Positions 1 to 64,000 of a stretch of 64,000 bases of DNA are shown here, one piece after another. The position numbers and the translations under genes are program-made. This stretch comes from Candidatus Eisenbergiella merdavium (lineage in GTDB: Bacteria; Bacillota; Clostridia; Lachnospirales; Lachnospiraceae). The notes under the pieces are model-generated. The model saw only the letters and a list, made by a program, of their open reading frames with translations, made no database searches and was not told the origin of the DNA. The number at the start of each line of letters is the position of its first letter. Positions within the stretch are counted from its first letter, which is position 1. Location of the stretch: contig DWWS01000074.1 of the NCBI GenBank assembly GCA_019119595.1, positions 1 to 64,000 of the forward strand, given 5' to 3'.

Positions 1-146
1 ATGAAAGCGTTCAGTTAAAAATAGACCTTATATGAAACCGAGAAAATAGGATTTGAATTATCAGAAAAATCAACAAATAAACTGACATCAAAAAAAGAAG
101 AAAAAGTGCCAACGATTACTTGACACATACCTGAAAGGCGGGACGA

Positions 147-198
147 TTGACAATAAACAGAGGTAAGAATATAATTTCCTAAGTGAGAATCAATATCA
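147..198 (+). promoter_or_regulatory. Sigma-A promoter (TTGACA 147-152, 17-bp spacer, TATAAT 170-175) followed by a Fur-box-like 7-1-7 repeat TGAGAATCAATATCA (184-198)
   Basis: Exact consensus -35/-10 hexamers with 17-bp spacing. Repeat matches TGATAATnATTATCA at 12 of 14 positions and sits at the expected start site of feoA. Confidence 0.75.
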
Positions 199-241
199 AA
201 TATATACTTTAGGATAACATATTTCTGAAATCGAGGTACCT

Positions 242-484
242 ATGACACTTTATGAAGGAAAGATCGGAAAGCAGTATCTGGTGGAGGACATGGAAACACC
301 GGAGGGAGTGACGAGACGGCTGCAGGCCCTCGGGCTGATCGAGGGAACGCCGCTGAAGCTTCTGAACAGAAAAAAGAAGGGAGCGCTGATCCTTTATGTG
401 CGCGGGACAAGGCTGGCGCTTGGGAAGGATATTTCATCCCATATTCTGGTGAAGGAGGTCGAGGCGGAAAATGCGGAAAGATAA
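242..484 (+). CDS. feoA: Ferrous iron transport protein A (FeoA)
   Basis: 80-aa SH3-like FeoA sequence directly upstream of and overlapping feoB. Confidence 0.9.
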   Translation: MTLYEGKIGKQYLVEDMETPEGVTRRLQALGLIEGTPLKLLNRKKKGALILYVRGTRLALGKDISSHILVKEVEAENAER

Positions 485-2474
485 TCACATTCATGTGGCT
501 TTCGTGGGAAATCCCAACTGCGGAAAGACCACGCTTTTCAACGCGGTCACAGGCTCGAAGCTGAAGGTGGCCAACTGGCCCGGCGTTACGGTGGAAAAAT
601 ACGAAGGAAATATCAGCTACGAGGGCTATGATCTGAAGCTGGTGGACACGCCCGGCATCTATTCTTTGACCTGCTATACCATAGAGGAAATGGTGACCAG
701 AAAATGCGTGCTGGATGACGATATCGAGGCGATCGTCAACGTGGTGGACGCCTCCAGCCTGGAGAGGAATCTCTATCTGACCCTCCAGCTTCTGGAGCTG
801 GGAAAGCCCGTAATCCTTGCGCTCAACATGATGGACATCGTAAAGGAGCGCGGCATGGAGATCGACCTGCACCGCCTGCCGGAGATGCTGGGGGATATCC
901 CCGTGGTTCCGGTTTCCGCGGCAAGGCGCACCGGGCTGGATATCCTGATGCATGCGGTGGTGCACCATTATGAAGAGGGGCCGAAGCGGGATATCCTGAA
1001 TTACGGAGAGGAGATTGAAAAGAAGCTGGCGGTGCTGGAGGAGCGGATGAAGGACAGCTATCCGGATCATTCCTCTCTGCGCTGGCACGCCATCAAGCTT
1101 CTGGAGGACGATCCGGAGGTGAAAAAGGATCATCCCATCGAGCTTGCGGGTGTGACGGACCGAAGCTATGAAAAGGAGATCACGGAGAAAAAATACGAAT
1201 ATATCGAAACGCTGATCGATGAGGTTCTGTTTTATAAGGCAAAAAAGGCGGCGGGGACGGATAAGATCGACCGGATCCTGACCCATCCGGTCTGGGGTGT
1301 TCCAGTGTTTTTGTGCATCATGGCCCTGGTGTTTTTCCTTACCTTTGCCGTGGGCGATTTCCTGAAGGGCGGGCTGGAATACGCTCTTGCCGTTCTGTCC
1401 GATCTGATGCGCTCCGGCCTTGCGGCCATACATACGGCGGACTGGATGATTTCCCTGGTGGTGGACGGCGTGGTGGCCGGAGTAGGCGGCATCCTGACCT
1501 TTATCCCCAATATTTTCATCCTGTTTCTTGCCCTTGCCATTCTGGAGGACAGCGGCTATATGTCCAGGGTGGCCTATGTGATGGACGGGATCATGGGGCG
1601 TGTGGGCCTTTCCGGAAAGGCATTCCTTCCCATGATCCTTGGCTTCGGCTGTACGGTTCCGGCCATCATGGCGACCCGTGCGCTGGAAACGGAGCACGAC
1701 AGGAGACGGACCATGCTGGTGACGCCCTTCATGTCCTGCTCGGCCAGACTTCCGATCTACGTGCTCTTTTCGGAAATGTTTTTCCCGGACTGCTCCATGC
1801 TCGCGGCCTTTTCCATGTATGTGATCGGCATGGTGACGGCCATCCTGGTGGCCCTCATTCAGAACCGTCTGGAAAAGGGAAAGGAAAACCAGTCCCTGCT
1901 CATTGAGCTTCCCGAATATAAGAGGCCAAACGCCAGAACCATCCGCACCTATGTGTGGAACAAGCTGAAGGACTATCTGACGAAGGCGGGAACCACAATC
2001 TTCATTGCCTCCATCGTCATCTGGTTTGTCCTGAATTTCGGCGTGCACGGCATGGTGACGGATCCTTCCGAAAGCTTTGGCGCGGCCATCGGACGCTTCC
2101 TGGTTCCGGTACTCGCTCCGGCAGGGCTTGGAATGTGGCAGATCGCCGTGGCGCTGATCTCCGGAATCTCCGCGAAGGAGGTTGTGGTTTCCTCCTTCTC
2201 CGTGCTCTTTGGCGTTTCCAACGTGAACTCCGCGGCGGGCATGGAAACCATCATCGCAAATATCCGGCAGTTTGATCCGGCCTTCGGCGGCCTGAACGCC
2301 TTCTGTCTGATGCTGTTCTGCCTGCTGTATGTGCCCTGCGCGGCCACCATCGGGACGATCCACAGGGAAAGCCGTTCCTGGAAATTCACCCTCGGAATGC
2401 TCGCCTTCCAGCTCGTGCTGGCATGGGCGGCGAGCGTGGTCGTTTTTCAGGTGGGATCGCTGTTTTTGAGATAG
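471..2474 (+). CDS. feoB: Ferrous iron transport protein B (FeoB)
   Basis: G1 motif GNPNCGKTT, DTPGIY, NMMD, and FeoB membrane domain GFGCTVPAIMATR / SCSARLPIYVLF. Confidence 0.97.
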   Translation: MRKDNHIHVAFVGNPNCGKTTLFNAVTGSKLKVANWPGVTVEKYEGNISYEGYDLKLVDTPGIYSLTCYTIEEMVTRKCVLDDDIEAIVNVVDASSLERNLYLTLQLLELGKPVILALNMMDIVKERGMEIDLHRLPEMLGDIPVVPVSAARRTGLDILMHAVVHHYEEGPKRDILNYGEEIEKKLAVLEERMKDSYPDHSSLRWHAIKLLEDDPEVKKDHPIELAGVTDRSYEKEITEKKYEYIETLIDEVLFYKAKKAAGTDKIDRILTHPVWGVPVFLCIMALVFFLTFAVGDFLKGGLEYALAVLSDLMRSGLAAIHTADWMISLVVDGVVAGVGGILTFIPNIFILFLALAILEDSGYMSRVAYVMDGIMGRVGLSGKAFLPMILGFGCTVPAIMATRALETEHDRRRTMLVTPFMSCSARLPIYVLFSEMFFPDCSMLAAFSMYVIGMVTAILVALIQNRLEKGKENQSLLIELPEYKRPNARTIRTYVWNKLKDYLTKAGTTIFIASIVIWFVLNFGVHGMVTDPSESFGAAIGRFLVPVLAPAGLGMWQIAVALISGISAKEVVVSSFSVLFGVSNVNSAAGMETIIANIRQFDPAFGGLNAFCLMLFCLLYVPCAATIGTIHRESRSWKFTLGMLAFQLVLAWAASVVVFQVGSLFLR

Positions 2475-2514
2475 GACAGGGAGGTGTGCGCGGGCTCCCG
2501 TCCGGCCCTGCCGT

Positions 2515-3078
2515 CTATCCCTGCAGCAGGCCGACGATCATGCGCATTCCGTTTTCCTCTGCGACTTGAAAGGAAAAAACAGTCCCTTCCTCAAAGGATT
2601 CCAGGATAGCCCTTATCCCTTCGTCCTGCACCTGGAAAGCGATGGGAGCATCCTCCACGATGACCTCCACCGTATGACTGTCCGCCCAGCCTGTGAATTC
2701 ACCCTCCAGAATGGAGGTGAGAGCCGCTTCCTCTGACAAACCGCCGGAGGAAGCGGTTTCCGCTTCCGGAAAAGCAGTTTCCGCAGATGAAGTGTCGTCG
2801 GCCTCGGCTTCGGTCGCTGCTGGGGTACCGGCTTCTGTTTCGGCGTCAGTCGCTGCTGTGTCGCCTGATTCTGCGTCTCCGGCTTCCGTTTCGGCGTCAG
2901 TCGCTGCTGTGCCGCCTGATTCTGCGTCTCCGGCTTCCGTTCCGGCGTCAGCCGGTTCTGCGGTGCCTGCCTCTGCTCCTGAGCCAGCCTCATCCCCGGG
3001 AACCGAGCCTGACGTACAGGCGCAGAGCGCCATTGCAAGTAAAAATACAGTCAGTACTGAGAACAGTTTCTTTTTCAA
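2515..3078 (-). CDS. Putative lipoprotein with 17-aa acidic Ala/Glu/Thr-rich repeats
   Basis: Signal peptide with lipobox LCAC; tandem ATDAETEAGDAESGxTA repeats followed by a small folded C-terminal part. Confidence 0.75.
   Translation of the reverse strand: MKKKLFSVLTVFLLAMALCACTSGSVPGDEAGSGAEAGTAEPADAGTEAGDAESGGTAATDAETEAGDAESGDTAATDAETEAGTPAATEAEADDTSSAETAFPEAETASSGGLSEEAALTSILEGEFTGWADSHTVEVIVEDAPIAFQVQDEGIRAILESFEEGTVFSFQVAEENGMRMIVGLLQG
2829..2945 (-). repeat. Tandem 51-bp (17-aa) coding repeats in the lipoprotein gene
   Basis: Near-identical units gcttcygtttcggcgtcagtcgctgctgtgycgcctgattctgcgtctccg. Confidence 0.75.
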
Positions 3079-3260
3079 TCTGGCATCTCCTTTCCTTACG
3101 GTTGTCCTGTTGTTCTTATTATATCCCGGTAGGGCGGCGCCTTCATGGAAGAGGAGGAAAAGAATCTCTTAATTTTTTATTAAGGCTGCCGGGAGAAGGA
3201 AAGCCCGGAGGAACACCGGACATGATCGGGAAAAATCTTCTGGAAAACGCTTTGTACACT

Positions 3261-3303
3261 TCATTTTTTTCAGTTTGTCATTTTTTTCAGTCATTTTTTT
3301 CAG
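3261..3303 (+). repeat. Three copies of TCATTTTTTTCAG immediately upstream of a promoter
   Basis: Identical 13-mers starting at 3261, 3278 and 3291. Confidence 0.85.
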
Positions 3304-3305
3304 TT

Positions 3306-3378
3306 TTGACAAAAGCGGTCAAATCATGTTACATTATAAACATGACAAAGGCGTCCTGTAATAGACAGGGCGCCTTTG
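3306..3378 (+). promoter_or_regulatory. Promoter (TTGACA 3306-3311; -10 TACATT 3330-3335) with 7-bp inverted repeat TCATGTT/AACATGA (3324-3345) and a 14-bp hairpin at the predicted 5' end (3346-3359 / 3365-3378)
   Basis: Direct inspection; hairpin caaaggcgtcctgt-aatag-acagggcgcctttg, one G-U pair. Confidence 0.65.
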
Positions 3379-3400
3379 CCTTTTGGAAAGGAGGGATTTG

Positions 3401-4624
3401 ATGAAAAGAGATATGTCATACTTAGCGCAAATGCCGATCGCAGTTCTGGGCGGTGGTGCGGTTGGAAAAACAGTCGCCGCGGACTGTAAGCTGGCGGGCC
3501 GGGAAGTACGTCTGTATTCCAGGAGCCGTTCGTCCATAGACGGACTTGAAAGAACAGGGATCCTTCTGGACGGGATACAAAGAAACCTCTACGGCTTTGA
3601 ACGCTCCGGCAGAGCATTTCCGGATATGGTCAGTACGGACATGGCAGAAGCGGTAAAGGGGGCGGGCCTGATCGTGATCGCGATTCCGGCACATGCCCAT
3701 GAAGAGTATCTCCGGACTCTGGTCCCTCTGTTGGAAGACGGGCAGGTAATCCATATCTTTACCGATAATTACGCAAGCCTTCTGCTCAGAAAATATATGA
3801 AAGAAATGGGATGCCATAAAAATGTGGTGACAGGAGGATGGGCGTCTGCGCCTTATGGAACAAGGATAGAATCCGTCGGCGGCTTCCGGATGCCGCATGT
3901 CGGGGTAAAATACCGGGCGATCACACTGAGGGGAGCAAGCCAGCCCATGAGCGATATGGAAGCCTTTATGGAGTCCACAAAATATCTGCCATGTATGGAT
4001 GCGGTCACACAGGGGCTGGGGCCGGCAGAAGGAGATACCATCCTGGACATAGGCTTTTCCAATATCAATCCGGTCATTCATGTCCCGGCATCTGTCCTTG
4101 GAGTATCCGCTATGGAAAACTGGTCCTGTATATATGGGAAAGAGCCGGGTACGTATTCCCTGTATTCACATGGACTCTGCCCCTCCATCTGCCGCATCCA
4201 ATATCAGTTTTACGAAGAGGAAAGAGCGATCGCCAGAGCGATCGGCATTCAGGTTCCGGAATATCGTTATGAATCCTTTTTCTCCAGGCGGAGCATCCTG
4301 ACGCAGGAGTACATGGGAACAGATGAGGACGGAAAGGATAATGTTGTATTTCCGCTGGATCAGCCCTGCGATGAAGGAAACGTAGGCCCCGACAGCATTG
4401 ATCACAGATATATTACGGAAGATATTCCGGTTGGATGCAAGATATACCATGACCTGGGTGTGAAATTTGGCGTTTCTACCCCGATCATCGATTCCATGAT
4501 CGTCCTAGGCGGAGCCATGCACGAGACGAATTACTTTGAAACATCAAAATATGATCTGGATTATCTTGGAATAGGGAAGATGGAAAGAGAAGAGCTGCTG
4601 GAATATCTGTATAACGGAAAATAA
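3401..4624 (+). CDS. NAD/NADP-dependent opine (octopine/nopaline) dehydrogenase family protein
   Basis: N-terminal Rossmann motif VLGGGAVGKTVAADCKLAG; C-terminal octopine-dehydrogenase-like domain (INPVIHVPASVLG); RBS ggaaaggaggg before ATG 3401. Confidence 0.8.
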   Translation: MKRDMSYLAQMPIAVLGGGAVGKTVAADCKLAGREVRLYSRSRSSIDGLERTGILLDGIQRNLYGFERSGRAFPDMVSTDMAEAVKGAGLIVIAIPAHAHEEYLRTLVPLLEDGQVIHIFTDNYASLLLRKYMKEMGCHKNVVTGGWASAPYGTRIESVGGFRMPHVGVKYRAITLRGASQPMSDMEAFMESTKYLPCMDAVTQGLGPAEGDTILDIGFSNINPVIHVPASVLGVSAMENWSCIYGKEPGTYSLYSHGLCPSICRIQYQFYEEERAIARAIGIQVPEYRYESFFSRRSILTQEYMGTDEDGKDNVVFPLDQPCDEGNVGPDSIDHRYITEDIPVGCKIYHDLGVKFGVSTPIIDSMIVLGGAMHETNYFETSKYDLDYLGIGKMEREELLEYLYNGK

Positions 4625-4688
4625 CCTCAGATCCTTTTGCCGCAGGCCAGGCTGTTACAGGGTTCCGGAAAACGCCGGGAAAACACGA

Positions 4689-4717
4689 TTGACAAAAAGC
4701 CCCGATTTGCTTAAACT
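4689..4717 (+). promoter_or_regulatory. Putative sigma-A promoter of gltX (TTGACA-N17-TAAACT)
   Basis: TTGACA 4689-4694, TAAACT 4712-4717. Confidence 0.55.
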
Positions 4718-4770
4718 GATGCATAGAAAATGTCGGCCGGAAAGGAACCGGGCGGCCTGGAAAGGAACCG

Positions 4771-6237
4771 ATGAGAATGAAAATAAGAACACGCTTCGCA
4801 CCCAGTCCCACGGGCAGAATGCACGTGGGAAATCTGCGCACCGCGCTGTACGCCTACCTGATCGCCAAGCACGAGGGAGGCGATTTTATCCTGCGTATCG
4901 AGGATACGGATCAGGAGAGATATGTGGAGGGCGCTGTGGACATCATTTACAGAACCCTTCAGAAAACAGGGCTGGTCCATGACGAGGGTCCGGACCGGGA
5001 CGGAGGGGTGGGCCCCTACGTGCAGAGCGATCGCCAGAAGCAGGGCATCTATCTGGAATATGCGAAAAAGCTGATCGAAAAGGGGGAAGCCTATTACTGC
5101 TTCTGCGATAAGGAGCGGCTTGCCACCCTCACCCGCACCGTGGCGGGAAAGGAGATCAACGTCTATGACAAGCACTGTCTGCACCTTTCAAAGGAAGAGG
5201 TGGAAGAGAAGCTTGCGGCGGGGGTACCCTATGTGATTCGCCAGAACAACCCCACGGAAGGAACGACCACCTTCCACGACGAGATCTATGGAGACATCAC
5301 GGTGGAGAACGCGGAGCTGGACGACATGATCCTGATCAAGTCCGACGGCTATCCCACCTACAATTTTGCCAACGTGGTGGACGACCACCTCATGGGGATC
5401 ACCCATGTGGTGCGCGGAAACGAATATCTTTCCTCCTCGCCCAAGTACAACCGCCTGTATGAGGCCTTCGGCTGGGAGGTGCCCGTTTATGTGCACTGCC
5501 CGCTGATCACGGATGAGGAGCACCATAAGCTGTCCAAGCGCTGCGGACATTCCTCCTATGAGGATCTTCTGGAGCAGGGCTTTCTGACGGAGGCCATCGT
5601 GAATTTCGTGGCGCTTCTGGGATGGAGCCCGGAGAACAACCAGGAGATCATGTCCATGGACGAGCTGATCCGGGAATTCGACTACCGCCACATGTCCAAG
5701 TCCCCGGCGGTGTTCGATTATACCAAGCTGAAGTGGATGAACGGCGAATACATCAAGGCCATGGATTTTGACCGTTTTTATGAAATGGCCGAGCCTTATC
5801 TGAAGCAGGCGCTGACGAAGGAGTTTGATCTTAAGAAGATTGCCGGGATGGTCAAGACCAGGATCGAGATCTTCCCGGACATCCCCGGGCTGGTGGACTT
5901 CTTTGAGACCCTTCCCGAATATGATACGTCCATGTACGCCCACAAGAAGATGAAGACCACGCAGGAAAGCTCTCTTGAGGTGCTCTCCGAGGTGCTTCCG
6001 CTTCTGGAGGAGCAGGAGGATTACTCCAACGACGCGCTCTATACGCTGCTCCTTTCCTATGTGGAGAAAAAAGGCTGTAAGAACGGCTACGTCATGTGGC
6101 CCATCCGTACCGCCGTGTCCGGCAGGCAGATGACCCCCGCCGGAGCGACGGAGATCATGGAGATCCTTGGAAAGGAAGAGTCCCTTACGCGGATCCGCAC
6201 CGGAATCGAGCTGCTGCAGGGCAGTCTGAATGGCTGA
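4771..6237 (+). CDS. gltX: Glutamyl-tRNA synthetase
   Basis: [24 protein letters not shown] motif; KLSKR motif; full length. Confidence 0.95.
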
Positions 6238-8182
6238 TTTCCTGAAAAAAGAGCCGGCGCAGGCGGGGCAGCAGTTCTCTGCGCCGGGGGCTGTCTCTGA
6301 AAGGGAGGCGGCCTCCGGAACCAGCCCCGTTCAGGCACAGGCGGCCGTCCGCCGGGACGGCCCAAACCCCGGCCAGGCGGAAGCGATCGCCCACCGGGAC
6401 GGCCCCATGCTGGTGCTTGCGGGGCCCGGCTCCGGAAAAACATATACCGTTACGCAGCGGATCCGCTGCCTGATCGAGGAGGGCGGGGCTGAGCCGGATT
6501 CCATACTGGTCATCACCTTTACAAAGGCGGCCGCCGACGAAATGAAAGGCAGGTTTCTCCGCCTGACGGAAGGAAAGTTCTATCCGGTGAACTTTGGAAC
6601 CTTCCACGCCATCTATTATCACATTCTGAAAAGCGCTTATCATTACCATTCCGGTAATATTTTATCCGAGCATGAAAAAAGAGAGCTGATCAAAACCGTC
6701 CTGCTCCGGCAGAAGGGCTTTCCTTCCATGGAAGAGGATCAGGAGGAGCTTTTGCTGAGCCAGATCAGCCGCTATAAAAACGACGGCTGCCCGAAGAACA
6801 TACAGGAAAGCCTTGGGGATACCTGCGTCCTGAAGGAGGAGCAGTTTCTCGCGGTCTACAGCGCCTACAGCCGGGAAGCCGGGGAGCGGCACAAGCTGGA
6901 CTTTGACGACATGGTTCTGGGCTGCCGGGAGCTTTTTGTGAAGTACCCAAATATCCTCGCGGCCTGGCAGAAAAAATTTAAATATATCCTGGTGGATGAA
7001 TTTCAGGACATCAATCCCATGCAGTATGAGGTTCTGCGCATGCTGGCCCTTCCGGAAAACAATCTGTTCGTGGTGGGGGACGACGATCAGTCCATCTATG
7101 CCTTCCGCGGTGCAAGACCCCGGCTCATGCTGGGCTTTCAGCGGGATTATCCCCAGGCGAAGCGGGTGGAGCTTTCGGTCAATTACAGGAGCACGCCGGA
7201 GATCCTGGACTGTGCGGGAAGGCTGATTCAGGTAAACAAAAGCCGTTTTCCCAAAAACAGCAGGGCTGCGGCTGAGCACGGGGAGGCAGTCCGCTTTCTG
7301 GGCTTTCCTGACCGGAGGGCGCAGAATGAAAGAATCGTGCAGGAGCTTGAAGAAATGGGGAAGGAGAGAGGCAGAGCGGCCGTCATTTTCCGGACGAACC
7401 GGGATGCGGGAGAGCTGGCGGAGCTGCTGGCGGAAAAAGGCGTTCCCTTCTGGATGAGGGAGAAGCTGAAAAGCCCTTACCGCAGCCGGACTGCACTGGA
7501 CCTTCGGGCCTATCTTGCCTTCGTCTTCGCAGGGAGGAAGCGGGCTGATTTTTTCCGCATCATGAACCGCCCGAAGCGTTATATTTCCAGAAGCGCTGTG
7601 GAAACGGAGACGGTTGACTTAGAAAGGCTGAAGGAATATTACCGGGACAGGCCCTATATGGGAGAAATCCTGAGAAAGCTGCAGATGGAGCTGGCGCGCC
7701 TTGGGCGGATGGACGTTTACGCCGCCGTCAACTATATCCGTAAGGGGATGGGCTACGACGAATATTTGAGACAGTCCACTCTGGAGGAAGGCAGGAGTAT
7801 AAAGGAGCTCCGCGAGGAAGCGGACTGGTTTCAAAAGCAGGCAAAGGCGTTTTCCACACAGGAGGAGCTTGAGGAGCACATTCTTTTTTATGAAAAGGAG
7901 CTGGAAGGCGCGGCGGCAAAAAGGCCGGGGGAGGACTGCGTAAGTCTTTTGACCATGCACGCCTCAAAGGGGCTGGAGTATGACTGTGTTTATCTGCCGG
8001 ACTGCAACGAAGGGACGATACCCCATAAGAAAAGCATGAAGGGAGAGCAGGTGGAGGAGGAACGGAGGATGTTTTATGTGGCAATGACCCGGGCGAGAAA
8101 GCGGCTCACCCTGATGTGGGTGGCCGGAACAAAAGAAGAACCGGGCTTTCTTTCCCGGTTCCTCCGTGATCTCGGTCTTTGA
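6230..8182 (+). CDS. UvrD/PcrA-family superfamily 1 DNA helicase
   Basis: [15 protein letters not shown] Walker [50 protein letters not shown]. Confidence 0.93.
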
Positions 8183-8193
8183 GACGGAGAGGC

Positions 8194-8532
8194 TCATTCC
8201 CCGTCAGGCCCGATCAGCTCGTCAAATTCACAGTTGTCCAGATATTCGTCAAAGGCGTCCGCCACGATCTCATATTCCGCATCGTCCTCAATGTAGCGAA
8301 GCTCGGGCTCCTCATTGGGATCCTCCTCATTTTCCGAATAGCCGTAGAACCAGACCTCTCCGTCTTCGTTGTTTCCGGCCTCGTCCAGAGGAAGGAGCAC
8401 GATATAATTCTCTCCCTCCACCTCAAGGATCGTGATAACGGCGCAGTTGACCTTTGTGCCGTCCTCCAGCTCAAGCTCCACGCTCATTTCCTCTTCCGGC
8501 TCGCCGGATGGCTTTCTGTAATCGCTGCTCAT
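8194..8532 (-). CDS. DUF1292 domain protein
   Basis: Acidic YrzB/DUF1292-like sequence (SVELELEDGTKVNCAVITILEVEGENYIVLLPLDE). Confidence 0.85.
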   Translation of the reverse strand: MSSDYRKPSGEPEEEMSVELELEDGTKVNCAVITILEVEGENYIVLLPLDEAGNNEDGEVWFYGYSENEEDPNEEPELRYIEDDAEYEIVADAFDEYLDNCEFDELIGPDGE

Positions 8533-8742
8533 GGTTACCTCCCTTTCTTCCTGTCAGTTGAAAAAAACAGATAAAATATCCGGCAGGCCTTCCTGCCATG
8601 TGGACAGTATAACATAAACGGACGTCTTTGGCGATATAAAACTGAGCTGGATTGGCTTTCTGAATCGGCTTTCTTTATGCAGCTCTTTTTCCGGAACGGG
8701 CGTCTGGACGGCATTACATTTGTAATTATATAACCATACAAA

Positions 8743-8759
8743 AAAACAGTACCTGTTTT
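8743..8759. promoter_or_regulatory. 17-bp palindrome AAAACAG-TAC-CTGTTTT upstream of the HTH gene
   Basis: Perfect 7-bp arms in an AT-rich upstream region. Confidence 0.45.
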
Positions 8760-8864
8760 GAAAACTGAACGTTAAAATACATTTAAAAGCTAATAATACA
8801 AAAATTCGTTTTCTGCATTCTTTTGGGATGCAAGGAAGGAGAAAACAAAGGAGGGGCATACAGG

Positions 8865-9818
8865 ATGAGCGATTTTTCAGAAAAGCTCGCGCAGGAGATC
8901 AAAAACACAAATAAACCGTTACGCTATCTGGCGGAGGCGAGCGGACTGCAGCTGGACTATATTTCCAAAATGAGCAGAGGAAAACGGATTCCCCAGGATG
9001 AAGAAAAGCTGAAAAGACTTCTGGATGCAATGGAGTGTGTGACACAGGCAAGAGAGACTCTTCTCCAGCTCTACAGGCAGGAAAAGATGGGAAAAACACA
9101 ATGGAGCTGTATGAAGGAACTGATACAAATCATTGAGCAGGATGTTTCGGAAAATGTTATGGACCGGCAGAGCTTTCCCAAAAAGGAAGGGACGGAGGAA
9201 GCGGTTCTGAGTCGGGAGAAGGTTTTCTGTTTCCTTCAGAGCATGCTGGCAGACAATGAGAAAAAACGGCTTTGTATCTGGACGGCGGCAGTGAAGCAGG
9301 AATCCATGGAGCGTCTGATGCAGATGATCAGCGGGATGGCCTGCGGAAGCATTGATCATCTGTTTCCGATGTGGCAGAACAGGGACGATGAAAATACACT
9401 GGTAAATCTTAAAAGGCTCAGGGTCATTAAACCGGCAGTCCTGTACGATAATTATCACCCTTCCTTCTATTATCTGAAAAATGAGGAAGAAAATTCCTGC
9501 GGGCTTTTTCCGAACTGGTTTTTATCAGAGGATGCGGCTTTGGGCGTGAATGATGCCATGGACTGCGGAATTGTTCTCAGAAGGAAGGGGCAGATCGAAG
9601 CGCTGAAGGCAGAATTTTTGGAAAAATTCCGTATGGCAAAGCCCCTTGTGAACCGTTCTGATATTTCGGAATATATGGATAAGGTAAACCTGATGATGGA
9701 CACAGGCTATGTGACCCGGAACTATTATCTGGAACAGTCCCCCTGTCTTTTGCATTTGATTCCTGTCAGCCTGCTGAAAGAGCATATCCTGATTGGCGGA
9801 GAGGACGGGGGGGGGTAA
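8865..9818 (+). CDS. HTH transcriptional regulator, N-terminal part of a G9-interrupted gene
   Basis: N-terminal XRE-like HTH (LRYLAEASGLQLDYISKMSRGKR); stops directly after a G9 run (GEDGGG*). Confidence 0.7.
   Translation: MSDFSEKLAQEIKNTNKPLRYLAEASGLQLDYISKMSRGKRIPQDEEKLKRLLDAMECVTQARETLLQLYRQEKMGKTQWSCMKELIQIIEQDVSENVMDRQSFPKKEGTEEAVLSREKVFCFLQSMLADNEKKRLCIWTAAVKQESMERLMQMISGMACGSIDHLFPMWQNRDDENTLVNLKRLRVIKPAVLYDNYHPSFYYLKNEEENSCGLFPNWFLSEDAALGVNDAMDCGIVLRRKGQIEALKAEFLEKFRMAKPLVNRSDISEYMDKVNLMMDTGYVTRNYYLEQSPCLLHLIPVSLLKEHILIGGEDGGG
9807..9815 (+). repeat. Homopolymeric G9 tract at the junction of two frames
   Basis: gac GGGGGGGGG taa; removal of one G continues into the 9823-10281 frame. 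Confidence 0.9.
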
Positions 9819-9822
9819 ACTG

Positions 9823-10281
9823 ATGCGGTCGATACAAATGCGGATCCTGCATATGAAGCAGGAAGACATGGTTCATATTTTTTCTATTGAAGGGCTGCGC
9901 TATTTGATGGAAGAAGGAAGAATATCAGGCTATCCGGATGCGCTCTACCGGCCGTTGGATGTGCCTACGCGAAGCTGGCTTCTCAAAAGATATTATCAGT
10001 ATATTCAGAGTACCCCGCATTCCTGTATCTGTGTCCGGGAGGATTGTATCAGGCTGCCCAGGCATATATCCGTTGTTTCAAGCTCAAATGTGGATAATGG
10101 CATTGCCTTTTGGAACAGCTCTCAGAGCGGTCTCCGGTATTTTCAGATCACGGAATCCGGCATCTCCCAGAAGTTTTACGATTTCTGCCGTTTCCTGGAG
10201 GCGGGAAATATGGCCCGTTCCTGTGAAGAAACCTTGGAGCTGATCAGAAATATGATCATGGAATATGGCGGAATACTGTGA
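9823..10281 (+). CDS. C-terminal segment of the same regulator in another frame, or a separate small protein
   Basis: Frame opens upstream of the G tract (TTG 9793); folded-protein-like composition (FSIEGLRYLMEEGRISGYPDALYRPLD...). Confidence 0.6.
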   Translation: MRSIQMRILHMKQEDMVHIFSIEGLRYLMEEGRISGYPDALYRPLDVPTRSWLLKRYYQYIQSTPHSCICVREDCIRLPRHISVVSSSNVDNGIAFWNSSQSGLRYFQITESGISQKFYDFCRFLEAGNMARSCEETLELIRNMIMEYGGIL

Positions 10282-10384
10282 GGCATTTTTTTTGTCTAAT
10301 TTTTGTGCCTGTCTGGAAATAGAAGGAGCCTTATGTTAGCCTGAGTAGGTCAGTTATATTTTACATATGACAGGAGGAAACGGA

Positions 10385-10828
10385 ATGTATTGTAGAAATT
10401 GTGGTAAGGAGCTGGCAAACGAAAATGCGGAAGTATGCCTGCAATGCGGAGCGGCGAGAGGAAAAGGCGATAAGTATTGCCCTAATTGCGGGACTGCCGT
10501 AAATCCTGGACAGGATATATGTCTGAACTGCGGTATCAGATTAGCGGCGGGAAAGAATTCATCTAAAGGAAACAGCAAAAGCAAGATGACCGCAGGGCTG
10601 CTGGGAATTTTGCTGGGAGAGTTCGGGGTGCACAATTTTTATCTGGGATATACAAAAAAGGCAGTAATACAGGTTTGTGTTTCGGGAGCCTGTATTCTTT
10701 TGTCATGCTGCAGCGCAGGTTTGACTCTCCTCGGCGTTCTGGGAATGTGGATATGGGGACTGGTTGAAGGGATTATGATTTTAAACGGACGTATCGATAA
10801 AGATGCACAGGGCAATCGTTTAGAGTAA
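10385..10828 (+). CDS. Zinc-ribbon TM2 domain membrane protein
   Basis: Three CxxC zinc-ribbon segments, then TM2 signature GEFGVHNFYLGYTKKA. Confidence 0.85.
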   Translation: MYCRNCGKELANENAEVCLQCGAARGKGDKYCPNCGTAVNPGQDICLNCGIRLAAGKNSSKGNSKSKMTAGLLGILLGEFGVHNFYLGYTKKAVIQVCVSGACILLSCCSAGLTLLGVLGMWIWGLVEGIMILNGRIDKDAQGNRLE

Positions 10829-10833
10829 GTATC

Positions 10834-11250
10834 ATGGAGCCTTTTGATGAAAAAACGCAGACATGGCTGTTTGCTGTCAGCAGTCTTGCCGTGGCGGCTG
10901 CGGTTATTCTGATTACATTTATATATACAGCAGGCGGCAACAGCATAGCGGATATTTTACCCGACTGCGTTTTTTATGAAAAATTTCATTTATATTGCCC
11001 GGGATGCGGAGGGACTCACGCGGTGCTCTGTCTGCTGCATGGAGATATTGTCGGAAGCTTTTTTTATCATCCGTTTGTCTTATATGCGGCTGCTGTATAT
11101 AGTATATTCTTTTTCTCCAATATTCTTTTCGGCCTGTCTGTTGTCCGCCGGAGATATGCATTAAGGCCAGCTCATTTTATTGCGGCGATCGTAATAATCC
11201 TGCTGCAGTGTCTGGTAAAAAATGTATGGCTTCTATTGACTTGCCGGTAA
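10834..11250 (+). CDS. DUF2752 family membrane protein
   Basis: Motif CPGCGGTHAVLCLLHGD typical of DUF2752. Confidence 0.8.
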   Translation: MEPFDEKTQTWLFAVSSLAVAAAVILITFIYTAGGNSIADILPDCVFYEKFHLYCPGCGGTHAVLCLLHGDIVGSFFYHPFVLYAAAVYSIFFFSNILFGLSVVRRRYALRPAHFIAAIVIILLQCLVKNVWLLLTCR

Positions 11251-11278
11251 AGAAAAATATGAGATTGGGGAGTGTTCT

Positions 11279-11605
11279 GTGGAAATAACTTTACGAACGG
11301 AAATACTGGAAAGACTTGAGCAGCTTATGGCAGAAAGAGGCTGGTCCGTCTACCGGCTGGCAAGAGAATGCGGTCTGTCTGAATCGACGGTCGCAAACAT
11401 TTTTCGGAGAAACGGGTCTCCGTCCCTGGAAACCCTGCAGACAATGTGCAGAGGCTTAGGAATCCCTATGTCCCGGTTTTTCGCAGAAAATGAAATGGTG
11501 GAACTGACACCGGAACTCAGGGAGCTGTTTGAACAATGGGCTTTGCTCACTAAGGAGCAGAAGAATAGTATTCTGGAAGTCATCCGACTTTTGGGGCAGA
11601 AATAA
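11279..11605 (+). CDS. XRE-family transcriptional regulator
   Basis: HTH_3 domain MAERGWSVYRLARECGLSESTVANIFRRNGSPSLETL. Confidence 0.85.
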   Translation: MEITLRTEILERLEQLMAERGWSVYRLARECGLSESTVANIFRRNGSPSLETLQTMCRGLGIPMSRFFAENEMVELTPELRELFEQWALLTKEQKNSILEVIRLLGQK

Positions 11606-11611
11606 AAGCAG

Positions 11612-11640
11612 GGCGGGCCGCATGGCCCGCTCTCTTCATT
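11612..11640 (+). terminator. Hairpin GCGGGCC-gcat-GGCCCGC followed by pyrimidine tract
   Basis: 7-bp GC stem, TCTCTTCATT tail; the 13-mer CTCTCTTCATTCC is then repeated. Confidence 0.55.
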
Positions 11641-11741
11641 CCCCTCTCTTCATTCCAGCCATTAATTTTGTATGGCACCCCGTCTCCTGATATGCTATAA
11701 TACCTATATTCTTTATATGTTGCCCGATACAGAAACAGGAG

Positions 11742-13889
11742 ATGAAAAACATGACAGCAAGACAGCAGATTAAGACCTATCCTGGTGTACCTTATCCAAT
11801 GGGCGTATCCGTAACCCGCGACGGAAGGCTGAACTTCGCGGCAGCTCTCCGTACGAAGGAGGAGTGCGGTGTGCTTCTGTACCTGAAGGACCGGGGAGCG
11901 CCTGTGCGCCTTCCCTTCCATATGGGGAAAAAAGTGGGCAATATATATTGCCTGCAGGTGGACGGCCTGACAGGCAGCGATTTCAAATATAATTTTTACG
12001 CGGGGGACGAGGTGATTACGGATCCTTACGCAGCGGTGATCTACGGAAATGAGAAGTGGGGGCGGCGCGTGAGCCCTGCTCTGAAGGGCGGGATCTGTGC
12101 GGAAGGCTTTGACTGGGGCGAGGACCGGCCGCCCATGACGCCTCTTTCCGACAGCATCCTGTATCTTCTGCATGTGAGAGGGTTTACGAGACATATAAGC
12201 TCCGGTGTGGAGCATAAGGGAACCTATGCGGGTATCATGGAGAAGATCCCCTATCTGAAGGAGCTGGGAATCACGGCGGTGGAGCTGATGCCCTCCTGTG
12301 AATTCCTTGAGCTGGAGCGTGAAAAGCGGCAGGAGCCTACCATGGAGGAGGCAAAGAAGCGATACATGGAGGACCCTGAAGCGGAAGAAACGCCCAGGAT
12401 CAATTACTGGGGCTATAAGGAGGGCTACTATTTTGCGCCCAAATTTTCCTATGCGGCCTCGGATCATCCGGCGGAGGAATTTAAGAGCCTGGTGAAGGCG
12501 CTTCACGCGGCGGGGATTGAGCTGATCATGCAGTTTTATTTTCCGCCCTCCGTCAAGCAGACGTATATCCTGGAGGTGATCCGTCACTGGGTTCTGGAGT
12601 ATCATGTGGACGGCTTTCATCTGCTTGGGATGAAGGTGCCGGTGGTGCTTCTCGCAACGGAGCCCATGCTTGGCAACACCAAGCTTTTCTGCGAGGAGAT
12701 GCCCTGCGGCGACATCTATGAAAACGGCGAAACGCCCGTTTATAAAAATCTTGCATCATATAACGACAGCTTCCTGTATCCCATGCGCGGCTTTTTAAAG
12801 GGTGATGAGAACATGCTTCCCTCCGTGCTGTCCTGCCTGAAGAGAAACCCCTCGCAGGCCGGCGTCATAAATTATATTACCAACTACTCCGGCTTCAGCC
12901 TGGCCGATCTGGTTTCCTATGACGGAAAGCACAACGAGGAAAACGGCGAGGACAACCGGGACGGCAGCGACAGCAATTTCAGCTGGAACTGCGGCGCGGA
13001 AGGGAAAACACGGAAAAAGGCGGTTCTGAGGCTTCGCAGAAGGCAGATGAAGAACGCCATGCTTCTGCTTTTGACGGCGCAGGGAACGCCGATGATCGTC
13101 AGCGGAGATGAATTTGGCTTCAGCCACAGGGGGAACAACAATCCCTACTGTCAGGACAACGCGGTGAACTGGCTGGACTGGAGGCTCGCGGAGGAAAACG
13201 GGGATTTTCTTGCTTTTGTAAAAAGCGCGGTAGCCATAAGAAAGGCCCATCCCATTCTGCATTGTCCGGAGGAGCTGACCATGCTGGATTATCTGTCCTG
13301 CGGCTTCCCGGATCTGTCCTATCACGGCGAAGAGGCGTGGAAGCTGAGAACGGACCGCCAAAGCAGGATCGCGGGACTGATGTACTGCGGCAGCTACGCG
13401 AAGCGAAACCGCCAGGAGGACGACGAATCCTTCTATATTGCCTACAATATGCACTGGGAGGAGCATGATTTCGCCCTTCCCGCACTGCCGGAGGGACGAA
13501 CCTGGATGAGGATTCTGGATACCTTTGAGGAGGAGACGGCTGAGAAGGAGACGGAAAAGGACGCAGCCGTAAGGGCGGCGGAAAATACGTCTGACGGATT
13601 GGGAACGGGGCCGAAGGATCAGGGAGAGAGCGAAACGGCTGAAGCATACGGGGGGGAAGGAAAGCATACCAGAGTGCCCGGCCGTTCTATCCGTATCCTG
13701 GTCAGCCGCGGGCAGGCCCTGCCGCAGAAGCAGGCCGGGCCGTCCGGAAGCCGATCCCGGAAGGCGGATGTGAAGGAAGATGCAAAAAGACCCGGCAGAG
13801 GAAAGGCCAGAGCCTCCCGGCCCTTAGCCGGACCGGAAAAAGACAGGCCGGACGAGATTCAGAAGGCAGGACCGAAGGACAGTGAATAA
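11742..13889 (+). CDS. GlgX/isoamylase-like GH13 protein, probably catalytically inactive
   Basis: Retains GlgX scaffold (VDGFHLL; LVSYDGKHNEENGEDNRDGSDSNFSWNCG; NNPYCQDNAVNWLDW) but lacks the catalytic Asp positions; charged C-terminal tail. Confidence 0.75.
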   Translation: MKNMTARQQIKTYPGVPYPMGVSVTRDGRLNFAAALRTKEECGVLLYLKDRGAPVRLPFHMGKKVGNIYCLQVDGLTGSDFKYNFYAGDEVITDPYAAVIYGNEKWGRRVSPALKGGICAEGFDWGEDRPPMTPLSDSILYLLHVRGFTRHISSGVEHKGTYAGIMEKIPYLKELGITAVELMPSCEFLELEREKRQEPTMEEAKKRYMEDPEAEETPRINYWGYKEGYYFAPKFSYAASDHPAEEFKSLVKALHAAGIELIMQFYFPPSVKQTYILEVIRHWVLEYHVDGFHLLGMKVPVVLLATEPMLGNTKLFCEEMPCGDIYENGETPVYKNLASYNDSFLYPMRGFLKGDENMLPSVLSCLKRNPSQAGVINYITNYSGFSLADLVSYDGKHNEENGEDNRDGSDSNFSWNCGAEGKTRKKAVLRLRRRQMKNAMLLLLTAQGTPMIVSGDEFGFSHRGNNNPYCQDNAVNWLDWRLAEENGDFLAFVKSAVAIRKAHPILHCPEELTMLDYLSCGFPDLSYHGEEAWKLRTDRQSRIAGLMYCGSYAKRNRQEDDESFYIAYNMHWEEHDFALPALPEGRTWMRILDTFEEETAEKETEKDAAVRAAENTSDGLGTGPKDQGESETAEAYGGEGKHTRVPGRSIRILVSRGQALPQKQAGPSGSRSRKADVKEDAKRPGRGKARASRPLAGPEKDRPDEIQKAGPKDSE

Positions 13890-14466
13890 TGAAAAGAAGG
13901 GCGGCGCCCGTATGCTGGCGGGCGCCTGGAAGCATTTCAGGACAATTACGTATCATAAATATCTGGTGATGAAGGGCTGCTTTGCCGTGGGACTTTACCG
14001 GCAGGGATTGACCCATGACCTGTCAAAATACAGTCCGACGGAATTTCTGGTGGGCGCGAGATATTTTCAGGGAAACAGAAGCCCCAATAACGCGGAGCGG
14101 GAGGAAAAGGGATATTCCGCCGCCTGGCTGCATCATAAGGGAAGGAACAGGCATCATTACGAATATTGGATCGATTACAGCACGGAGAATGTGCCGGGAG
14201 GCATGGCTCCGGTGGAAATGCCGGCAAGATATGTGGCGGAGATGCTGATGGACCGGATCGCCGCGTCCAAGGTCTATCTGGGCGAACGGTATACGGACGC
14301 GGCTCCGCTGGAGTATTTTCTGGGCTCCAAAGAAGCTCCTGTCGTGCATGAAAAAACCAGAGCGCTTCTTCTCAAGCTTCTAACCATGCTGGCACAGGAG
14401 GGTGAGGAGAAGACCTTTCAATATGTAAGGACAGTCCTTTTGAGAAAAAAGCATCGGACGCGGTAG
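13882..14466 (+). CDS. DUF5662 family protein
   Basis: GLTHDLSKYSPTEFLVGARYFQGNRSPNNAEREEKGYSAAWLHHKGRNRHHYEYW; overlaps upstream gene, GTG start. Confidence 0.8.
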   Translation: MNNEKKGGARMLAGAWKHFRTITYHKYLVMKGCFAVGLYRQGLTHDLSKYSPTEFLVGARYFQGNRSPNNAEREEKGYSAAWLHHKGRNRHHYEYWIDYSTENVPGGMAPVEMPARYVAEMLMDRIAASKVYLGERYTDAAPLEYFLGSKEAPVVHEKTRALLLKLLTMLAQEGEEKTFQYVRTVLLRKKHRTR

Positions 14467-14486
14467 AGAATACCGCAGATCAACGG

Positions 14487-14544
14487 ACGTTCCGAAGAAG
14501 CTGACGCGGCGATTTCAGCGGAAGCCTCTCCGGAACGTTTTTTT
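14487..14544 (+). terminator. Rho-independent terminator with branched stem
   Basis: ACGTTCCG (14487-14494) pairs with CGGAACGT (14531-14538), inner GCTGA/TCAGC, then T-rich tract. Confidence 0.7.
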
Positions 14545-14572
14545 CTCCTTTACATATAGTATCGTAAAGGAG
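14545..14572 (+). promoter_or_regulatory. Ribosome-binding-site hairpin CTCCTTTAC-N10-GTAAAGGAG
   Basis: Perfect 9-bp arms; 3' arm contains the AAAGGAG Shine-Dalgarno of the Cys-rich ORF. Confidence 0.6.
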
Positions 14573-14580
14573 ATGATCAT

Positions 14581-14991
14581 ATGAACTGCTTATATTTACT
14601 GCTGCTTTTATGCTGCTGCGGAAAAGGTAACGGAAACCGCGGCGGATGCCGGAACAATGGAAACGAAGGCCGGGGCTGCGACGGCAGAAGCAATGGCTGC
14701 GGCCGTCATGACAGAGACGGCGGTCGTGCGTCCTGTGAGCGCACAACCTGCGAGCGCACAACCTGCGAGCGCACATCCTGTGGCTGCAATTCCAATGCAG
14801 ACTCCGCCGGCCGGAGCAGGGAAGACTCCTGCAGGAACCGGGAAGAGAGAAGAGGACCGGGAGAGGGCGGATGCCCCTGCCAGGATATGAGGCCAGAGCC
14901 GCCCTGCCCGGAACCCAGACAGGGGAACGGCCCTCTGCCCAGACCCTTCCCGCCGTTTTCTGACGGCCCGGGCTGCGGTTGCGGAGACTGA
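14581..14991 (+). CDS. Small Cys/Gly/Arg-rich protein with hydrophobic N-terminus
   Basis: MNCLYLLLLLCCCGKGNGNRGG...; strong SD; tandem TCERT repeats. Confidence 0.55.
   Translation: MNCLYLLLLLCCCGKGNGNRGGCRNNGNEGRGCDGRSNGCGRHDRDGGRASCERTTCERTTCERTSCGCNSNADSAGRSREDSCRNREERRGPGEGGCPCQDMRPEPPCPEPRQGNGPLPRPFPPFSDGPGCGCGD
14734..14778 (+). repeat. Three tandem 15-bp units encoding CERTT/CERTS
   Basis: TGYGAGCGCACAACC x3 at 14734, 14749 and 14764. Confidence 0.85.
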
Positions 14992-15025
14992 CAAAAGACG
15001 CCCGGAATGGAAGCAGGGATGAACA

Positions 15026-15068
15026 AAAAAGCCCTCCGATGGCATGAAAAGTGCCGCCGGGGGGCTTT
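15026..15068. terminator. Terminator hairpin after the Cys-rich ORF
   Basis: AAAAAAGCCC...GGGCTTTTCC imperfect stem. Confidence 0.55.
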
Positions 15069-15227
15069 TCCTGTCTTTGGTGCCGCTCGTTCCGGACAAG
15101 CCGTGCCGTCTGAGGTTGCTGTTTTGCGGGAAAACACAGAATTTTCACAATTTAAACAAAAAAAGGAAACAAGTTTTCGATAAAATCTGAAAAGTATTTA
15201 ATGTGTTAATCATTCTGCTAAAACGGC

Positions 15228-15244
15228 GTCGGACATTGTCTGAC
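15228..15244. promoter_or_regulatory. Hyphenated palindrome GTCGGACATTGTCTGAC upstream of the efflux operon
   Basis: Near-perfect inverted repeat just 5' of the first adaptor's RBS. Confidence 0.4.
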
Positions 15245-15263
15245 GGCAGGGAAAGGGGAAGAG

Positions 15264-16898
15264 ATGAGCGGTAAGGAGAAGGAAAACGAAAAGCCGGGAA
15301 AGCCGAAACGAAGAAGAAGGATAATCTTTGCGGTCTGCGTCGTCGTGCTTGCAGCGGCGGCAGGAATGGGCGGCTTCGTCTGGTATCAGTCCGTGCGGAT
15401 GGAAGGGCAGCGTCAGGAAGGCGCTCCTGAGATGGCTCTGGATTTCGGGACAGACGTGGTGACGGCAGGAGGAAGCACCTCTGTGGGAATGCAGGAGGAG
15501 AGCTTTGACCTGGATTATCTGGATACGGAGCTGGTCATTGAGGAGGTATACCTTTCCAGCCAGGACGAGGTCGAGGCGGGAACGGCGATCCTGAAGCTGA
15601 CGGACGACAGCGTGGAGTCGGCAAGAAGGGAGCTGGAGGAAAAAGCGACCCAGGCGGGTCTGGACTACAGACAGGCCCTGCTTGACGGAGAAGAGGAGAG
15701 GATCACCGCGCAGCAGACGCTGGACACGAGCCTGCTGAACGGAACCTATGCTTCCTATACATATGAGGAATCTCTGAAGGAGTATGAGGAGACGATCGAA
15801 TCCCTTCAGGAGCAGATCGGGGAGGCGCAGGAGCTGGTGGATGAATATACCGCCTCCATAGAATCGGATTACTATTATACCTATTATGAGGTGGCGGAAA
15901 AGCAGGAGGAGCTGAATACGACCTTTGCGGCCCTGATGCAGCTTTATGAGGAGTGGGACGTGGACTGGCTGGAGGATCAGTATCCGTCAAACGCGTCCGG
16001 AAGCTCCCAGACAGGAGGCTCTCAGACAGGAGGCTCTCAGACAGGAGGCGAAATGCAGTCCGGCGGAGCGGCGCCTGAAGCCTCCGGAGGAGGCATGAGC
16101 GCAGGAAGCCGCGTCAGCAACGACAGCACGAAGCTGACCGTATATGATATGCTGGATCAGGAGGTTCAGGAAAATGAGGCCGCCTATGAGGAGGCGGTGG
16201 AGAATTATGAGACGGCCAAAGCAAAGGCCCAGACTTCCCTGGCTCAGGCGCAGACCAATCTTGAGCTCCTGAAGATACAGCTCGAAGAGGCGCAGATCGA
16301 GTATGAAAAGCAGCAGGTGAGCAGCCAGAGCGATTACGACGCGGCCGTTTCCCAAAGCGGTTTGGCACAGGAAACTTATCAGACGGAGATCAACAGGATC
16401 GACGACGAGATCAGCGTCGCGCTGAACGCAAAGGAGGAGGCCGATGAAAATCTCCTGGAGTTTGAGCAGGTGATCGGGGACGGATACCTCTATACCACCA
16501 GCGCGGGAACGGTGATGATGGTGAGCGTCCGTGAAGAAGGCCAACTGACGGGCGGAAGTATGGTGCTGGCCTACAGCAATCCGGATACGGTGACGGTCAC
16601 CGCTTCCGTGGATCAGGAGGATATCGCCTCCATTGAGATCGGAGAGAAGGCTGTGGTCGTGGTATCCGACTATGGAAATTACGACGGTGTGGTGAGCTCG
16701 GTCAATCCGGTCTCCGCTTCCTCCAGCCGCTCCAGCGTGACCTATTCCGTTGTGGTGGAGTTGACAGGAGACGTGAGCGCGCTGTCTCAGAATCTCTCCG
16801 CCACCGTATATTTCGGTGTTTCCACAGCGGATCTGCAGACGACAGGTGCACAGCGCGGAGAGGCCGTCGCTTCGGAAACCGGAACGGAGGGAGAGTGA
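15264..16898 (+). CDS. HlyD/MacA-like membrane-fusion (adaptor) protein 1
   Basis: N-terminal TM; split lipoyl/barrel-sandwich halves around a coiled coil; SQTGG tandem repeats. Confidence 0.8.
   Translation: MSGKEKENEKPGKPKRRRRIIFAVCVVVLAAAAGMGGFVWYQSVRMEGQRQEGAPEMALDFGTDVVTAGGSTSVGMQEESFDLDYLDTELVIEEVYLSSQDEVEAGTAILKLTDDSVESARRELEEKATQAGLDYRQALLDGEEERITAQQTLDTSLLNGTYASYTYEESLKEYEETIESLQEQIGEAQELVDEYTASIESDYYYTYYEVAEKQEELNTTFAALMQLYEEWDVDWLEDQYPSNASGSSQTGGSQTGGSQTGGEMQSGGAAPEASGGGMSAGSRVSNDSTKLTVYDMLDQEVQENEAAYEEAVENYETAKAKAQTSLAQAQTNLELLKIQLEEAQIEYEKQQVSSQSDYDAAVSQSGLAQETYQTEINRIDDEISVALNAKEEADENLLEFEQVIGDGYLYTTSAGTVMMVSVREEGQLTGGSMVLAYSNPDTVTVTASVDQEDIASIEIGEKAVVVVSDYGNYDGVVSSVNPVSASSSRSSVTYSVVVELTGDVSALSQNLSATVYFGVSTADLQTTGAQRGEAVASETGTEGE
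16005..16049 (+). repeat. Three 15-bp repeats encoding SQTGG
   Basis: TCYCAGACAGGAGGC x3. Confidence 0.8.
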
Positions 16899-16901
16899 GC
16901 G

Positions 16902-18656
16902 ATGATGAAAATGAAGAAGAAAACCCTGATCAAGCTGATCGCCGCGGCAGCCGCGTTCCTTTCCCTTCTTGGCGTATGCATTTATACCGTATTCATCCGG
17001 CCGTCCCTCATGAACCGGGAAACGGTCATCTATATGGAAACGCAGGTGCAGTCGGGAGATCTGGTTCAGGGGATCATGGAAAACGGAAGCGTCGAGATGG
17101 CGGTGAGCACGGTTACATACGATCTGGATATCAGCTACGACGAGGAGGAGGACGACGAGGAGGAGGACGGGGAAACCAGCCGCTACCTTGAGATAGAGGA
17201 GGTCTGCGTCGTTCAGGGACAGCGGATCAGCGAAGGCGACGCCCTTTTCCGTTTTACGCAGGAAAGCATAGCCGGCGTCAGGAGGAATCTGGAAAACAGC
17301 GTGTCGGAGGCCCGCGTGGAGCTGGCGGAGGCGAACAGCGAATACAATACGCAGGCACAGACGGCGAAAAGCACCTACAACAGCTCTCTGGCAGAATCTG
17401 ATACGGCACAGCGCAGCTACGATGCCGTCATGAACAATCTGCAGCAGCAGATCAACCTGCTGTATGCGGATATCCAGGTCCTACAGGCGGAGATTGACGA
17501 CTGGAACAAAAAGCTGGTGGATGAGGACACGAAGGAAGAATACGACGATCTGAAATATGAGATGGAGAAGGCTAAGGAGCTTCTGGATGAAACGGACACC
17601 TCCGCCGTGGCCGCTTATGTGGCTAATTACGCGGATTATCAGACGGCTCTCTCCGCATTTGAGGAGCTGGACGATCTGCTCCAGAGCTACCGGGATGGGA
17701 TCGAAGAAAACACCCTTGAAATCCTTGCGCATAACGAGGAAATCCTGGAGGCCCAGACCGCGCTTGAGCAGGAGGAAATGCTGGCGAGACAGGACTATGA
17801 CAGCGCGGTTCAGAGCGGAAGCCTTGCGGGCGATGTGTATGGCTATACGCTGGAGGCCCTGCAGGATTCTGTGGATGAGGCGCAGCAGACCCTTACGGAC
17901 GCCCAGGAGCTTCTTGCGGAATTTGAAGCCTTTGTGGGAGAGGACGGCGTGATCTGTTCGGAAGGAAGCGGCCTTGTCACGGAAATCGCCTATGAGGCGG
18001 GAGACCGGCTTACGGCGTCGGGGACCATGCTTTCTTACGCTGCGGAGGATTCTTATTCCATTACGATCGACGTTTCCGAGGAGGATATTTCTCATATTTC
18101 GGTCGGAGACACTGTGACCATAGAAATGAACGCCTATCCGGACGAAAGCTATGCAGGAACAGTGAGCGCGATAACCACCTCGGCGGACAGCGGCTACAGC
18201 GCGACGGTGAATTATCCCGTCACCATCCATGTGGAAGGGGATACCTCAAGGCTGTACGGAGGTATGACCGCGGATATCACTTTTGTGACGGACAGCGTGG
18301 AAAATGTGCTCTACATAAGCTCCAGCGCCATCGTCACCGGAGAGGACGGAAGCACCGGCGTATATGTGGAGGACTCCGAAGGAAATAAGGTGCTCAAGCC
18401 CGTTACCACCGGTTTTTCCAACGGTTCGGAAACGGAAATCGTGGAAGGCCTTTCCGAAGGGGATACGGTTTATATCGCAAGCACGGTCAGCGCGGGGCTG
18501 GATGAAGAAAGCCTGCGGGAGTCGGCAGGAGAGGAAAACGGAGCCGGAGCGGATGAGCCGGATGCCGGAACGGATGGGATGGAAGGCATGGAGCTTCCTG
18601 ACGGCGCAAACTTCCCTCAGATGGGCGGACAGCAGATGCCGGGCGGAAGACCGTAG
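16902..18656 (+). CDS. HlyD/MacA-like adaptor protein 2
   Basis: Same architecture as adaptor 1; Met/Gly-rich C-terminus GMEGMELPDGANFPQMGGQQMPGGRP. Confidence 0.8.
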   Translation: MMKMKKKTLIKLIAAAAAFLSLLGVCIYTVFIRPSLMNRETVIYMETQVQSGDLVQGIMENGSVEMAVSTVTYDLDISYDEEEDDEEEDGETSRYLEIEEVCVVQGQRISEGDALFRFTQESIAGVRRNLENSVSEARVELAEANSEYNTQAQTAKSTYNSSLAESDTAQRSYDAVMNNLQQQINLLYADIQVLQAEIDDWNKKLVDEDTKEEYDDLKYEMEKAKELLDETDTSAVAAYVANYADYQTALSAFEELDDLLQSYRDGIEENTLEILAHNEEILEAQTALEQEEMLARQDYDSAVQSGSLAGDVYGYTLEALQDSVDEAQQTLTDAQELLAEFEAFVGEDGVICSEGSGLVTEIAYEAGDRLTASGTMLSYAAEDSYSITIDVSEEDISHISVGDTVTIEMNAYPDESYAGTVSAITTSADSGYSATVNYPVTIHVEGDTSRLYGGMTADITFVTDSVENVLYISSSAIVTGEDGSTGVYVEDSEGNKVLKPVTTGFSNGSETEIVEGLSEGDTVYIASTVSAGLDEESLRESAGEENGAGADEPDAGTDGMEGMELPDGANFPQMGGQQMPGGRP

Positions 18657-18699
18657 ACGGAGAATAACTCATAATTCGGAATAAAAAAGGAAGAAGATC

Positions 18700-20412
18700 A
18701 TGGGAGCCGGAAAAAAGAAGAAAAAGGAACAGGGCGGCGAAAATGCCGTCGTACAGAAGATGCCTGCCGGACAGAAAAAACGGCATGGAAAAAGGGCGCC
18801 GTTGTTTGCGGCCGGAGGAATCGTTGTCCTGCTTACGGGCGGAGCAATCGGCTATTATCTGGTGCAGAACGGGGAACAGGAGGTGAGCTACCGGGAGGAT
18901 GCGGTGCAGTACGGAGAGCTGACTGTGGGACTGCAGGAAAACGGAAGCGTAGAGGTGGGAACCACAGAGCAGCTTTTTGAGCTGGATATGAGCGCCTATA
19001 CGGAAAGCGGCGACGGAGGCTTTTCCTGGGAGCAGGGCGGGGCAAATGGAAATATCTTTCAGGGAATGACAGCAGGAAGCTCCGTTTCATCCTCCTCCAG
19101 AAGCCTGGTCGTGGAGGAGGTGCTGATCACAGAAGGACAGGAGGTGTCCGAGGGCGATCCGCTCTATCTCATTTCCCAGGACAGCATCGATGAAATCAGA
19201 GAGGAGCTGACCTCGGACATGGCCGACGCCCAGGTGACGCTGGAGCAGACGCAGACCCAGCTTGCCATGACCCGCCTGGAAGCGCAGCAGAAATATGAAA
19301 CGGACACTGCCTACGGCGATGTTCTGGCCCAGGCGGAATATGACAACACGATCCGGCAGCTCCAGGAGGCCATTACGGATATCGAGGAACAGCTCCAGGA
19401 GGCGAACGGGGAGCTGCTTGAGCAAAATGAGCGGCTTGCGGAGTATCAGGCGGACCTGGCTGTGGAGCAGGAGATTTTGAAAAATGCGGAATACGTGGTG
19501 GAAACGACGGATATGATTTCCGACGCCTATGGCTGGATCACGGCGGAAAACGCGAGAGAGGACGCGGTGTCCGTGATCGAAACGCTGGAGGATGAGATCG
19601 AAGCCGCCGCGGAGACCATAGAGGAGACCAATGCGGAGATTGAGGATCTGACGGCGGGGCTTACCGGAGCTCAGAAGGATCTGGAGCAGGGGCAGATCGA
19701 CGCCAAGGCCCAGCTTTCCCTTCGGACGCTCAGCTATGAAAACGCTTCGGAGCGCTATGACGTAAGCGTGGGGATGGGCGAATTTGAAGCCCAGGTCGCC
19801 CGGGAGGATTATGACGACGCCGTTGCAAAGCTGGATGAATTCGACGCTGTCCTTGGCGGGCGGACCCTGAATTCGGATTATAACGGAGTCATCACGGAGA
19901 TATCCCTGGCCGAGGGCGATACGGTGGATACGGGAAGCACGCTGGCAGTTTTGAGCGATTATGACGAGGTTACGGTAACCGTTTCCCTGGAGGAGACGGA
20001 TCTGGAAAACATCAGCGAGGGCGACCGGGTGAACGTCAGCATCGACGCCTGGCCGGATGAAGAATTTTCCGGTACGGTGGAGGAGATCGGGGACGCGGCC
20101 TATGACAGCTCCACAGGAACCACCTATTCGGATGTGACCGTAAAGCTGTCCGGAGATACCGCGAAGCTGTACGACGGAATGACGGCGGAGCTGACCTTTG
20201 TGACGAAGGAGACGAAAAACGTCACCTACGTTTCCAACCGCGCCGTGTACCGGGAAAACGGGAAGTCCTATGTGCGCATGCGGGATGAAAACGGAGCCGT
20301 GATAAGCGTTGAGGTGGTAACCGGATTTTCAGACGGAAGCTATGTTGAGATCATCGAAGGGCTTTCGGAGGGCGATACGGTGCTGATCGAAAGCGGGGTG
20401 AGCGGTTCATGA
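18700..20412 (+). CDS. HlyD/MacA-like adaptor protein 3
   Basis: Third tandem paralogue; YNGVITEISLAEGDTVDTGSTLAVLSD lipoyl-like half; TVLIESGVSGS C-terminus. Confidence 0.8.
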   Translation: MGAGKKKKKEQGGENAVVQKMPAGQKKRHGKRAPLFAAGGIVVLLTGGAIGYYLVQNGEQEVSYREDAVQYGELTVGLQENGSVEVGTTEQLFELDMSAYTESGDGGFSWEQGGANGNIFQGMTAGSSVSSSSRSLVVEEVLITEGQEVSEGDPLYLISQDSIDEIREELTSDMADAQVTLEQTQTQLAMTRLEAQQKYETDTAYGDVLAQAEYDNTIRQLQEAITDIEEQLQEANGELLEQNERLAEYQADLAVEQEILKNAEYVVETTDMISDAYGWITAENAREDAVSVIETLEDEIEAAAETIEETNAEIEDLTAGLTGAQKDLEQGQIDAKAQLSLRTLSYENASERYDVSVGMGEFEAQVAREDYDDAVAKLDEFDAVLGGRTLNSDYNGVITEISLAEGDTVDTGSTLAVLSDYDEVTVTVSLEETDLENISEGDRVNVSIDAWPDEEFSGTVEEIGDAAYDSSTGTTYSDVTVKLSGDTAKLYDGMTAELTFVTKETKNVTYVSNRAVYRENGKSYVRMRDENGAVISVEVVTGFSDGSYVEIIEGLSEGDTVLIESGVSGS

Positions 20413-21761
20413 GGCTGACAGAAATTTTCAGGCTTGTGTGGCTGAATCTGGCCTCCAACAAATTTAAGGTCATTCTCACCTCCACGGGAATCATTGTGGG
20501 CGCGGCGACGATCATGCTGGTCATCGCCATCGGGACAGGCGGAAGGGAAGAGGTGGCCGAGCAGTTTAAAAACCTGAACGCCGGAGCCATAGATATTACC
20601 TATGAGTACCAGGGAAATGACTTCGGGGGCCGGGGCGGCATGTCAGGCGGAGGCATGCCCGGCGGAGGAGGCGGAATGCCCGGAGGAGGGATGTCCGGAG
20701 GCGGCGGGATGCCGGATTTCGGCGGCGGGATGTTTGGAGGAATGTTCGGCGGTATGTTCGGAGGCGGCCGGGATGAGGTCAACACAGAACGGATCACCCT
20801 TTCCACCGATGATCTGGAGGACATTCTCGCCTTTGTGCCGGGGCTGGAGGACGGCTGCCTGAGCTTTACCACCACCACCGCCGTTGACGGCGGCGAGCTG
20901 GATGAAAGCGCCTCTTATACGATCGCGGGCGTGCAGAGCGCCTATGCGTCCATCAGCAACCTGGAGCTTGCCCTGGGAGAATTTCTGAGCGGGGACGACG
21001 ATACCTACAAGGAAAAGGTCTGCGTTCTGGGCTACAGTGCGGCAAGAGAGATCTTCGGAAGCGTATACGACGCCTACAATGAAACCGTCTATATCGATAA
21101 CCGGCCCTATCAGGTCGTCGGGATACTCAACCAGATGGGCACGGTTTCCTCCGGGATCAGCCCGGATTCCGCCATTTTCATCCCCTATCAGACGGGGCTG
21201 AAATATTTGGCGGGAAGCAACGTCAGCCCCACTCTGACCGTGATCGCGGAGGATGTCAATAACGTGGAAAACGTGATCGCGAATGTGGAGACCGTTCTTG
21301 CGGAAAGCTATCCCAACGCGGAATTCACCATTTCGGACGCGGGAAGCAGGATGGAGGCGGCTTCCGCCTCCAACAACACCCTGACCATGCTGCTGGTCTG
21401 CATGGCGGTGATCGTTTTCATTGTGGGCGGCCTTGGCATCATGAACGTGCTGTTCGTATCCGTGAAGGAACGCACCAATGAGATCGGCATCCTCAAGGCG
21501 ATTGGCTGCTCCAAAAGAGATATTCTCGTGGAATTTCTTCTTGAAGCGAGCTGTACCAGCCTGATCGGAGCGATCCTGGGCGTCATGCTCGCCCTGGGGC
21601 TGACCCCCGCTCTGGAATACTTCGGCGTCACTGTGTCCCTCTCCGTTTCCGGCGGCGTGCTGTCCTTGCTGTTCGGCGTACTGACCGGGACCGTTTTCGG
21701 ATTCTATCCGGCGTACCAGGCATCGAACCTGATCCCGGTGGAGGCCCTGAACCACGAATAA
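20409..21761 (+). CDS. MacB/FtsX-type ABC transporter permease with Gly/Met-rich insert
   Basis: STGIIVGAATIMLVIAIGTGG; C-terminal FtsX domain GGLGIMNVLFVSVKERTNEIGILKAIG; insert GGMSGGGMPGGGGGMPGGGMSGGGGMPDFGGGMFGGMFGGMFGGG. Confidence 0.9.
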   Translation: MRLTEIFRLVWLNLASNKFKVILTSTGIIVGAATIMLVIAIGTGGREEVAEQFKNLNAGAIDITYEYQGNDFGGRGGMSGGGMPGGGGGMPGGGMSGGGGMPDFGGGMFGGMFGGMFGGGRDEVNTERITLSTDDLEDILAFVPGLEDGCLSFTTTTAVDGGELDESASYTIAGVQSAYASISNLELALGEFLSGDDDTYKEKVCVLGYSAAREIFGSVYDAYNETVYIDNRPYQVVGILNQMGTVSSGISPDSAIFIPYQTGLKYLAGSNVSPTLTVIAEDVNNVENVIANVETVLAESYPNAEFTISDAGSRMEAASASNNTLTMLLVCMAVIVFIVGGLGIMNVLFVSVKERTNEIGILKAIGCSKRDILVEFLLEASCTSLIGAILGVMLALGLTPALEYFGVTVSLSVSGGVLSLLFGVLTGTVFGFYPAYQASNLIPVEALNHE

Positions 21762-21796
21762 TGAATGAGCCATAGATCAAAGAAAGGAAAGCGAAG

Positions 21797-22447
21797 ATGG
21801 AAAACAACAGCGCCTATACATCCCGTGAGCTCCTTTTGTTGAAGAAAAAAAGAAGGCGGAAAAAGAGACTGCTGATCCTTCTGGCCGTGCTGCTCTGCCT
21901 TCTCGCTGCGGGAGGAGGCGGTTTCTTTCTCTGGCAGCGCTCCCGCAGCGCCTCTCAGGAGACGGTGCAGATCCTGGCCGGAGAAAATGAGGAGATTGTT
22001 TATGCCCGGATCGATTCCATCGTGGGAAATGAGATTGAAACCACCATTCTGACGGAAAATGCGCCTGAGGGAGCTGCGGACGGGACGGATGCCGGGATGC
22101 CGGACGGAGCCGTCACGCCGACTGAATCCGTCGTATCTGGCGAGACCATCATGCGGCAGGGCCCGTCCGGCATGGGTCAGAACAGCTCCGTCCCACAGAA
22201 TATGACGCAGAACGCCGCCCTTCAGCGGCCTTCTGCAGGAATGGGACAGGATATGGGAGAGCGTTCCGGCCGCGCCTCCTACAGTGAAACGGGCGAGACA
22301 AAGGCCTGGCAGATTCCGGTGGGAACGGATGTGATCACCACGCTTGGCGTTACCACCACCTTTTCCCGGCTGTCGGCAGGAGACGTGATTGCGGTTCTCA
22401 CCGAGGCGGGCACGGATAATATCTTAAAAATCTGGATCGTACAGTGA
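21797..22447 (+). CDS. Single-TM protein with Met/Gln-rich linker in the efflux operon
   Basis: N-terminal KKKRRRKKR-TM; linker MRQGPSGMGQNSSVPQNMTQNAALQRPSAGMGQDMG; short C-terminal domain. Confidence 0.65.
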   Translation: MENNSAYTSRELLLLKKKRRRKKRLLILLAVLLCLLAAGGGGFFLWQRSRSASQETVQILAGENEEIVYARIDSIVGNEIETTILTENAPEGAADGTDAGMPDGAVTPTESVVSGETIMRQGPSGMGQNSSVPQNMTQNAALQRPSAGMGQDMGERSGRASYSETGETKAWQIPVGTDVITTLGVTTTFSRLSAGDVIAVLTEAGTDNILKIWIVQ

Positions 22448-22494
22448 TCACAGCGCAGGAGGCAAATTTATGTCGCTTCGGAATGGAGGAAAAA

Positions 22495-23181
22495 ATGGAA
22501 AACGATCGGGAGCTTATCATAGACATGACCGATATCAATAAGGGATATATGCTGGGAAGCGAAAAGGTTCCGGTCCTGAAGGATGTGTGTTTTCAGGTGC
22601 GTAAGGGAGAATTCGTCGCCATTCTCGGGCCCTCCGGTTCTGGAAAGACCACGCTGATGAATATCATCGGCTGCATGGATCTTGCGGACGACGGGGCGTA
22701 TTATCTGGACGGGAATCCGATCCATGAGATGGAGGAAAAGGAGCTGAACGATGTGAGGAACCGGGAGATTGGCTTCATTTTTCAGAACTATCAGCTCATT
22801 CCCACCTACAATATTCTCCAGAACATCATCATGCCTCTCGTGGTGCGCGGCATGAGCTCAAAGGAGGCCGAGGAGCGCTGTATGGATACCATAAGGCTTC
22901 TGGGCATCGATCACCGGCTTATGCATAAGCCGGCTGAGCTGTCCGGCGGGCAGAAGCAGAGAGCGTCCATCGCAAGGGCGCTGGTGGGAAATCCCGCCCT
23001 CCTTCTTGCGGATGAGCCCACCGGCGCGCTGGACAGCAGCAGCGGGAGAGAGGTTCTGAAGCTGTTTGAAAAGCTGAACGATATGGGAAACACCATTGTG
23101 ATGATCACGCACGACCTGAACGTGGCGAAGGCGGCGGGCAGGATCGTGCACATTATCGACGGAAGGCTCAGCGAGGACTGA
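22495..23181 (+). CDS. MacB/LolD-type ABC transporter ATP-binding protein
   Basis: LGPSGSGKTTLMNIIG, ELSGGQKQRASIARAL, LLADEPTGALD; alternative start 22483. Confidence 0.93.
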   Translation: MENDRELIIDMTDINKGYMLGSEKVPVLKDVCFQVRKGEFVAILGPSGSGKTTLMNIIGCMDLADDGAYYLDGNPIHEMEEKELNDVRNREIGFIFQNYQLIPTYNILQNIIMPLVVRGMSSKEAEERCMDTIRLLGIDHRLMHKPAELSGGQKQRASIARALVGNPALLLADEPTGALDSSSGREVLKLFEKLNDMGNTIVMITHDLNVAKAAGRIVHIIDGRLSED

Positions 23182-23187
23182 AAAGCG

Positions 23188-23244
23188 CGGGCAGGAAAAG
23201 AAGCTCCCGGCCGCCCGGCGGCTGAGAGCTTCTTTTCCTGCCCG
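23188..23244. terminator. Bidirectional terminator between convergent genes, 19-bp perfect stem
   Basis: CGGGCAGGAAAAGAAGCTC (23188-23206) is the exact reverse complement of 23226-23244. Confidence 0.85.
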
Positions 23245-23274
23245 GATTTTGCACCGCCCCGTAAGGGGCGCGCG

Positions 23275-24339
23275 TCAGCTCGACTTTACTTCCTTCCAGA
23301 GCTCATTGTACAGCTCGTCGGCTTCCTCGCCCAGGTAGCTGAAGGTCTCCAGATCGTCATACTGGCCCAGATCGGGGAAGGCGATCTCGGAGTTGCGGAT
23401 ATCCTCGTCCTCGATCAGCTCCCTCGCCGCATCATTGGGCGTGGAGTAGGTGATGTATTCAAAATTCATCAGCGCGATGTCAGGACGGCACATGAAATCG
23501 ATGAATTTCATGGCGTTTTCCGGATTGGGTGCGTTTTTGGGAACCACCCAGGAATCGATCCAGACGTTGGTTCCCTCCTTGGGGATCACGTATTCCAGAT
23601 CCGGATTTTCCCGCTGGGTATAGATCGCTTCGCCGGAATAGATGACGCCGAGAGCGGCTTCGCCGCCGATCATCTTGTCACGCACCTGGTCGATCACGTA
23701 AGCCTGTACCAGAGGCTTCTGCTCGATGAGAAGATCCCTTGCGGCGGCAAGCTCGGCTTCATCGGTGGAGTTCATGGAATTGCCGTTTAACTTCAGAGCC
23801 ACCATGAAGGCGTCGCGCACGGAATCCTGCATCAGGATGCTGTCCTCATACTTTTCATCCCAGAGGATGGACCAGCTTTCCACGGGCTCGTCCACCATGG
23901 AGGTGTTATAGAGGATACCCACGGTTCCCCAGCAGTAGGGGACGGAATAGCTGTTCTCCGGGTCAAAGCCCCTGGACTGCTCCCAGTACTGATCGCCGAT
24001 GTTGGCCGTGTTTGGCATGCTGTCAAAATCCAGCTCCATCAGCAGGTCATTGTCGATCATTTTCCGGATCATGTAGTCGGAGGGGCAGACCACATCGTAT
24101 TCGGAGGCTCCGGCCTCCACCTTGGGATACATGATCTCATTGGTCTCAAATTCATCGTAAACCACCCGGATGCCCGTTTCCTCCTCGAACATCTCAAGCA
24201 CCTCGGGATCCACATATTCTCCCCAGTTGTAGACCACCACCTCTCCGGCAGAGCCGGCGGAGGAGGAAGAGCCGCAGCCGCACAGGGAAAATGCGCCGAC
24301 AGCGGCGAGCAGGGTAAGGAAAAGCTTTTTTTTCATCAT
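23275..24339 (-). CDS. potD: Spermidine/putrescine ABC transporter substrate-binding lipoprotein
   Basis: Lipobox LCGCG; VVYNWGEYVDPEVLEMFEEETGIRVVYDEFETNE; IDFMCRPDIALMNFEYITYSTPN. Confidence 0.93.
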   Translation of the reverse strand: MMKKKLFLTLLAAVGAFSLCGCGSSSSAGSAGEVVVYNWGEYVDPEVLEMFEEETGIRVVYDEFETNEIMYPKVEAGASEYDVVCPSDYMIRKMIDNDLLMELDFDSMPNTANIGDQYWEQSRGFDPENSYSVPYCWGTVGILYNTSMVDEPVESWSILWDEKYEDSILMQDSVRDAFMVALKLNGNSMNSTDEAELAAARDLLIEQKPLVQAYVIDQVRDKMIGGEAALGVIYSGEAIYTQRENPDLEYVIPKEGTNVWIDSWVVPKNAPNPENAMKFIDFMCRPDIALMNFEYITYSTPNDAARELIEDEDIRNSEIAFPDLGQYDDLETFSYLGEEADELYNELWKEVKSS

Positions 24340-25139
24340 GACACAATCTCCTTCTCATGTTTGTTTTTTCTGCCTGAGATGGCAGGCCCTCTGTTGACCA
24401 GTACGAGCAGGATCAGCACGGTTGCAAAGATCAGGGTGGAAAGAGCGTACATTTCCGGCTTGATCCCTTTTTTTACCTCTGTATAAATCTTGGTGGACAG
24501 GGTGTCCACGCCTGGCCCCTTGGTAAAATGGGTGATGATGAAATCATCCAGCGACATGGTGAACGCCATGAGAAAGCCGGAAAGGATGCCCGGCAGAAGC
24601 TCGGGAAAAACCACCCGGAAAAAGGCGTTCGGCCGGCTGGCACCCAGATCCAGAGCCGCCTCATACACGTTCGGATCAAGCTGCTTCATGCGCGGCATGA
24701 TGCTGAGGATCACATAGGGAATGTTGAATGTGATATGGCTCAGCAGGACGGTGCCGAAGCCAAAGCGCATTCCCAGACTGAGAAAAAGCAGCATCAGGGA
24801 AATTCCGGTGACGATCTCCGCGTTCAGCATGGGGATGTTGGCGATGCCCATCATGACGGCCCGCCCCCCTTTCTTCATCCCGTTCATAGCCACACAGGCG
24901 ATCAGGCCGATGACGGTGGCGGCGAGGGAGGAGATCAGGGCGATGGCGAGCGTGTTGGAAAGGGCCTCCATGATATCCCGGTTTTGAAAAAGCTGTATAT
25001 ACCAGTTCAGCGTAAAGCCTCCCCATTTCGCCCTGGTGCGGCTTGCGTTGAAGGAAAGCACCATCAGGGTGAGGATGGGGGCGTAGAGAAAAAGAAAGAT
25101 CAGAAAAATATAAATTTTGTGCAATACCGTTTTTTTCAT
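24336..25139 (-). CDS. potC: Spermidine/putrescine ABC transporter permease
   Basis: PotC-type permease with EAALDLGASRPNAFFRVVFPELLPG. Confidence 0.92.
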   Translation of the reverse strand: MKKTVLHKIYIFLIFLFLYAPILTLMVLSFNASRTRAKWGGFTLNWYIQLFQNRDIMEALSNTLAIALISSLAATVIGLIACVAMNGMKKGGRAVMMGIANIPMLNAEIVTGISLMLLFLSLGMRFGFGTVLLSHITFNIPYVILSIMPRMKQLDPNVYEAALDLGASRPNAFFRVVFPELLPGILSGFLMAFTMSLDDFIITHFTKGPGVDTLSTKIYTEVKKGIKPEMYALSTLIFATVLILLVLVNRGPAISGRKNKHEKEIVS

Positions 25140-25966
25140 ATCGTCTGTCCTTCTCCTTCCCGGTCGAGAACGCTGGTCGCGACCATATTCAGGATGATGA
25201 AGAGCATCAGCACGATGGAAAGCCCGCTTCCCAGATGCCAGTTGGAGGCCTGCGTGAATTCCTGCTCGATCACGTTTCCGATGAGCAGGATCTTGCTGCC
25301 GCCCAACAGGCTGCTGATGACGAAGGTGGTCAGCGCCGGAACGAAGACCATGGTAACGCCGCTGACCACGCCGGGGATGCTTAAGGGAAAGGTGACCCGA
25401 AGGAAGGTCTGCAGCCCGTTGGCCCCCAGATCCCTCGCCGCGTTCTGGACGTTGGGATCGATCCGGGTCAGCACGTTGTAAATGGGCAGCACCATGAAGG
25501 GCAGGAAATTGTAGACCATGCCGAGCACGATGGCCGCCGGAGTATTGATGATGTCAAGCTGCGGCAGATGCAGGAAGGAGAGGATGGAGTTGATGACCCC
25601 GGTTTTCTCCAGAAGCGTCTGCCAGGCAAGGGTGCGCAGCAGAAAATTCATCCACATGGGCAGGATGAAGATCAGCACGATCACGCTGTGCTGATTTCCC
25701 TCCCGTCCCGCAAGGATCATGGCGAGCGGATAGGCGAGCAGGAAGCAGATCAGCGTGCTTATGAGGGAGAGGCCGATGGAAAGCCAAAGCGCCTTGGCAT
25801 GCTCCGCCGTGGCAATCGCCAGCACGTTTTCCAGGGTGAAGGCCCCGCTTTTGTCGGTCAGGCCGTAATAAAACACCATGCACAGCGGGATGATGATGAA
25901 GGCGGCCGACCAGACCAGGTAGGGAGCGGAAAGGAGCGCTTCTCTGATTTTCTTTTTTTTATTCAT
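25136..25966 (-). CDS. potB: Spermidine/putrescine ABC transporter permease
   Basis: [28 protein letters not shown] motif; overlaps potC start. Confidence 0.92.
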
Positions 25967-27032
25967 CTGCGGTCACGGCCTCCTCGTCCTCGGATTCCGG
26001 CTTGTGCATGATCTGGATGTTGAAGGGATCCACCCGGATGCTCACCGGCGTGCCCACCGGAAACATTCCGGTGGAATGAACCAGCCATTCAAAGCCGTTT
26101 GCCGTTACCTCCATTTCATAATGGACGCCCTTGAAGATCAGGTGAGTCACAATCCCGTCCAGAGAGCCCTTTCCCGGCTCGTCCAGGATCACGTCCTCCG
26201 GCCGGATGACGGCGTCCACGGGCCGGTTCGCGCCGAAGCCCTCGTCCACGCAGGCGAAGTTCACGCCAAGGATGGATACCAGCCGGTCGCGCACCATCAC
26301 GGCGTCAAAAATGTTGCTGTCCCCGATGAAGTCCGCAACAAAGGCGTTTTCCGGCTCATTGTAAATGCTCTCCGGCGTGCCGATCTGCTGGATATAGCCC
26401 TGGTTCATGACCACGATGGTGTCCGACATGGTCAGCGCCTCCTCCTGGTCATGGGTCACGTAGATGAAGGTGATGCCAAGCTCGTTTTTCAGCCGGATCA
26501 GCTCATACTGCATGTCCTGGCGCAGCTTTAAGTCCAGCGCGCCCAGCGGCTCGTCCAGAAGAAGCACCCGCGGCTCGTTGACGATGGCGCGGGCGATGGC
26601 GACCCGCTGCTGCTGGCCGCCGCTTAAGGAATCCGGCATGCGCTTTTCATAGCCGTCCAGATTCACCAGCTTCAGCGCGTATTTCACCCGGTCGTCGATG
26701 TAGGATCTGCTTTTTCCCTTTATTTTCAGGCCGAAGGCAATGTTTTCTGCGATGCTCATGTGCGTGAACAGGGCGTATTTCTGGAATACCGTATTGAGCT
26801 GCCGCTTGTTCGGGGGAAGGGAGGTGATGTCCTTTCCGTCAAAAAACACCTGCCCCTCGTCCGGCGTCTCGAAGCCGCCGATGATGCGCAGCGTGGTGGT
26901 CTTGCCGCAACCGCTGGGCCCGAGCAGCGTCAGGAATTCGTTTTCCCTGATATACAGGCTCATGTCGTCCAGAACCTTCGCGGAGCCGTAGGATTTGGAA
27001 ATGTGTTTCAGATCGATCAGTCTGTTGCTCAT
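25959..27032 (-). CDS. potA: Spermidine/putrescine ABC transporter ATP-binding protein
   Basis: [58 protein letters not shown]-terminal TOBE domain. Confidence 0.94.
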
Positions 27033-27063
27033 ATGTACCTCCCATGCCGAAGCGGTTCGGCGC

Positions 27064-27630
27064 TCAGAAGCTGGGCGGGCTGCTGACCCAGATCAGGACG
27101 GCGCCCGTCTTTTCTCCTGCCGTGATATAGTGCGTGGAATTTGGGGTGAAGTAAAAGGATTCCCCCTTTTTGGCCCTTATGCTGCGCTTCCCGATGTGGA
27201 TGGTGACGCTGCCGGAAAGGACGTAGCCGAATTCCTCCCCCTCGTGGGGATTGTCCGGATAGGTGGAGCCGCCCGGCGCCAGCGTGAGGCGGATGGGCTC
27301 CATGATGTTTTTCTGCGCGTTCGGAATGATCCATTCCGTTTTGTTGCCGCACTCCTCGTCCGTCTTTTCAAAATAGTCGGACGGAGAGAAGACGATCTGT
27401 TCTTCCCCTCTTTTGGCAAAAAACTCGGTCAGATCCGTGCCGAGTACCTGCAGAATGTCCACCAGAGTGGCGATGGAGGGGGAGGTGAGATCCCTCTCAA
27501 GCTGGGAGATGAAGCCCTTGGACAGCTCGGTGCGGTCCGCCAGCTCCTCCTGCGTCAGCCCCTTCTGTACGCGCAGCTCCTTTATTTTGTAGCCGATTTT
27601 CATAAAGATTACCCTTCCGGAGCGCAGCAA
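27064..27630 (-). CDS. XRE-cupin transcriptional regulator (PuuR-like)
   Basis: [35 protein letters not shown] plus C-terminal cupin; first gene of the pot operon. Confidence 0.88.
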
Positions 27631-27716
27631 AGCCTTTTTCTGCCGCGATCAGGGCATGCCGTCAAAGCTGCCTGCGGCGTTCCGGTTCTCCTGAATGCAG
27701 AAATAATAAACTCAAA

Positions 27717-27774
27717 GTTTACTGTTACTAAACAAAAGCAATTTCCATTATACGGAATATCATCAGAATGTCAA
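27717..27774 (-). promoter_or_regulatory. Promoter of the regulator-pot operon (minus-strand TTGACA 27774-27769, N16, TATAAT 27752-27747) with inverted repeat GTTTA-N7-TAAAC (27717-27733)
   Basis: Exact consensus hexamers on the minus strand; repeat just downstream of the predicted start. Confidence 0.65.
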
Positions 27775-27910
27775 TCCGGTATTTTGTAAAATTTTTGAGG
27801 GGTAAATTTACAGGGAAAATGATTAACAAAACGGCGTGCTTATGGTAAGATAAAACAAACGCGAAAAGACGGCTGCGCACGGCGGCCAAAGCTGGACGGA
27901 GGGAAAGAAG

Positions 27911-28972
27911 ATGGGACAGGAAAAATATGTGGCCTATGTTTCCACCTACACGATAGGGGATCAGAGGGAATACGGCATTACGGTATTTGATGTGGATATG
28001 GAGAAGGGAAGGTTTCTGGAAAAGGAGAGGATCAAGATCACCAATTCCTCCTACGTGACGATCTCCCATAATAAGAAATATCTGTATTCCATCACGGACT
28101 TCGGCGTGGAATCCTTCGCCATAGGAGCGGACGGAAGCCTTACGACCATTAATCTGGGGTCCATTAACGGCATGCGCGGCTGCTACGTTTCCACGGATTA
28201 TGAGGATAAATATCTGTTCGTGGCAGGCTACCACGATGGAAAGCTGACGGTGCTTCGCATCAATGAAAACGGAGGTGTGGGCGCGATCACGGAGGAGATC
28301 TATTTCAAGGGGCTCGGCATTGTGGCGGAGCGGAATTTCCGGCCGCATATCAGCTGCGCCAAGATGACGAGGGACAACCATTATCTGTGCGTGGCGGATC
28401 TGGGAATGGATCATACCAACGTGTACCGCCTGGATCATGTGACCGGAAAGCTCAGCCTGGTGGACGTGATCCGAAGCGACCTGGAGAGCGCTCCCAGACA
28501 TCTGAAGTTCAGCAGGGACGGAAAGTATCTTTATATCGTTCATGAGCTGAAAAACTGCATCGACGTATATACCTACAGGGAAGAGCGGAACAATCCGTTC
28601 TTTGAGAAGATCCAGTCCGTGGGCACGCTGAACGACTATCACGCGGGCGGCTCCACCGCAAGCGCCCTGAACCTGTCGGAGGATTTCAACTATCTGTGCA
28701 GCTCCAACGCGGGAGACAACAGCGCTGCGGTTTATCGTATCGACCGGAAAACAGGGCTTCTGACAAGGCTTTTGTGCCTGCCGGTGAGCGGAGAATATCC
28801 CAAGGATGTGGCCCTTTTCCCGGACAACCGGCATCTGGTGTCGCTGAATCAGGATTCCGGCACTCTGACCTTTTTCAGTGTGGATCTGGAAAAAGGCCTG
28901 CTGGTCATGAACGGCCCGGAGCTGAAGGTTGCCCAGCCCAACTGTGTGATATTCCATAAGATTACAGAATGA
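27911..28972 (+). CDS. Lactonase family beta-propeller protein (6-phosphogluconolactonase-like)
   Basis: Seven-bladed YbhE-like sequence: HPRHLKFSRDGKYLYIVHEL-like motif, EYPKDVALFPDNRHLVSLNQDSGTLTFFSVD. Confidence 0.85.
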   Translation: MGQEKYVAYVSTYTIGDQREYGITVFDVDMEKGRFLEKERIKITNSSYVTISHNKKYLYSITDFGVESFAIGADGSLTTINLGSINGMRGCYVSTDYEDKYLFVAGYHDGKLTVLRINENGGVGAITEEIYFKGLGIVAERNFRPHISCAKMTRDNHYLCVADLGMDHTNVYRLDHVTGKLSLVDVIRSDLESAPRHLKFSRDGKYLYIVHELKNCIDVYTYREERNNPFFEKIQSVGTLNDYHAGGSTASALNLSEDFNYLCSSNAGDNSAAVYRIDRKTGLLTRLLCLPVSGEYPKDVALFPDNRHLVSLNQDSGTLTFFSVDLEKGLLVMNGPELKVAQPNCVIFHKITE

Positions 28973-28982
28973 GGATCAGATT

Positions 28983-31367
28983 ATGAAAAAATGGACAAGG
29001 ATTGCGCATCAGCCCTGTCTGCCTCTGGGAAAGGACGGAAGGCTGGTGACGGCGTGTGAGGAACATATCGCCCTTTCTCTGGCGGCGGCAGAGGAAGGAA
29101 TGGTGCTTCTGAAAAATGAGGAGGGCCTGCTTCCCTTTGCCGAAGGAACCAGGCTCGCCCTGTTTGGAAAAGGACAGATCGATTACGTCCGCGGCGGCGG
29201 AGGAAGCGGCGAGGTAACGACGTCCTATACCCGCAATATCTGTGAAGGACTGAAGCGGAAGGAAAAGGAAGGGAAGGTACAGATATTCGACGCCCTTTCC
29301 GCCTTTTATGAGAAAAATGTGAGAGAGCAGTACGAGAACGGCGTACAGATCGGACAGACGGCGGAGCCGGAGATCCCGGATCAGCTGCTTGCGTCGGCGC
29401 GCAGCTTTGCGGATACGGCCGTGGTAACGATCTGCCGTTTTTCCGGAGAGGGCTGGGATCGAAAGGGAATTCCCGGCGACGGCGACTTTTATCTGTCCCC
29501 GCAGGAGCAGCGCATGGTGGAAGCGGTAAAGGCCGCCTTCCCCAGGGTGGCGGTCGTCCTGGATGTGGGCGGCATGGTGGATTCCTCCTGGTTTAAAGAC
29601 GATCCGGCCATTCAGTCTGTGCTTCTCGCCTGGCAGGCGGGGATCGAAGGGGGCCTTGCCGTCGCGGACATCCTTTGCGGGGACGCGAACCCCTCCGGCA
29701 AGCTGACGGATACCTTCGCGGGCTCCTTTGAGGATTATCCCTCCTCCGCTCATTTCAATGATTCCGAGGACTATGTGGAATATACGGAGGATATCTATGT
29801 GGGATACCGCTATTTCGAGACCATTCCCGGAGCGGCTTCCCGCGTGAATTATCCCTTCGGCTTCGGCCTTTCCTATACCTCGTTTTCCATCGATCAGATC
29901 ACGGGAGAGGAGCGTGACGGGCGCATCCATCTGTCTGCCTGCGTGACCAACACGGGAGACCGGGCGGGAAAGGAAGTGGTTCAGGCCTACGTGCAGGCGC
30001 CGCAGGGAAAGCTTGGAAAGCCGGAGCGGGCGCTTGCTGCTTTTGCGAAAACCCGTCTCCTTGCGCCCGGAGAGACCCAGAGGGTATTCCTTTCCTTTGA
30101 AACCGACAGCCTTGCCAGCTACGACGATCTGGGAAAGGTGGCGAAATCGGCTTATATCATGGAGGCGGGAGAGTACCGCTTCCATCTGGGAAATTCCGTG
30201 AGAAATACGGTTCCGGTTCCCTTCGTTCATACGGAAATGACTGACCGGATCACGAAGCAGCTTTCCGAGCGGGTCGCTCCCGTGGCCCTTCCGAGTCGGA
30301 TGCTGGCGGACGGCAGCTTTGAGATGCTTCCTGTCACCTCCGACGGAAGCAGGGACATCAATCCCGCGTTTGTGGAAGGCCTGCAGCCCCATAAGGGAAG
30401 CTGGCGGGATGAACTCGCCTTTTCCACGGGAAAACCCGGGGAGAAGGAGGGCGCCCCTGAAGCTTCCAAAGCAGCCGGAGAAAGGCTTCTGCTGCAGGAT
30501 GTGGCGGAGGGACGCTGCAGCCTGGACGAGTTTGTTTCGCAGCTTACCAACGGACAGCTCATCGACCTGCTGTGCGGCCAGCCGAACACGGGCGTTGCGA
30601 ACACCTTCGGCATGGGAAACCTGCCGGAATACGGCGTTCCCAACGTGATGACGGCGGACGGCCCCGCCGGCGTGCGGATCCAGCCGGAAATGGGCGTATG
30701 CACCACCGCCTGGCCCTGCGCAACTCTGCTGGCCTGCACCTGGAATCCGCAGCTCGTGGAGCAGATCGGCGCCGCCGGAGCCATGGAGATGAAGGAAAAC
30801 AATCTGGGCGTGTGGCTGACTCCCGCCATGAACATTCACAGAAGTCCGCTCTGCGGCCGGAATTTTGAATATTATTCAGAGGATCCCCTGATCACGGGAA
30901 AAATGGCTGCGGCCATGGTGCGGGGCATCCAGTCCCGCCACATTGGCGCGAGCGTAAAGCATTTCTGCTGCAACAATAAGGAGACCAACCGCAAGGAAAG
31001 CGATTCCCGCGTATCCGAGCGGGCCCTGCGGGAAATCTATCTGAAGGGCTTCGAGATCGCGGTGAAGGAAGCGCAGCCCTGGACGCTGATGACCTGCTAC
31101 AACCTGGTGAACGGGCAGTACGCCTCGGAACGTAAGGACCTGCTTGCGGGCATCCTGCGCGCAGAATGGGGCTTTACGGGCATGATCACCACGGACTGGT
31201 GGAACAAGGCGTATCAGTATAAGGAGATCATCGCCGGAAACGACCTGAAGATGGGAGCCGGAGAGCCCGACCGGGTTCTGGAGGCGCTCCGCGAGGGAAA
31301 GGTCAGCCGGGAAGAGATCGCATCCTGCGCGAAGCGGGTGCTGGAAACCATTCTGAAGTTTGACTGA
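28983..31367 (+). CDS. GH3 beta-glucosidase with permuted domain order
   Basis: C-domain motif (EEGMVLLKNEEGLLPF) at N-terminus, Fn3-like middle, GH3 barrel (SVKHFCCNNKETNRKESDSRVSERALREIYLKGFE; GMITTDWW) at C-terminus. Confidence 0.9.
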   Translation: MKKWTRIAHQPCLPLGKDGRLVTACEEHIALSLAAAEEGMVLLKNEEGLLPFAEGTRLALFGKGQIDYVRGGGGSGEVTTSYTRNICEGLKRKEKEGKVQIFDALSAFYEKNVREQYENGVQIGQTAEPEIPDQLLASARSFADTAVVTICRFSGEGWDRKGIPGDGDFYLSPQEQRMVEAVKAAFPRVAVVLDVGGMVDSSWFKDDPAIQSVLLAWQAGIEGGLAVADILCGDANPSGKLTDTFAGSFEDYPSSAHFNDSEDYVEYTEDIYVGYRYFETIPGAASRVNYPFGFGLSYTSFSIDQITGEERDGRIHLSACVTNTGDRAGKEVVQAYVQAPQGKLGKPERALAAFAKTRLLAPGETQRVFLSFETDSLASYDDLGKVAKSAYIMEAGEYRFHLGNSVRNTVPVPFVHTEMTDRITKQLSERVAPVALPSRMLADGSFEMLPVTSDGSRDINPAFVEGLQPHKGSWRDELAFSTGKPGEKEGAPEASKAAGERLLLQDVAEGRCSLDEFVSQLTNGQLIDLLCGQPNTGVANTFGMGNLPEYGVPNVMTADGPAGVRIQPEMGVCTTAWPCATLLACTWNPQLVEQIGAAGAMEMKENNLGVWLTPAMNIHRSPLCGRNFEYYSEDPLITGKMAAAMVRGIQSRHIGASVKHFCCNNKETNRKESDSRVSERALREIYLKGFEIAVKEAQPWTLMTCYNLVNGQYASERKDLLAGILRAEWGFTGMITTDWWNKAYQYKEIIAGNDLKMGAGEPDRVLEALREGKVSREEIASCAKRVLETILKFD

Positions 31368-31395
31368 AATCTGCGCCGCCGGGCGCACTGAAAAA

Positions 31396-31439
31396 CCTCC
31401 CCGTTCCGTACACATGAGCTGTGTGCAGGAACGGGGAGG
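31396..31439. terminator. Bidirectional terminator between convergent genes
   Basis: CCTCCCCGTTCC / GGAACGGGGAGG 12-bp perfect arms with inner ACACA/TGTGT. Confidence 0.8.
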
Positions 31440-31469
31440 ATCTTTGTCTGAAAGGAAAACGTCGGCGGA

Positions 31470-32246
31470 TCAGTCGGCCATCCAGCCGCCGCCGTCCACG
31501 TTTATGGTCTGGCCGGAGAGCCATTTGCTCTCGTCGCTCGCAAGGAATACTACCACAGGAGCCACGTCGTCATAGGGATCTCCCGGTCTGTGGAAGGCGT
31601 TGTCCTTAAACGCCTCCATGGCGTATTTCTGCATCTCGGGAAGCTGCTGGGACATGTTGTTCTGCGCGTTGTCGGTGAAACCGCCGGGACAGACGATATT
31701 GCAGCGGATATTATACTGTCCCCACTCTCTTGCGACGGTTCTTGACAGGGCGCGGATCGCTTCCTTAAGCGGAGCATATTCGCCGGACATGCACGGGCTT
31801 TCCTGGCCCCAGCGTGAACCGAAGTTAATGATGGATGCACCTGCGCCGGGCTTATCCTTCATGTAAGGGAAAAGAAGCTGCATCAGATGCCAGGTGCTGC
31901 AGAAATCCACCTTCAGGTCATACATGAAATCTTCCATTTTCAGGTCGATAAAAGGAGCAAGGACCACATGATGCACGTTGTTGATGAGAACATCCACGGT
32001 TTTAAAGTGCTCGATGGTCATGTCCACAAATTTCACAAGCTCGTCGTAATCAGCCACATCACAGGCATAGGAGATTACGTCGGCTCCCGCTTCTTCACAG
32101 AGCTTTCTGGTCTCCTCCAGACGCGCGGCGTTTTTGGAGCAGATCGAAAGGCTGGCTCCCTCGCGTGCCATCCGGATGGCAAACTGTTTCCCGAGACCGC
32201 TGCCGCAGCCGGTGATCACAACAACTTTTCCGTCTAATTTACCCAT
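31470..32246 (-). CDS. Short-chain dehydrogenase/reductase
   Basis: TGCGSGLGKQ cofactor motif, C-terminal WLSGQTINVDGGGWM. Confidence 0.9.
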   Translation of the reverse strand: MGKLDGKVVVITGCGSGLGKQFAIRMAREGASLSICSKNAARLEETRKLCEEAGADVISYACDVADYDELVKFVDMTIEHFKTVDVLINNVHHVVLAPFIDLKMEDFMYDLKVDFCSTWHLMQLLFPYMKDKPGAGASIINFGSRWGQESPCMSGEYAPLKEAIRALSRTVAREWGQYNIRCNIVCPGGFTDNAQNNMSQQLPEMQKYAMEAFKDNAFHRPGDPYDDVAPVVVFLASDESKWLSGQTINVDGGGWMAD

Positions 32247-32363
32247 TTTGAAACCTCCTCCATATAAATGGTTTTTGTGTTTTCATTCTAGCATTTGCCC
32301 ATTTTTGCATAAAGTCCATAAAATGCAGGCAAAAAGGAGGAGAGGGGTATACAAAATGTACGC

Positions 32364-33839
32364 CTATTTTGATGCGGAAAAATAAAGCTGCCAGCGCAGA
32401 AGCAGCCTGCCCTCCGGAGAAAGAAGCTCGTCGCCCAGAAGCTCCTGCAGCCGCTTCAGCCTTTTCAGCAGGGAGCTCCGGTGCAGGTAGAGCGCCTTTG
32501 CCGTTTCCGCGATATTCATTTCCTGATCCAGATAGACCTTCAGTGTGTTCAGATAGTCCACCTGGGAGGCCGCGTCATAGTCCCTGAGCCGTTTCATCCC
32601 TTCGGTCTGAAGGCTCTCAAACGGAAGCGGGCCGACGCTGTTTCTTAAAAGCCAGGGGAGACGGAGCTCTTCAAAAAAATACCAGCATTTCCGGATGTCC
32701 GTTTCCCGCCCGACCGCAAGTGCGCCCGCCGCCTGACAATACAGATTCCGGCAGTCCATGATCCCGTGCCCGCAGGCGCTGATGCCCGCCATGAGATCAA
32801 GCTGGCCGAACCGCTGCTGCAGCCCGTCGGCCTGTGAGAGCTCGAAGCGCGGAAGAAAGCCGACCACCAATCCTTCAAACAGCAGACTGATGCAGCCGTC
32901 AAAGGAGCTTTCCAGGGCAAGGCAGAGATAGTCATAGGGAAGCATTTGCCGTCCGGCGCTCTGAAGCACCAGACAACGGTAATCTTCAAAATCCCTCCGG
33001 TAGCTCTCCGCCTCAAGCTGCAGCTGTCCGCTGATCTGTTTTTCCTGAAGCAGATCCTCCATCACCATCCGCAGGGCACGGCTGTGCTTTCCTCTTGTGC
33101 CGTGGTAGAAAACAAACAGCTCGTCCGCATATTGGAAGAAATGCTGAAAAAGAGCCAGGTCGCTTTCCCGGAAGCTGCGCCCATCCTCCATGACGGAGCA
33201 GGTCCCTTCATACCGTTCGCCGATGCAGAGATTTTTACAGTAAACCAGGCTGCCGCCATACCGGCCGTCCTGCCCGGTAAAATAGCCCTGCTTTTGAAGC
33301 TTACCCAGGGAGTAATCCTGATTTATGGTACGGATGATCTCGTCCGGAAGAAACTGACCCTGATAGTCAAAGCGTTCCCCTTCGCAGGCGTTGTAATATC
33401 TGGAGTCGGCCAGCAGAACCAGATTTTTGTCATTGATCAGCAGACGGCAGCCGATCTTTCGGGCCCCGATCCCTGCCAGCTCGCTGAGATCCCGCCGCTG
33501 TGCCACCGCGTCCTGCATGGAATGATCCCAGACGTCAAATTCCTCCATGATCTTCAGAAGCGCATTCATCAGCTCCTGGACGGAGCAGCAGTCCTGCACC
33601 ACCATAACAGGCCCGGAGGCACGGGAAAAATCCGCGCCTCCGGAAGCGGTACAGACGACCGGCACCGAGAAGCCTTCCGGAAGAGTCTGGTTCTCCAGTA
33701 CATAGATGTAGTCGGCGCTCCAGCGCTCTGTATAGAAACGGGGCGCCGCGATATGCAGCTCCTTACGCGCCGTCCCATACCGGCGCAGGGAATAAATTTC
33801 TGAAAGGGAATCAAAAAGGATGTCGAAGTTCAGTTTCAT
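32364..33839 (-). CDS. PucR/CdaR-type transcriptional regulator
   Basis: C-terminal HTH_30: LNTLKVYLDQEMNIAETAKALYLHRSSLLKRLKRLQELLG. Confidence 0.85.
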   Translation of the reverse strand: MKLNFDILFDSLSEIYSLRRYGTARKELHIAAPRFYTERWSADYIYVLENQTLPEGFSVPVVCTASGGADFSRASGPVMVVQDCCSVQELMNALLKIMEEFDVWDHSMQDAVAQRRDLSELAGIGARKIGCRLLINDKNLVLLADSRYYNACEGERFDYQGQFLPDEIIRTINQDYSLGKLQKQGYFTGQDGRYGGSLVYCKNLCIGERYEGTCSVMEDGRSFRESDLALFQHFFQYADELFVFYHGTRGKHSRALRMVMEDLLQEKQISGQLQLEAESYRRDFEDYRCLVLQSAGRQMLPYDYLCLALESSFDGCISLLFEGLVVGFLPRFELSQADGLQQRFGQLDLMAGISACGHGIMDCRNLYCQAAGALAVGRETDIRKCWYFFEELRLPWLLRNSVGPLPFESLQTEGMKRLRDYDAASQVDYLNTLKVYLDQEMNIAETAKALYLHRSSLLKRLKRLQELLGDELLSPEGRLLLRWQLYFSASK

Positions 33840-33862
33840 GGATTCTGTACGCCTTTTTTCTG

Positions 33863-33940
33863 CCGCCCGGGAATTTCTTTTTAAATAAATGCTCCGCCCG
33901 GACATTGCTTTCTCATCTATAGAATAAATGTTCCGCCCGG
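33863..33940. promoter_or_regulatory. Direct repeats AATAAATGyTCCGCCCGG (33884-33901, 33923-33940) and a shorter CCGCCCGG copy (33863-33870)
   Basis: 17 of 18 identity between the two long copies, located between aroC and the PucR-type gene. Confidence 0.7.
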
Positions 33941-33952
33941 GCGGATGTCCGT

Positions 33953-35047
33953 TCACACTCGATAGAAATTCTTGATCCCATCGAGCCTTGCGGTCATGTT
34001 GGAGAGCAGGGCGTCGGCAAGCACCAGGGCGGTCATGGCCTCTACCACGACCACGGCGCGGGGCACGATGACCGGATCGTGGCGGCCTCTGATGCGGATG
34101 GAGATATCCTCCCCGTTCCGGTTTACCGTCTGCTGCTCCGAAAAGATGGAAGGGGTGGGCTTTATGTGGGCGCGCAGAAGGATCCGGCTTCCGTCGCTGA
34201 TCCCGCCGAGGATCCCGCCTGCATGATTGGACGCCTTTTTCACACTGCCGTCCTCCATGCGGAAGGGATCGTTGCTTTCCGAGCCGCGGGCAAGGGCCGC
34301 CGCGGTTCCGTCGCCGATCTCCACCGCCTTCACGGCACCGATGGACATGACGGCCCCGGCAAGGGCGGCGTCCAGCTTGTCAAAAACGGGATCGCCAAGC
34401 CCGGCGGGAACGCCGTCCGCGAAGCATTCCACCACGCCGCCCGCGGAATCGGACTGCTTCATGCATTCCTCCAGAAAGCCTTCCGCACGGGAAGCGGCGT
34501 CCGCATCCGGCATGCAGAGAGGGTTCCGTGCAATCTCCTCCTCGCAGAAGCCCTCGCAGGCAACAGGCCCGATGCTTTTGGTATAGGCGCAGACCCGGAT
34601 GCCGAGCTGCTTTAAAAGAAGGGATGCGATGGCGCCCGCGGCGACCCGTCCCGCAGTTTCTCTTCCCGAGGAACGCCCCCCGCCCCGGTAATCCCGGAAG
34701 CCGTATTTGGCGTCATAGGTATAATCGGCATGCCCCGGTCTGTAATAGGAAGCGATCTCGCCATAATCTGAGGAGCGCTGAGAGGTATTGGGAATCAGAA
34801 GGCTGATGGGAGTTCCTGTGGCCCTTCCCTCAAACACGCCGGAAAGGATCTGTACCGCATCCGCCTCCTTGCGCGGCGTGGAAAACCGGCTGCCGCCGGG
34901 CTTCCTGCGGTCGAGAAACCGCTGGATCTCCTCCTCGCTGACGGGAAGACCCGCGGGAACGCCGTCCACGACGACGCCCAGCGCCTTTCCGTGGGATTCC
35001 CCCCAGGTGGTGATTCGAAACTGCTTTCCAAATGTATTTCCGGCCAT
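33953..35047 (-). CDS. aroC: Chorismate synthase
   Basis: MAGNTFGKQFRITTWGESHGKALGVVVDGVPAG; GGRSSGRETAGRVAAGAIA; RGRHDPVIVPRAV. Confidence 0.96.
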   Translation of the reverse strand: MAGNTFGKQFRITTWGESHGKALGVVVDGVPAGLPVSEEEIQRFLDRRKPGGSRFSTPRKEADAVQILSGVFEGRATGTPISLLIPNTSQRSSDYGEIASYYRPGHADYTYDAKYGFRDYRGGGRSSGRETAGRVAAGAIASLLLKQLGIRVCAYTKSIGPVACEGFCEEEIARNPLCMPDADAASRAEGFLEECMKQSDSAGGVVECFADGVPAGLGDPVFDKLDAALAGAVMSIGAVKAVEIGDGTAAALARGSESNDPFRMEDGSVKKASNHAGGILGGISDGSRILLRAHIKPTPSIFSEQQTVNRNGEDISIRIRGRHDPVIVPRAVVVVEAMTALVLADALLSNMTARLDGIKNFYRV

Positions 35048-35257
35048 AATGCTCCTCCGTTCCTGATCGGTTCATCAATATCCTGACGGCCCGGCGGTAT
35101 GTTTGCGCGCATGAACGAACCGTCAGGCATATTATATCCCGGATCGGCGGGACGGGCAAGCTTGAATGCAGATTGCAGATATGGTATGATAATAGGCGCT
35201 GTCCGCTGGCCTGCCGGCAGGCTGCAGCCGATAATACGTGGAAAGGGGAAAACAGAC

Positions 35258-36394
35258 ATGTATCGTCTGATCAGACAGGAAGGAAGAGCGAAGAGGGGAG
35301 AGCTTGTGACCGTGCACGGCACGATCCAGACTCCTGTTTTTATGAATGTGGGAACCGCCGCGGCGATCAAGGGAGCGGTGTCCACGGAGGATCTGGAGCA
35401 GATCAAAACGCAGGTGGAGCTGTCCAACACCTATCACCTCCATGTGCGGCCGGGAGACGAGGTGGTGAAAAAGCTGGGCGGCCTTCATAAATTCATGTCC
35501 TGGAACCGGCCGATCCTCACGGACTCCGGCGGCTTTCAGGTGTTTTCCCTGGCGACGCTGAGAAAAATAAAGGAAGAAGGCGTTTATTTTCATTCCCATG
35601 TGGACGGAAGAAAGATTTTCATGGGGCCGGAGGAGAGCATGCGCATCCAGTCCAATCTGGCGTCCACCATCGCCATGGCCTTCGACGAGTGCGCCCCTGC
35701 AAAGGCGGAACGGGATTATGTGGAAAATTCCGTGGCAAGAACTACAAGATGGCTGGAGCGGTGCAAGAAGGAAATGCAGCGCCTGAACGGTCTGGAGGAT
35801 ACCATCAACAAAAACCAGCTTCTGTTCGGCATCAATCAGGGCGCGGTTTATACGGACATCCGCATCGACCACGCGAAGCGGATCGCGGAAATGGAGCTGG
35901 ACGGCTACGCCATCGGCGGCCTTGCGGTGGGAGAGACTCACGAGGAGATGTATCATGTGCTGGATGAAACGGTGCCCCATCTTCCTGTGGACAGGCCCAC
36001 CTATCTGATGGGTGTGGGAACTCCCGCCAATATTCTGGAGGCGGTGGAGCGCGGCGTGGACTTTTTTGACTGCGTGTATCCCACAAGGAACGGCCGCCAC
36101 GGCCATCTGTATACCAACCACGGGAAGATCAACCTGTTTAACGCGAGATATGAGCTGGATACGCGTCCCATCGAAGAGGGCTGCGGCTGTCCCGCCTGCC
36201 GCAGATACTCCAGAGCCTACATCCGCCATCTGCTGAAGGCGAAGGAGATGCTGGGAATGCGTCTGTGCGTGCTCCATAATCTCTGGTTCTACAATACCAT
36301 GATGGAGGAGATCCGGGACGCCCTGGACGAAGGGCGCTTCGCAGCCTATAAAAAGGAAAAGCTGGATCGCATGAATGGCGGAGAAGAATCATGA
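35258..36394 (+). CDS. tgt: Queuine tRNA-ribosyltransferase
   Basis: LTDSGGFQVFSL, GGLAVGETHEEMY, zinc ligands CGCPACRRYSRAYIRHLLKA. Confidence 0.96.
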   Translation: MYRLIRQEGRAKRGELVTVHGTIQTPVFMNVGTAAAIKGAVSTEDLEQIKTQVELSNTYHLHVRPGDEVVKKLGGLHKFMSWNRPILTDSGGFQVFSLATLRKIKEEGVYFHSHVDGRKIFMGPEESMRIQSNLASTIAMAFDECAPAKAERDYVENSVARTTRWLERCKKEMQRLNGLEDTINKNQLLFGINQGAVYTDIRIDHAKRIAEMELDGYAIGGLAVGETHEEMYHVLDETVPHLPVDRPTYLMGVGTPANILEAVERGVDFFDCVYPTRNGRHGHLYTNHGKINLFNARYELDTRPIEEGCGCPACRRYSRAYIRHLLKAKEMLGMRLCVLHNLWFYNTMMEEIRDALDEGRFAAYKKEKLDRMNGGEES

Positions 36395-36636
36395 TTCCGG
36401 ATCAAAATCCAGGATCGACGGGTGAATCGAATGGGGCTTGCGCGATTGGCATTTTTTGTGTATGATTGTAGAGATAGTGTTACAGCGCGAAGCGTAACGG
36501 AATAAGGGATCCCTTAAAAAGGGATTTTCCGGCCGCGGCGGATCGTCCGCGGCGCGGAGCAAAAGAAGCCGGTGCGGGCAGGACCGCACCAGAATTACGC
36601 CGCTCATGGCGGCAATTTTAGGAGGTTTGGAAAGAA

Positions 36637-36957
36637 ATGGGAATTTTGGCGACTGAAACGGCAGCGGCGGCAGGCACAGGCGGAATGATCGGAATGATTC
36701 TGGTCTATGTGGTCATCTTCGGCGCGTTCTTCTATTTTGTCATGTATCGTCCGCAGAAGAAGGAGCAGAAGAAGATGAACGCCATGCTTTCTTCCCTGGA
36801 GATCGGGGACAGCGTTCTCACCAACAGCGGCTTTTACGGCGTGATCATCGACATCACCGAGGATACGGTCATCGTGGAATTCGGCAATAACAGAAACTGC
36901 CGTATCCCCATGCAGAAGGCGGCGATCGCTCAGGTGGAGAAGCCGGACGGAGAATAA
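36637..36957 (+). CDS. yajC: Preprotein translocase subunit YajC
   Basis: Single TM followed by FFYFVMYRPQKKEQKKMNAMLSSLEIGDSVLTNSGFYGVI. Confidence 0.9.
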   Translation: MGILATETAAAAGTGGMIGMILVYVVIFGAFFYFVMYRPQKKEQKKMNAMLSSLEIGDSVLTNSGFYGVIIDITEDTVIVEFGNNRNCRIPMQKAAIAQVEKPDGE

Positions 36958-37015
36958 AGCGGAAAGCTATTCGCTGTGGATATACCGAAAAGAGAATTCA
37001 TTACTGCAGGTTATT

Positions 37016-37051
37016 TCAGCCATATCGAAAGGATATGGCTGATTTTGTTTT
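37016..37051 (+). terminator. Rho-independent terminator of tgt-yajC
   Basis: TCAGCCATATC-gaaag-GATATGGCTGA followed by TTTTGTTTT. Confidence 0.9.
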
Positions 37052-37067
37052 CACAGCTTCTTTTTTG

Positions 37068-37096
37068 TTGAAATTCGATATTCAATAAGATATTAT
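37068..37096 (+). promoter_or_regulatory. Promoter TTGAAA-N17-TATTAT for leuB-ilvD-ilvB
   Basis: TTGAAA 37068-37073, TATTAT 37091-37096. Confidence 0.65.
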
Positions 37097-37102
37097 AGAA
37101 GA

Positions 37103-37479
37103 AATAGTTTCTGCTCATGGGCCAGCCGCAAACACTTGCTGTTTGCGGCGTAAGAACATGATACAGATGTGAGCGGGCTCTTTTTGCGAAGCAAAATCCG
37201 GAATGAGCCCGCGAATGCTCCTGTTCATGGGGCACCCGTGAACAGGAACATACTCATGGAACGGATTTCTGTGAGAGATTCCCCGCGAAGCGCAGGGGAG
37301 GAATGCCGGGCATCGGATGTGAAAACGTCCATCGTCCGGCGTTCCCGTATACAGGAGATCTTTTCCGGCCTGCATAGCCGGCCGGCAGTCCTGTGCGTTC
37401 CTCCGTGTAAAACGTTTCGCATAGCGGAAAAAAAGAAAAGAATGAAAGCGCCGCCTGCGCGGCAGAAAAGGAGCAGAAT
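37103..37479 (+). promoter_or_regulatory. Long hairpin-rich 5' leader of leuB
   Basis: Consecutive stems: CCGCAAACA/TGTTTGCGG, GCGGGCTC/GAGCCCGC, CCTGTTCATGGG/CCCGTGAACAGG, TTCCCCGCG-aag-CGCaGGGGA. Confidence 0.55.
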
Positions 37480-38613
37480 ATGAAGCTGAATATCGGATGC
37501 ATTTCCGGCGACGGCATCGGGCCGGAGATCGTAGGAGAAGCGAGAAAGGTGCTTGACGCCGTAGCTGTGAAATATGGACATGAGATTTCTTACAGGGAGA
37601 TTTTGCTTGGCGGAGCGTCCATCGACGCGCACGGCGTTCCGCTGACCCCGGAGGCCGTTGGGGCGGCAAGGGAGAGCGACGCTGTGCTGATGGGCTCCAT
37701 CGGCGGAGACGCGAATACCTCGCCCTGGTATCAGCTTCCGCCGGACCGCCGCCCGGAGGCAGGCCTTCTTGCCATCCGCAAGGAGCTTGGGCTGTTTGCC
37801 AATCTTCGGCCCGCGGTGCTTTATGAGGAGCTTGCGGACGCCTGCCCGCTGAAGAAGGAAACCAGCGAAGCGGGCTTTGACCTGCTGATCATGAGAGAGC
37901 TGACCGGCGGCCTGTATTTCGGAGAAAGAAGGACCACGGTGGAGAACGGCCTGCGCACCGCGGTTGACACCCTGGTTTATAATGAAAACGAGATTCGCCG
38001 GATCGCCGTGAAGGCCTTTGACATCGCGCGTAAGCGCAGGGGAAGGGTGACAAGCGTGGATAAGGCGAACGTGCTGGATTCGTCCCGCCTGTGGAGAGCG
38101 GTGGTGAACGAGGTGGCGAAGGATTACACGGACGTGGAGCTTTCCCACATGCTGGTTGACAACTGCGCCATGCAGCTCGTGAAGGATCCCGCGCAGTTCG
38201 ACGTGATCCTGACCGAGAACATGTTCGGAGACATTCTTTCCGACGAGGCCAGCATGGTCACTGGCTCCATCGGCATGCTGGCGAGCGCCAGCCTGAACGA
38301 TACGAAATTCGGCCTGTATGAGCCGAGCCACGGCAGCGCGCCGGACATCGCGGGAAAGAACATCGCGAATCCCATCGCCACCATCTTAAGCGCGTCCATG
38401 ATGCTGCGTTACAGCTTCGACCTGGACAAAGAGGCGGACGATATCGAGCGGGCGGTGAAGCAGGTATTGAAGGAAGGATACCGGACGTCGGACATCATGC
38501 CGGAGGGAGGCGGAAGTCTTTCCGGTGAAGGCACATCCGAAACGGCCGCGGCGGCTTCTGTTAAAAAATGCACCTGCAGCGAGATGGGAAGCCTGATCGC
38601 GCAGAGGATCTGA
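37480..38613 (+). CDS. leuB: 3-isopropylmalate dehydrogenase
   Basis: [67 protein letters not shown]. Confidence 0.95.
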
Positions 38614-38666
38614 ACCGGTGCAGGGAACCGTTTTGAATAAAGAAATCAGAAAGGAAGTAAGAGGCA

Positions 38667-40331
38667 ATGAGAAGTGATTCAGTGAAAACAGGAGTACAGC
38701 AGGCGCCCCACAGAAGCCTGTTCAACGCCCTCGGAATCACCGAGGAGGAGAGAAAAAGACCTCTGATCGGAATCGTGAGCTCCTATAATGAGATCGTTCC
38801 GGGACATATGAATCTGGATAAGATCGTGGAGGCCGTAAAGCTCGGCGTGGCGATGGCAGGCGGAACGCCCGTTGTGTTCCCGGCGATCGCGGTCTGCGAC
38901 GGCATCGCGATGGGACATATCGGCATGAAATATTCCCTGGTGACCAGGGATCTGATCTGCGACAGCACGGAATGTATGGCGACGGCGCACGGCTTCGACG
39001 GCCTGGTGATGGTGCCAAACTGTGACAAAAACGTGCCCGGCCTTCTGATGGCGGCGGCAAGGGTGAACATCCCGACGATCTTCGTCTCCGGCGGTCCCAT
39101 GCTCGCCGGTCATGTATGCGGCCACAAGACCAGCCTTTCCTCCATGTTTGAGGCGGTGGGAAGCGTTGCGGCCGGAACCATGACCATGGAAGAGCTTCAG
39201 GAATATGAAGAAAAGGCCTGCCCCACCTGCGGCTCCTGCTCCGGCATGTATACGGCCAATTCCATGAACTGCCTGACGGAGGCGCTGGGCATGGGCCTGA
39301 AGGGCAACGGAACCATTCCCGCAGTTTATTCCGAGAGGATCCGCCTTGCCAAACACGCGGGCATGAAGATCATGGAGCTGGTGGAAAAGGATATCCGCCC
39401 CAGGGACATCATGACGGAAAAGGCCTTCTTAAACGCCCTCACCATGGATATGGCGCTCGGCTGCTCCACCAATTCCATGCTGCATCTTCCCGCAATCGCT
39501 CATGAAGCGGGCGTGGAGCTGAACATGGAGATCGCAAACGAGCTTTCCGCAAAAACGCCGAACCTCTGCCATCTGGCTCCGGCAGGCCCCACCTATATAG
39601 AGGATCTGAACGAGGCGGGCGGCGTATACGCGGTCATGAACGAGCTGAACAAGAAGGGCCTGCTTTATACCGATCTGATCACCGTAACGGGAAAGACGGT
39701 GGCGGAGAACATCGCGGGCTGCGTGAACAAGAATCCTGAGGTGATCCGGCCCATTGAAAATCCCTATTCCGAAACGGGCGGCATCGCGGTGCTGAAGGGA
39801 AATCTGGCTCCGGAAACGGCCGTGGTCAAGCGTTCCGCGGTTGCGCCTGAGATGATGGTGCATGAGGGACCGGCAAGGGTGTTTGACTGTGAGGAGGATG
39901 CCATCGCCGCCATCAAGGGAGGAAAGATCGTTCCCGGCGACGTGGTGGTGATCCGCTACGAGGGGCCGAAGGGAGGCCCGGGCATGAGAGAGATGCTCAA
40001 TCCCACCTCCGCCATCGCGGGAATGGGAATGGGCTCCACCGTCGCACTGATCACGGACGGACGCTTCAGCGGCGCCTCCAGAGGAGCATCCATCGGCCAT
40101 GTGTGCCCTGAAGCGGCGCAGGGAGGCCCCATCGCCCTGATTGAGGAGGGCGATATCATCAGCATCAACATCCCCGAGAACCGTCTGGACGTGAAGGTAT
40201 CTGAGGAGGAGATGCAGGCAAGAAGAGAAAAATGGCAGCCCAGGCAGCCCCGCGTGACCACCGGATATCTGGCCAGATATGAAAAGATGGTGACCAGCGC
40301 GAACAGAGGAGCTGTTCTGGAGATCAAATAG
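38667..40331 (+). CDS. ilvD: Dihydroxy-acid dehydratase
   Basis: [69 protein letters not shown]. Confidence 0.97.
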
Positions 40332-40341
40332 AAAGGCGCTG

Positions 40342-42036
40342 ATGTACATGCAGCTTACAGGAGCTGAAATCATAGTGGAATGTCTGAAGGAGCAGGGGGT
40401 GGATACCGTATTCGGCTATCCGGGCGGCACGATCCTGAACGTGTACGACGCGCTCTATCAGCATCAGAACGAGATATTCCATGTGCTGACCTCTCACGAG
40501 CAGGGGGCGGCGCATGCGGCGGACGGCTATGCGAGGGCCACGGGAAAGGTTGGCGTCTGCATGGCAACCAGCGGCCCCGGTGCCACCAACCTGGTCACCG
40601 GGATCGCCACCGCATATATGGATTCCATCCCCATTGTGGCGATCACGGCCAACGTGAACCTGCCTTCCCTCGGAAAGGACTCCTTCCAGGAGGTGGACAT
40701 CGCGGGCGTGACCATGCCCATTACCAAGCACGGCTATATCGTAAAGGATGTCAGCATCCTTGCGGATACCATAAGGAAGGCGTTTCAGATCGCAACCTCA
40801 GACCGGCCAGGTCCGGTGCTGGTGGATGTAACCAAGGACGTGACGGCTGCGGTGTGCGAGTACACCCCCGTGAAGCCGGAGCCGCCGAAGCATGCAAACC
40901 GTTTTGCGCAGGAGGAGCTGGAACAGGCGCTTTCTCTCCTTTCCGGCGCGAAGAAGCCCTTCCTGCTGGTGGGAGGCGGAGCGGTGCTTTCCGGCGCGGC
41001 GGAGCAGGTGCGTTCCTTTGCCCGGCTTCTGGATGCCCCGGTCTGCGATACTTTGATGGGAAAGGGTGCCTTTGACGGGAACGATCCCCGCTATACCGGT
41101 ATGATCGGCATGCACGGCACCAAAGCCTCCAACCTTGGCGTGAGCGGCTGCGATCTGCTGGTAGCGCTGGGAGCCCGTTTCTCCGATCGGGTGGTCAGCA
41201 ATGTGAAGACCTTTGCACCTAATGCCCGCATCCTGCACATCGACATCGACGCGGCGGAGATCAACAAAAATGTCCGCGCGGACGTTTCTCTGGTGGGAGA
41301 TTTAAAGGACGTGCTGGAAATTCTGCTCACCAGACTGCCGCAGCAGTCACATCCGGAATGGATGGCGCATATCATGGAGCTGAAGGAAAAATATCCTCTG
41401 ACCTACGATCCGGACGGCCTGAGCTGCCCTTATGTCATTCAGGAGCTGGAGCGGCTGACCGCCGGAAAGGCCGTCGTCACCACGGACGTGGGACAGCATC
41501 AGATGTGGACGGCCCAGTATTATCATTTTATCAGCCCCAGAACTTTTCTGTCGTCCGGAGGGCTGGGCACGATGGGCTACGGCCTTGGTGCCTGCATCGG
41601 CGCGAAGATGGGGCAGCCGGATAAGATCTGCGTGAACATTGCGGGAGACGGATGCTTTCGCATGAACATGAACGAGCTGGCGACCGCCAGCCGGTATCAG
41701 ATACCGATCATCCAGATCGTGATCAACAATCACGTGCTGGGTATGGTGCGCCAGTGGCAGACGCTTTTTTACGGGCACAGATATTCCCAGACCGTGCTTT
41801 CGGATAAGGTGGACTTCTGCAAGGTGGCGGAGGGGCTGGGCTGTAAGGCCATCCGCGTGACCAGAAAGGAAGAGGTCGCGCCTGCCATTGAAGCGGCCAT
41901 CGCGGAGGGAGGCCCCGTGCTCATCGAGTGCGTGATCCCGGAGGACGATAAGGTATTTCCGATGGTTTCACCGGGCGGCTCCATCAGCGAAGCCTTCGAT
42001 GCGGCTGATCTGAAAAAGAAGGGCCAGGAGACCTGA
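40342..42036 (+). CDS. ilvB: Acetolactate synthase, large (catalytic) subunit
   Basis: ThDP enzyme: VFGYPGGTILNVYDALY, GDGCFRMNMNELATASRY...VINNHVLGMVRQWQ. Confidence 0.95.
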   Translation: MYMQLTGAEIIVECLKEQGVDTVFGYPGGTILNVYDALYQHQNEIFHVLTSHEQGAAHAADGYARATGKVGVCMATSGPGATNLVTGIATAYMDSIPIVAITANVNLPSLGKDSFQEVDIAGVTMPITKHGYIVKDVSILADTIRKAFQIATSDRPGPVLVDVTKDVTAAVCEYTPVKPEPPKHANRFAQEELEQALSLLSGAKKPFLLVGGGAVLSGAAEQVRSFARLLDAPVCDTLMGKGAFDGNDPRYTGMIGMHGTKASNLGVSGCDLLVALGARFSDRVVSNVKTFAPNARILHIDIDAAEINKNVRADVSLVGDLKDVLEILLTRLPQQSHPEWMAHIMELKEKYPLTYDPDGLSCPYVIQELERLTAGKAVVTTDVGQHQMWTAQYYHFISPRTFLSSGGLGTMGYGLGACIGAKMGQPDKICVNIAGDGCFRMNMNELATASRYQIPIIQIVINNHVLGMVRQWQTLFYGHRYSQTVLSDKVDFCKVAEGLGCKAIRVTRKEEVAPAIEAAIAEGGPVLIECVIPEDDKVFPMVSPGGSISEAFDAADLKKKGQET

Positions 42037-42089
42037 CGGACAGCAGAAAAGCCCTGGCAGACAGAATGATTTTTACCCGGAAACGGCGG

Positions 42090-42118
42090 AGGGGGAAGCG
42101 AAAGCTTCCTCCTTTTGG
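42090..42118 (+). terminator. Terminator after ilvB
   Basis: GGAGGGGGAAGC-gaaa-GCTTCCTCC-TTTT. Confidence 0.7.
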
Positions 42119-42179
42119 CAGACACTGCTTCCGGACGGGGCAGAACAGGTGAAAATAATTTATCTATTTAATGAAGTAG

Positions 42180-42208
42180 TTGACTAAAGTGATAAAAATA
42201 TGTAAAAT
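42180..42208 (+). promoter_or_regulatory. Promoter TTGACT-N17-TAAAAT for serC-serA
   Basis: TTGACT 42180-42185, TAAAAT 42203-42208. Confidence 0.6.
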
Positions 42209-42277
42209 AGGCTTCATAGTTTTGCACATCTATATGGATCAGGCTGCAGACACAGCGGCGTGAGGAGGAGGTCAAAA

Positions 42278-43360
42278 GTGGCGAGAGTATATAATTTTTC
42301 CGCAGGCCCGGCGGTCCTGCCGGAGCAGGTTTTAAGGGAAGCGGCTGCTGAAATGCTGGATTACAGAGGAAGCGGCATGTCCGTGATGGAAATGAGCCAC
42401 CGCTCCAAAACCTACCAGGGGATCCTGGATGAGGCGGAAGCGGATCTGCGCGGACTGATCGGGATTCCGGACAATTACCGGGTGCTTTTCCTGCAGGGAG
42501 GCGCGAGCCAGCAGTTCGCGATGATCCCCATGAACCTGATGAAAAACCGGGTTGCGGATTATATCGTGACCGGACAGTGGGCGAAAAAGGCCTGGCAGGA
42601 GGCGGCCAAATACGGAACGGCCAACAAGATCGCCTCCTCCGAGGATCAGACCTATTCCTACATACCGGACTGCTCCGACCTTCCCGTTTCCGAGAATGCG
42701 GACTATGTCTATATCTGTGAAAACAATACCATTTACGGAACCAAATTTAAAACCCTTCCCAATACGAAGGGAAAGCCTTTGGTTGCGGATGTGTCCTCCT
42801 GCTTCCTTTCCGAGCCGGTGGACATCACGAAATACGCGCTGATGTACGGCGGCGTTCAGAAGAACATCGGCCCCGCGGGCGTGGTGATCGTCATCATCAG
42901 AGAGGATCTGATCACAGAGGATGTGCTCCCCGGCACGCCCACCATGCTTCAGTACAAGATCCATGCGGACGCAGGCTCCCTTTATAACACGCCTCCCGCC
43001 TACGGCATCTATATCTGCGGCAAGGTCTTCAAGTGGCTGAAAGACCTCGGCGGCCTTTCGGCGATTCAGAAGATGAATGAGGAAAAAGCGGCTGTTCTCT
43101 ACGACTTCCTGGATGAAAGCAGCCTGTTTAAGGGAACCGTGCGCAGACAGGACCGCTCCCTGATGAACGTTCCCTTCATCACCGGAAGCGACGAGCTGGA
43201 CGCGAAATTCGTGATGGAAGCGAAGGAACACGGCCTGGAAAACCTGAAGGGCCACAGGAGCGTGGGCGGCATGCGTGCAAGCATCTATAACGCCATGCCC
43301 ATGGAGGGCGTCCGCAGCCTGGTGGAATTCATGAAAAAATTTGAAATGGAGAATAAATGA
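42278..43360 (+). CDS. serC: Phosphoserine aminotransferase
   Basis: VYNFSAGPAVLPEQVL; GTG start after gaggagg SD. Confidence 0.95.
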   Translation: MARVYNFSAGPAVLPEQVLREAAAEMLDYRGSGMSVMEMSHRSKTYQGILDEAEADLRGLIGIPDNYRVLFLQGGASQQFAMIPMNLMKNRVADYIVTGQWAKKAWQEAAKYGTANKIASSEDQTYSYIPDCSDLPVSENADYVYICENNTIYGTKFKTLPNTKGKPLVADVSSCFLSEPVDITKYALMYGGVQKNIGPAGVVIVIIREDLITEDVLPGTPTMLQYKIHADAGSLYNTPPAYGIYICGKVFKWLKDLGGLSAIQKMNEEKAAVLYDFLDESSLFKGTVRRQDRSLMNVPFITGSDELDAKFVMEAKEHGLENLKGHRSVGGMRASIYNAMPMEGVRSLVEFMKKFEMENK

Positions 43361-43361
43361 T

Positions 43362-44525
43362 ATGTTTCAATATTACTGCCTGAATCCCATCTCGAAGGTG
43401 GGGCTGGAGGGCTTTACGGAGAGCTATACAAACACGCAGCAGCTTGAGGAGGCGGACGGCATCCTTGTCCGCAGCGCCTCCATGCATGAGATGGAGCTGC
43501 CGGAAAACCTGCTTGCGGTGGCCAGAGCAGGGGCGGGCGTGAACAATATCCCGCTGGATAAATGCGCGGAAAAGGGAATCGTCGTATTCAACACGCCCGG
43601 CGCGAATGCCAACGGCGTGAAGGAGATCGTCATCGCGGGCATGCTGCTGGCCTCCCGCGATATCGTGGACGGCATCAACTGGGTGCGGGAAAACAGCGCT
43701 GACGCGAACGTGGGAAAAGCGGCAGAGAAGGTAAAGAAAAATTTTGCCGGAACCGAGATACAGGGAAAGAAGCTCGGCATCATTGGTCTGGGAGCCATCG
43801 GTGTGAAGGTGGCGAATACGGCCAGGCATCTTGGCATGGAGGTCTATGGCTATGATCCCTATGTTTCCGTGGACGCGGCCTGGAATCTGAGCCGGGATGT
43901 GAAGCACGTGATCGACGTGAATGAGATTTATGAGAAATGCGATTTCATCACGATCCATGTTCCCCTAATGGACAGCACGAAGGGAATGATCAATGAAGAA
44001 GCCATCGCAAAGATGAAAGACGGCGTGATCCTTCTGAACTTTGCCCGCGACCTTCTGGTGGATGAAAAGGCGGTGCTGAACGCCATCGAAAGCGGAAAGG
44101 TGCGCCGGTACGTTTCCGATTTTCCAAACCCCGTGACCGCGGGAAGGAAGGGCTGCATCGTGATCCCTCATCTGGGTGCCTCCACGGAGGAATCCGAGGA
44201 CAACTGCGCGGTGATGGCCGTAAAGGAGCTGATGGATTACCTGGAAAACGGCAACATCAAAAACAGTGTAAACTATCCCTCCTGCGATATGGGCGTCTGC
44301 ACGCAGGCCGGACGCATCAGCGTTTTCCATAAAAACGTGGCGAACATGATCACCCGTTTCGCGGCGGTCTTCGGCGAGAAGGGCATCAACATTTCCGACA
44401 TGATCAACAAGTCCAGAGGCGAAGTCGCCTATACCATGTTCGACGTGGAGGAACAGGCCTCCGAGGAGATCATTTCCATGCTGCGCGCCATCCCCGGCGT
44501 ATTCCGTGTGCGCGTGGTGAAATAG
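43362..44525 (+). CDS. serA: D-3-phosphoglycerate dehydrogenase
   Basis: GKKLGIIGLGAIGVKVANTARHLGMEVYGYDPY; C-terminal ACT domain. Confidence 0.93.
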   Translation: MFQYYCLNPISKVGLEGFTESYTNTQQLEEADGILVRSASMHEMELPENLLAVARAGAGVNNIPLDKCAEKGIVVFNTPGANANGVKEIVIAGMLLASRDIVDGINWVRENSADANVGKAAEKVKKNFAGTEIQGKKLGIIGLGAIGVKVANTARHLGMEVYGYDPYVSVDAAWNLSRDVKHVIDVNEIYEKCDFITIHVPLMDSTKGMINEEAIAKMKDGVILLNFARDLLVDEKAVLNAIESGKVRRYVSDFPNPVTAGRKGCIVIPHLGASTEESEDNCAVMAVKELMDYLENGNIKNSVNYPSCDMGVCTQAGRISVFHKNVANMITRFAAVFGEKGINISDMINKSRGEVAYTMFDVEEQASEEIISMLRAIPGVFRVRVVK

Positions 44526-44541
44526 TTTTGAAATGTTTGAT

Positions 44542-44592
44542 TTCCGGGAGTTGGAACTGTTTGGACAGCGGTTCCGATTCCCGGATTTTTTG
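44542..44592 (+). terminator. Terminator after serA
   Basis: TCCGGGAgttGGAAC...GTTCCgatTCCCGGA then ATTTTTT. Confidence 0.8.
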
Positions 44593-44598
44593 TACGCA

Positions 44599-44627
44599 TT
44601 GACTTGATAGCATAAAATAGATATAAT
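44599..44627 (+). promoter_or_regulatory. Promoter TTGACT-N17-TATAAT of the toxin-antitoxin pair
   Basis: TTGACT 44599-44604, TATAAT 44622-44627. Confidence 0.7.
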
Positions 44628-44671
44628 ATGGACAGAATATTGCTATATACATTCGCGAAGGAGGTATGTTT

Positions 44672-44959
44672 ATGAATATCCGTCCATCCGCGGCAATCCG
44701 CCAGAACTACAATGAGATTGCCGATATGTGCAGAAAGACCGCAGAACCGGTTTTCCTTACCAAGAACGGAGAAGGTGATCTGGTCGTTATGGACATCGAA
44801 ACCTATAACCGCAGAGAGAAGATGCTGAAGCTCCGTGAAGAGTTGCTTGCTGTGGAGGAGGACAGAATGAGGGGGAGCAAAGGCTTCTCTGTTGATGAAG
44901 TCGCTGCGATGATGCGTAGTGCGATCAAGGGGGCGGCAGGCTATGAAACAGCAGAATAA
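44672..44959 (+). CDS. Phd/YefM-family antitoxin
   Basis: IRPSAAIRQNYNEIADMCRKTAEPVFLTKNGEGDLVVMDIETYNRRE. Confidence 0.85.
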   Translation: MNIRPSAAIRQNYNEIADMCRKTAEPVFLTKNGEGDLVVMDIETYNRREKMLKLREELLAVEEDRMRGSKGFSVDEVAAMMRSAIKGAAGYETAE

Positions 44960-45260
44960 ATATCGTGTGATCATATCGGAACGGGCTGCACAAATGCTTG
45001 TTTCGCACGCCGCATTTCTGGCTCAGGTCAGTCCGGAAGCGGCGGAACGGTTGACGGCAGAATTCGAAAAGGCAGCAAATTCACTGGAATCGATGCCGCA
45101 GAGATGTCCGTGGCTTAGAGGGGAATATATCCCAAGAAATGCCTATCGCTTTATCTTGTTTGAGAAACGCTATATGATAATCTTCCAGATCGTAGATGAT
45201 ATTGTGTATGCAGATTATGTCGTGGATTGCAGGCGGGATTATAGCTGGCTTATTCGATAA
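44943..45260 (+). CDS. RelE/ParE-family toxin
   Basis: YRVIISERAAQMLVSHAAFLAQVSPEAAERL...YIPRNAYRFILFEKRYMIIFQIVDDIVYADYVVDCRRDY; overlaps antitoxin. Confidence 0.85.
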   Translation: MKQQNKYRVIISERAAQMLVSHAAFLAQVSPEAAERLTAEFEKAANSLESMPQRCPWLRGEYIPRNAYRFILFEKRYMIIFQIVDDIVYADYVVDCRRDYSWLIR

Positions 45261-45296
45261 CAATAAAATAACAGAAAAAATCATCGCTTGCTCTTT

Positions 45297-45338
45297 ATTC
45301 CCGCGGGCAGCGAGCCGGATCGCGTGCCCGCAGGGAAT
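45297..45338. terminator. Hairpin after the toxin gene
   Basis: ATTCCCgCGGGCA ... TGCCCGcaGGGAAT. Confidence 0.55.
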
Positions 45339-45463
45339 CTGACTTGTCATGCTTCAGTCCTTCCGGCACGCCCTTTTTTTGCTTGTATCCAAAAGCGGAA
45401 TCGGGTATACTGGTAATTAGAAATCAAAGAAAATGTGTCGGCAATCGGCAGACGGGAGTGGAA

Positions 45464-46834
45464 ATGGCGGAGGTAAGACCTTTTCGGGCCTGGAGGCCCG
45501 CGCAGGGGCTGGCGGAGAGGATCGCGGCCCTTCCCTACGACGTTGTGAGCGGGAAGGAGGCCAGGGAGGAGATTCGGCGGGAGCCCTGCTCCTTTCTCGC
45601 GGTAGACAGGCCGGAAACCCAGTTTGAGGAGGGAACGGATGCTGCCGCGCAGTACGTGTACGAACGGGCGGGAACGCTTTTGCGGCAGTGGATGAAGGAG
45701 GGCAGTCTTTTGCATGAGACGGAGCCCTGTTATTATATCTATGAGCTGGAAAGGCAGGGATACGTGCAGACGGGGATCGCCGCCTGCGTATCGGCGGACG
45801 ATTATTTATGTGGCGTGATCCGCAGACATGAGAACACGAGAAAGGATAAGGAAGAGGACAGAACCCGGCACGTGAGGGCCTGCGGCGCGCAGACCGGGCC
45901 GGTCTTTCTCGCCTACCGGGCTAAGGAGGAGATCCGGGCCATCACAGAGCGCTGCAGGAAGGAAGCCAGCCTGTACGATTTCGTTTCTCCCGACGGCATC
46001 GGCCACAGAGTATGGAGGATTGGAGCGCGGGAGGACGTGCAGGCGCTTCACGAGGCCTTCGCCGGGGTGGAAAGGCTGTACATAGCGGACGGACATCACC
46101 GCTGCGCGTCGGCGGTGCGGGTGGCTCTGGAGCGCAGGAAGGAATGTCCGGACTATACGGGAGAGGAACCGTTCAATTTCATTCTGTCCGTGCTGTTTCC
46201 GGACGATGAGCTGACCATCCTGGAGTATAACCGGGTAATCCGGGATCTGAACGGATTGACCCCGCAGGAGTTTCTGGAGAAGGTCGGGGCGCATTTTGAG
46301 GTCAGCCCCGAGGAAGGAGCGTACCGTCCGGAGGGGAAGGGCCGCTTCGGCCTCTATCTGGAGAAAAAATGGTACCGGCTGACATGGAAGCGGGAGACGG
46401 AGACAGAGGCGGCTGTGTCCACGGCCCAGACTCCTGTGTACTCGGCTGAGGCTCCATCAGCTCCGGCCCAAGTCCCGGCGGATTCGGCCCCGGCACCTGC
46501 AGCCTCGGTTCAAGCCCCGGCACCTGCAGCCCCGTCGGATCCGGTTCAGGCGCTGGACGCGGACGTTCTGCAGCGGCTGATCCTGGAGCCGGTTCTGGGA
46601 ATAAAGGACCCGAGGACGGATGAAAGGATCGATTTTGTGGGCGGCGTCCGGGGACTGGAGGAGCTGGAAAAACGCTGCGGGGAGGACTGCGCGGCGGCCT
46701 TCAGCCTGTACCCCACGTCGATCGGGGAGCTGTTTAAAGTGGCGGACGCGGGGCTTCTGATGCCGCCCAAGTCCACCTGGTTCGAGCCGAAGCTGCGAAG
46801 CGGGCTGTTCATCCACAGCCTGAAAGAGGAATAA
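45464..46834 (+). CDS. DUF1015 family protein with Pro/Ala-rich insertion
   Basis: AEVRPFRAWRP...AALPYDVVS; YIADGHHRCASAVR; LDADVLQRLILEPVLGIKDPRTDERIDFVGG. Confidence 0.88.
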   Translation: MAEVRPFRAWRPAQGLAERIAALPYDVVSGKEAREEIRREPCSFLAVDRPETQFEEGTDAAAQYVYERAGTLLRQWMKEGSLLHETEPCYYIYELERQGYVQTGIAACVSADDYLCGVIRRHENTRKDKEEDRTRHVRACGAQTGPVFLAYRAKEEIRAITERCRKEASLYDFVSPDGIGHRVWRIGAREDVQALHEAFAGVERLYIADGHHRCASAVRVALERRKECPDYTGEEPFNFILSVLFPDDELTILEYNRVIRDLNGLTPQEFLEKVGAHFEVSPEEGAYRPEGKGRFGLYLEKKWYRLTWKRETETEAAVSTAQTPVYSAEAPSAPAQVPADSAPAPAASVQAPAPAAPSDPVQALDADVLQRLILEPVLGIKDPRTDERIDFVGGVRGLEELEKRCGEDCAAAFSLYPTSIGELFKVADAGLLMPPKSTWFEPKLRSGLFIHSLKEE

Positions 46835-46849
46835 AGAGGGAAGGAATTG

Positions 46850-49345
<2,496 letters not shown>

Positions 49346-50296
49346 ATGATCTGGGAAAAAGCGGCGGCATTGGGAATCGTGACAGGAGTTTTGCCGAAAG
49401 GAAGCGCTCTGCTCCTTCTGACCTCGGGAGCGGAGCTTTCCGAGGAGCTTTCCATCGGAAGGCAGATCTTACAGGATGCCCCGAAAACCATGATGGACCT
49501 GCTGGTGCGGGTGGCGATCTGCATTATTACCTTTTTGATCGGTTCACGCATCATCGGCCTGATCCGCAGGCTCGTCGGGAAGGCTCTCGTGCGAACGGGA
49601 GCCGCCGGGCAGGCGGGAAAATTCATTGATTCCTGTATCCGTGTGATACTGTATTCCTTTCTTGTTTTTCAGATCGCACTGCACCTTGGCATCAATGCGG
49701 CGACCATCGCGACTGTGCTTGGCTCAGCCACCGTGACTGTGGGCCTTGCCTTCCAGGGAAGCCTGAAAAATTGTATCGGAGGCATCATGATCATGATCCT
49801 GCATCCCTTCCGGGTCGGGGATTATATTGTGGAGTCCACCTACAACAGCGAAGGAACCGTGACGGAGATCACGGTCTTTTATACAAAGCTTGCGACAATG
49901 GACAATAAGACCATTATTCTTCCCAACGGCCCGCTTTCTGATACCGAGATCACCAATGTGACAAGAGAAGAAAACCGGCGCGTGGAAATTAAGGTGGGAA
50001 TTTCTTATAAGTCGGATATCAGGACGGCAAAGCAGGTGCTGGAGGAGCTTCTGGCGGAGGAGGAGAGGATACGCAGAGAGCTTGGCTATCATATTTTCGT
50101 GGATGAGCTGGGAAGCAGCTCGGTGATTCTTGGCTTACGCTTCTGGACAAAGACGGAGGATTACTGGCCGGTTCGCTGGAAGCTTCTGGAGGATATCAAA
50201 TACGCCTTCGACGATCACGGGATCGGGATCCCTTATCCGCAGATGGATGTGCATCTGGACCGCGAGGGCGGGAAGGCGGAAGAGCAGAAGGAGTAA
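49346..50296 (+). CDS. MscS-family mechanosensitive ion channel
   Basis: GSATVTVGLAFQGSLKNCIGGIMIMILHPFRVGDYI; TVTEITVFYTKLATMDNKTIILPNGPLSDTEITN. Confidence 0.92.
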   Translation: MIWEKAAALGIVTGVLPKGSALLLLTSGAELSEELSIGRQILQDAPKTMMDLLVRVAICIITFLIGSRIIGLIRRLVGKALVRTGAAGQAGKFIDSCIRVILYSFLVFQIALHLGINAATIATVLGSATVTVGLAFQGSLKNCIGGIMIMILHPFRVGDYIVESTYNSEGTVTEITVFYTKLATMDNKTIILPNGPLSDTEITNVTREENRRVEIKVGISYKSDIRTAKQVLEELLAEEERIRRELGYHIFVDELGSSSVILGLRFWTKTEDYWPVRWKLLEDIKYAFDDHGIGIPYPQMDVHLDREGGKAEEQKE

Positions 50297-50363
50297 AAGG
50301 CATAAGCGCGGAAAGAGCAAAAGGTATAAATGCAGAAGTAGCAAAAGGCATAAACGCCGGAGG
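50292..50363 (+). repeat. Three tandem 24-bp imperfect repeats between mscS and nrdJ
   Basis: AGTAAAAGGCATAAGCGCGGAAAG / AGCAAAAGGTATAAATGCAGAAGT / AGCAAAAGGCATAAACGCCGGAGG. Confidence 0.8.
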
Positions 50364-50370
50364 TTTGAAT

Positions 50371-52713
50371 ATGAACGTACGGAAACGGAGCGGGAAGGTG
50401 GTACCCTTTGACCCCGGTTTTATTTCCCGGGCGGTCTCTCTTGCGGCCGCGGCGGCGGGAGAGCACAGCGAGGACGGGATCAGGCGAATCACGGAGGCTG
50501 TGACGGAGAAGCTTCGCGCGAGAAAAGAGGAGATCTGGGATATCGAGACGATCCAGGATACGGTTGAGGAAACGCTGTTTGAGCAGAAATATTATCAGAC
50601 GGCGAAGGCGTATATCCGTTATCGCCTGGAAAAAGAGAAGGAACGCGCCGGGGAAGCTCAAAAGGAAGGCCTTTTGAGCCGCGAATTTCTAAGCCCCTAT
50701 AAGCATGCGCCCAGTCCGATGGAGCAGCTCGGCGCTTTCGTTTATACCCGGACCTATTCCAGATTCCTTCCCAGGCTTGGCCGCAGGGAATTCTGGTGGG
50801 AGACTGTTCGCCGCGCAGTGGAATACAACTGCTCTCTTGCGCCTACATCCAGGGAGGAGGCGGAGAAGCTGTATGACAACATTTATCATCTTAGGCAGTT
50901 TCTTTCCGGCCGTACCCTGTGGGTGGGCGGAACGCCTGTCGCCGATCAGTATCCCATGGCGAACTATAACTGCGCGTTTACCGTGATAGACAGCTTCAGC
51001 GCTTATCACGATCTGTTTTATCTGCTGATGGTGGGAAGCGGCGTGGGCGTGCGGGTGCTGGGGGCCGACGCCGAAAAGCTTCCTCCGGTCAGGACAGATC
51101 TGAGGATCCTGCATAAGTCCTACGATCCAAGGCCGGCGGAGGAACGGCTGGAATACACGGATCTGACCTTCAGCCGCGATGTCGCCACGCTGACCATCGG
51201 CGATTCTAAGGAGGGCTGGGCGCAGGCGCTGACCCACTATTTTGATATTCTGACCAACCGGGAGTACCGGGGGATCGAAGGGCTGGTGGTGATTTACGAT
51301 TCCATACGCCCCAAGGGAGAGAGGCTGAAAACCTTTGGCGGGACAGCCAGCGGCTACGGCTCCATGATGACCATGATCGACAAGATCCATAAGGTGGTCG
51401 CGGCGGCGGGAAGGAGGGAGAACGCTCCCTGGGTGGGCCTGAAGCCCATTGACCTGCTGGATATCGCAAATATCATCGGAGAAAACGTGGTGTCCGGCGG
51501 CGTGCGCCGTACCTCGGAAATCGGTCTGATCGATGCGGACGACGAGACCTGCATCCAGGCAAAGAGTCATCTGTACCGCCAGGTGAACGGGCGCTGGGAG
51601 ATAGACAGATCCATCGCGCACCGGCAGATGAGCAACAATTCCATCTATTACCGCAAAAAGCCCACGCGGGAAAAGCTGCACTGGCATCTGCAGCAGATGC
51701 GGTATTCCGGGGAGCCCGGCTGGATCAATGAGGAAGCGGGGGCAAAGCGCAGGCCGGACTTTAACGGCTGCAATCCCTGCGGGGAGATCCTGCTGGACAG
51801 CCATGGGCTGTGCAACCTGACCACGCTGAACGTGATGGGATTCGTGAAGGATGGAGCGCTGGATAAAAAGGCGCTTCTGGAAGCGCAGCGGCTTTCCGCG
51901 CGGGCGGGCTACCGCATGACCTGCCGGGAGCTGGAAATGTATGACTGGAACAGGGTGCAGCAGCGCGACCGTCTGCTCGGCTGCTCCATGACCGGCTGGC
52001 AGGATATGGTGAACGCCACGAAGATGGAGAGGGAAGAGCAGATCGCTCTTCTGGAAGAAATGCGTAAGACGGCCCACAGCGCGGCAAGGGAGATGGCTGC
52101 AAGGCTGGGCGGGAAGGAACCGCTTCTGGTGACGACCATTAAGCCGGAAGGGACCCTTTCCCTGCTTCCAACCGTTTCCAGCGGGGTGCATTATTCCCAT
52201 GCGCCCTATTATATCCGCAGGATCCGCATTACCGCCACGGACCCGCTCTGCCGGGTATGCGAGGAGCTGGGCTATCCGGTGCTCCCTGAGGTGGGGCAGG
52301 ATCCGGACGATCCGACGACCAAGGTGGTGGAATTCCCGGTGAAGGCGCCTGCCGGACGGGTGAAGGCGGACGTATCCGCAGTGGAACAGCTGGAAAACTA
52401 CAAAATGTTCATGGAGCATTACGTGGATCATAACTGCTCCATTACCGTCCATGTGCGGGATCAGGAATGGGACGAGGTGGAGCAGTGGGTGTGGGATAAC
52501 TGGGACGACGTGGTGGCCCTTTCCTTTTTAAGCTATGACGACAGCTTCTATGAGCTGCTTCCCTATGAGGCCATCGACGAGGCGGAATATGAGCGCCGCC
52601 GCGCCGCCATGAAGCCCTTCAATCCGTCGTTGCTGTCCCGCTATGAGCATGATGAGACGGAGCTGGATATCGGAGATTCTGAGTGCGTAAACGGCGTCTG
52701 TCCGGTGCGCTGA
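50371..52713 (+). CDS. nrdJ: Adenosylcobalamin-dependent (class II) ribonucleoside-triphosphate reductase
   Basis: N-terminal ATP-cone; NCAFTVIDSFSAYHDLFYLLMVGSGVGVRVLG; NPCGEILLDSHGLCNLTTLNV; C-terminal CVNGVC. Confidence 0.88.
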   Translation: MNVRKRSGKVVPFDPGFISRAVSLAAAAAGEHSEDGIRRITEAVTEKLRARKEEIWDIETIQDTVEETLFEQKYYQTAKAYIRYRLEKEKERAGEAQKEGLLSREFLSPYKHAPSPMEQLGAFVYTRTYSRFLPRLGRREFWWETVRRAVEYNCSLAPTSREEAEKLYDNIYHLRQFLSGRTLWVGGTPVADQYPMANYNCAFTVIDSFSAYHDLFYLLMVGSGVGVRVLGADAEKLPPVRTDLRILHKSYDPRPAEERLEYTDLTFSRDVATLTIGDSKEGWAQALTHYFDILTNREYRGIEGLVVIYDSIRPKGERLKTFGGTASGYGSMMTMIDKIHKVVAAAGRRENAPWVGLKPIDLLDIANIIGENVVSGGVRRTSEIGLIDADDETCIQAKSHLYRQVNGRWEIDRSIAHRQMSNNSIYYRKKPTREKLHWHLQQMRYSGEPGWINEEAGAKRRPDFNGCNPCGEILLDSHGLCNLTTLNVMGFVKDGALDKKALLEAQRLSARAGYRMTCRELEMYDWNRVQQRDRLLGCSMTGWQDMVNATKMEREEQIALLEEMRKTAHSAAREMAARLGGKEPLLVTTIKPEGTLSLLPTVSSGVHYSHAPYYIRRIRITATDPLCRVCEELGYPVLPEVGQDPDDPTTKVVEFPVKAPAGRVKADVSAVEQLENYKMFMEHYVDHNCSITVHVRDQEWDEVEQWVWDNWDDVVALSFLSYDDSFYELLPYEAIDEAEYERRRAAMKPFNPSLLSRYEHDETELDIGDSECVNGVCPVR

Positions 52714-52825
52714 GGCTTCGTTCCGGATTCCTAAATGGATGGAAGCGGGCAGGGATCCGCAACGGAACGAAGAACGAAAGGAAACGGAACAAACGAAAGC
52801 AGAGAAGAAAGGGAGAGGATCATGT

Positions 52826-54175
52826 ATGAAACAGCTTGTGATGGAAACAAGCATTCTAAGAGGCTGCGAGGTGACGAAGCAGCGCTATGAAACGGGGCTG
52901 ATCCCGGATGTGAAAAACTATGAGATGGAGGTTGTCAACCTTTATCCGCAGAAAACCTGTCAGACCATCGAGGGTTTCGGAGCGGCCCTTACGGAGTCCG
53001 CGGGACATGCCTTAAGCCGGATGAGCGGGGGGAATTTTGACCGGGTGGTGCGCTCCTGCTACGGGGAGGGCGGCCTTGGCTATACGCTGGGAAGGGTGCA
53101 TATGGACAGCTGCGACTTTTCCCTTGGGAATTATTGCGCCGTCAGCGATCCCGCGGACCCCGGCTTTGGGGATTTCAGCCTGGAACGGGACGCGCAGTAT
53201 GTGCAGCCTTTGGTGAAAAAGGTGTTCGCCGCGGCGGGAGGGCCTGTCAGCCTGCTTCTGTCGCCCTGGTCTCCCCCGGCCTTCATGAAGGAGACGGGCG
53301 TGCGCAACGGCGGCGGCCATCTGAAGCCGGAATGCTATGAAGCCTATGCGGCCTATATCGTCCGGTATCTGAAGGAATACGAGAAGGCGGGGATTCCGAT
53401 CCGATATATGACGGTTCAGAACGAACCGCTTGCCGTTCAGACCTGGGACTCCTGCGAGTATACGCCGGAGGAGGAAAAAGCCTTTCTGCGGGATCATCTG
53501 TATCCGGCCCTCCAGAAAAACGGTCTTGGACAGATCGGAATCTATATTTGGGATCATAACAAGGAGAGGGTCTATGAACGCGCCCGTGATATAGTGGACG
53601 AGACGACGGAAAAGATGATCGAGGGCGTCGCCTATCACTGGTATACGGGGGATCACTTCGAGACGCTTTCCATGGTACGGGAGGATTATCCCCGGCTTAA
53701 GCTGATGCACAGCGAGGGCTGCGTGGAGCTCGCCCGCTACGGAGAGAATGCCGGAGACGACATGCGTCATGCGAAAATGTATGCCCATGATATCATTGGC
53801 GATCTGAACCACGGAATGAACAGCTGGATCGACTGGAACCTGGTTCTGGATGAGATGGGAGGGCCGAACCATGTGGGCAATTACTGCGGCGCTCCGATCA
53901 TCTGCCATACAGACACGGATACGGTGGAGTACAAGCCCATGTACCATGCGATCGGCCATTTCAGCCGCTTCATCCGGCCCGGCGCGGCGCGCATCGCTCA
54001 TTCCTGCTATTCATCGGAAATAGAGGTGACAGCGGCGCGCAACCCGGATGGAAGCTGCGCGGTCGTGCTGCTGCATACGGGGCAGCAGCGCAGGCCGGTT
54101 CAGCTTCGGGTGGAGGGAAAAACGGCCCGCCTGATGCTTCCCGCGGAAAGCATCTCTACGGTGGTGCTGAAATAA
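52826..54175 (+). CDS. GH30-family glycoside hydrolase
   Basis: QTIEGFGAALTESAGHALSRM; TVQNEPLAVQTWDSCEYTPEEE; LMHSEGC. Confidence 0.9.
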   Translation: MKQLVMETSILRGCEVTKQRYETGLIPDVKNYEMEVVNLYPQKTCQTIEGFGAALTESAGHALSRMSGGNFDRVVRSCYGEGGLGYTLGRVHMDSCDFSLGNYCAVSDPADPGFGDFSLERDAQYVQPLVKKVFAAAGGPVSLLLSPWSPPAFMKETGVRNGGGHLKPECYEAYAAYIVRYLKEYEKAGIPIRYMTVQNEPLAVQTWDSCEYTPEEEKAFLRDHLYPALQKNGLGQIGIYIWDHNKERVYERARDIVDETTEKMIEGVAYHWYTGDHFETLSMVREDYPRLKLMHSEGCVELARYGENAGDDMRHAKMYAHDIIGDLNHGMNSWIDWNLVLDEMGGPNHVGNYCGAPIICHTDTDTVEYKPMYHAIGHFSRFIRPGAARIAHSCYSSEIEVTAARNPDGSCAVVLLHTGQQRRPVQLRVEGKTARLMLPAESISTVVLK

Positions 54176-54254
54176 TCAGGATAAAAAAATCTGAGAAGGA
54201 CGGCAGCGGGAAGGTTTCATTTTTACAGGGGAAAGGAAGGGAAGGTTACAGTTT

Positions 54255-56105
54255 ATGAGCCGATTGAAAATCAGTACGCCGGATCAGGCCCAGCTCACTG
54301 TAGAGCGGCTGTATAAGGATCTGGAGCGGCATATCGTCGCAAGCCCGCCGGGGCTGTGCCCGGTGGATCTCCAGCTTTCATTTTTGAAGCTCTGTCACGC
54401 GCAGACCTGCGGGAAATGCGTGCCCTGCCGGATCGGGCTTGGGCAGCTTCAGAACCTGCTGGAGCAGGTGCTTGACGGGACGGCGACGATGGATACGCTG
54501 GCTTTGATTGAGGAAACTGCGAACAACATCACGGATTCCGCCGACTGCGCCATCGGCTTTGAGGCCGCGCACATGGTCCTTGCGGGACTGCAGGGCATCC
54601 GGGATGATTATATTTATCATATCGAGCACGGGAAATGCTCCTATTCCATCACCCAGCCGGTGCCCTGCGTGGCGCTGTGTCCGGCGGGCGTGGACATTCC
54701 GGGCTATATCGCGCTGGTGGGAGAGGAACGCTATGCGGATGCGGTGCAGCTCATCCGCAAGGACAATCCGTTCCCCACGGCCTGCGCCCTGATCTGCGAG
54801 CATCCCTGTGAGGCGCGCTGCCGCAGGAACATGATCGACAGCTCCGTGAACATCCGGGGCTTAAAGCGCATGGCGGTGGACAACGCCCGGGCGAACACGG
54901 TGCCCGTTCCGAAAAAGGCCCCCTCCACGGGAAAGCGCATCGCCATCGCGGGCGGTGGGCCGGGCGGTCTGTCAGCGGCTTATTATCTGGAGCTGATGGG
55001 ACATCATGCGGTGGTTTTTGAACAGAAGAGCAGGCTGGGCGGGATGCTTCGCTACGGCATTCCCAATTACCGTTTCCCGAGAGAGCGGCTGGATGAGGAT
55101 ATCGAGGCCATCCTTTCCACGGGCGTGGAGGTACATACGGGGGTAAACATCGGAAACGGGGAAAACGATATTTCCCTGAGCCGTCTGAGAGAGGAATTTG
55201 ACGCGGTTTACATCGCCATCGGCGCACATAATGATAAAAAGATCGGAATCGAGGGAGAGGACGCCGAGGGCGTGATCTCCGCGGTGGAGATGCTTCGCAG
55301 CATCGGGGACGGGAATCCTCCTGATTTTACCGGAAAGACCGTGCTGGTGGTGGGCGGCGGAAACGTGGCGATGGACTGCACCCGCTCCGCCCTCCGTCTG
55401 GGCGCGAAAAAGGTGGGGATCGCCTACCGGAGAAGGCAGTCGGACATGACAGCCCTGCCGGAGGAGGTGGAGGGCGCCATCGCGGAGGGAGCGCAGCTCT
55501 ACAGCCTGAAGGCGCCTGTGCGCGTGGAGGCGGATGAAAACGGAAGGGTTGCGGCCCTCTGGGTACAGCCCCAGATCATCGGCCCCATCGACGCCTGGGG
55601 CCGGGCGCGTCCGGTGAAGGCGCAGGTGGAGATGCAGAGGATCCCCTGCGATATCGTGGTGGTCGCCGTGGGGCAGGGCATCGAATCCCGGCACTTTGAG
55701 GATTCCGGCGTCCCGGTAAAGAGGGGCGTGATCGAGGCGCTTGCCGAAAGCACGGTCCGGGATATCCCCGGCATCTTCGCGGGCGGGGACTGCGTGACCG
55801 GGCCTGCCACCGTGATCCGCGCCATTGCGGCGGGTAAGGTGGCCGCGGCCAACATCGACGAATATCTGGGCTATCATCACACCATTTCCTGCGACGTTGA
55901 GATCCCGCAGGTGAATTACGCCGACAAGCATCCCTGCGGCAGGGTGAACATGTCCGAGCGGGAGGCGGGAGAGCGGAAATGCGATTTCTGCGAGATCGAA
56001 CGGTGCATGACGAAGGAGGAGGCGGCACAGGAGGCGGCACGCTGCCTTCGGTGCGATCATTACGGATATGGGAATCTGAAGGGAGGCCGGGCTGCGATAT
56101 GGTGA
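54255..56105 (+). CDS. GltD-like FAD/NAD(P) oxidoreductase with N-terminal NuoF-type 4Fe-4S domain
   Basis: CGKCVPCRIGLGQLQNLL NuoF-like cluster motif; GGGPGGLSAAYYLELMGHHAVVFE; VLVVGGGNVAMDCTRSALRLGA; C-terminal Cys cluster. Confidence 0.88.
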   Translation: MSRLKISTPDQAQLTVERLYKDLERHIVASPPGLCPVDLQLSFLKLCHAQTCGKCVPCRIGLGQLQNLLEQVLDGTATMDTLALIEETANNITDSADCAIGFEAAHMVLAGLQGIRDDYIYHIEHGKCSYSITQPVPCVALCPAGVDIPGYIALVGEERYADAVQLIRKDNPFPTACALICEHPCEARCRRNMIDSSVNIRGLKRMAVDNARANTVPVPKKAPSTGKRIAIAGGGPGGLSAAYYLELMGHHAVVFEQKSRLGGMLRYGIPNYRFPRERLDEDIEAILSTGVEVHTGVNIGNGENDISLSRLREEFDAVYIAIGAHNDKKIGIEGEDAEGVISAVEMLRSIGDGNPPDFTGKTVLVVGGGNVAMDCTRSALRLGAKKVGIAYRRRQSDMTALPEEVEGAIAEGAQLYSLKAPVRVEADENGRVAALWVQPQIIGPIDAWGRARPVKAQVEMQRIPCDIVVVAVGQGIESRHFEDSGVPVKRGVIEALAESTVRDIPGIFAGGDCVTGPATVIRAIAAGKVAAANIDEYLGYHHTISCDVEIPQVNYADKHPCGRVNMSEREAGERKCDFCEIERCMTKEEAAQEAARCLRCDHYGYGNLKGGRAAIW

Positions 56106-57811
56106 CACTGACGATTGACAACAAAAAGATCAGCGTGCCGGAGGGCACCACGATCATGAAGGCCGCGGCCTCTGCGGGGATCATCATCCCCCACCTGTGC
56201 TATCTGGAGGGGATCAACGAGATCAGCGCCTGCAAGGTCTGCGTGGTGGAAATACAGGGGAAGGTGAAGCTGGTCACCGCCTGCAACAATCCGGTGGAGG
56301 AGGGGATGGTGCTTTTCACCAATTCCCCCAAGGTGCGTTCCGTGCGCAGGACCAACGTGGAGCTGATCCTGTCCCAGCACAACAGCAACTGCGCCACCTG
56401 CGTGCGCAGCGGAAACTGCAACCTGCAGAAGCTGTCAAACGATCTGGGCATTCTGGACGTCCCCTACAAAAAGGAGATCACGGAAATGCCCTGGAACCGG
56501 GATTTCCCGCTGATCCGGGATTTCGGGAAGTGCATCAAGTGCATGCGCTGCGTGCAGATCTGCGATAAGGTGCAGGCGCTTCATATCTGGGACGTACAGA
56601 ACACGGGCTCCCGGACCACGGTGGACGTTTCGGAAAACCGGACGATAGAGGAGTCGGACTGCAGCGTATGCGGCCAGTGCATCACCCATTGTCCTACGGG
56701 CGCGCTGCGGGAGCGGGACGATACGGCGAAGGTGTTCCGCGCGCTGGCGGACCCGGAGACGGTGACGGTGGTGCAGGTGGCCCCCGCGGTGCGCACAGCC
56801 TGGGCGGAATCGCTGGATATTCCCTCCTATATGGCGACGGAGGGACGCATGGTGGCCGCTCTGAAAAAGATCGGCTTCGACTACGTATTTGATACCAATT
56901 TTTCCGCTGACCTGACCATCATGGAGGAGGGGAACGAGCTGCTTTCCCGCCTTGCCGATCCGGGGGAAAAGCGCTGGCCCATGTTCACCTCCTGCTGTCC
57001 GGCCTGGGTGAGCTTTATCAAAAGCCAGTATCCGCAGCTTGCGGATCATCTTTCCACGGCAAAATCGCCCCAGCAGATGTTCGGCGCGGTGACGAAGAGC
57101 TATTTTGCGGAACAGATCGGCGTGGAGCCGGAAAAGCTCTGCTGTATTTCCATCATGCCCTGCGTTTCCAAAAAGAGGGAGGCGACCCTTCCCGATATGT
57201 ACAGCGCTTCCTCCGGCCGCGTTCCGGATGTGGACATCGTGCTGACCACCAGAGAGCTTGCCAGGATGATCCGGGCGGAACACATCGCTCCGGCCCTTCT
57301 GACGGAGGAGGCTTTTGATTCTCCGCTGGGGGAAAGCAGCGGCGCCGGTGTGATCTTCGGCGTGACCGGCGGCGTGATGGAGGCGGCGCTTCGGACGGCC
57401 TATTACTGTGTGGAGGGTGTGAATCCGCCGCCGGACGCCTTCAGCGATGTGCGCGGACTGGAAGGAAGAAAGGAAGCCTCCTTCCGGCTGGGCGACAGAA
57501 CCCTTCGCACCTGCACCGTGAGCGGCCTGAAAAACGCGCGAGACCTGATGGAGGATATCCTGCGGGGGGATGCGCAGTACGACTTTGTGGAGGTCATGGC
57601 CTGCCCCGGCGGCTGTGTGGGCGGCGGAGGCCAGCCCATCACCGACGGCATGGAAATGGCGGACGTGAGAGGCCCGAAGCTGTATCAGATTGACGAGAAG
57701 CGGCCCATCCGCTTCTCCCATGAGAATCCGGAGATCGCCCGGCTTTATGCGGAGTATCTGGAGAAACCTTTGGGAGAAAGATCCCACAGCCTGCTGCATA
57801 CCCATGGATGA
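56099..57811 (+). CDS. hydA: [FeFe] hydrogenase catalytic subunit with 2Fe-2S and ferredoxin domains
   Basis: H-cluster motifs FTSCCPAWVSF, SIMPCVSKKREA, VMACPGGCVGGGGQP; N-terminal 2Fe-2S and 4Fe-4S motifs. Confidence 0.95.
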   Translation: MVTLTIDNKKISVPEGTTIMKAAASAGIIIPHLCYLEGINEISACKVCVVEIQGKVKLVTACNNPVEEGMVLFTNSPKVRSVRRTNVELILSQHNSNCATCVRSGNCNLQKLSNDLGILDVPYKKEITEMPWNRDFPLIRDFGKCIKCMRCVQICDKVQALHIWDVQNTGSRTTVDVSENRTIEESDCSVCGQCITHCPTGALRERDDTAKVFRALADPETVTVVQVAPAVRTAWAESLDIPSYMATEGRMVAALKKIGFDYVFDTNFSADLTIMEEGNELLSRLADPGEKRWPMFTSCCPAWVSFIKSQYPQLADHLSTAKSPQQMFGAVTKSYFAEQIGVEPEKLCCISIMPCVSKKREATLPDMYSASSGRVPDVDIVLTTRELARMIRAEHIAPALLTEEAFDSPLGESSGAGVIFGVTGGVMEAALRTAYYCVEGVNPPPDAFSDVRGLEGRKEASFRLGDRTLRTCTVSGLKNARDLMEDILRGDAQYDFVEVMACPGGCVGGGGQPITDGMEMADVRGPKLYQIDEKRPIRFSHENPEIARLYAEYLEKPLGERSHSLLHTHG

Positions 57812-57837
57812 CGGCGGCGGGAAGAGACGAAAAAAGT

Positions 57838-59661
57838 ATGAAGGCAGGTTATTTTTCCAATAACGGATACATATTTAAGATGCTCTGGAGGATGCAGAAG
57901 GGAAGAGTCGCCGGAGAATTCCTTTATCATTCGCTGAATTATATCTACTGGGTGTTTTATGATATCCTTTTTCTTCAATATCTGGTAGAGGCGCTGGAAA
58001 AGGGAAAAAGCTTCGAACAGATCATGACCTTCCTTCTGCTCGTCATGGCGGGCTTTGCGGTACCAGGCGCTTTAAGCGCCTGGTATGTGCATGTGTACAG
58101 GCCGAGATCGGATGCGGATATTTTTGAAGCGGTCAACGGCATGCTGTTTGAAAAGGCGACGCACGTGGAGCTGGAATGTTATGAAAACGCGGAATTTTAC
58201 AACAGATTTACTCTGGCGATGAAGGATTGCGAAAAACGTCTGGCGCAGATCGTTGAGAACCAGTGCGTGATCCTTGCAAGCTGCATTGCCAGCGCGGCCG
58301 CACTGTATTATATGTTCCGGATAGACCGCTTTGTGATCCTTTTTATCGCCGGGCCCCTGATCGGAAATTTTGTGTTCGGAAAGCTGATCAATGAAGTGAA
58401 ATTCCGCATGAATAAGGAGTGTGTTCCCTGTCAGCGCAGGATGGAGTATGTGAACAGGACGCTTTATCTTGCCGATTACGCCAAGGAGCTCCGCATGTCA
58501 GAGGTATTCCGGGTGATGAAAAAGCTGTATGAGGAAGGCTTTCAGGGCGTGCTTGGGAAGATCAGGGAATACAGGAAGCGGAAGGTGCTTTTGACCTTTG
58601 TGAGAAATATTTTTACCTTTGTGGTCATTTTTCAGGGCGTTGTTTTCTATTCGCTGTACCGGGTGATGGTGACGCGGTCCATGAGCCTGAGCGGCTTCAC
58701 GGTGCTGTTTTCCGCCATGACCGCCGTGGCCTGGATGGTGATTCAGGCGTCCGATTCCATCGTCAAAAGCTACGAGGACAGTCTGTACATTGCGAATCTG
58801 AAAGAGTTTCTGGAATATGAGCCGGTCATGGATGAAAAGCAGGCGGGGCTTCTGCCGAAAAGCTGCGAAGAAGCGGCATGCGGAGGCCCCGTGCTGCGGT
58901 TTCAGCATGCCAGCTTTACCTATCTGGGGCAGGAGGAGCCCGTTCTGCGTGATATCAGCCTGACCATTGACAGGCATGAGAAAATAGCTGTTGTGGGGCA
59001 TAACGGAGCGGGAAAGACCACCTTTGTGAAGCTTCTGATGCGGCTGTACGACGTATCGGAGGGAGAAATACAATACTTCGGAACCAATATAAAGGAGCTG
59101 GATCTGCCGGAATACCGGAAGCTTTACGGTACCGCCTTTCAGGACTATCAGGTGTTTTCCATGACCGTGGCGGAAAATGTCCTGATGCGCAGCCCGGAAG
59201 GGGAGGAGGATTACCGGAAGGCGGAGGACTGCCTGAAACGGGCAGGCGTTTATGAAAGGGTTTCCCGGCTGCCTCATGGGATGGATACCATATTGACGAA
59301 GGAATTTGCGGAAGACGGAGCGGTGCTGTCCGGCGGAGAGCTGCAGAAGATCGCGGTGGCGAGAGCCTTTGCCAGAGAATATCAGATCGCCGTTTTTGAC
59401 GAGCCCTCCAGCGCGCTTGATCCGGTGGCGGAGTATCAGCTGTATGAAAATATCCTGGAGGAATGCGTGGACAAAACGGTGATCTTCATTTCCCACAGGC
59501 TTTCCACCGCAGTATTGGCGGACCGGATCTATCTGTTTGAGAACGGCAGGATCGCAGAGCAGGGAAGCCATGAAGCGCTGATGCAGAAAAACGGCAGATA
59601 TGCGGATATGTTCCGCAAACAGGCAGAGAATTATGTGGGAGGTATGAAGGGTGTGGAATAA
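57838..59661 (+). CDS. ABC exporter, fused permease/ATPase (half 1)
   Basis: Six-TM N-terminus; VVGHNGAGKTTFVKLLMRLYDVSEG; LSGGELQKIAVARAFAREYQIAVFDEPSSALDP. Confidence 0.9.
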   Translation: MKAGYFSNNGYIFKMLWRMQKGRVAGEFLYHSLNYIYWVFYDILFLQYLVEALEKGKSFEQIMTFLLLVMAGFAVPGALSAWYVHVYRPRSDADIFEAVNGMLFEKATHVELECYENAEFYNRFTLAMKDCEKRLAQIVENQCVILASCIASAAALYYMFRIDRFVILFIAGPLIGNFVFGKLINEVKFRMNKECVPCQRRMEYVNRTLYLADYAKELRMSEVFRVMKKLYEEGFQGVLGKIREYRKRKVLLTFVRNIFTFVVIFQGVVFYSLYRVMVTRSMSLSGFTVLFSAMTAVAWMVIQASDSIVKSYEDSLYIANLKEFLEYEPVMDEKQAGLLPKSCEEAACGGPVLRFQHASFTYLGQEEPVLRDISLTIDRHEKIAVVGHNGAGKTTFVKLLMRLYDVSEGEIQYFGTNIKELDLPEYRKLYGTAFQDYQVFSMTVAENVLMRSPEGEEDYRKAEDCLKRAGVYERVSRLPHGMDTILTKEFAEDGAVLSGGELQKIAVARAFAREYQIAVFDEPSSALDPVAEYQLYENILEECVDKTVIFISHRLSTAVLADRIYLFENGRIAEQGSHEALMQKNGRYADMFRKQAENYVGGMKGVE

Positions 59662-61474
59662 GACGCAGAACTCCCAAAAGAGCATTGGGATAAAAAGATG
59701 CTTCCAGAATATCCTCTACATGCTCGGCATCGTGATACGGTATACGCCGGGATATTTTATCAATCTGTGCCTGTTTCAGATCTATTGTGCGGTGCAGGTG
59801 TTTTTTGAATTCACATATACGCTGAAGGTATTGCTGGAGCTGATCACCGAGGGCGCACAATATCGGGAGGCGGTCGTTTATCTGCTTTTCATGCTCGCGC
59901 TGGTGCTGATCAAGCTGGTCTGGGCGGCATGGATGGAAAATGTGACCACGCCGAAGGCGAAGGAGATCCTTCACAAAAGAATGCGCATGGAGTTGTATGA
60001 AAAGGCGGCGGGGCTGGATCTGGAGCAGTACGACGATCCGGAATATTATAATGAGTTTGTCTGGAGCATCAATGAAGCGGCTGATCGTATGGATCTGATC
60101 CTCCAGGATTTTGGCAGCTTCCTGAACCAGACCGCCCGCATGCTGTCAAACGGGATATTTTTTGTGGCGCTGGATGCCTTTGGGATCGTATTTATCCTGA
60201 TGAGCCTTGCGGTGACGCTGACCATGCAGTCTTACAATGGCAGACTGCTGTTTGCCAGGGATGCGCAGCTGAAGCCGATAGAGAGAAAAAGGAGCTATTT
60301 CAACAGGATCTTTTATCTGAACGACTATGCGAAGGAGCTTCGTCTGAATCCGGCGGCGGACCGGCTGAAAAAGGAATTTTCAGAAACCAACGCCAGGGTT
60401 TATCCTGTGATAAACAAATACGGGAAAAAGAGTGCCCTTGCCGGATTCATCGGAGATTTCTGCTCCAATGATATTCTGATCAATACCGTGTATCTGGGAT
60501 ATCTGGTATATCAGACGGTGGTGAAGCGGGTTCTGAGCTATGGGAGCACCATGGCATTGTTCAGCGCGTCCTCTTCCCTGAAAAATTCCCTCAGAAATAT
60601 GGCGGTGATGCTGCCCAGGCTGGAACAGCACGGTCTGTATGTGGAGAAGGTACGCGCATTTCTTGCTGCTGAAAGCAGGATGCAGAGCGGAGAAAGGAAG
60701 CTGGAGGAGGGCGCATTCCGAATGCTCACAATGGAAAACGTATCTTTCGCCTATGGAAAAGACACGGACACTCTGCATGATATCAGCCTTACCATCAGGG
60801 CCGGTGAAAAGATCGCCATCGTAGGCTATAACGGCGCAGGCAAATCCACGTTGATCAAGCTTCTGCTGCGGCTCTATGATGTGCGGCAGGGACGGATCTG
60901 CATGAACGGGCAGGACATCAGGGAGTATGATAAGAAAAGCTATCGCTCCTCATTTGCAACGGTTTTTCAGGATTACAAGATCTTTGCGTCCGACATTGCC
61001 GACAATGTAAAGATGGATGTGGCGCATGAGACGGACCGGAAAAAGATCGAGCAGGCGCTGGAACAGAGCGGATTCGCAGAACGGCTGAAAACGCTGCCTG
61101 GCGGCATAAATACGCCTCTGACCAGAGAATTTGAGGAGGAGGGAGTGAACCTTTCCGGCGGAGAGGCGCAGAAGGTGGCGATCGCGAGAACCTTTTATCA
61201 ATACTGCCCCATTATCATATTGGACGAGCCCTCCAGCGCGCTGGATCCCATCAGCGAATACCAGCTGAATCAGGCGATGCTTGAGGCGGCAAGGGACAAA
61301 ACGGTGATCTTCATTTCCCACAGGCTTTCCAGCACCGTCATGGCTGACCGCATCTACATGCTGGAACAGGGAAGGATCATAGAGCAGGGAAGCCACAGGG
61401 AGCTGATGGGACTGAACGGAAAATATGCGCAGATGTTTCGGATGCAGGCGGAGAAGTACAGTGTGCCTTCCTGA
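59651..61474 (+). CDS. ABC exporter, fused permease/ATPase (half 2)
   Basis: IVGYNGAGKSTLIKLLLRLYDVRQG; LSGGEAQKVAIARTFYQYCPIIILDEPSSALDP; overlaps the preceding gene. Confidence 0.9.
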   Translation: MWNKTQNSQKSIGIKRCFQNILYMLGIVIRYTPGYFINLCLFQIYCAVQVFFEFTYTLKVLLELITEGAQYREAVVYLLFMLALVLIKLVWAAWMENVTTPKAKEILHKRMRMELYEKAAGLDLEQYDDPEYYNEFVWSINEAADRMDLILQDFGSFLNQTARMLSNGIFFVALDAFGIVFILMSLAVTLTMQSYNGRLLFARDAQLKPIERKRSYFNRIFYLNDYAKELRLNPAADRLKKEFSETNARVYPVINKYGKKSALAGFIGDFCSNDILINTVYLGYLVYQTVVKRVLSYGSTMALFSASSSLKNSLRNMAVMLPRLEQHGLYVEKVRAFLAAESRMQSGERKLEEGAFRMLTMENVSFAYGKDTDTLHDISLTIRAGEKIAIVGYNGAGKSTLIKLLLRLYDVRQGRICMNGQDIREYDKKSYRSSFATVFQDYKIFASDIADNVKMDVAHETDRKKIEQALEQSGFAERLKTLPGGINTPLTREFEEEGVNLSGGEAQKVAIARTFYQYCPIIILDEPSSALDPISEYQLNQAMLEAARDKTVIFISHRLSSTVMADRIYMLEQGRIIEQGSHRELMGLNGKYAQMFRMQAEKYSVPS

Positions 61475-61488
61475 AGGGGCCGGGGCTG

Positions 61489-61518
61489 ATGGCAGCAGTG
61501 GCCCTGCTGCCATTATTT
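61489..61518 (+). terminator. Hairpin after the ABC exporter pair
   Basis: ATGGCAGCAG-tggcc-CTGCTGCCAT-TATTT. Confidence 0.7.
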
Positions 61519-61585
61519 GAATACGAATAAAAAGCTGTTTTATTGATAAATCACGGAGAAGAGGTTAAAGCAGGAGGCGGCGATC

Positions 61586-63901
61586 ATGCGGCGCAGAAAA
61601 GCAGGTTTATTTTGGAAGTGTGGCTTCGTGCTGATTCTGTCTGCCCTGTGGCCTGGCGTATCAGGATGCGGCACCATAACACAGGAAGGAACAGAAGCAC
61701 AGGAAGAGGAGATAATCGCACAGGATACAGAGGATGACGAGGATGAAATGGCGGGAATCTGTCTGGACATTTATCGAAAGGCTGCAGAGGAAAACCGTCT
61801 GGCCGAACCGAAAACGGTCCGCAGCATTGTGGAGCGCTTTGGAGAGTGCGGATATTCGGCTGTTGACAGCAAAAATCAGATAGATATGACAGGGGCGGAT
61901 CAGGCGGCTGCATTCTGCCATGCGGTAAAACAAAAGGAAGCGGCAGAAACGGTTATTTTTCAGATTGACTATTTTGGAGGTTTTGTAAAATACGACCTGC
62001 GGACAAAAGACGGAAGTGTGGAAGTGACGAGGAGCTATTACGCTTACGAGGATGGAGCGATACAGAAAAGGACTGTTGAACGTTGTCAGGCGGAGAACTG
62101 GACCTATACGAAGGAGGGATATCTGATGTTCTCCGCGGTTTATTTTTCAGAAGAGATGTATACGCTTACGCTGAGCGAGGCGGAGGATCATGTGGCACTG
62201 CGGGTGGAGCCTCTGGATGAAAAATGCAGGGAATTGAACCGAAAATATCTTCAGCCTGTCGGTTATGAGCGCAACAACCTGTTTATCACGGACTGGGATG
62301 AAAAGGATTTTGGAGATTTGGATTTTTATGATCTTTTTGATATCTTTTATCCGCAGGTGTGTGGAAACCACTTTCCCTATGAGCCGGATGAAACTCTGGG
62401 AGCTGTGGATGTTTATCGGATTCCCCGGGAGGATTTCGAACGCGTGATTCAGATGTACTTTAGCATCGACAGTGAAACATTACAGTCAAAAACGGTTTAT
62501 CATCAAGAGGACTCAACGTACGAGTATAAGCCAAGAGGGATTGAAGAAGCGGAATTTCCGGAATATCCGTATTCAGAAGTGATCGGATTCACGCAAAACA
62601 GAGATGGAACCATCACGCTCATGGTTCGGGTGGTATTTCCCTATGCCGGAGATTCCGACGTGTATGCCCATGAGGTAACGGTGCGGCCTTTGGAAAATGG
62701 CGGCGTACAGTATGTCTCAAACAGAATCATACCGTCAGAGGACGATGACGGGATCACGTGGCATACTCCGCGTCTGACGGCTGATGAATGGAAAGAGCTG
62801 TATGGAGGACAGGAGTGGGACAGACCGCGCGCAGAAGAAACGGAGTCAGGCACAAAAGACGGCTGTCTTCTTTCAGAAACGGAGAAACGACGGATACAGG
62901 AACAGGTACTGCTGGCGGCGGAATCGGTTGGGGAAATTTATAAGGATGTTGTTGATCCTGATGCGCCGGAGTATTCTTCAGGTGTCACGGCATTGACCGC
63001 TAAACAGAGAAAAGAGGCTGTGCAACAGCTTGGAAGCATCGGTCTGGTAAGCGTAGAAGAGGATACTGATATGCAGAACCCGGAAGAAATGGAAAACTTC
63101 TATGCTGCGTATCAAAAAGGCCGGAACTCCATGGTTACTGTATATGAGATACAACAGGATGGGCGGATCGGAGCGGTCACTTTTATTTATCGGGATCATA
63201 AGCTGCAAACATACTGTGTTGGGATCCGATGGAAGGAAGGCGGCATACCGGAAATTCAGGGAACCTCGGTCAATGATGTGGCTGAAATCAAACTGACTGA
63301 AAAGGGATATTTTATCTATGCGTATGAATATGTCATTGCACATTCGAGCCTGAGACAGTACTGGAGAGTGAAACCTCTTTCGGAAGACTGCAGAGAGTTG
63401 ACGAAAAAGTACATATCAGGTTTGAGTTATGTGAATTATAATCTGCTTGTCACGGATTGGAATTCCGGAAATGTTGAGGACATTCTCATGCCCTGTATGT
63501 ATGAGGATATCTACCGGATCCATACAGGAGAAAATCTGGAAACCGAGGGCCGGAAGATTCCGGCGGAGGAGTATGAAAAAATTATGACCACCTATTTTCC
63601 GGTATCAGCAGAGCAATTGCGAGAAAACTGCGGGTATGACGAGGCGGACGGCAGTTATGAATATGAGATGATATTTGCCAGCCCGTATCCGCCCTTCGGA
63701 GAAGTGGTCGACTATACGGAAAATGCGGACGGAACGATTACGCTTATTGTGGACGGCGTGTGGCCTGATTATAATTCGGATCATGCATTCAGAAATGTGA
63801 TTGTAGTGGAACCATTTGAGGATGGAACCTTCCGGTATCTTTCAAACTCCATAGAAAAGCAGGAGCTGGATATTCCGGTCGTAAGGCGGAATAATACGTA
63901 G
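61586..63901 (+). CDS. Large lipoprotein of unknown function with internal tandem duplication
   Basis: Lipobox GVSGC; two related halves (see findings). Confidence 0.75.
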   Translation: MRRRKAGLFWKCGFVLILSALWPGVSGCGTITQEGTEAQEEEIIAQDTEDDEDEMAGICLDIYRKAAEENRLAEPKTVRSIVERFGECGYSAVDSKNQIDMTGADQAAAFCHAVKQKEAAETVIFQIDYFGGFVKYDLRTKDGSVEVTRSYYAYEDGAIQKRTVERCQAENWTYTKEGYLMFSAVYFSEEMYTLTLSEAEDHVALRVEPLDEKCRELNRKYLQPVGYERNNLFITDWDEKDFGDLDFYDLFDIFYPQVCGNHFPYEPDETLGAVDVYRIPREDFERVIQMYFSIDSETLQSKTVYHQEDSTYEYKPRGIEEAEFPEYPYSEVIGFTQNRDGTITLMVRVVFPYAGDSDVYAHEVTVRPLENGGVQYVSNRIIPSEDDDGITWHTPRLTADEWKELYGGQEWDRPRAEETESGTKDGCLLSETEKRRIQEQVLLAAESVGEIYKDVVDPDAPEYSSGVTALTAKQRKEAVQQLGSIGLVSVEEDTDMQNPEEMENFYAAYQKGRNSMVTVYEIQQDGRIGAVTFIYRDHKLQTYCVGIRWKEGGIPEIQGTSVNDVAEIKLTEKGYFIYAYEYVIAHSSLRQYWRVKPLSEDCRELTKKYISGLSYVNYNLLVTDWNSGNVEDILMPCMYEDIYRIHTGENLETEGRKIPAEEYEKIMTTYFPVSAEQLRENCGYDEADGSYEYEMIFASPYPPFGEVVDYTENADGTITLIVDGVWPDYNSDHAFRNVIVVEPFEDGTFRYLSNSIEKQELDIPVVRRNNT

Positions 63902-64000
63902 ACGAGAGAGGAAGGATATGAAATTATTAGGCTGGATGTTCCGGATGGTAACGTAAGTACAGCAGGCCGGGTGCTTTCGCCCCGGCCCGCCGCATTATCC

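Follow-up and report, generated by a model that had tools for sequence, protein, structure and literature searches.

The regulator gene and its frame break

The window, i.e., the whole 64,000-nucleotide stretch analysed here, is part of contig C26 of a genome of 4.54 Mb in 75 contigs, and holds at 8865-10281 a gene for a helix-turn-helix (HTH) regulator whose reading frame is interrupted at a homopolymeric G tract (Table 1). The open reading frame starting from ATG 8865 ends with the residues GGEDGGG followed by TAA, and this stop directly follows nine consecutive G, as described in the earlier note; no other run of eight or more G is found in the window. The +1 frame is free of stops from 9793 until 10279-10281 (162 codons, 152 when counted from ATG 9823), hence the earlier description of a next frame that is open across the tract and continues for about 150 aa was accurate, and the positions stated there hold throughout. 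Across the tract, an open frame results only when the tract length leaves a remainder of two upon division by three; consequently, and again in agreement with what had been claimed, eight G yield one protein of about 470 aa while nine or ten G truncate it. A coding tract capable of slippage whose length decides the frame, as is expected of a contingency locus, is thus present. The presence of nine G as such does not exceed the composition expectation for the window (6.5 G8 matches predicted by dinucleotide shuffles, 2 observed); what is non-random here is how the frame relates to that of the orthologues, and that the downstream frame is under constraint.

Table 1. Features of the regulator gene and its frame break (positions within the window)
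Feature	Position	Strand	Remarks
Shine-Dalgarno region of the regulator, core AGGAGGGG	8849..8858	+	duplex -12.1 kcal/mol
HTH regulator, 5' part as assembled	8865..9818	+	Cro/C1-type HTH and first sensor lobe; 317 aa
Possible reinitiation signal, Shine-Dalgarno-like G run	9799..9825	+	putative; -11.8 kcal/mol; 7 nt before ATG 9823
G9 homopolymer tract where the frame breaks	9807..9815	+	without counterpart in orthologues; this genome +4 nt compared with each
TAA stop used in the G9 state	9816..9818	+	
Regulator, 3' part, +1 frame	9823..10281	+	152 aa and stop; C-terminal third of five orthologues, 73-82% identity

Orthologues and the origin of the tract

Relatives were retrieved with the regulator protein and are Candidatus Eisenbergiella metagenome-assembled genomes, one genome per species. 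Each of the five congeneric orthologues (L002-L006; 67-77% identical) consists of one uninterrupted 470-aa frame, a second copy in one of those five species (L014) comprises 468 aa, and distant Lachnospiraceae homologues (18-21% identity) are long single frames too. The alignment of homologues therefore identified the unbroken protein as the family norm, and the idea of two separate genes as the norm was rejected; at the site in question the orthologues have no G tract, but each is a single unbroken gene. Gene order was compared for two of the orthologues (L045, L047) and is the same in both, with gltX, a helicase gene, a gene that appears to be DUF1292-like from its sequence type, and the regulator. 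Downstream of the regulator the window encodes Zn-ribbon/TM2, DUF2752 and small XRE genes (10367-11605), where L045 and L047 have two other genes.

None of the five congeneric orthologues possesses a G tract at the site of 9807-9815; these read, e.g., EGEEREELMRS. The stretch from the shared GGE to MRS comprises 19 nt in the window as compared to 15 nt in every orthologue, and on the basis of this difference the tract is a real expansion particular to this species and recently grown, with any miscount limited to the last base. It follows from the same comparison that a one-base miscount cannot explain the tract, which would comprise either eight or nine G. As every orthologue is without the tract, it is not a conserved switch. 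Retention of the tract among relatives is common for contingency loci, but is not strictly required; the target tract is not retained, whereas that of a separate AraC gene (L062, see below) is. Other strains of the species were sought through viral contigs, which gave no match.

The assembled state would also be compatible with a stable split into two genes, in which coupled reinitiation at ATG 9823 yields the C-terminal lobe of 152 aa as a chain of its own that reassembles with the first. This ATG begins 4 nt past the TAA of the HTH frame, its Shine-Dalgarno duplex is similar in strength to that of the gene's own start (equalled or exceeded by 3.2% of all window ATGs), and the break lies between predicted lobes. 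However, no relative has a split gene, the Shine-Dalgarno sequence results incidentally from the G run, and ATG 9823 corresponds to an ordinary Met or Leu codon in the orthologues, so that a stable split is considered very unlikely.

Constraint on the downstream half

For the 152 codons after ATG 9823, dN/dS between the window and the orthologues amounts to 0.07-0.13, whereas the 313 codons preceding the tract gave 0.12-0.26, i.e., values above those found downstream. Compared with ortholog-ortholog controls, which gave similar values, no acceleration of the window's downstream half was found, and no in-frame stop occurs within the 152 downstream codons. An old pseudogene was rejected, as the downstream half is constrained as much as the upstream half. 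Since the downstream half is without decay, the frame break would have to be very recent, or reversible and frequently reverted, or else a miscount of the last G. An intact product as family norm, together with an off-state frame that is still constrained, is what a contingency locus would be expected to show.

The last of these options means that the true tract is G8 and that a full-length protein is made which carries one glycine more than the other family members, without any switching. Homopolymer counts are error-prone and an undecayed downstream half is what such an error would leave behind, but a G8 tract would still require a 3-nt expansion over every orthologue and the tract would thus be real even then. 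The homopolymer error, which had been named as the main alternative, accordingly loses its hold on the tract itself (+4 nt relative to the orthologues) and keeps it on the count of the last base.

Protein architecture

The family profile matches the C.BclI and C.AhdI chains over residues 3-62 (E 1.4-1.6e-4), and four of the 12 family members gave an HTH_3 match (best E 5.7e-6), the search with the window protein alone staying below threshold; the N-terminal HTH_3-like domain of a Cro/C1-type HTH regulator was thus found by means of the family profile. The position of the HTH is shared with Cro/C1 (XRE)-type one-component regulators that carry large C-terminal sensors, but in the present protein the C-terminal 400 residues gave no match to a Pfam or NCBIfam family. 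An AF2 model of an orthologue, built from a three-row alignment (mean pLDDT 54; C-terminal half below 50, residues 271-470 not confident), shows the HTH with confidence, and likewise an alpha/beta domain spanning roughly residues 117-260. In Foldseek searches with this mean-pLDDT-54 model, the alpha/beta middle lobe weakly resembled phospholipase D-like folds (best E 0.007). A phospholipase D-like sensor of the TrmB type would have two PLD-like lobes; the PLD-like matches obtained here have E values of 0.007 or worse, and the model of the C-terminal lobe is not confident. Residues 314-318, where the break falls, lie ahead of a final block of predicted helices and strands, which, judged from the order of secondary-structure elements, we infer to be a second lobe; the sensor of the regulator is therefore probably two-lobed. 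As the break precedes this block, the G9 form would lack the last third of the protein but would still bind DNA and possess the first lobe.

G and C tracts elsewhere in the genome

The genome contains 23 interior G/C tracts of at least eight bases, 8 of which reside in AraC/HTH_18 genes where 0.5 were expected (binomial about 3e-8), this class of 87 genes (2.4% of the genome) having been picked after seeing the data. Automatic sorting of the tract contexts by codon usage lacked the resolution for genes that are short or atypical and missed the downstream half of the target, for which reason the named cases of frame breaks rely on reading the sequence directly and on matches to Pfam. A response regulator-AraC gene (L064, C39:186900-186908) is frameshifted at C9, with the receiver before and HTH_18 after the tract, and a tyrosine phosphatase gene (L067, C52:97015-97022) is frameshifted at G8, its halves matching Pfam Y_phosphatase3 (PF13350) end to end (1-172 and 173-240). 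The orthologues of L064 and L067 are intact and without the tract. In a probable lipoprotein gene (L055, C6:35586-35594) the signal peptide (...PLMACGGG*) stops at G9, and 320 codons are open past the tract in another frame, for which no Pfam match was obtained. Several other G9 genes of the genus are in frame. A mutator strain was considered and found to be without support, MutS being intact.

Among the twelve A9/T9 tracts of the genome, a clear interior frame break was found in none, a result that argues against homopolymers being miscounted in general and hence against a miscount at the target. G12 runs at two contig ends are what poly-G read artefacts would give and point towards a miscount, but frame breaks at G/C tracts recur at a conserved site in independent assemblies (L062, see below). 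Taken together, a tract of true length G8 without any switching is judged to be rather unlikely.

The broken G-tract genes share no single common frame shift. This bears on the possibility that the full-length protein is made from G9 by a programmed event, in which either the RNA polymerase slips or the ribosome shifts to the +1 frame at GGG-TAA. The downstream frame is conserved and the stop codon follows the G run immediately in the required +1 arrangement, both of which speak for such a mechanism; the differing frame shifts and the lack of the G run in all orthologues run counter to it. To our knowledge, recoding at G9-TAA is without precedent, and programmed expression of this kind is regarded as extremely improbable.

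Further observations concern the sequence context of the tracts. Across 13 genomes of the genus, G8TAA occurs 40 times as compared to 2 occurrences of the reversed control, and T follows most G9 tracts. G8TAA is found at possible promoter and RBS sites, in linkers of lipoproteins and as part of in-frame GGGK codons; because of these mixed contexts, G8TAA was not adopted as a programmed recoding signal. At two loci of the window's genome (L051 and L069) G9 is found between TTGACA-like and TATAAT/TATACT-like hexamers, where its length would alter promoter spacing. In four species an intergenic G tract of length 8 or 9 has near-identical flanks (L065, L113, L123, L154), and in the window's genome it sits between alpha-amylase-like and ftsH-like genes, both on the minus strand.

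A conserved poly-C tract in an AraC gene

The AraC gene L062 (contig C38, tract at 23618-23625 as read on the G strand) adjoins rplQ, is divergent from an ABC permease gene and carries a C8 run between its sensor and HTH parts. This run is kept in six Eisenbergiella species, i.e., in this genome and five others: the orthologues in G006, G009 and G004 are at C8 and in frame, which together with the genome's own copy gives four species, whereas the orthologue is frameshifted at C7 in G008 and at C9 in G007. Paralogues in G001 and G012 are both frameshifted at C9 (all copies: loci L062 and L188-L201). An invariant third base was found at 3 of the 48 fourfold codons whose residue is conserved in all six species, and synonymous sites of the gene are near saturation among them. 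With so few fourfold codons invariant, chance survival of the run, which in the in-frame copies spans three adjacent proline codons, was estimated to be unlikely (about 2e-4). The pattern, which comes from several independent assemblies, is what a contingency tract under selection would be expected to leave. L062 is a different gene from the target, but the best supporting case for tract switching; it raises the prior for switching G/C tracts in regulators of the genus without proving that the target switches.

These findings also bear on the idea of a recent one-off frameshift, i.e., a loss-of-function allele or strain polymorphism that arose at an accidental G run without any selected switching. 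The target tract is species-specific and missing from the five orthologues, and the tracts of the phosphatase and the lipoprotein look equally accidental, all of which would fit such an event. Opposed to this, the slippage that made G9 can also reverse it, G/C tracts are over-represented in regulators and one of them is conserved across six species, and a one-off event without selection is likewise deemed unlikely.

A putative contingency locus

Based on these data, it is suggested, with about even chances of being right, that 8865-10281 holds a homopolymeric contingency locus like bvgS, which toggles between a truncated and a full-length regulator. The gene encodes one HTH regulator of some 470 aa, comprising a Cro/C1-type HTH and a probably two-lobed sensor, and in this species a poly-G tract has expanded within it, just ahead of the part for the last 150 residues. 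In the G9 state the frame is off and the protein ends after the HTH and the first lobe. As the G run is long enough to slip in replication, the gene probably toggles, with slippage moving it reversibly between its truncated and full-length forms. Given the proximity of ATG 9823 to the TAA and the good Shine-Dalgarno match of the G run, the 152-aa fragment could still arise by reinitiation in the off state. Reversible switching of 9807-9815 in living populations, together with a regulatory effect, is what we infer from this model. The proposal of a phase-variable regulator thus draws on the family norm, the lineage-specific expansion, the downstream constraint and the length-dependent frames of other regulators of the genus, and is weakened by the fact that no orthologue carries the tract, by the in-frame G9 genes elsewhere in the genus, by a number of G8+ tracts in the window that stays within the composition expectation, and by the choice of the AraC class after the data had been seen.

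In Bordetella pertussis bvgS, C6 gives a full-length sensor kinase and C7 a truncated one (PMC1891110; PMC7241687). Both genes are regulators with a homopolymeric C/G tract within the coding sequence, where one extra base truncates the product and would change a whole regulon; they differ in that bvgS encodes a sensor kinase for which C6/C7 mixtures were shown, whereas the present case concerns a one-component HTH regulator of a gut Firmicute with a longer tract (G9), where switching is deduced. L062 resembles the target in that it too encodes a regulator whose sensor and effector parts are separated by a G/C tract, and it has off states (C7/C9) in other species, but six species have kept its tract at varying length, whereas that of the target is confined to one. 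A literature search on homopolymer switching in Lachnospiraceae returned nothing relevant, and a homopolymeric contingency locus of this kind is, as far as found within the literature searched, new for this lineage.

Implications for Eisenbergiella

Phase variation through homopolymeric tracts is known above all from mucosal pathogens that are Gram-negative. It is possible, if somewhat doubtful, that Eisenbergiella maintains genome-wide G/C contingency tracts concentrated in regulators, AraC regulators above all, whereby slippage would rewire subpopulations and the G9 regulator would have been recruited recently. If this holds true, genomes represented by a single consensus would misreport such regulators as truncated. 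It would then also follow, for tracts in regulators of the sugar type, that commensals from a common genus of gut Lachnospiraceae have regulatory subpopulations ready by means of slippage.

Follow-up and report, generated by a model that had tools for sequence, protein, structure and literature searches.

A family-wide, vertically inherited paralogue of GlgX/isoamylase in Lachnospiraceae has lost its catalytic residues and been retained. Its representative in Candidatus Eisenbergiella merdavium, encoded in the window (the whole 64,000-nucleotide stretch of DNA analyzed here), had been taken in the first-pass annotation for a single odd protein, probably a pseudoenzyme. The isolation does not stand, and the pseudoenzyme status is strongly supported by clade-wide loss of the catalytic residues, by a modelled complete barrel in which the catalytic positions are replaced, and by strong purifying selection. 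The carriage and preservation of the gene in most members of the family suggest an undescribed, non-cutting role in glycogen handling.

The putative pseudo-isoamylase (pseudo-GlgX) gene is an uninterrupted 715-amino-acid open reading frame (11742-13889; window coordinates are on the + strand unless stated otherwise). An AGGAG at 11737-11741 is better spaced for the ATG at 11751 (Met-4) than for that at 11742, and the former may be the true start. Pfam recognizes part of an alpha-amylase barrel and a C-terminal isoamylase domain, and the NCBIfam GlgX model TIGR02100 matches at 1.1e-93 with 314.6 bits, under half of its cut-off of 640.9. The closest solved relatives by sequence are chloroplast ISA1 (phmmer to ISA1, 2e-75), Chlamydomonas ISA1, TreX and GlgX, which bears out the GlgX/isoamylase likeness first proposed by eye.

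An AlphaFold2 model based on 46 clade sequences (pLDDT 84.1, pTM 0.85) contains all of the barrel strands, beta-1 to beta-8, as well as N-terminal and C-terminal beta domains, with beta-4 at residues 291-295 and beta-7 at 374-377. Foldseek ranks rice ISA1 (9j60) first (E 5.5e-56, target-length TM 0.79), ahead of Chlamydomonas ISA1, S. venezuelae GlgX, TreX and ISA2. As modelled, the fold is a complete isoamylase/GlgX (GH13_11) type barrel, and the model, Foldseek and phmmer together give the GH13_11 combination of N-terminal beta-sandwich, (beta/alpha)8 barrel and C-terminal beta domain. The sandwich occupies the CBM48-type position (residues ~11-125, 11772..12116; AlphaFold2 strands at 11-117 with pLDDT ~87-96), and Pfam CBM_48 is recognized in only 2 of 46 clade members. 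The protein ends in a charged, mostly disordered and unconserved tail (residues ~599-715, 13536..13886; pLDDT mostly <50), for which the model has two late strands (642-657).

The catalytic motifs are largely gone. Region I, read previously as QFYFPPS (residues 264-270) followed by a deletion, is QFYFPPSV at residues 264-271 (12531..12554); the Asp, Asn and His of DVVxNH are lost, and about 44 residues have been excised here, after beta-3, so that 8 residues separate region I from the helix before beta-4 in the alignment versus 52 in intact GlgX. Region II is VDGFHLLGM (residues 289-297, 12606..12632) where VDGFRFDLA is expected, with Arg replaced by His and the nucleophile Asp by Leu295. Region IV is NYITNYSGF (residues 377-385, 12870..12896), in which YITNYSGF stands where a sequence like FVTAHDGF is expected and His-Asp has become Tyr-Ser. 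These motifs had all been read correctly, as had the absence of catalytic Asp residues and of the region-I Asn and His alongside retained scaffold motifs (LVSYDGKHNEENGEDNRDG..SWNCG and GNNNPYCQDNAVNWLDW). To that reading we add region III, TKLFCEEM (residues 313-320, 12678..12701), in which the acid/base Glu318 of KLFCEE survives and the Trp and Asp that follow are lost. Judged from motifs and strand positions, the catalytic-triad positions of active GH13_11 enzymes would be occupied by L295, E318 and S383.

Matches to the protein in 145 related genomes are of two kinds, either collinear over the full length or broken at residue 268/271 by the extra loop of intact GlgX. In collinear-type proteins, region I is separated from the helix preceding beta-4 by 7-8 residues and the catalytic motifs are lost; in broken-type proteins this spacing is 51-54 residues, and the DVVxNH, GFRFD, ExWD and HDG motifs are intact. 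A scan of species representatives yielded 47 pseudo and 32 intact forms, one additional intact-type protein with region IV unaligned, and no intermediates. Pseudo forms in that scan were confined to Lachnospiraceae-type Bacillota, in genera including Acetatifactor, Butyrivibrio, Roseburia, Dorea, Oribacterium and Velocimicrobium.

A family alignment at the catalytic positions, suggested as a check in the first-pass annotation, finds the full triad in none of 118 pseudo-clade members, with at most three of the seven catalytic residues in any one sequence. The region-I excision is present in 118/118, and all seven residues are present in 67/67 intact GlgX proteins, so the motif losses are not due to chance. 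The nucleophile Asp is aligned in 1 of the 118, the region-I Asn and His are retained in 2 and 1 respectively, and the region-III Glu is kept in only ~20%. The sole Asp at the nucleophile position occurs in L063 of genome G017 (region II GFVLD), and the rest of its triad is missing.

In trees made without plant sequences, the pseudo proteins make up one side of a single branch (SH-aLRT 100), unmixed with other proteins; by this phylogeny the clade has a single origin. An AU test of its derivation from Lachnospiraceae GlgX, as opposed to an earlier origin, gave p 0.498. The collinear form was found only in Lachnospiraceae, the family of the source organism, in a class-wide sample of 392 genomes. 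Within the family, 250 genomes of 90% or higher completeness were sampled at roughly one per genus, and the gene was called in 194 of them at a threshold of 1e-82 that misses a few, such as G069. The matches to the protein in phage collections come from short fecal contigs that carry no annotation and are probably of bacterial origin.

Conservation was lost unevenly. Intact enzymes have 157 columns with conservation of 90% or higher; the pseudo clade maintains 71 of these at a level of at least 80%, and the losses cluster in the excised loop and on the catalytic face. Mean conservation from intact to pseudo proteins falls from 0.93 to 0.51 in block 261-270, from 0.96 to 0.51 in block 291-300 and from 0.88 to 0.21 in block 321-330. 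Blocks in 391-480, at 0.53-0.81 versus 0.59-0.86 in intact enzymes, are near the intact-enzyme level. They lie in a retained border-lobe/outer-subsite segment (residues 349-480, 12786..13181) that keeps R349, N398, E403, W415, N465, N467, Y469, W477 and W480.

Two studied enzymes give meaning to these positions. Missense mutants of maize ISA1 (su1) at R504, N561, W578 and N628, which define the border lobe, have no detectable catalytic activity; W578 contacts glucan at SBS2, and the maize genetics showed that the border lobe has a noncatalytic role in glucan organization (PMC12510319). By residue spacing, these four residues correspond to R349, N398, W415 and N465, kept in 99, 100, 85 and 100% of the pseudo clade, and this mapping indicates that border-lobe/SBS2 residues are retained. 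In S. venezuelae GlgX, acarbose is contacted by W222, Y224, H271, D342, E378, W380, H449 (with D450), E470, N534 and Y536 (PMC9530166). W222, Y224, E470, N534 and Y536 equate by motif spacing to W223, Y225, E403, N467 and Y469 of the window protein, kept in 100, 87, 97, 100 and 94% of the clade, whereas the catalytic-wall contacts H271, D342, E378, W380, H449 and D450 are missing from most members or from all of them. The outer glucan-contact residues may instead have been retained for structural reasons.

Constraint has also been gained. In residues 511-560 (13272..13421), D516, D524, A532, Y548 and Y552 are constrained only in the pseudo clade. D516 is present in 97% of members and unconserved in intact enzymes, and the top-residue frequency of block 511-520 is 0.45 versus 0.17 in intact enzymes. 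Placed just after the barrel, these five residues are a candidate partner surface.

The distribution of the gene links it to the branching enzyme gene glgB. Nearly all of the relatives have both glgA and glgB; for glgA this makes a co-occurrence test with the pseudo gene uninformative. The few family genomes among them without glgB also lacked the pseudo gene, which prompted a test of glgB. Across the 250 family genomes, with kinship handled solely by sampling about one genome per genus, the pseudo gene is present in 193 of 238 with glgB and in 1 of 12 without (Fisher p 3e-7), the single exception being G615. In the 186 genomes outside the set from which the idea was formed, the counts are 143/177 and 1/9 (p 3e-5). 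The control gene DUF5662, found in 202/238 and 7/12 of the same genomes (p 0.03), shows only a weak effect, so part of the glgB effect is left unaccounted for by general gene loss. Presence of the pseudo gene depends on glgB, not on intact GlgX.

The branching enzyme gene of the window, glgB (46850-49345), is intact, as previously noted, with TIGR01515/PRK05402 scores well above cut-off. It encodes a long form with a Lys/Glu-rich C-terminal tail of ~95 residues, and a second, shorter GlgB is encoded elsewhere in the source genome (G000:C45:216941-218797). Several relatives (G001, G003, G006-G009, G012, G015, G023 and G034) also have a GlgB over cut-off encoded in the same orientation as the pseudo gene and ~23-41 kb downstream of it. 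The 538-aa antisense frame opposite the window glgB (46457-48073, - strand) is a typical coding shadow of a G+C-rich gene.

Retained glucan-contact residues, unchanged border-lobe constraint and glgB dependence give indirect support to the earlier suggestion of a glycogen-binding regulatory or scaffold protein. We favor, with moderate confidence, a noncatalytic glycogen-binding pseudoenzyme that acts as a scaffold or organizer, comparable in bacteria to plant ISA2 but not reliant on a partner of the ISA1 type. Inherited vertically across Lachnospiraceae as a noncatalytic isoamylase/GlgX paralogue, the protein would bind branched alpha-glucan (glycogen) through its border lobe and outer subsites, with no cleavage. 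It may occupy branch regions and/or dock GlgB, GlgP or pullulanase/GDE, and docking could proceed through the clade-specific C-terminal segment around D516-Y552. The outcome would be control over glycogen build-up or take-down, resembling the noncatalytic action of plant ISA1/ISA2 complexes, which affect starch formation without catalysis (PMC12510319). By analogy, the plant ISA system makes a noncatalytic organizing or docking role possible.

The gene neighborhood raises another explanation, that the protein was repurposed away from glucans and its barrel now serves as a scaffold for protein interaction or a small ligand, perhaps with the product of an adjacent DUF5662 gene (13882..14466; PF18907, Pfam 5.5e-37) that shares 8 nt with the 3' end of the pseudo gene. 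In 56 of 111 pseudo loci, a same-strand DUF5662 gene is one of the first three genes downstream, and a search around these 111 loci found no conserved glycogen-gene neighbors. Recurrent neighbors are DUF5662, TraX-like (named by eye), uvrD-like, gltX and DUF1292-like genes, and the setting is ordinary vertical synteny. A solved homologue of the DUF5662 protein was sought and none was found. Although the constraint gained in residues 511-560 would also fit repurposing, we consider it rather improbable: the outer glucan-contact residues are at intact-enzyme conservation, the pseudo gene tracks glgB far more strongly than DUF5662 does, and DUF5662, carried by 209 of the 250 family genomes, is found in genomes that have no pseudo gene.

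An obligate, ISA2-like subunit that works only as the noncatalytic hetero-oligomer partner of intact GlgX would have a precedent in plants, where ISA2 acts in this way with ISA1. Intact GlgX and the pseudo gene occur together in 31 of 90 family genomes, a weak association (odds ratio 3.4, p 0.09). However, intact GlgX is missing from 34 of 57 high-quality carriers, including the source genome, in which a search found none over cut-off, so the pseudo protein cannot generally be an obligate GlgX partner. The model also has no ISA2-type extra N-terminal domain. As a general mechanism the GlgX-partner subunit is contradicted by these carriers, and we hold it to be improbable.

The same survey bears on whether the protein could act as a debranching enzyme or transferase whose catalytic apparatus has moved elsewhere, standing in for a missing debranching enzyme. 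Of the 57 high-quality carriers, 23 have neither GlgX nor a type I pullulanase over cut-off (the type I subfamily was searched), these have glgA and glgB, and those covered by the GH133 search mostly have no strong GDE match. Genomes including G017, G019, G020, G024, G031, G034, G038, G039, G041, G055 and G056 carry glgA and glgB together with the pseudo gene but lack GlgX, type I pullulanase and a strong GDE match. Such genomes, and the survival of E318 in the window protein, are what relocated catalysis has in its favor. It is nevertheless very unlikely, given that the catalytic positions vary freely, that the barrel has no conserved acidic residue peculiar to the clade, and that the newly conserved acids D516 and D524 lie after the barrel. 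Moreover, the source genome has other debranching enzymes, namely a type I pullulanase over cut-off (C32:5914-7656) and, near it, a GDE-type (PF06202) protein (C32:8761-10056). Together (G000:C32:5914-10056, locus L009) they are probably the active debranching module of the organism. Opposite the pullulanase, an 836-aa antisense frame (L009 1036-3546, - strand) is again a typical G+C-rich coding shadow.

A decaying gene or assembly artefact, for which motif loss is the one thing that speaks, is refuted and has practically no likelihood: reading frames are open in nearly all of ~70 and of ~190 loci in two surveys, and dN/dS in close pseudo pairs is about 0.1 (0.07-0.20, against 0.05-0.11 in most close intact-paralogue pairs), showing that the gene is not decaying.

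A literature search, whose coverage ended short of subscription journals, found no description of a bacterial isoamylase pseudoenzyme or of a noncatalytic debranching enzyme in Lachnospiraceae. To our knowledge, noncatalytic isoamylase function is so far known solely from plant starch synthesis. There, noncatalytic isoamylases are subunits, and how to disentangle their catalytic and noncatalytic functions is actively being studied. A bacterial lineage in which catalysis is lost, selection is strong and an active partner is often absent offers a simpler system for noncatalytic isoamylase function. We tentatively raise the possibility, though we think it on balance doubtful, that a partner-independent, noncatalytic isoamylase shapes branched alpha-glucan in these bacteria, independently of plants, through particle architecture, solubility or the access of degrading enzymes. 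If so, it would be the main branch-recognizing protein in genomes with no recognized intracellular debranching enzyme. Annotation is affected as well: pseudo-clade frames match GlgX models, so that in genome surveys the Lachnospiraceae, one of the major families of the gut, can be assigned a debranching enzyme that is in fact absent.

Among known systems, the closest likeness is to ISA2 of plants and green algae, a lineage-wide conserved paralogue of single ancient origin, which has the isoamylase fold but with substitutions at the nucleophile and at most of the conserved GH13 catalytic positions (PMC12510319). The pseudo clade likewise combines lineage-wide catalytic loss with purifying selection. 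Unlike ISA2, it is bacterial, has the whole region-I loop excised, is often present without an active isoamylase, and keeps the border-lobe/SBS2 residues that are reportedly lost in ISA2, in which SBS1 is the glucan site that is kept. Furthermore, ISA2 has an extra N-terminal beta-sandwich before CBM48 (PMC12510319), whereas the pseudo protein begins at the CBM48-position sandwich, with strands from residue 11. The noncatalytic isoamylase of Lachnospiraceae probably evolved independently of the plant one. With GlgX, TreX and bacterial isoamylases (TIGR02100, GH13_11), the pseudo proteins share domain order, barrel, outer subsites and border lobe, and they differ in the missing triad, the missing region-I Asn and His, the short loop and the low model score. 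The c-di-GMP-activated GlgX of S. venezuelae, whose c-di-GMP-binding residues are reportedly strictly conserved among Streptomyces (PMC9530166), has the same fold and is a high-scoring structural match, but is an active enzyme. Plant BAM4 and BAM9 are also catalytically dead relatives of glucan hydrolases, retained as regulators of glucan turnover (PMC12892837), although they belong to another enzyme family, are eukaryotic, and have partners that are partly known.
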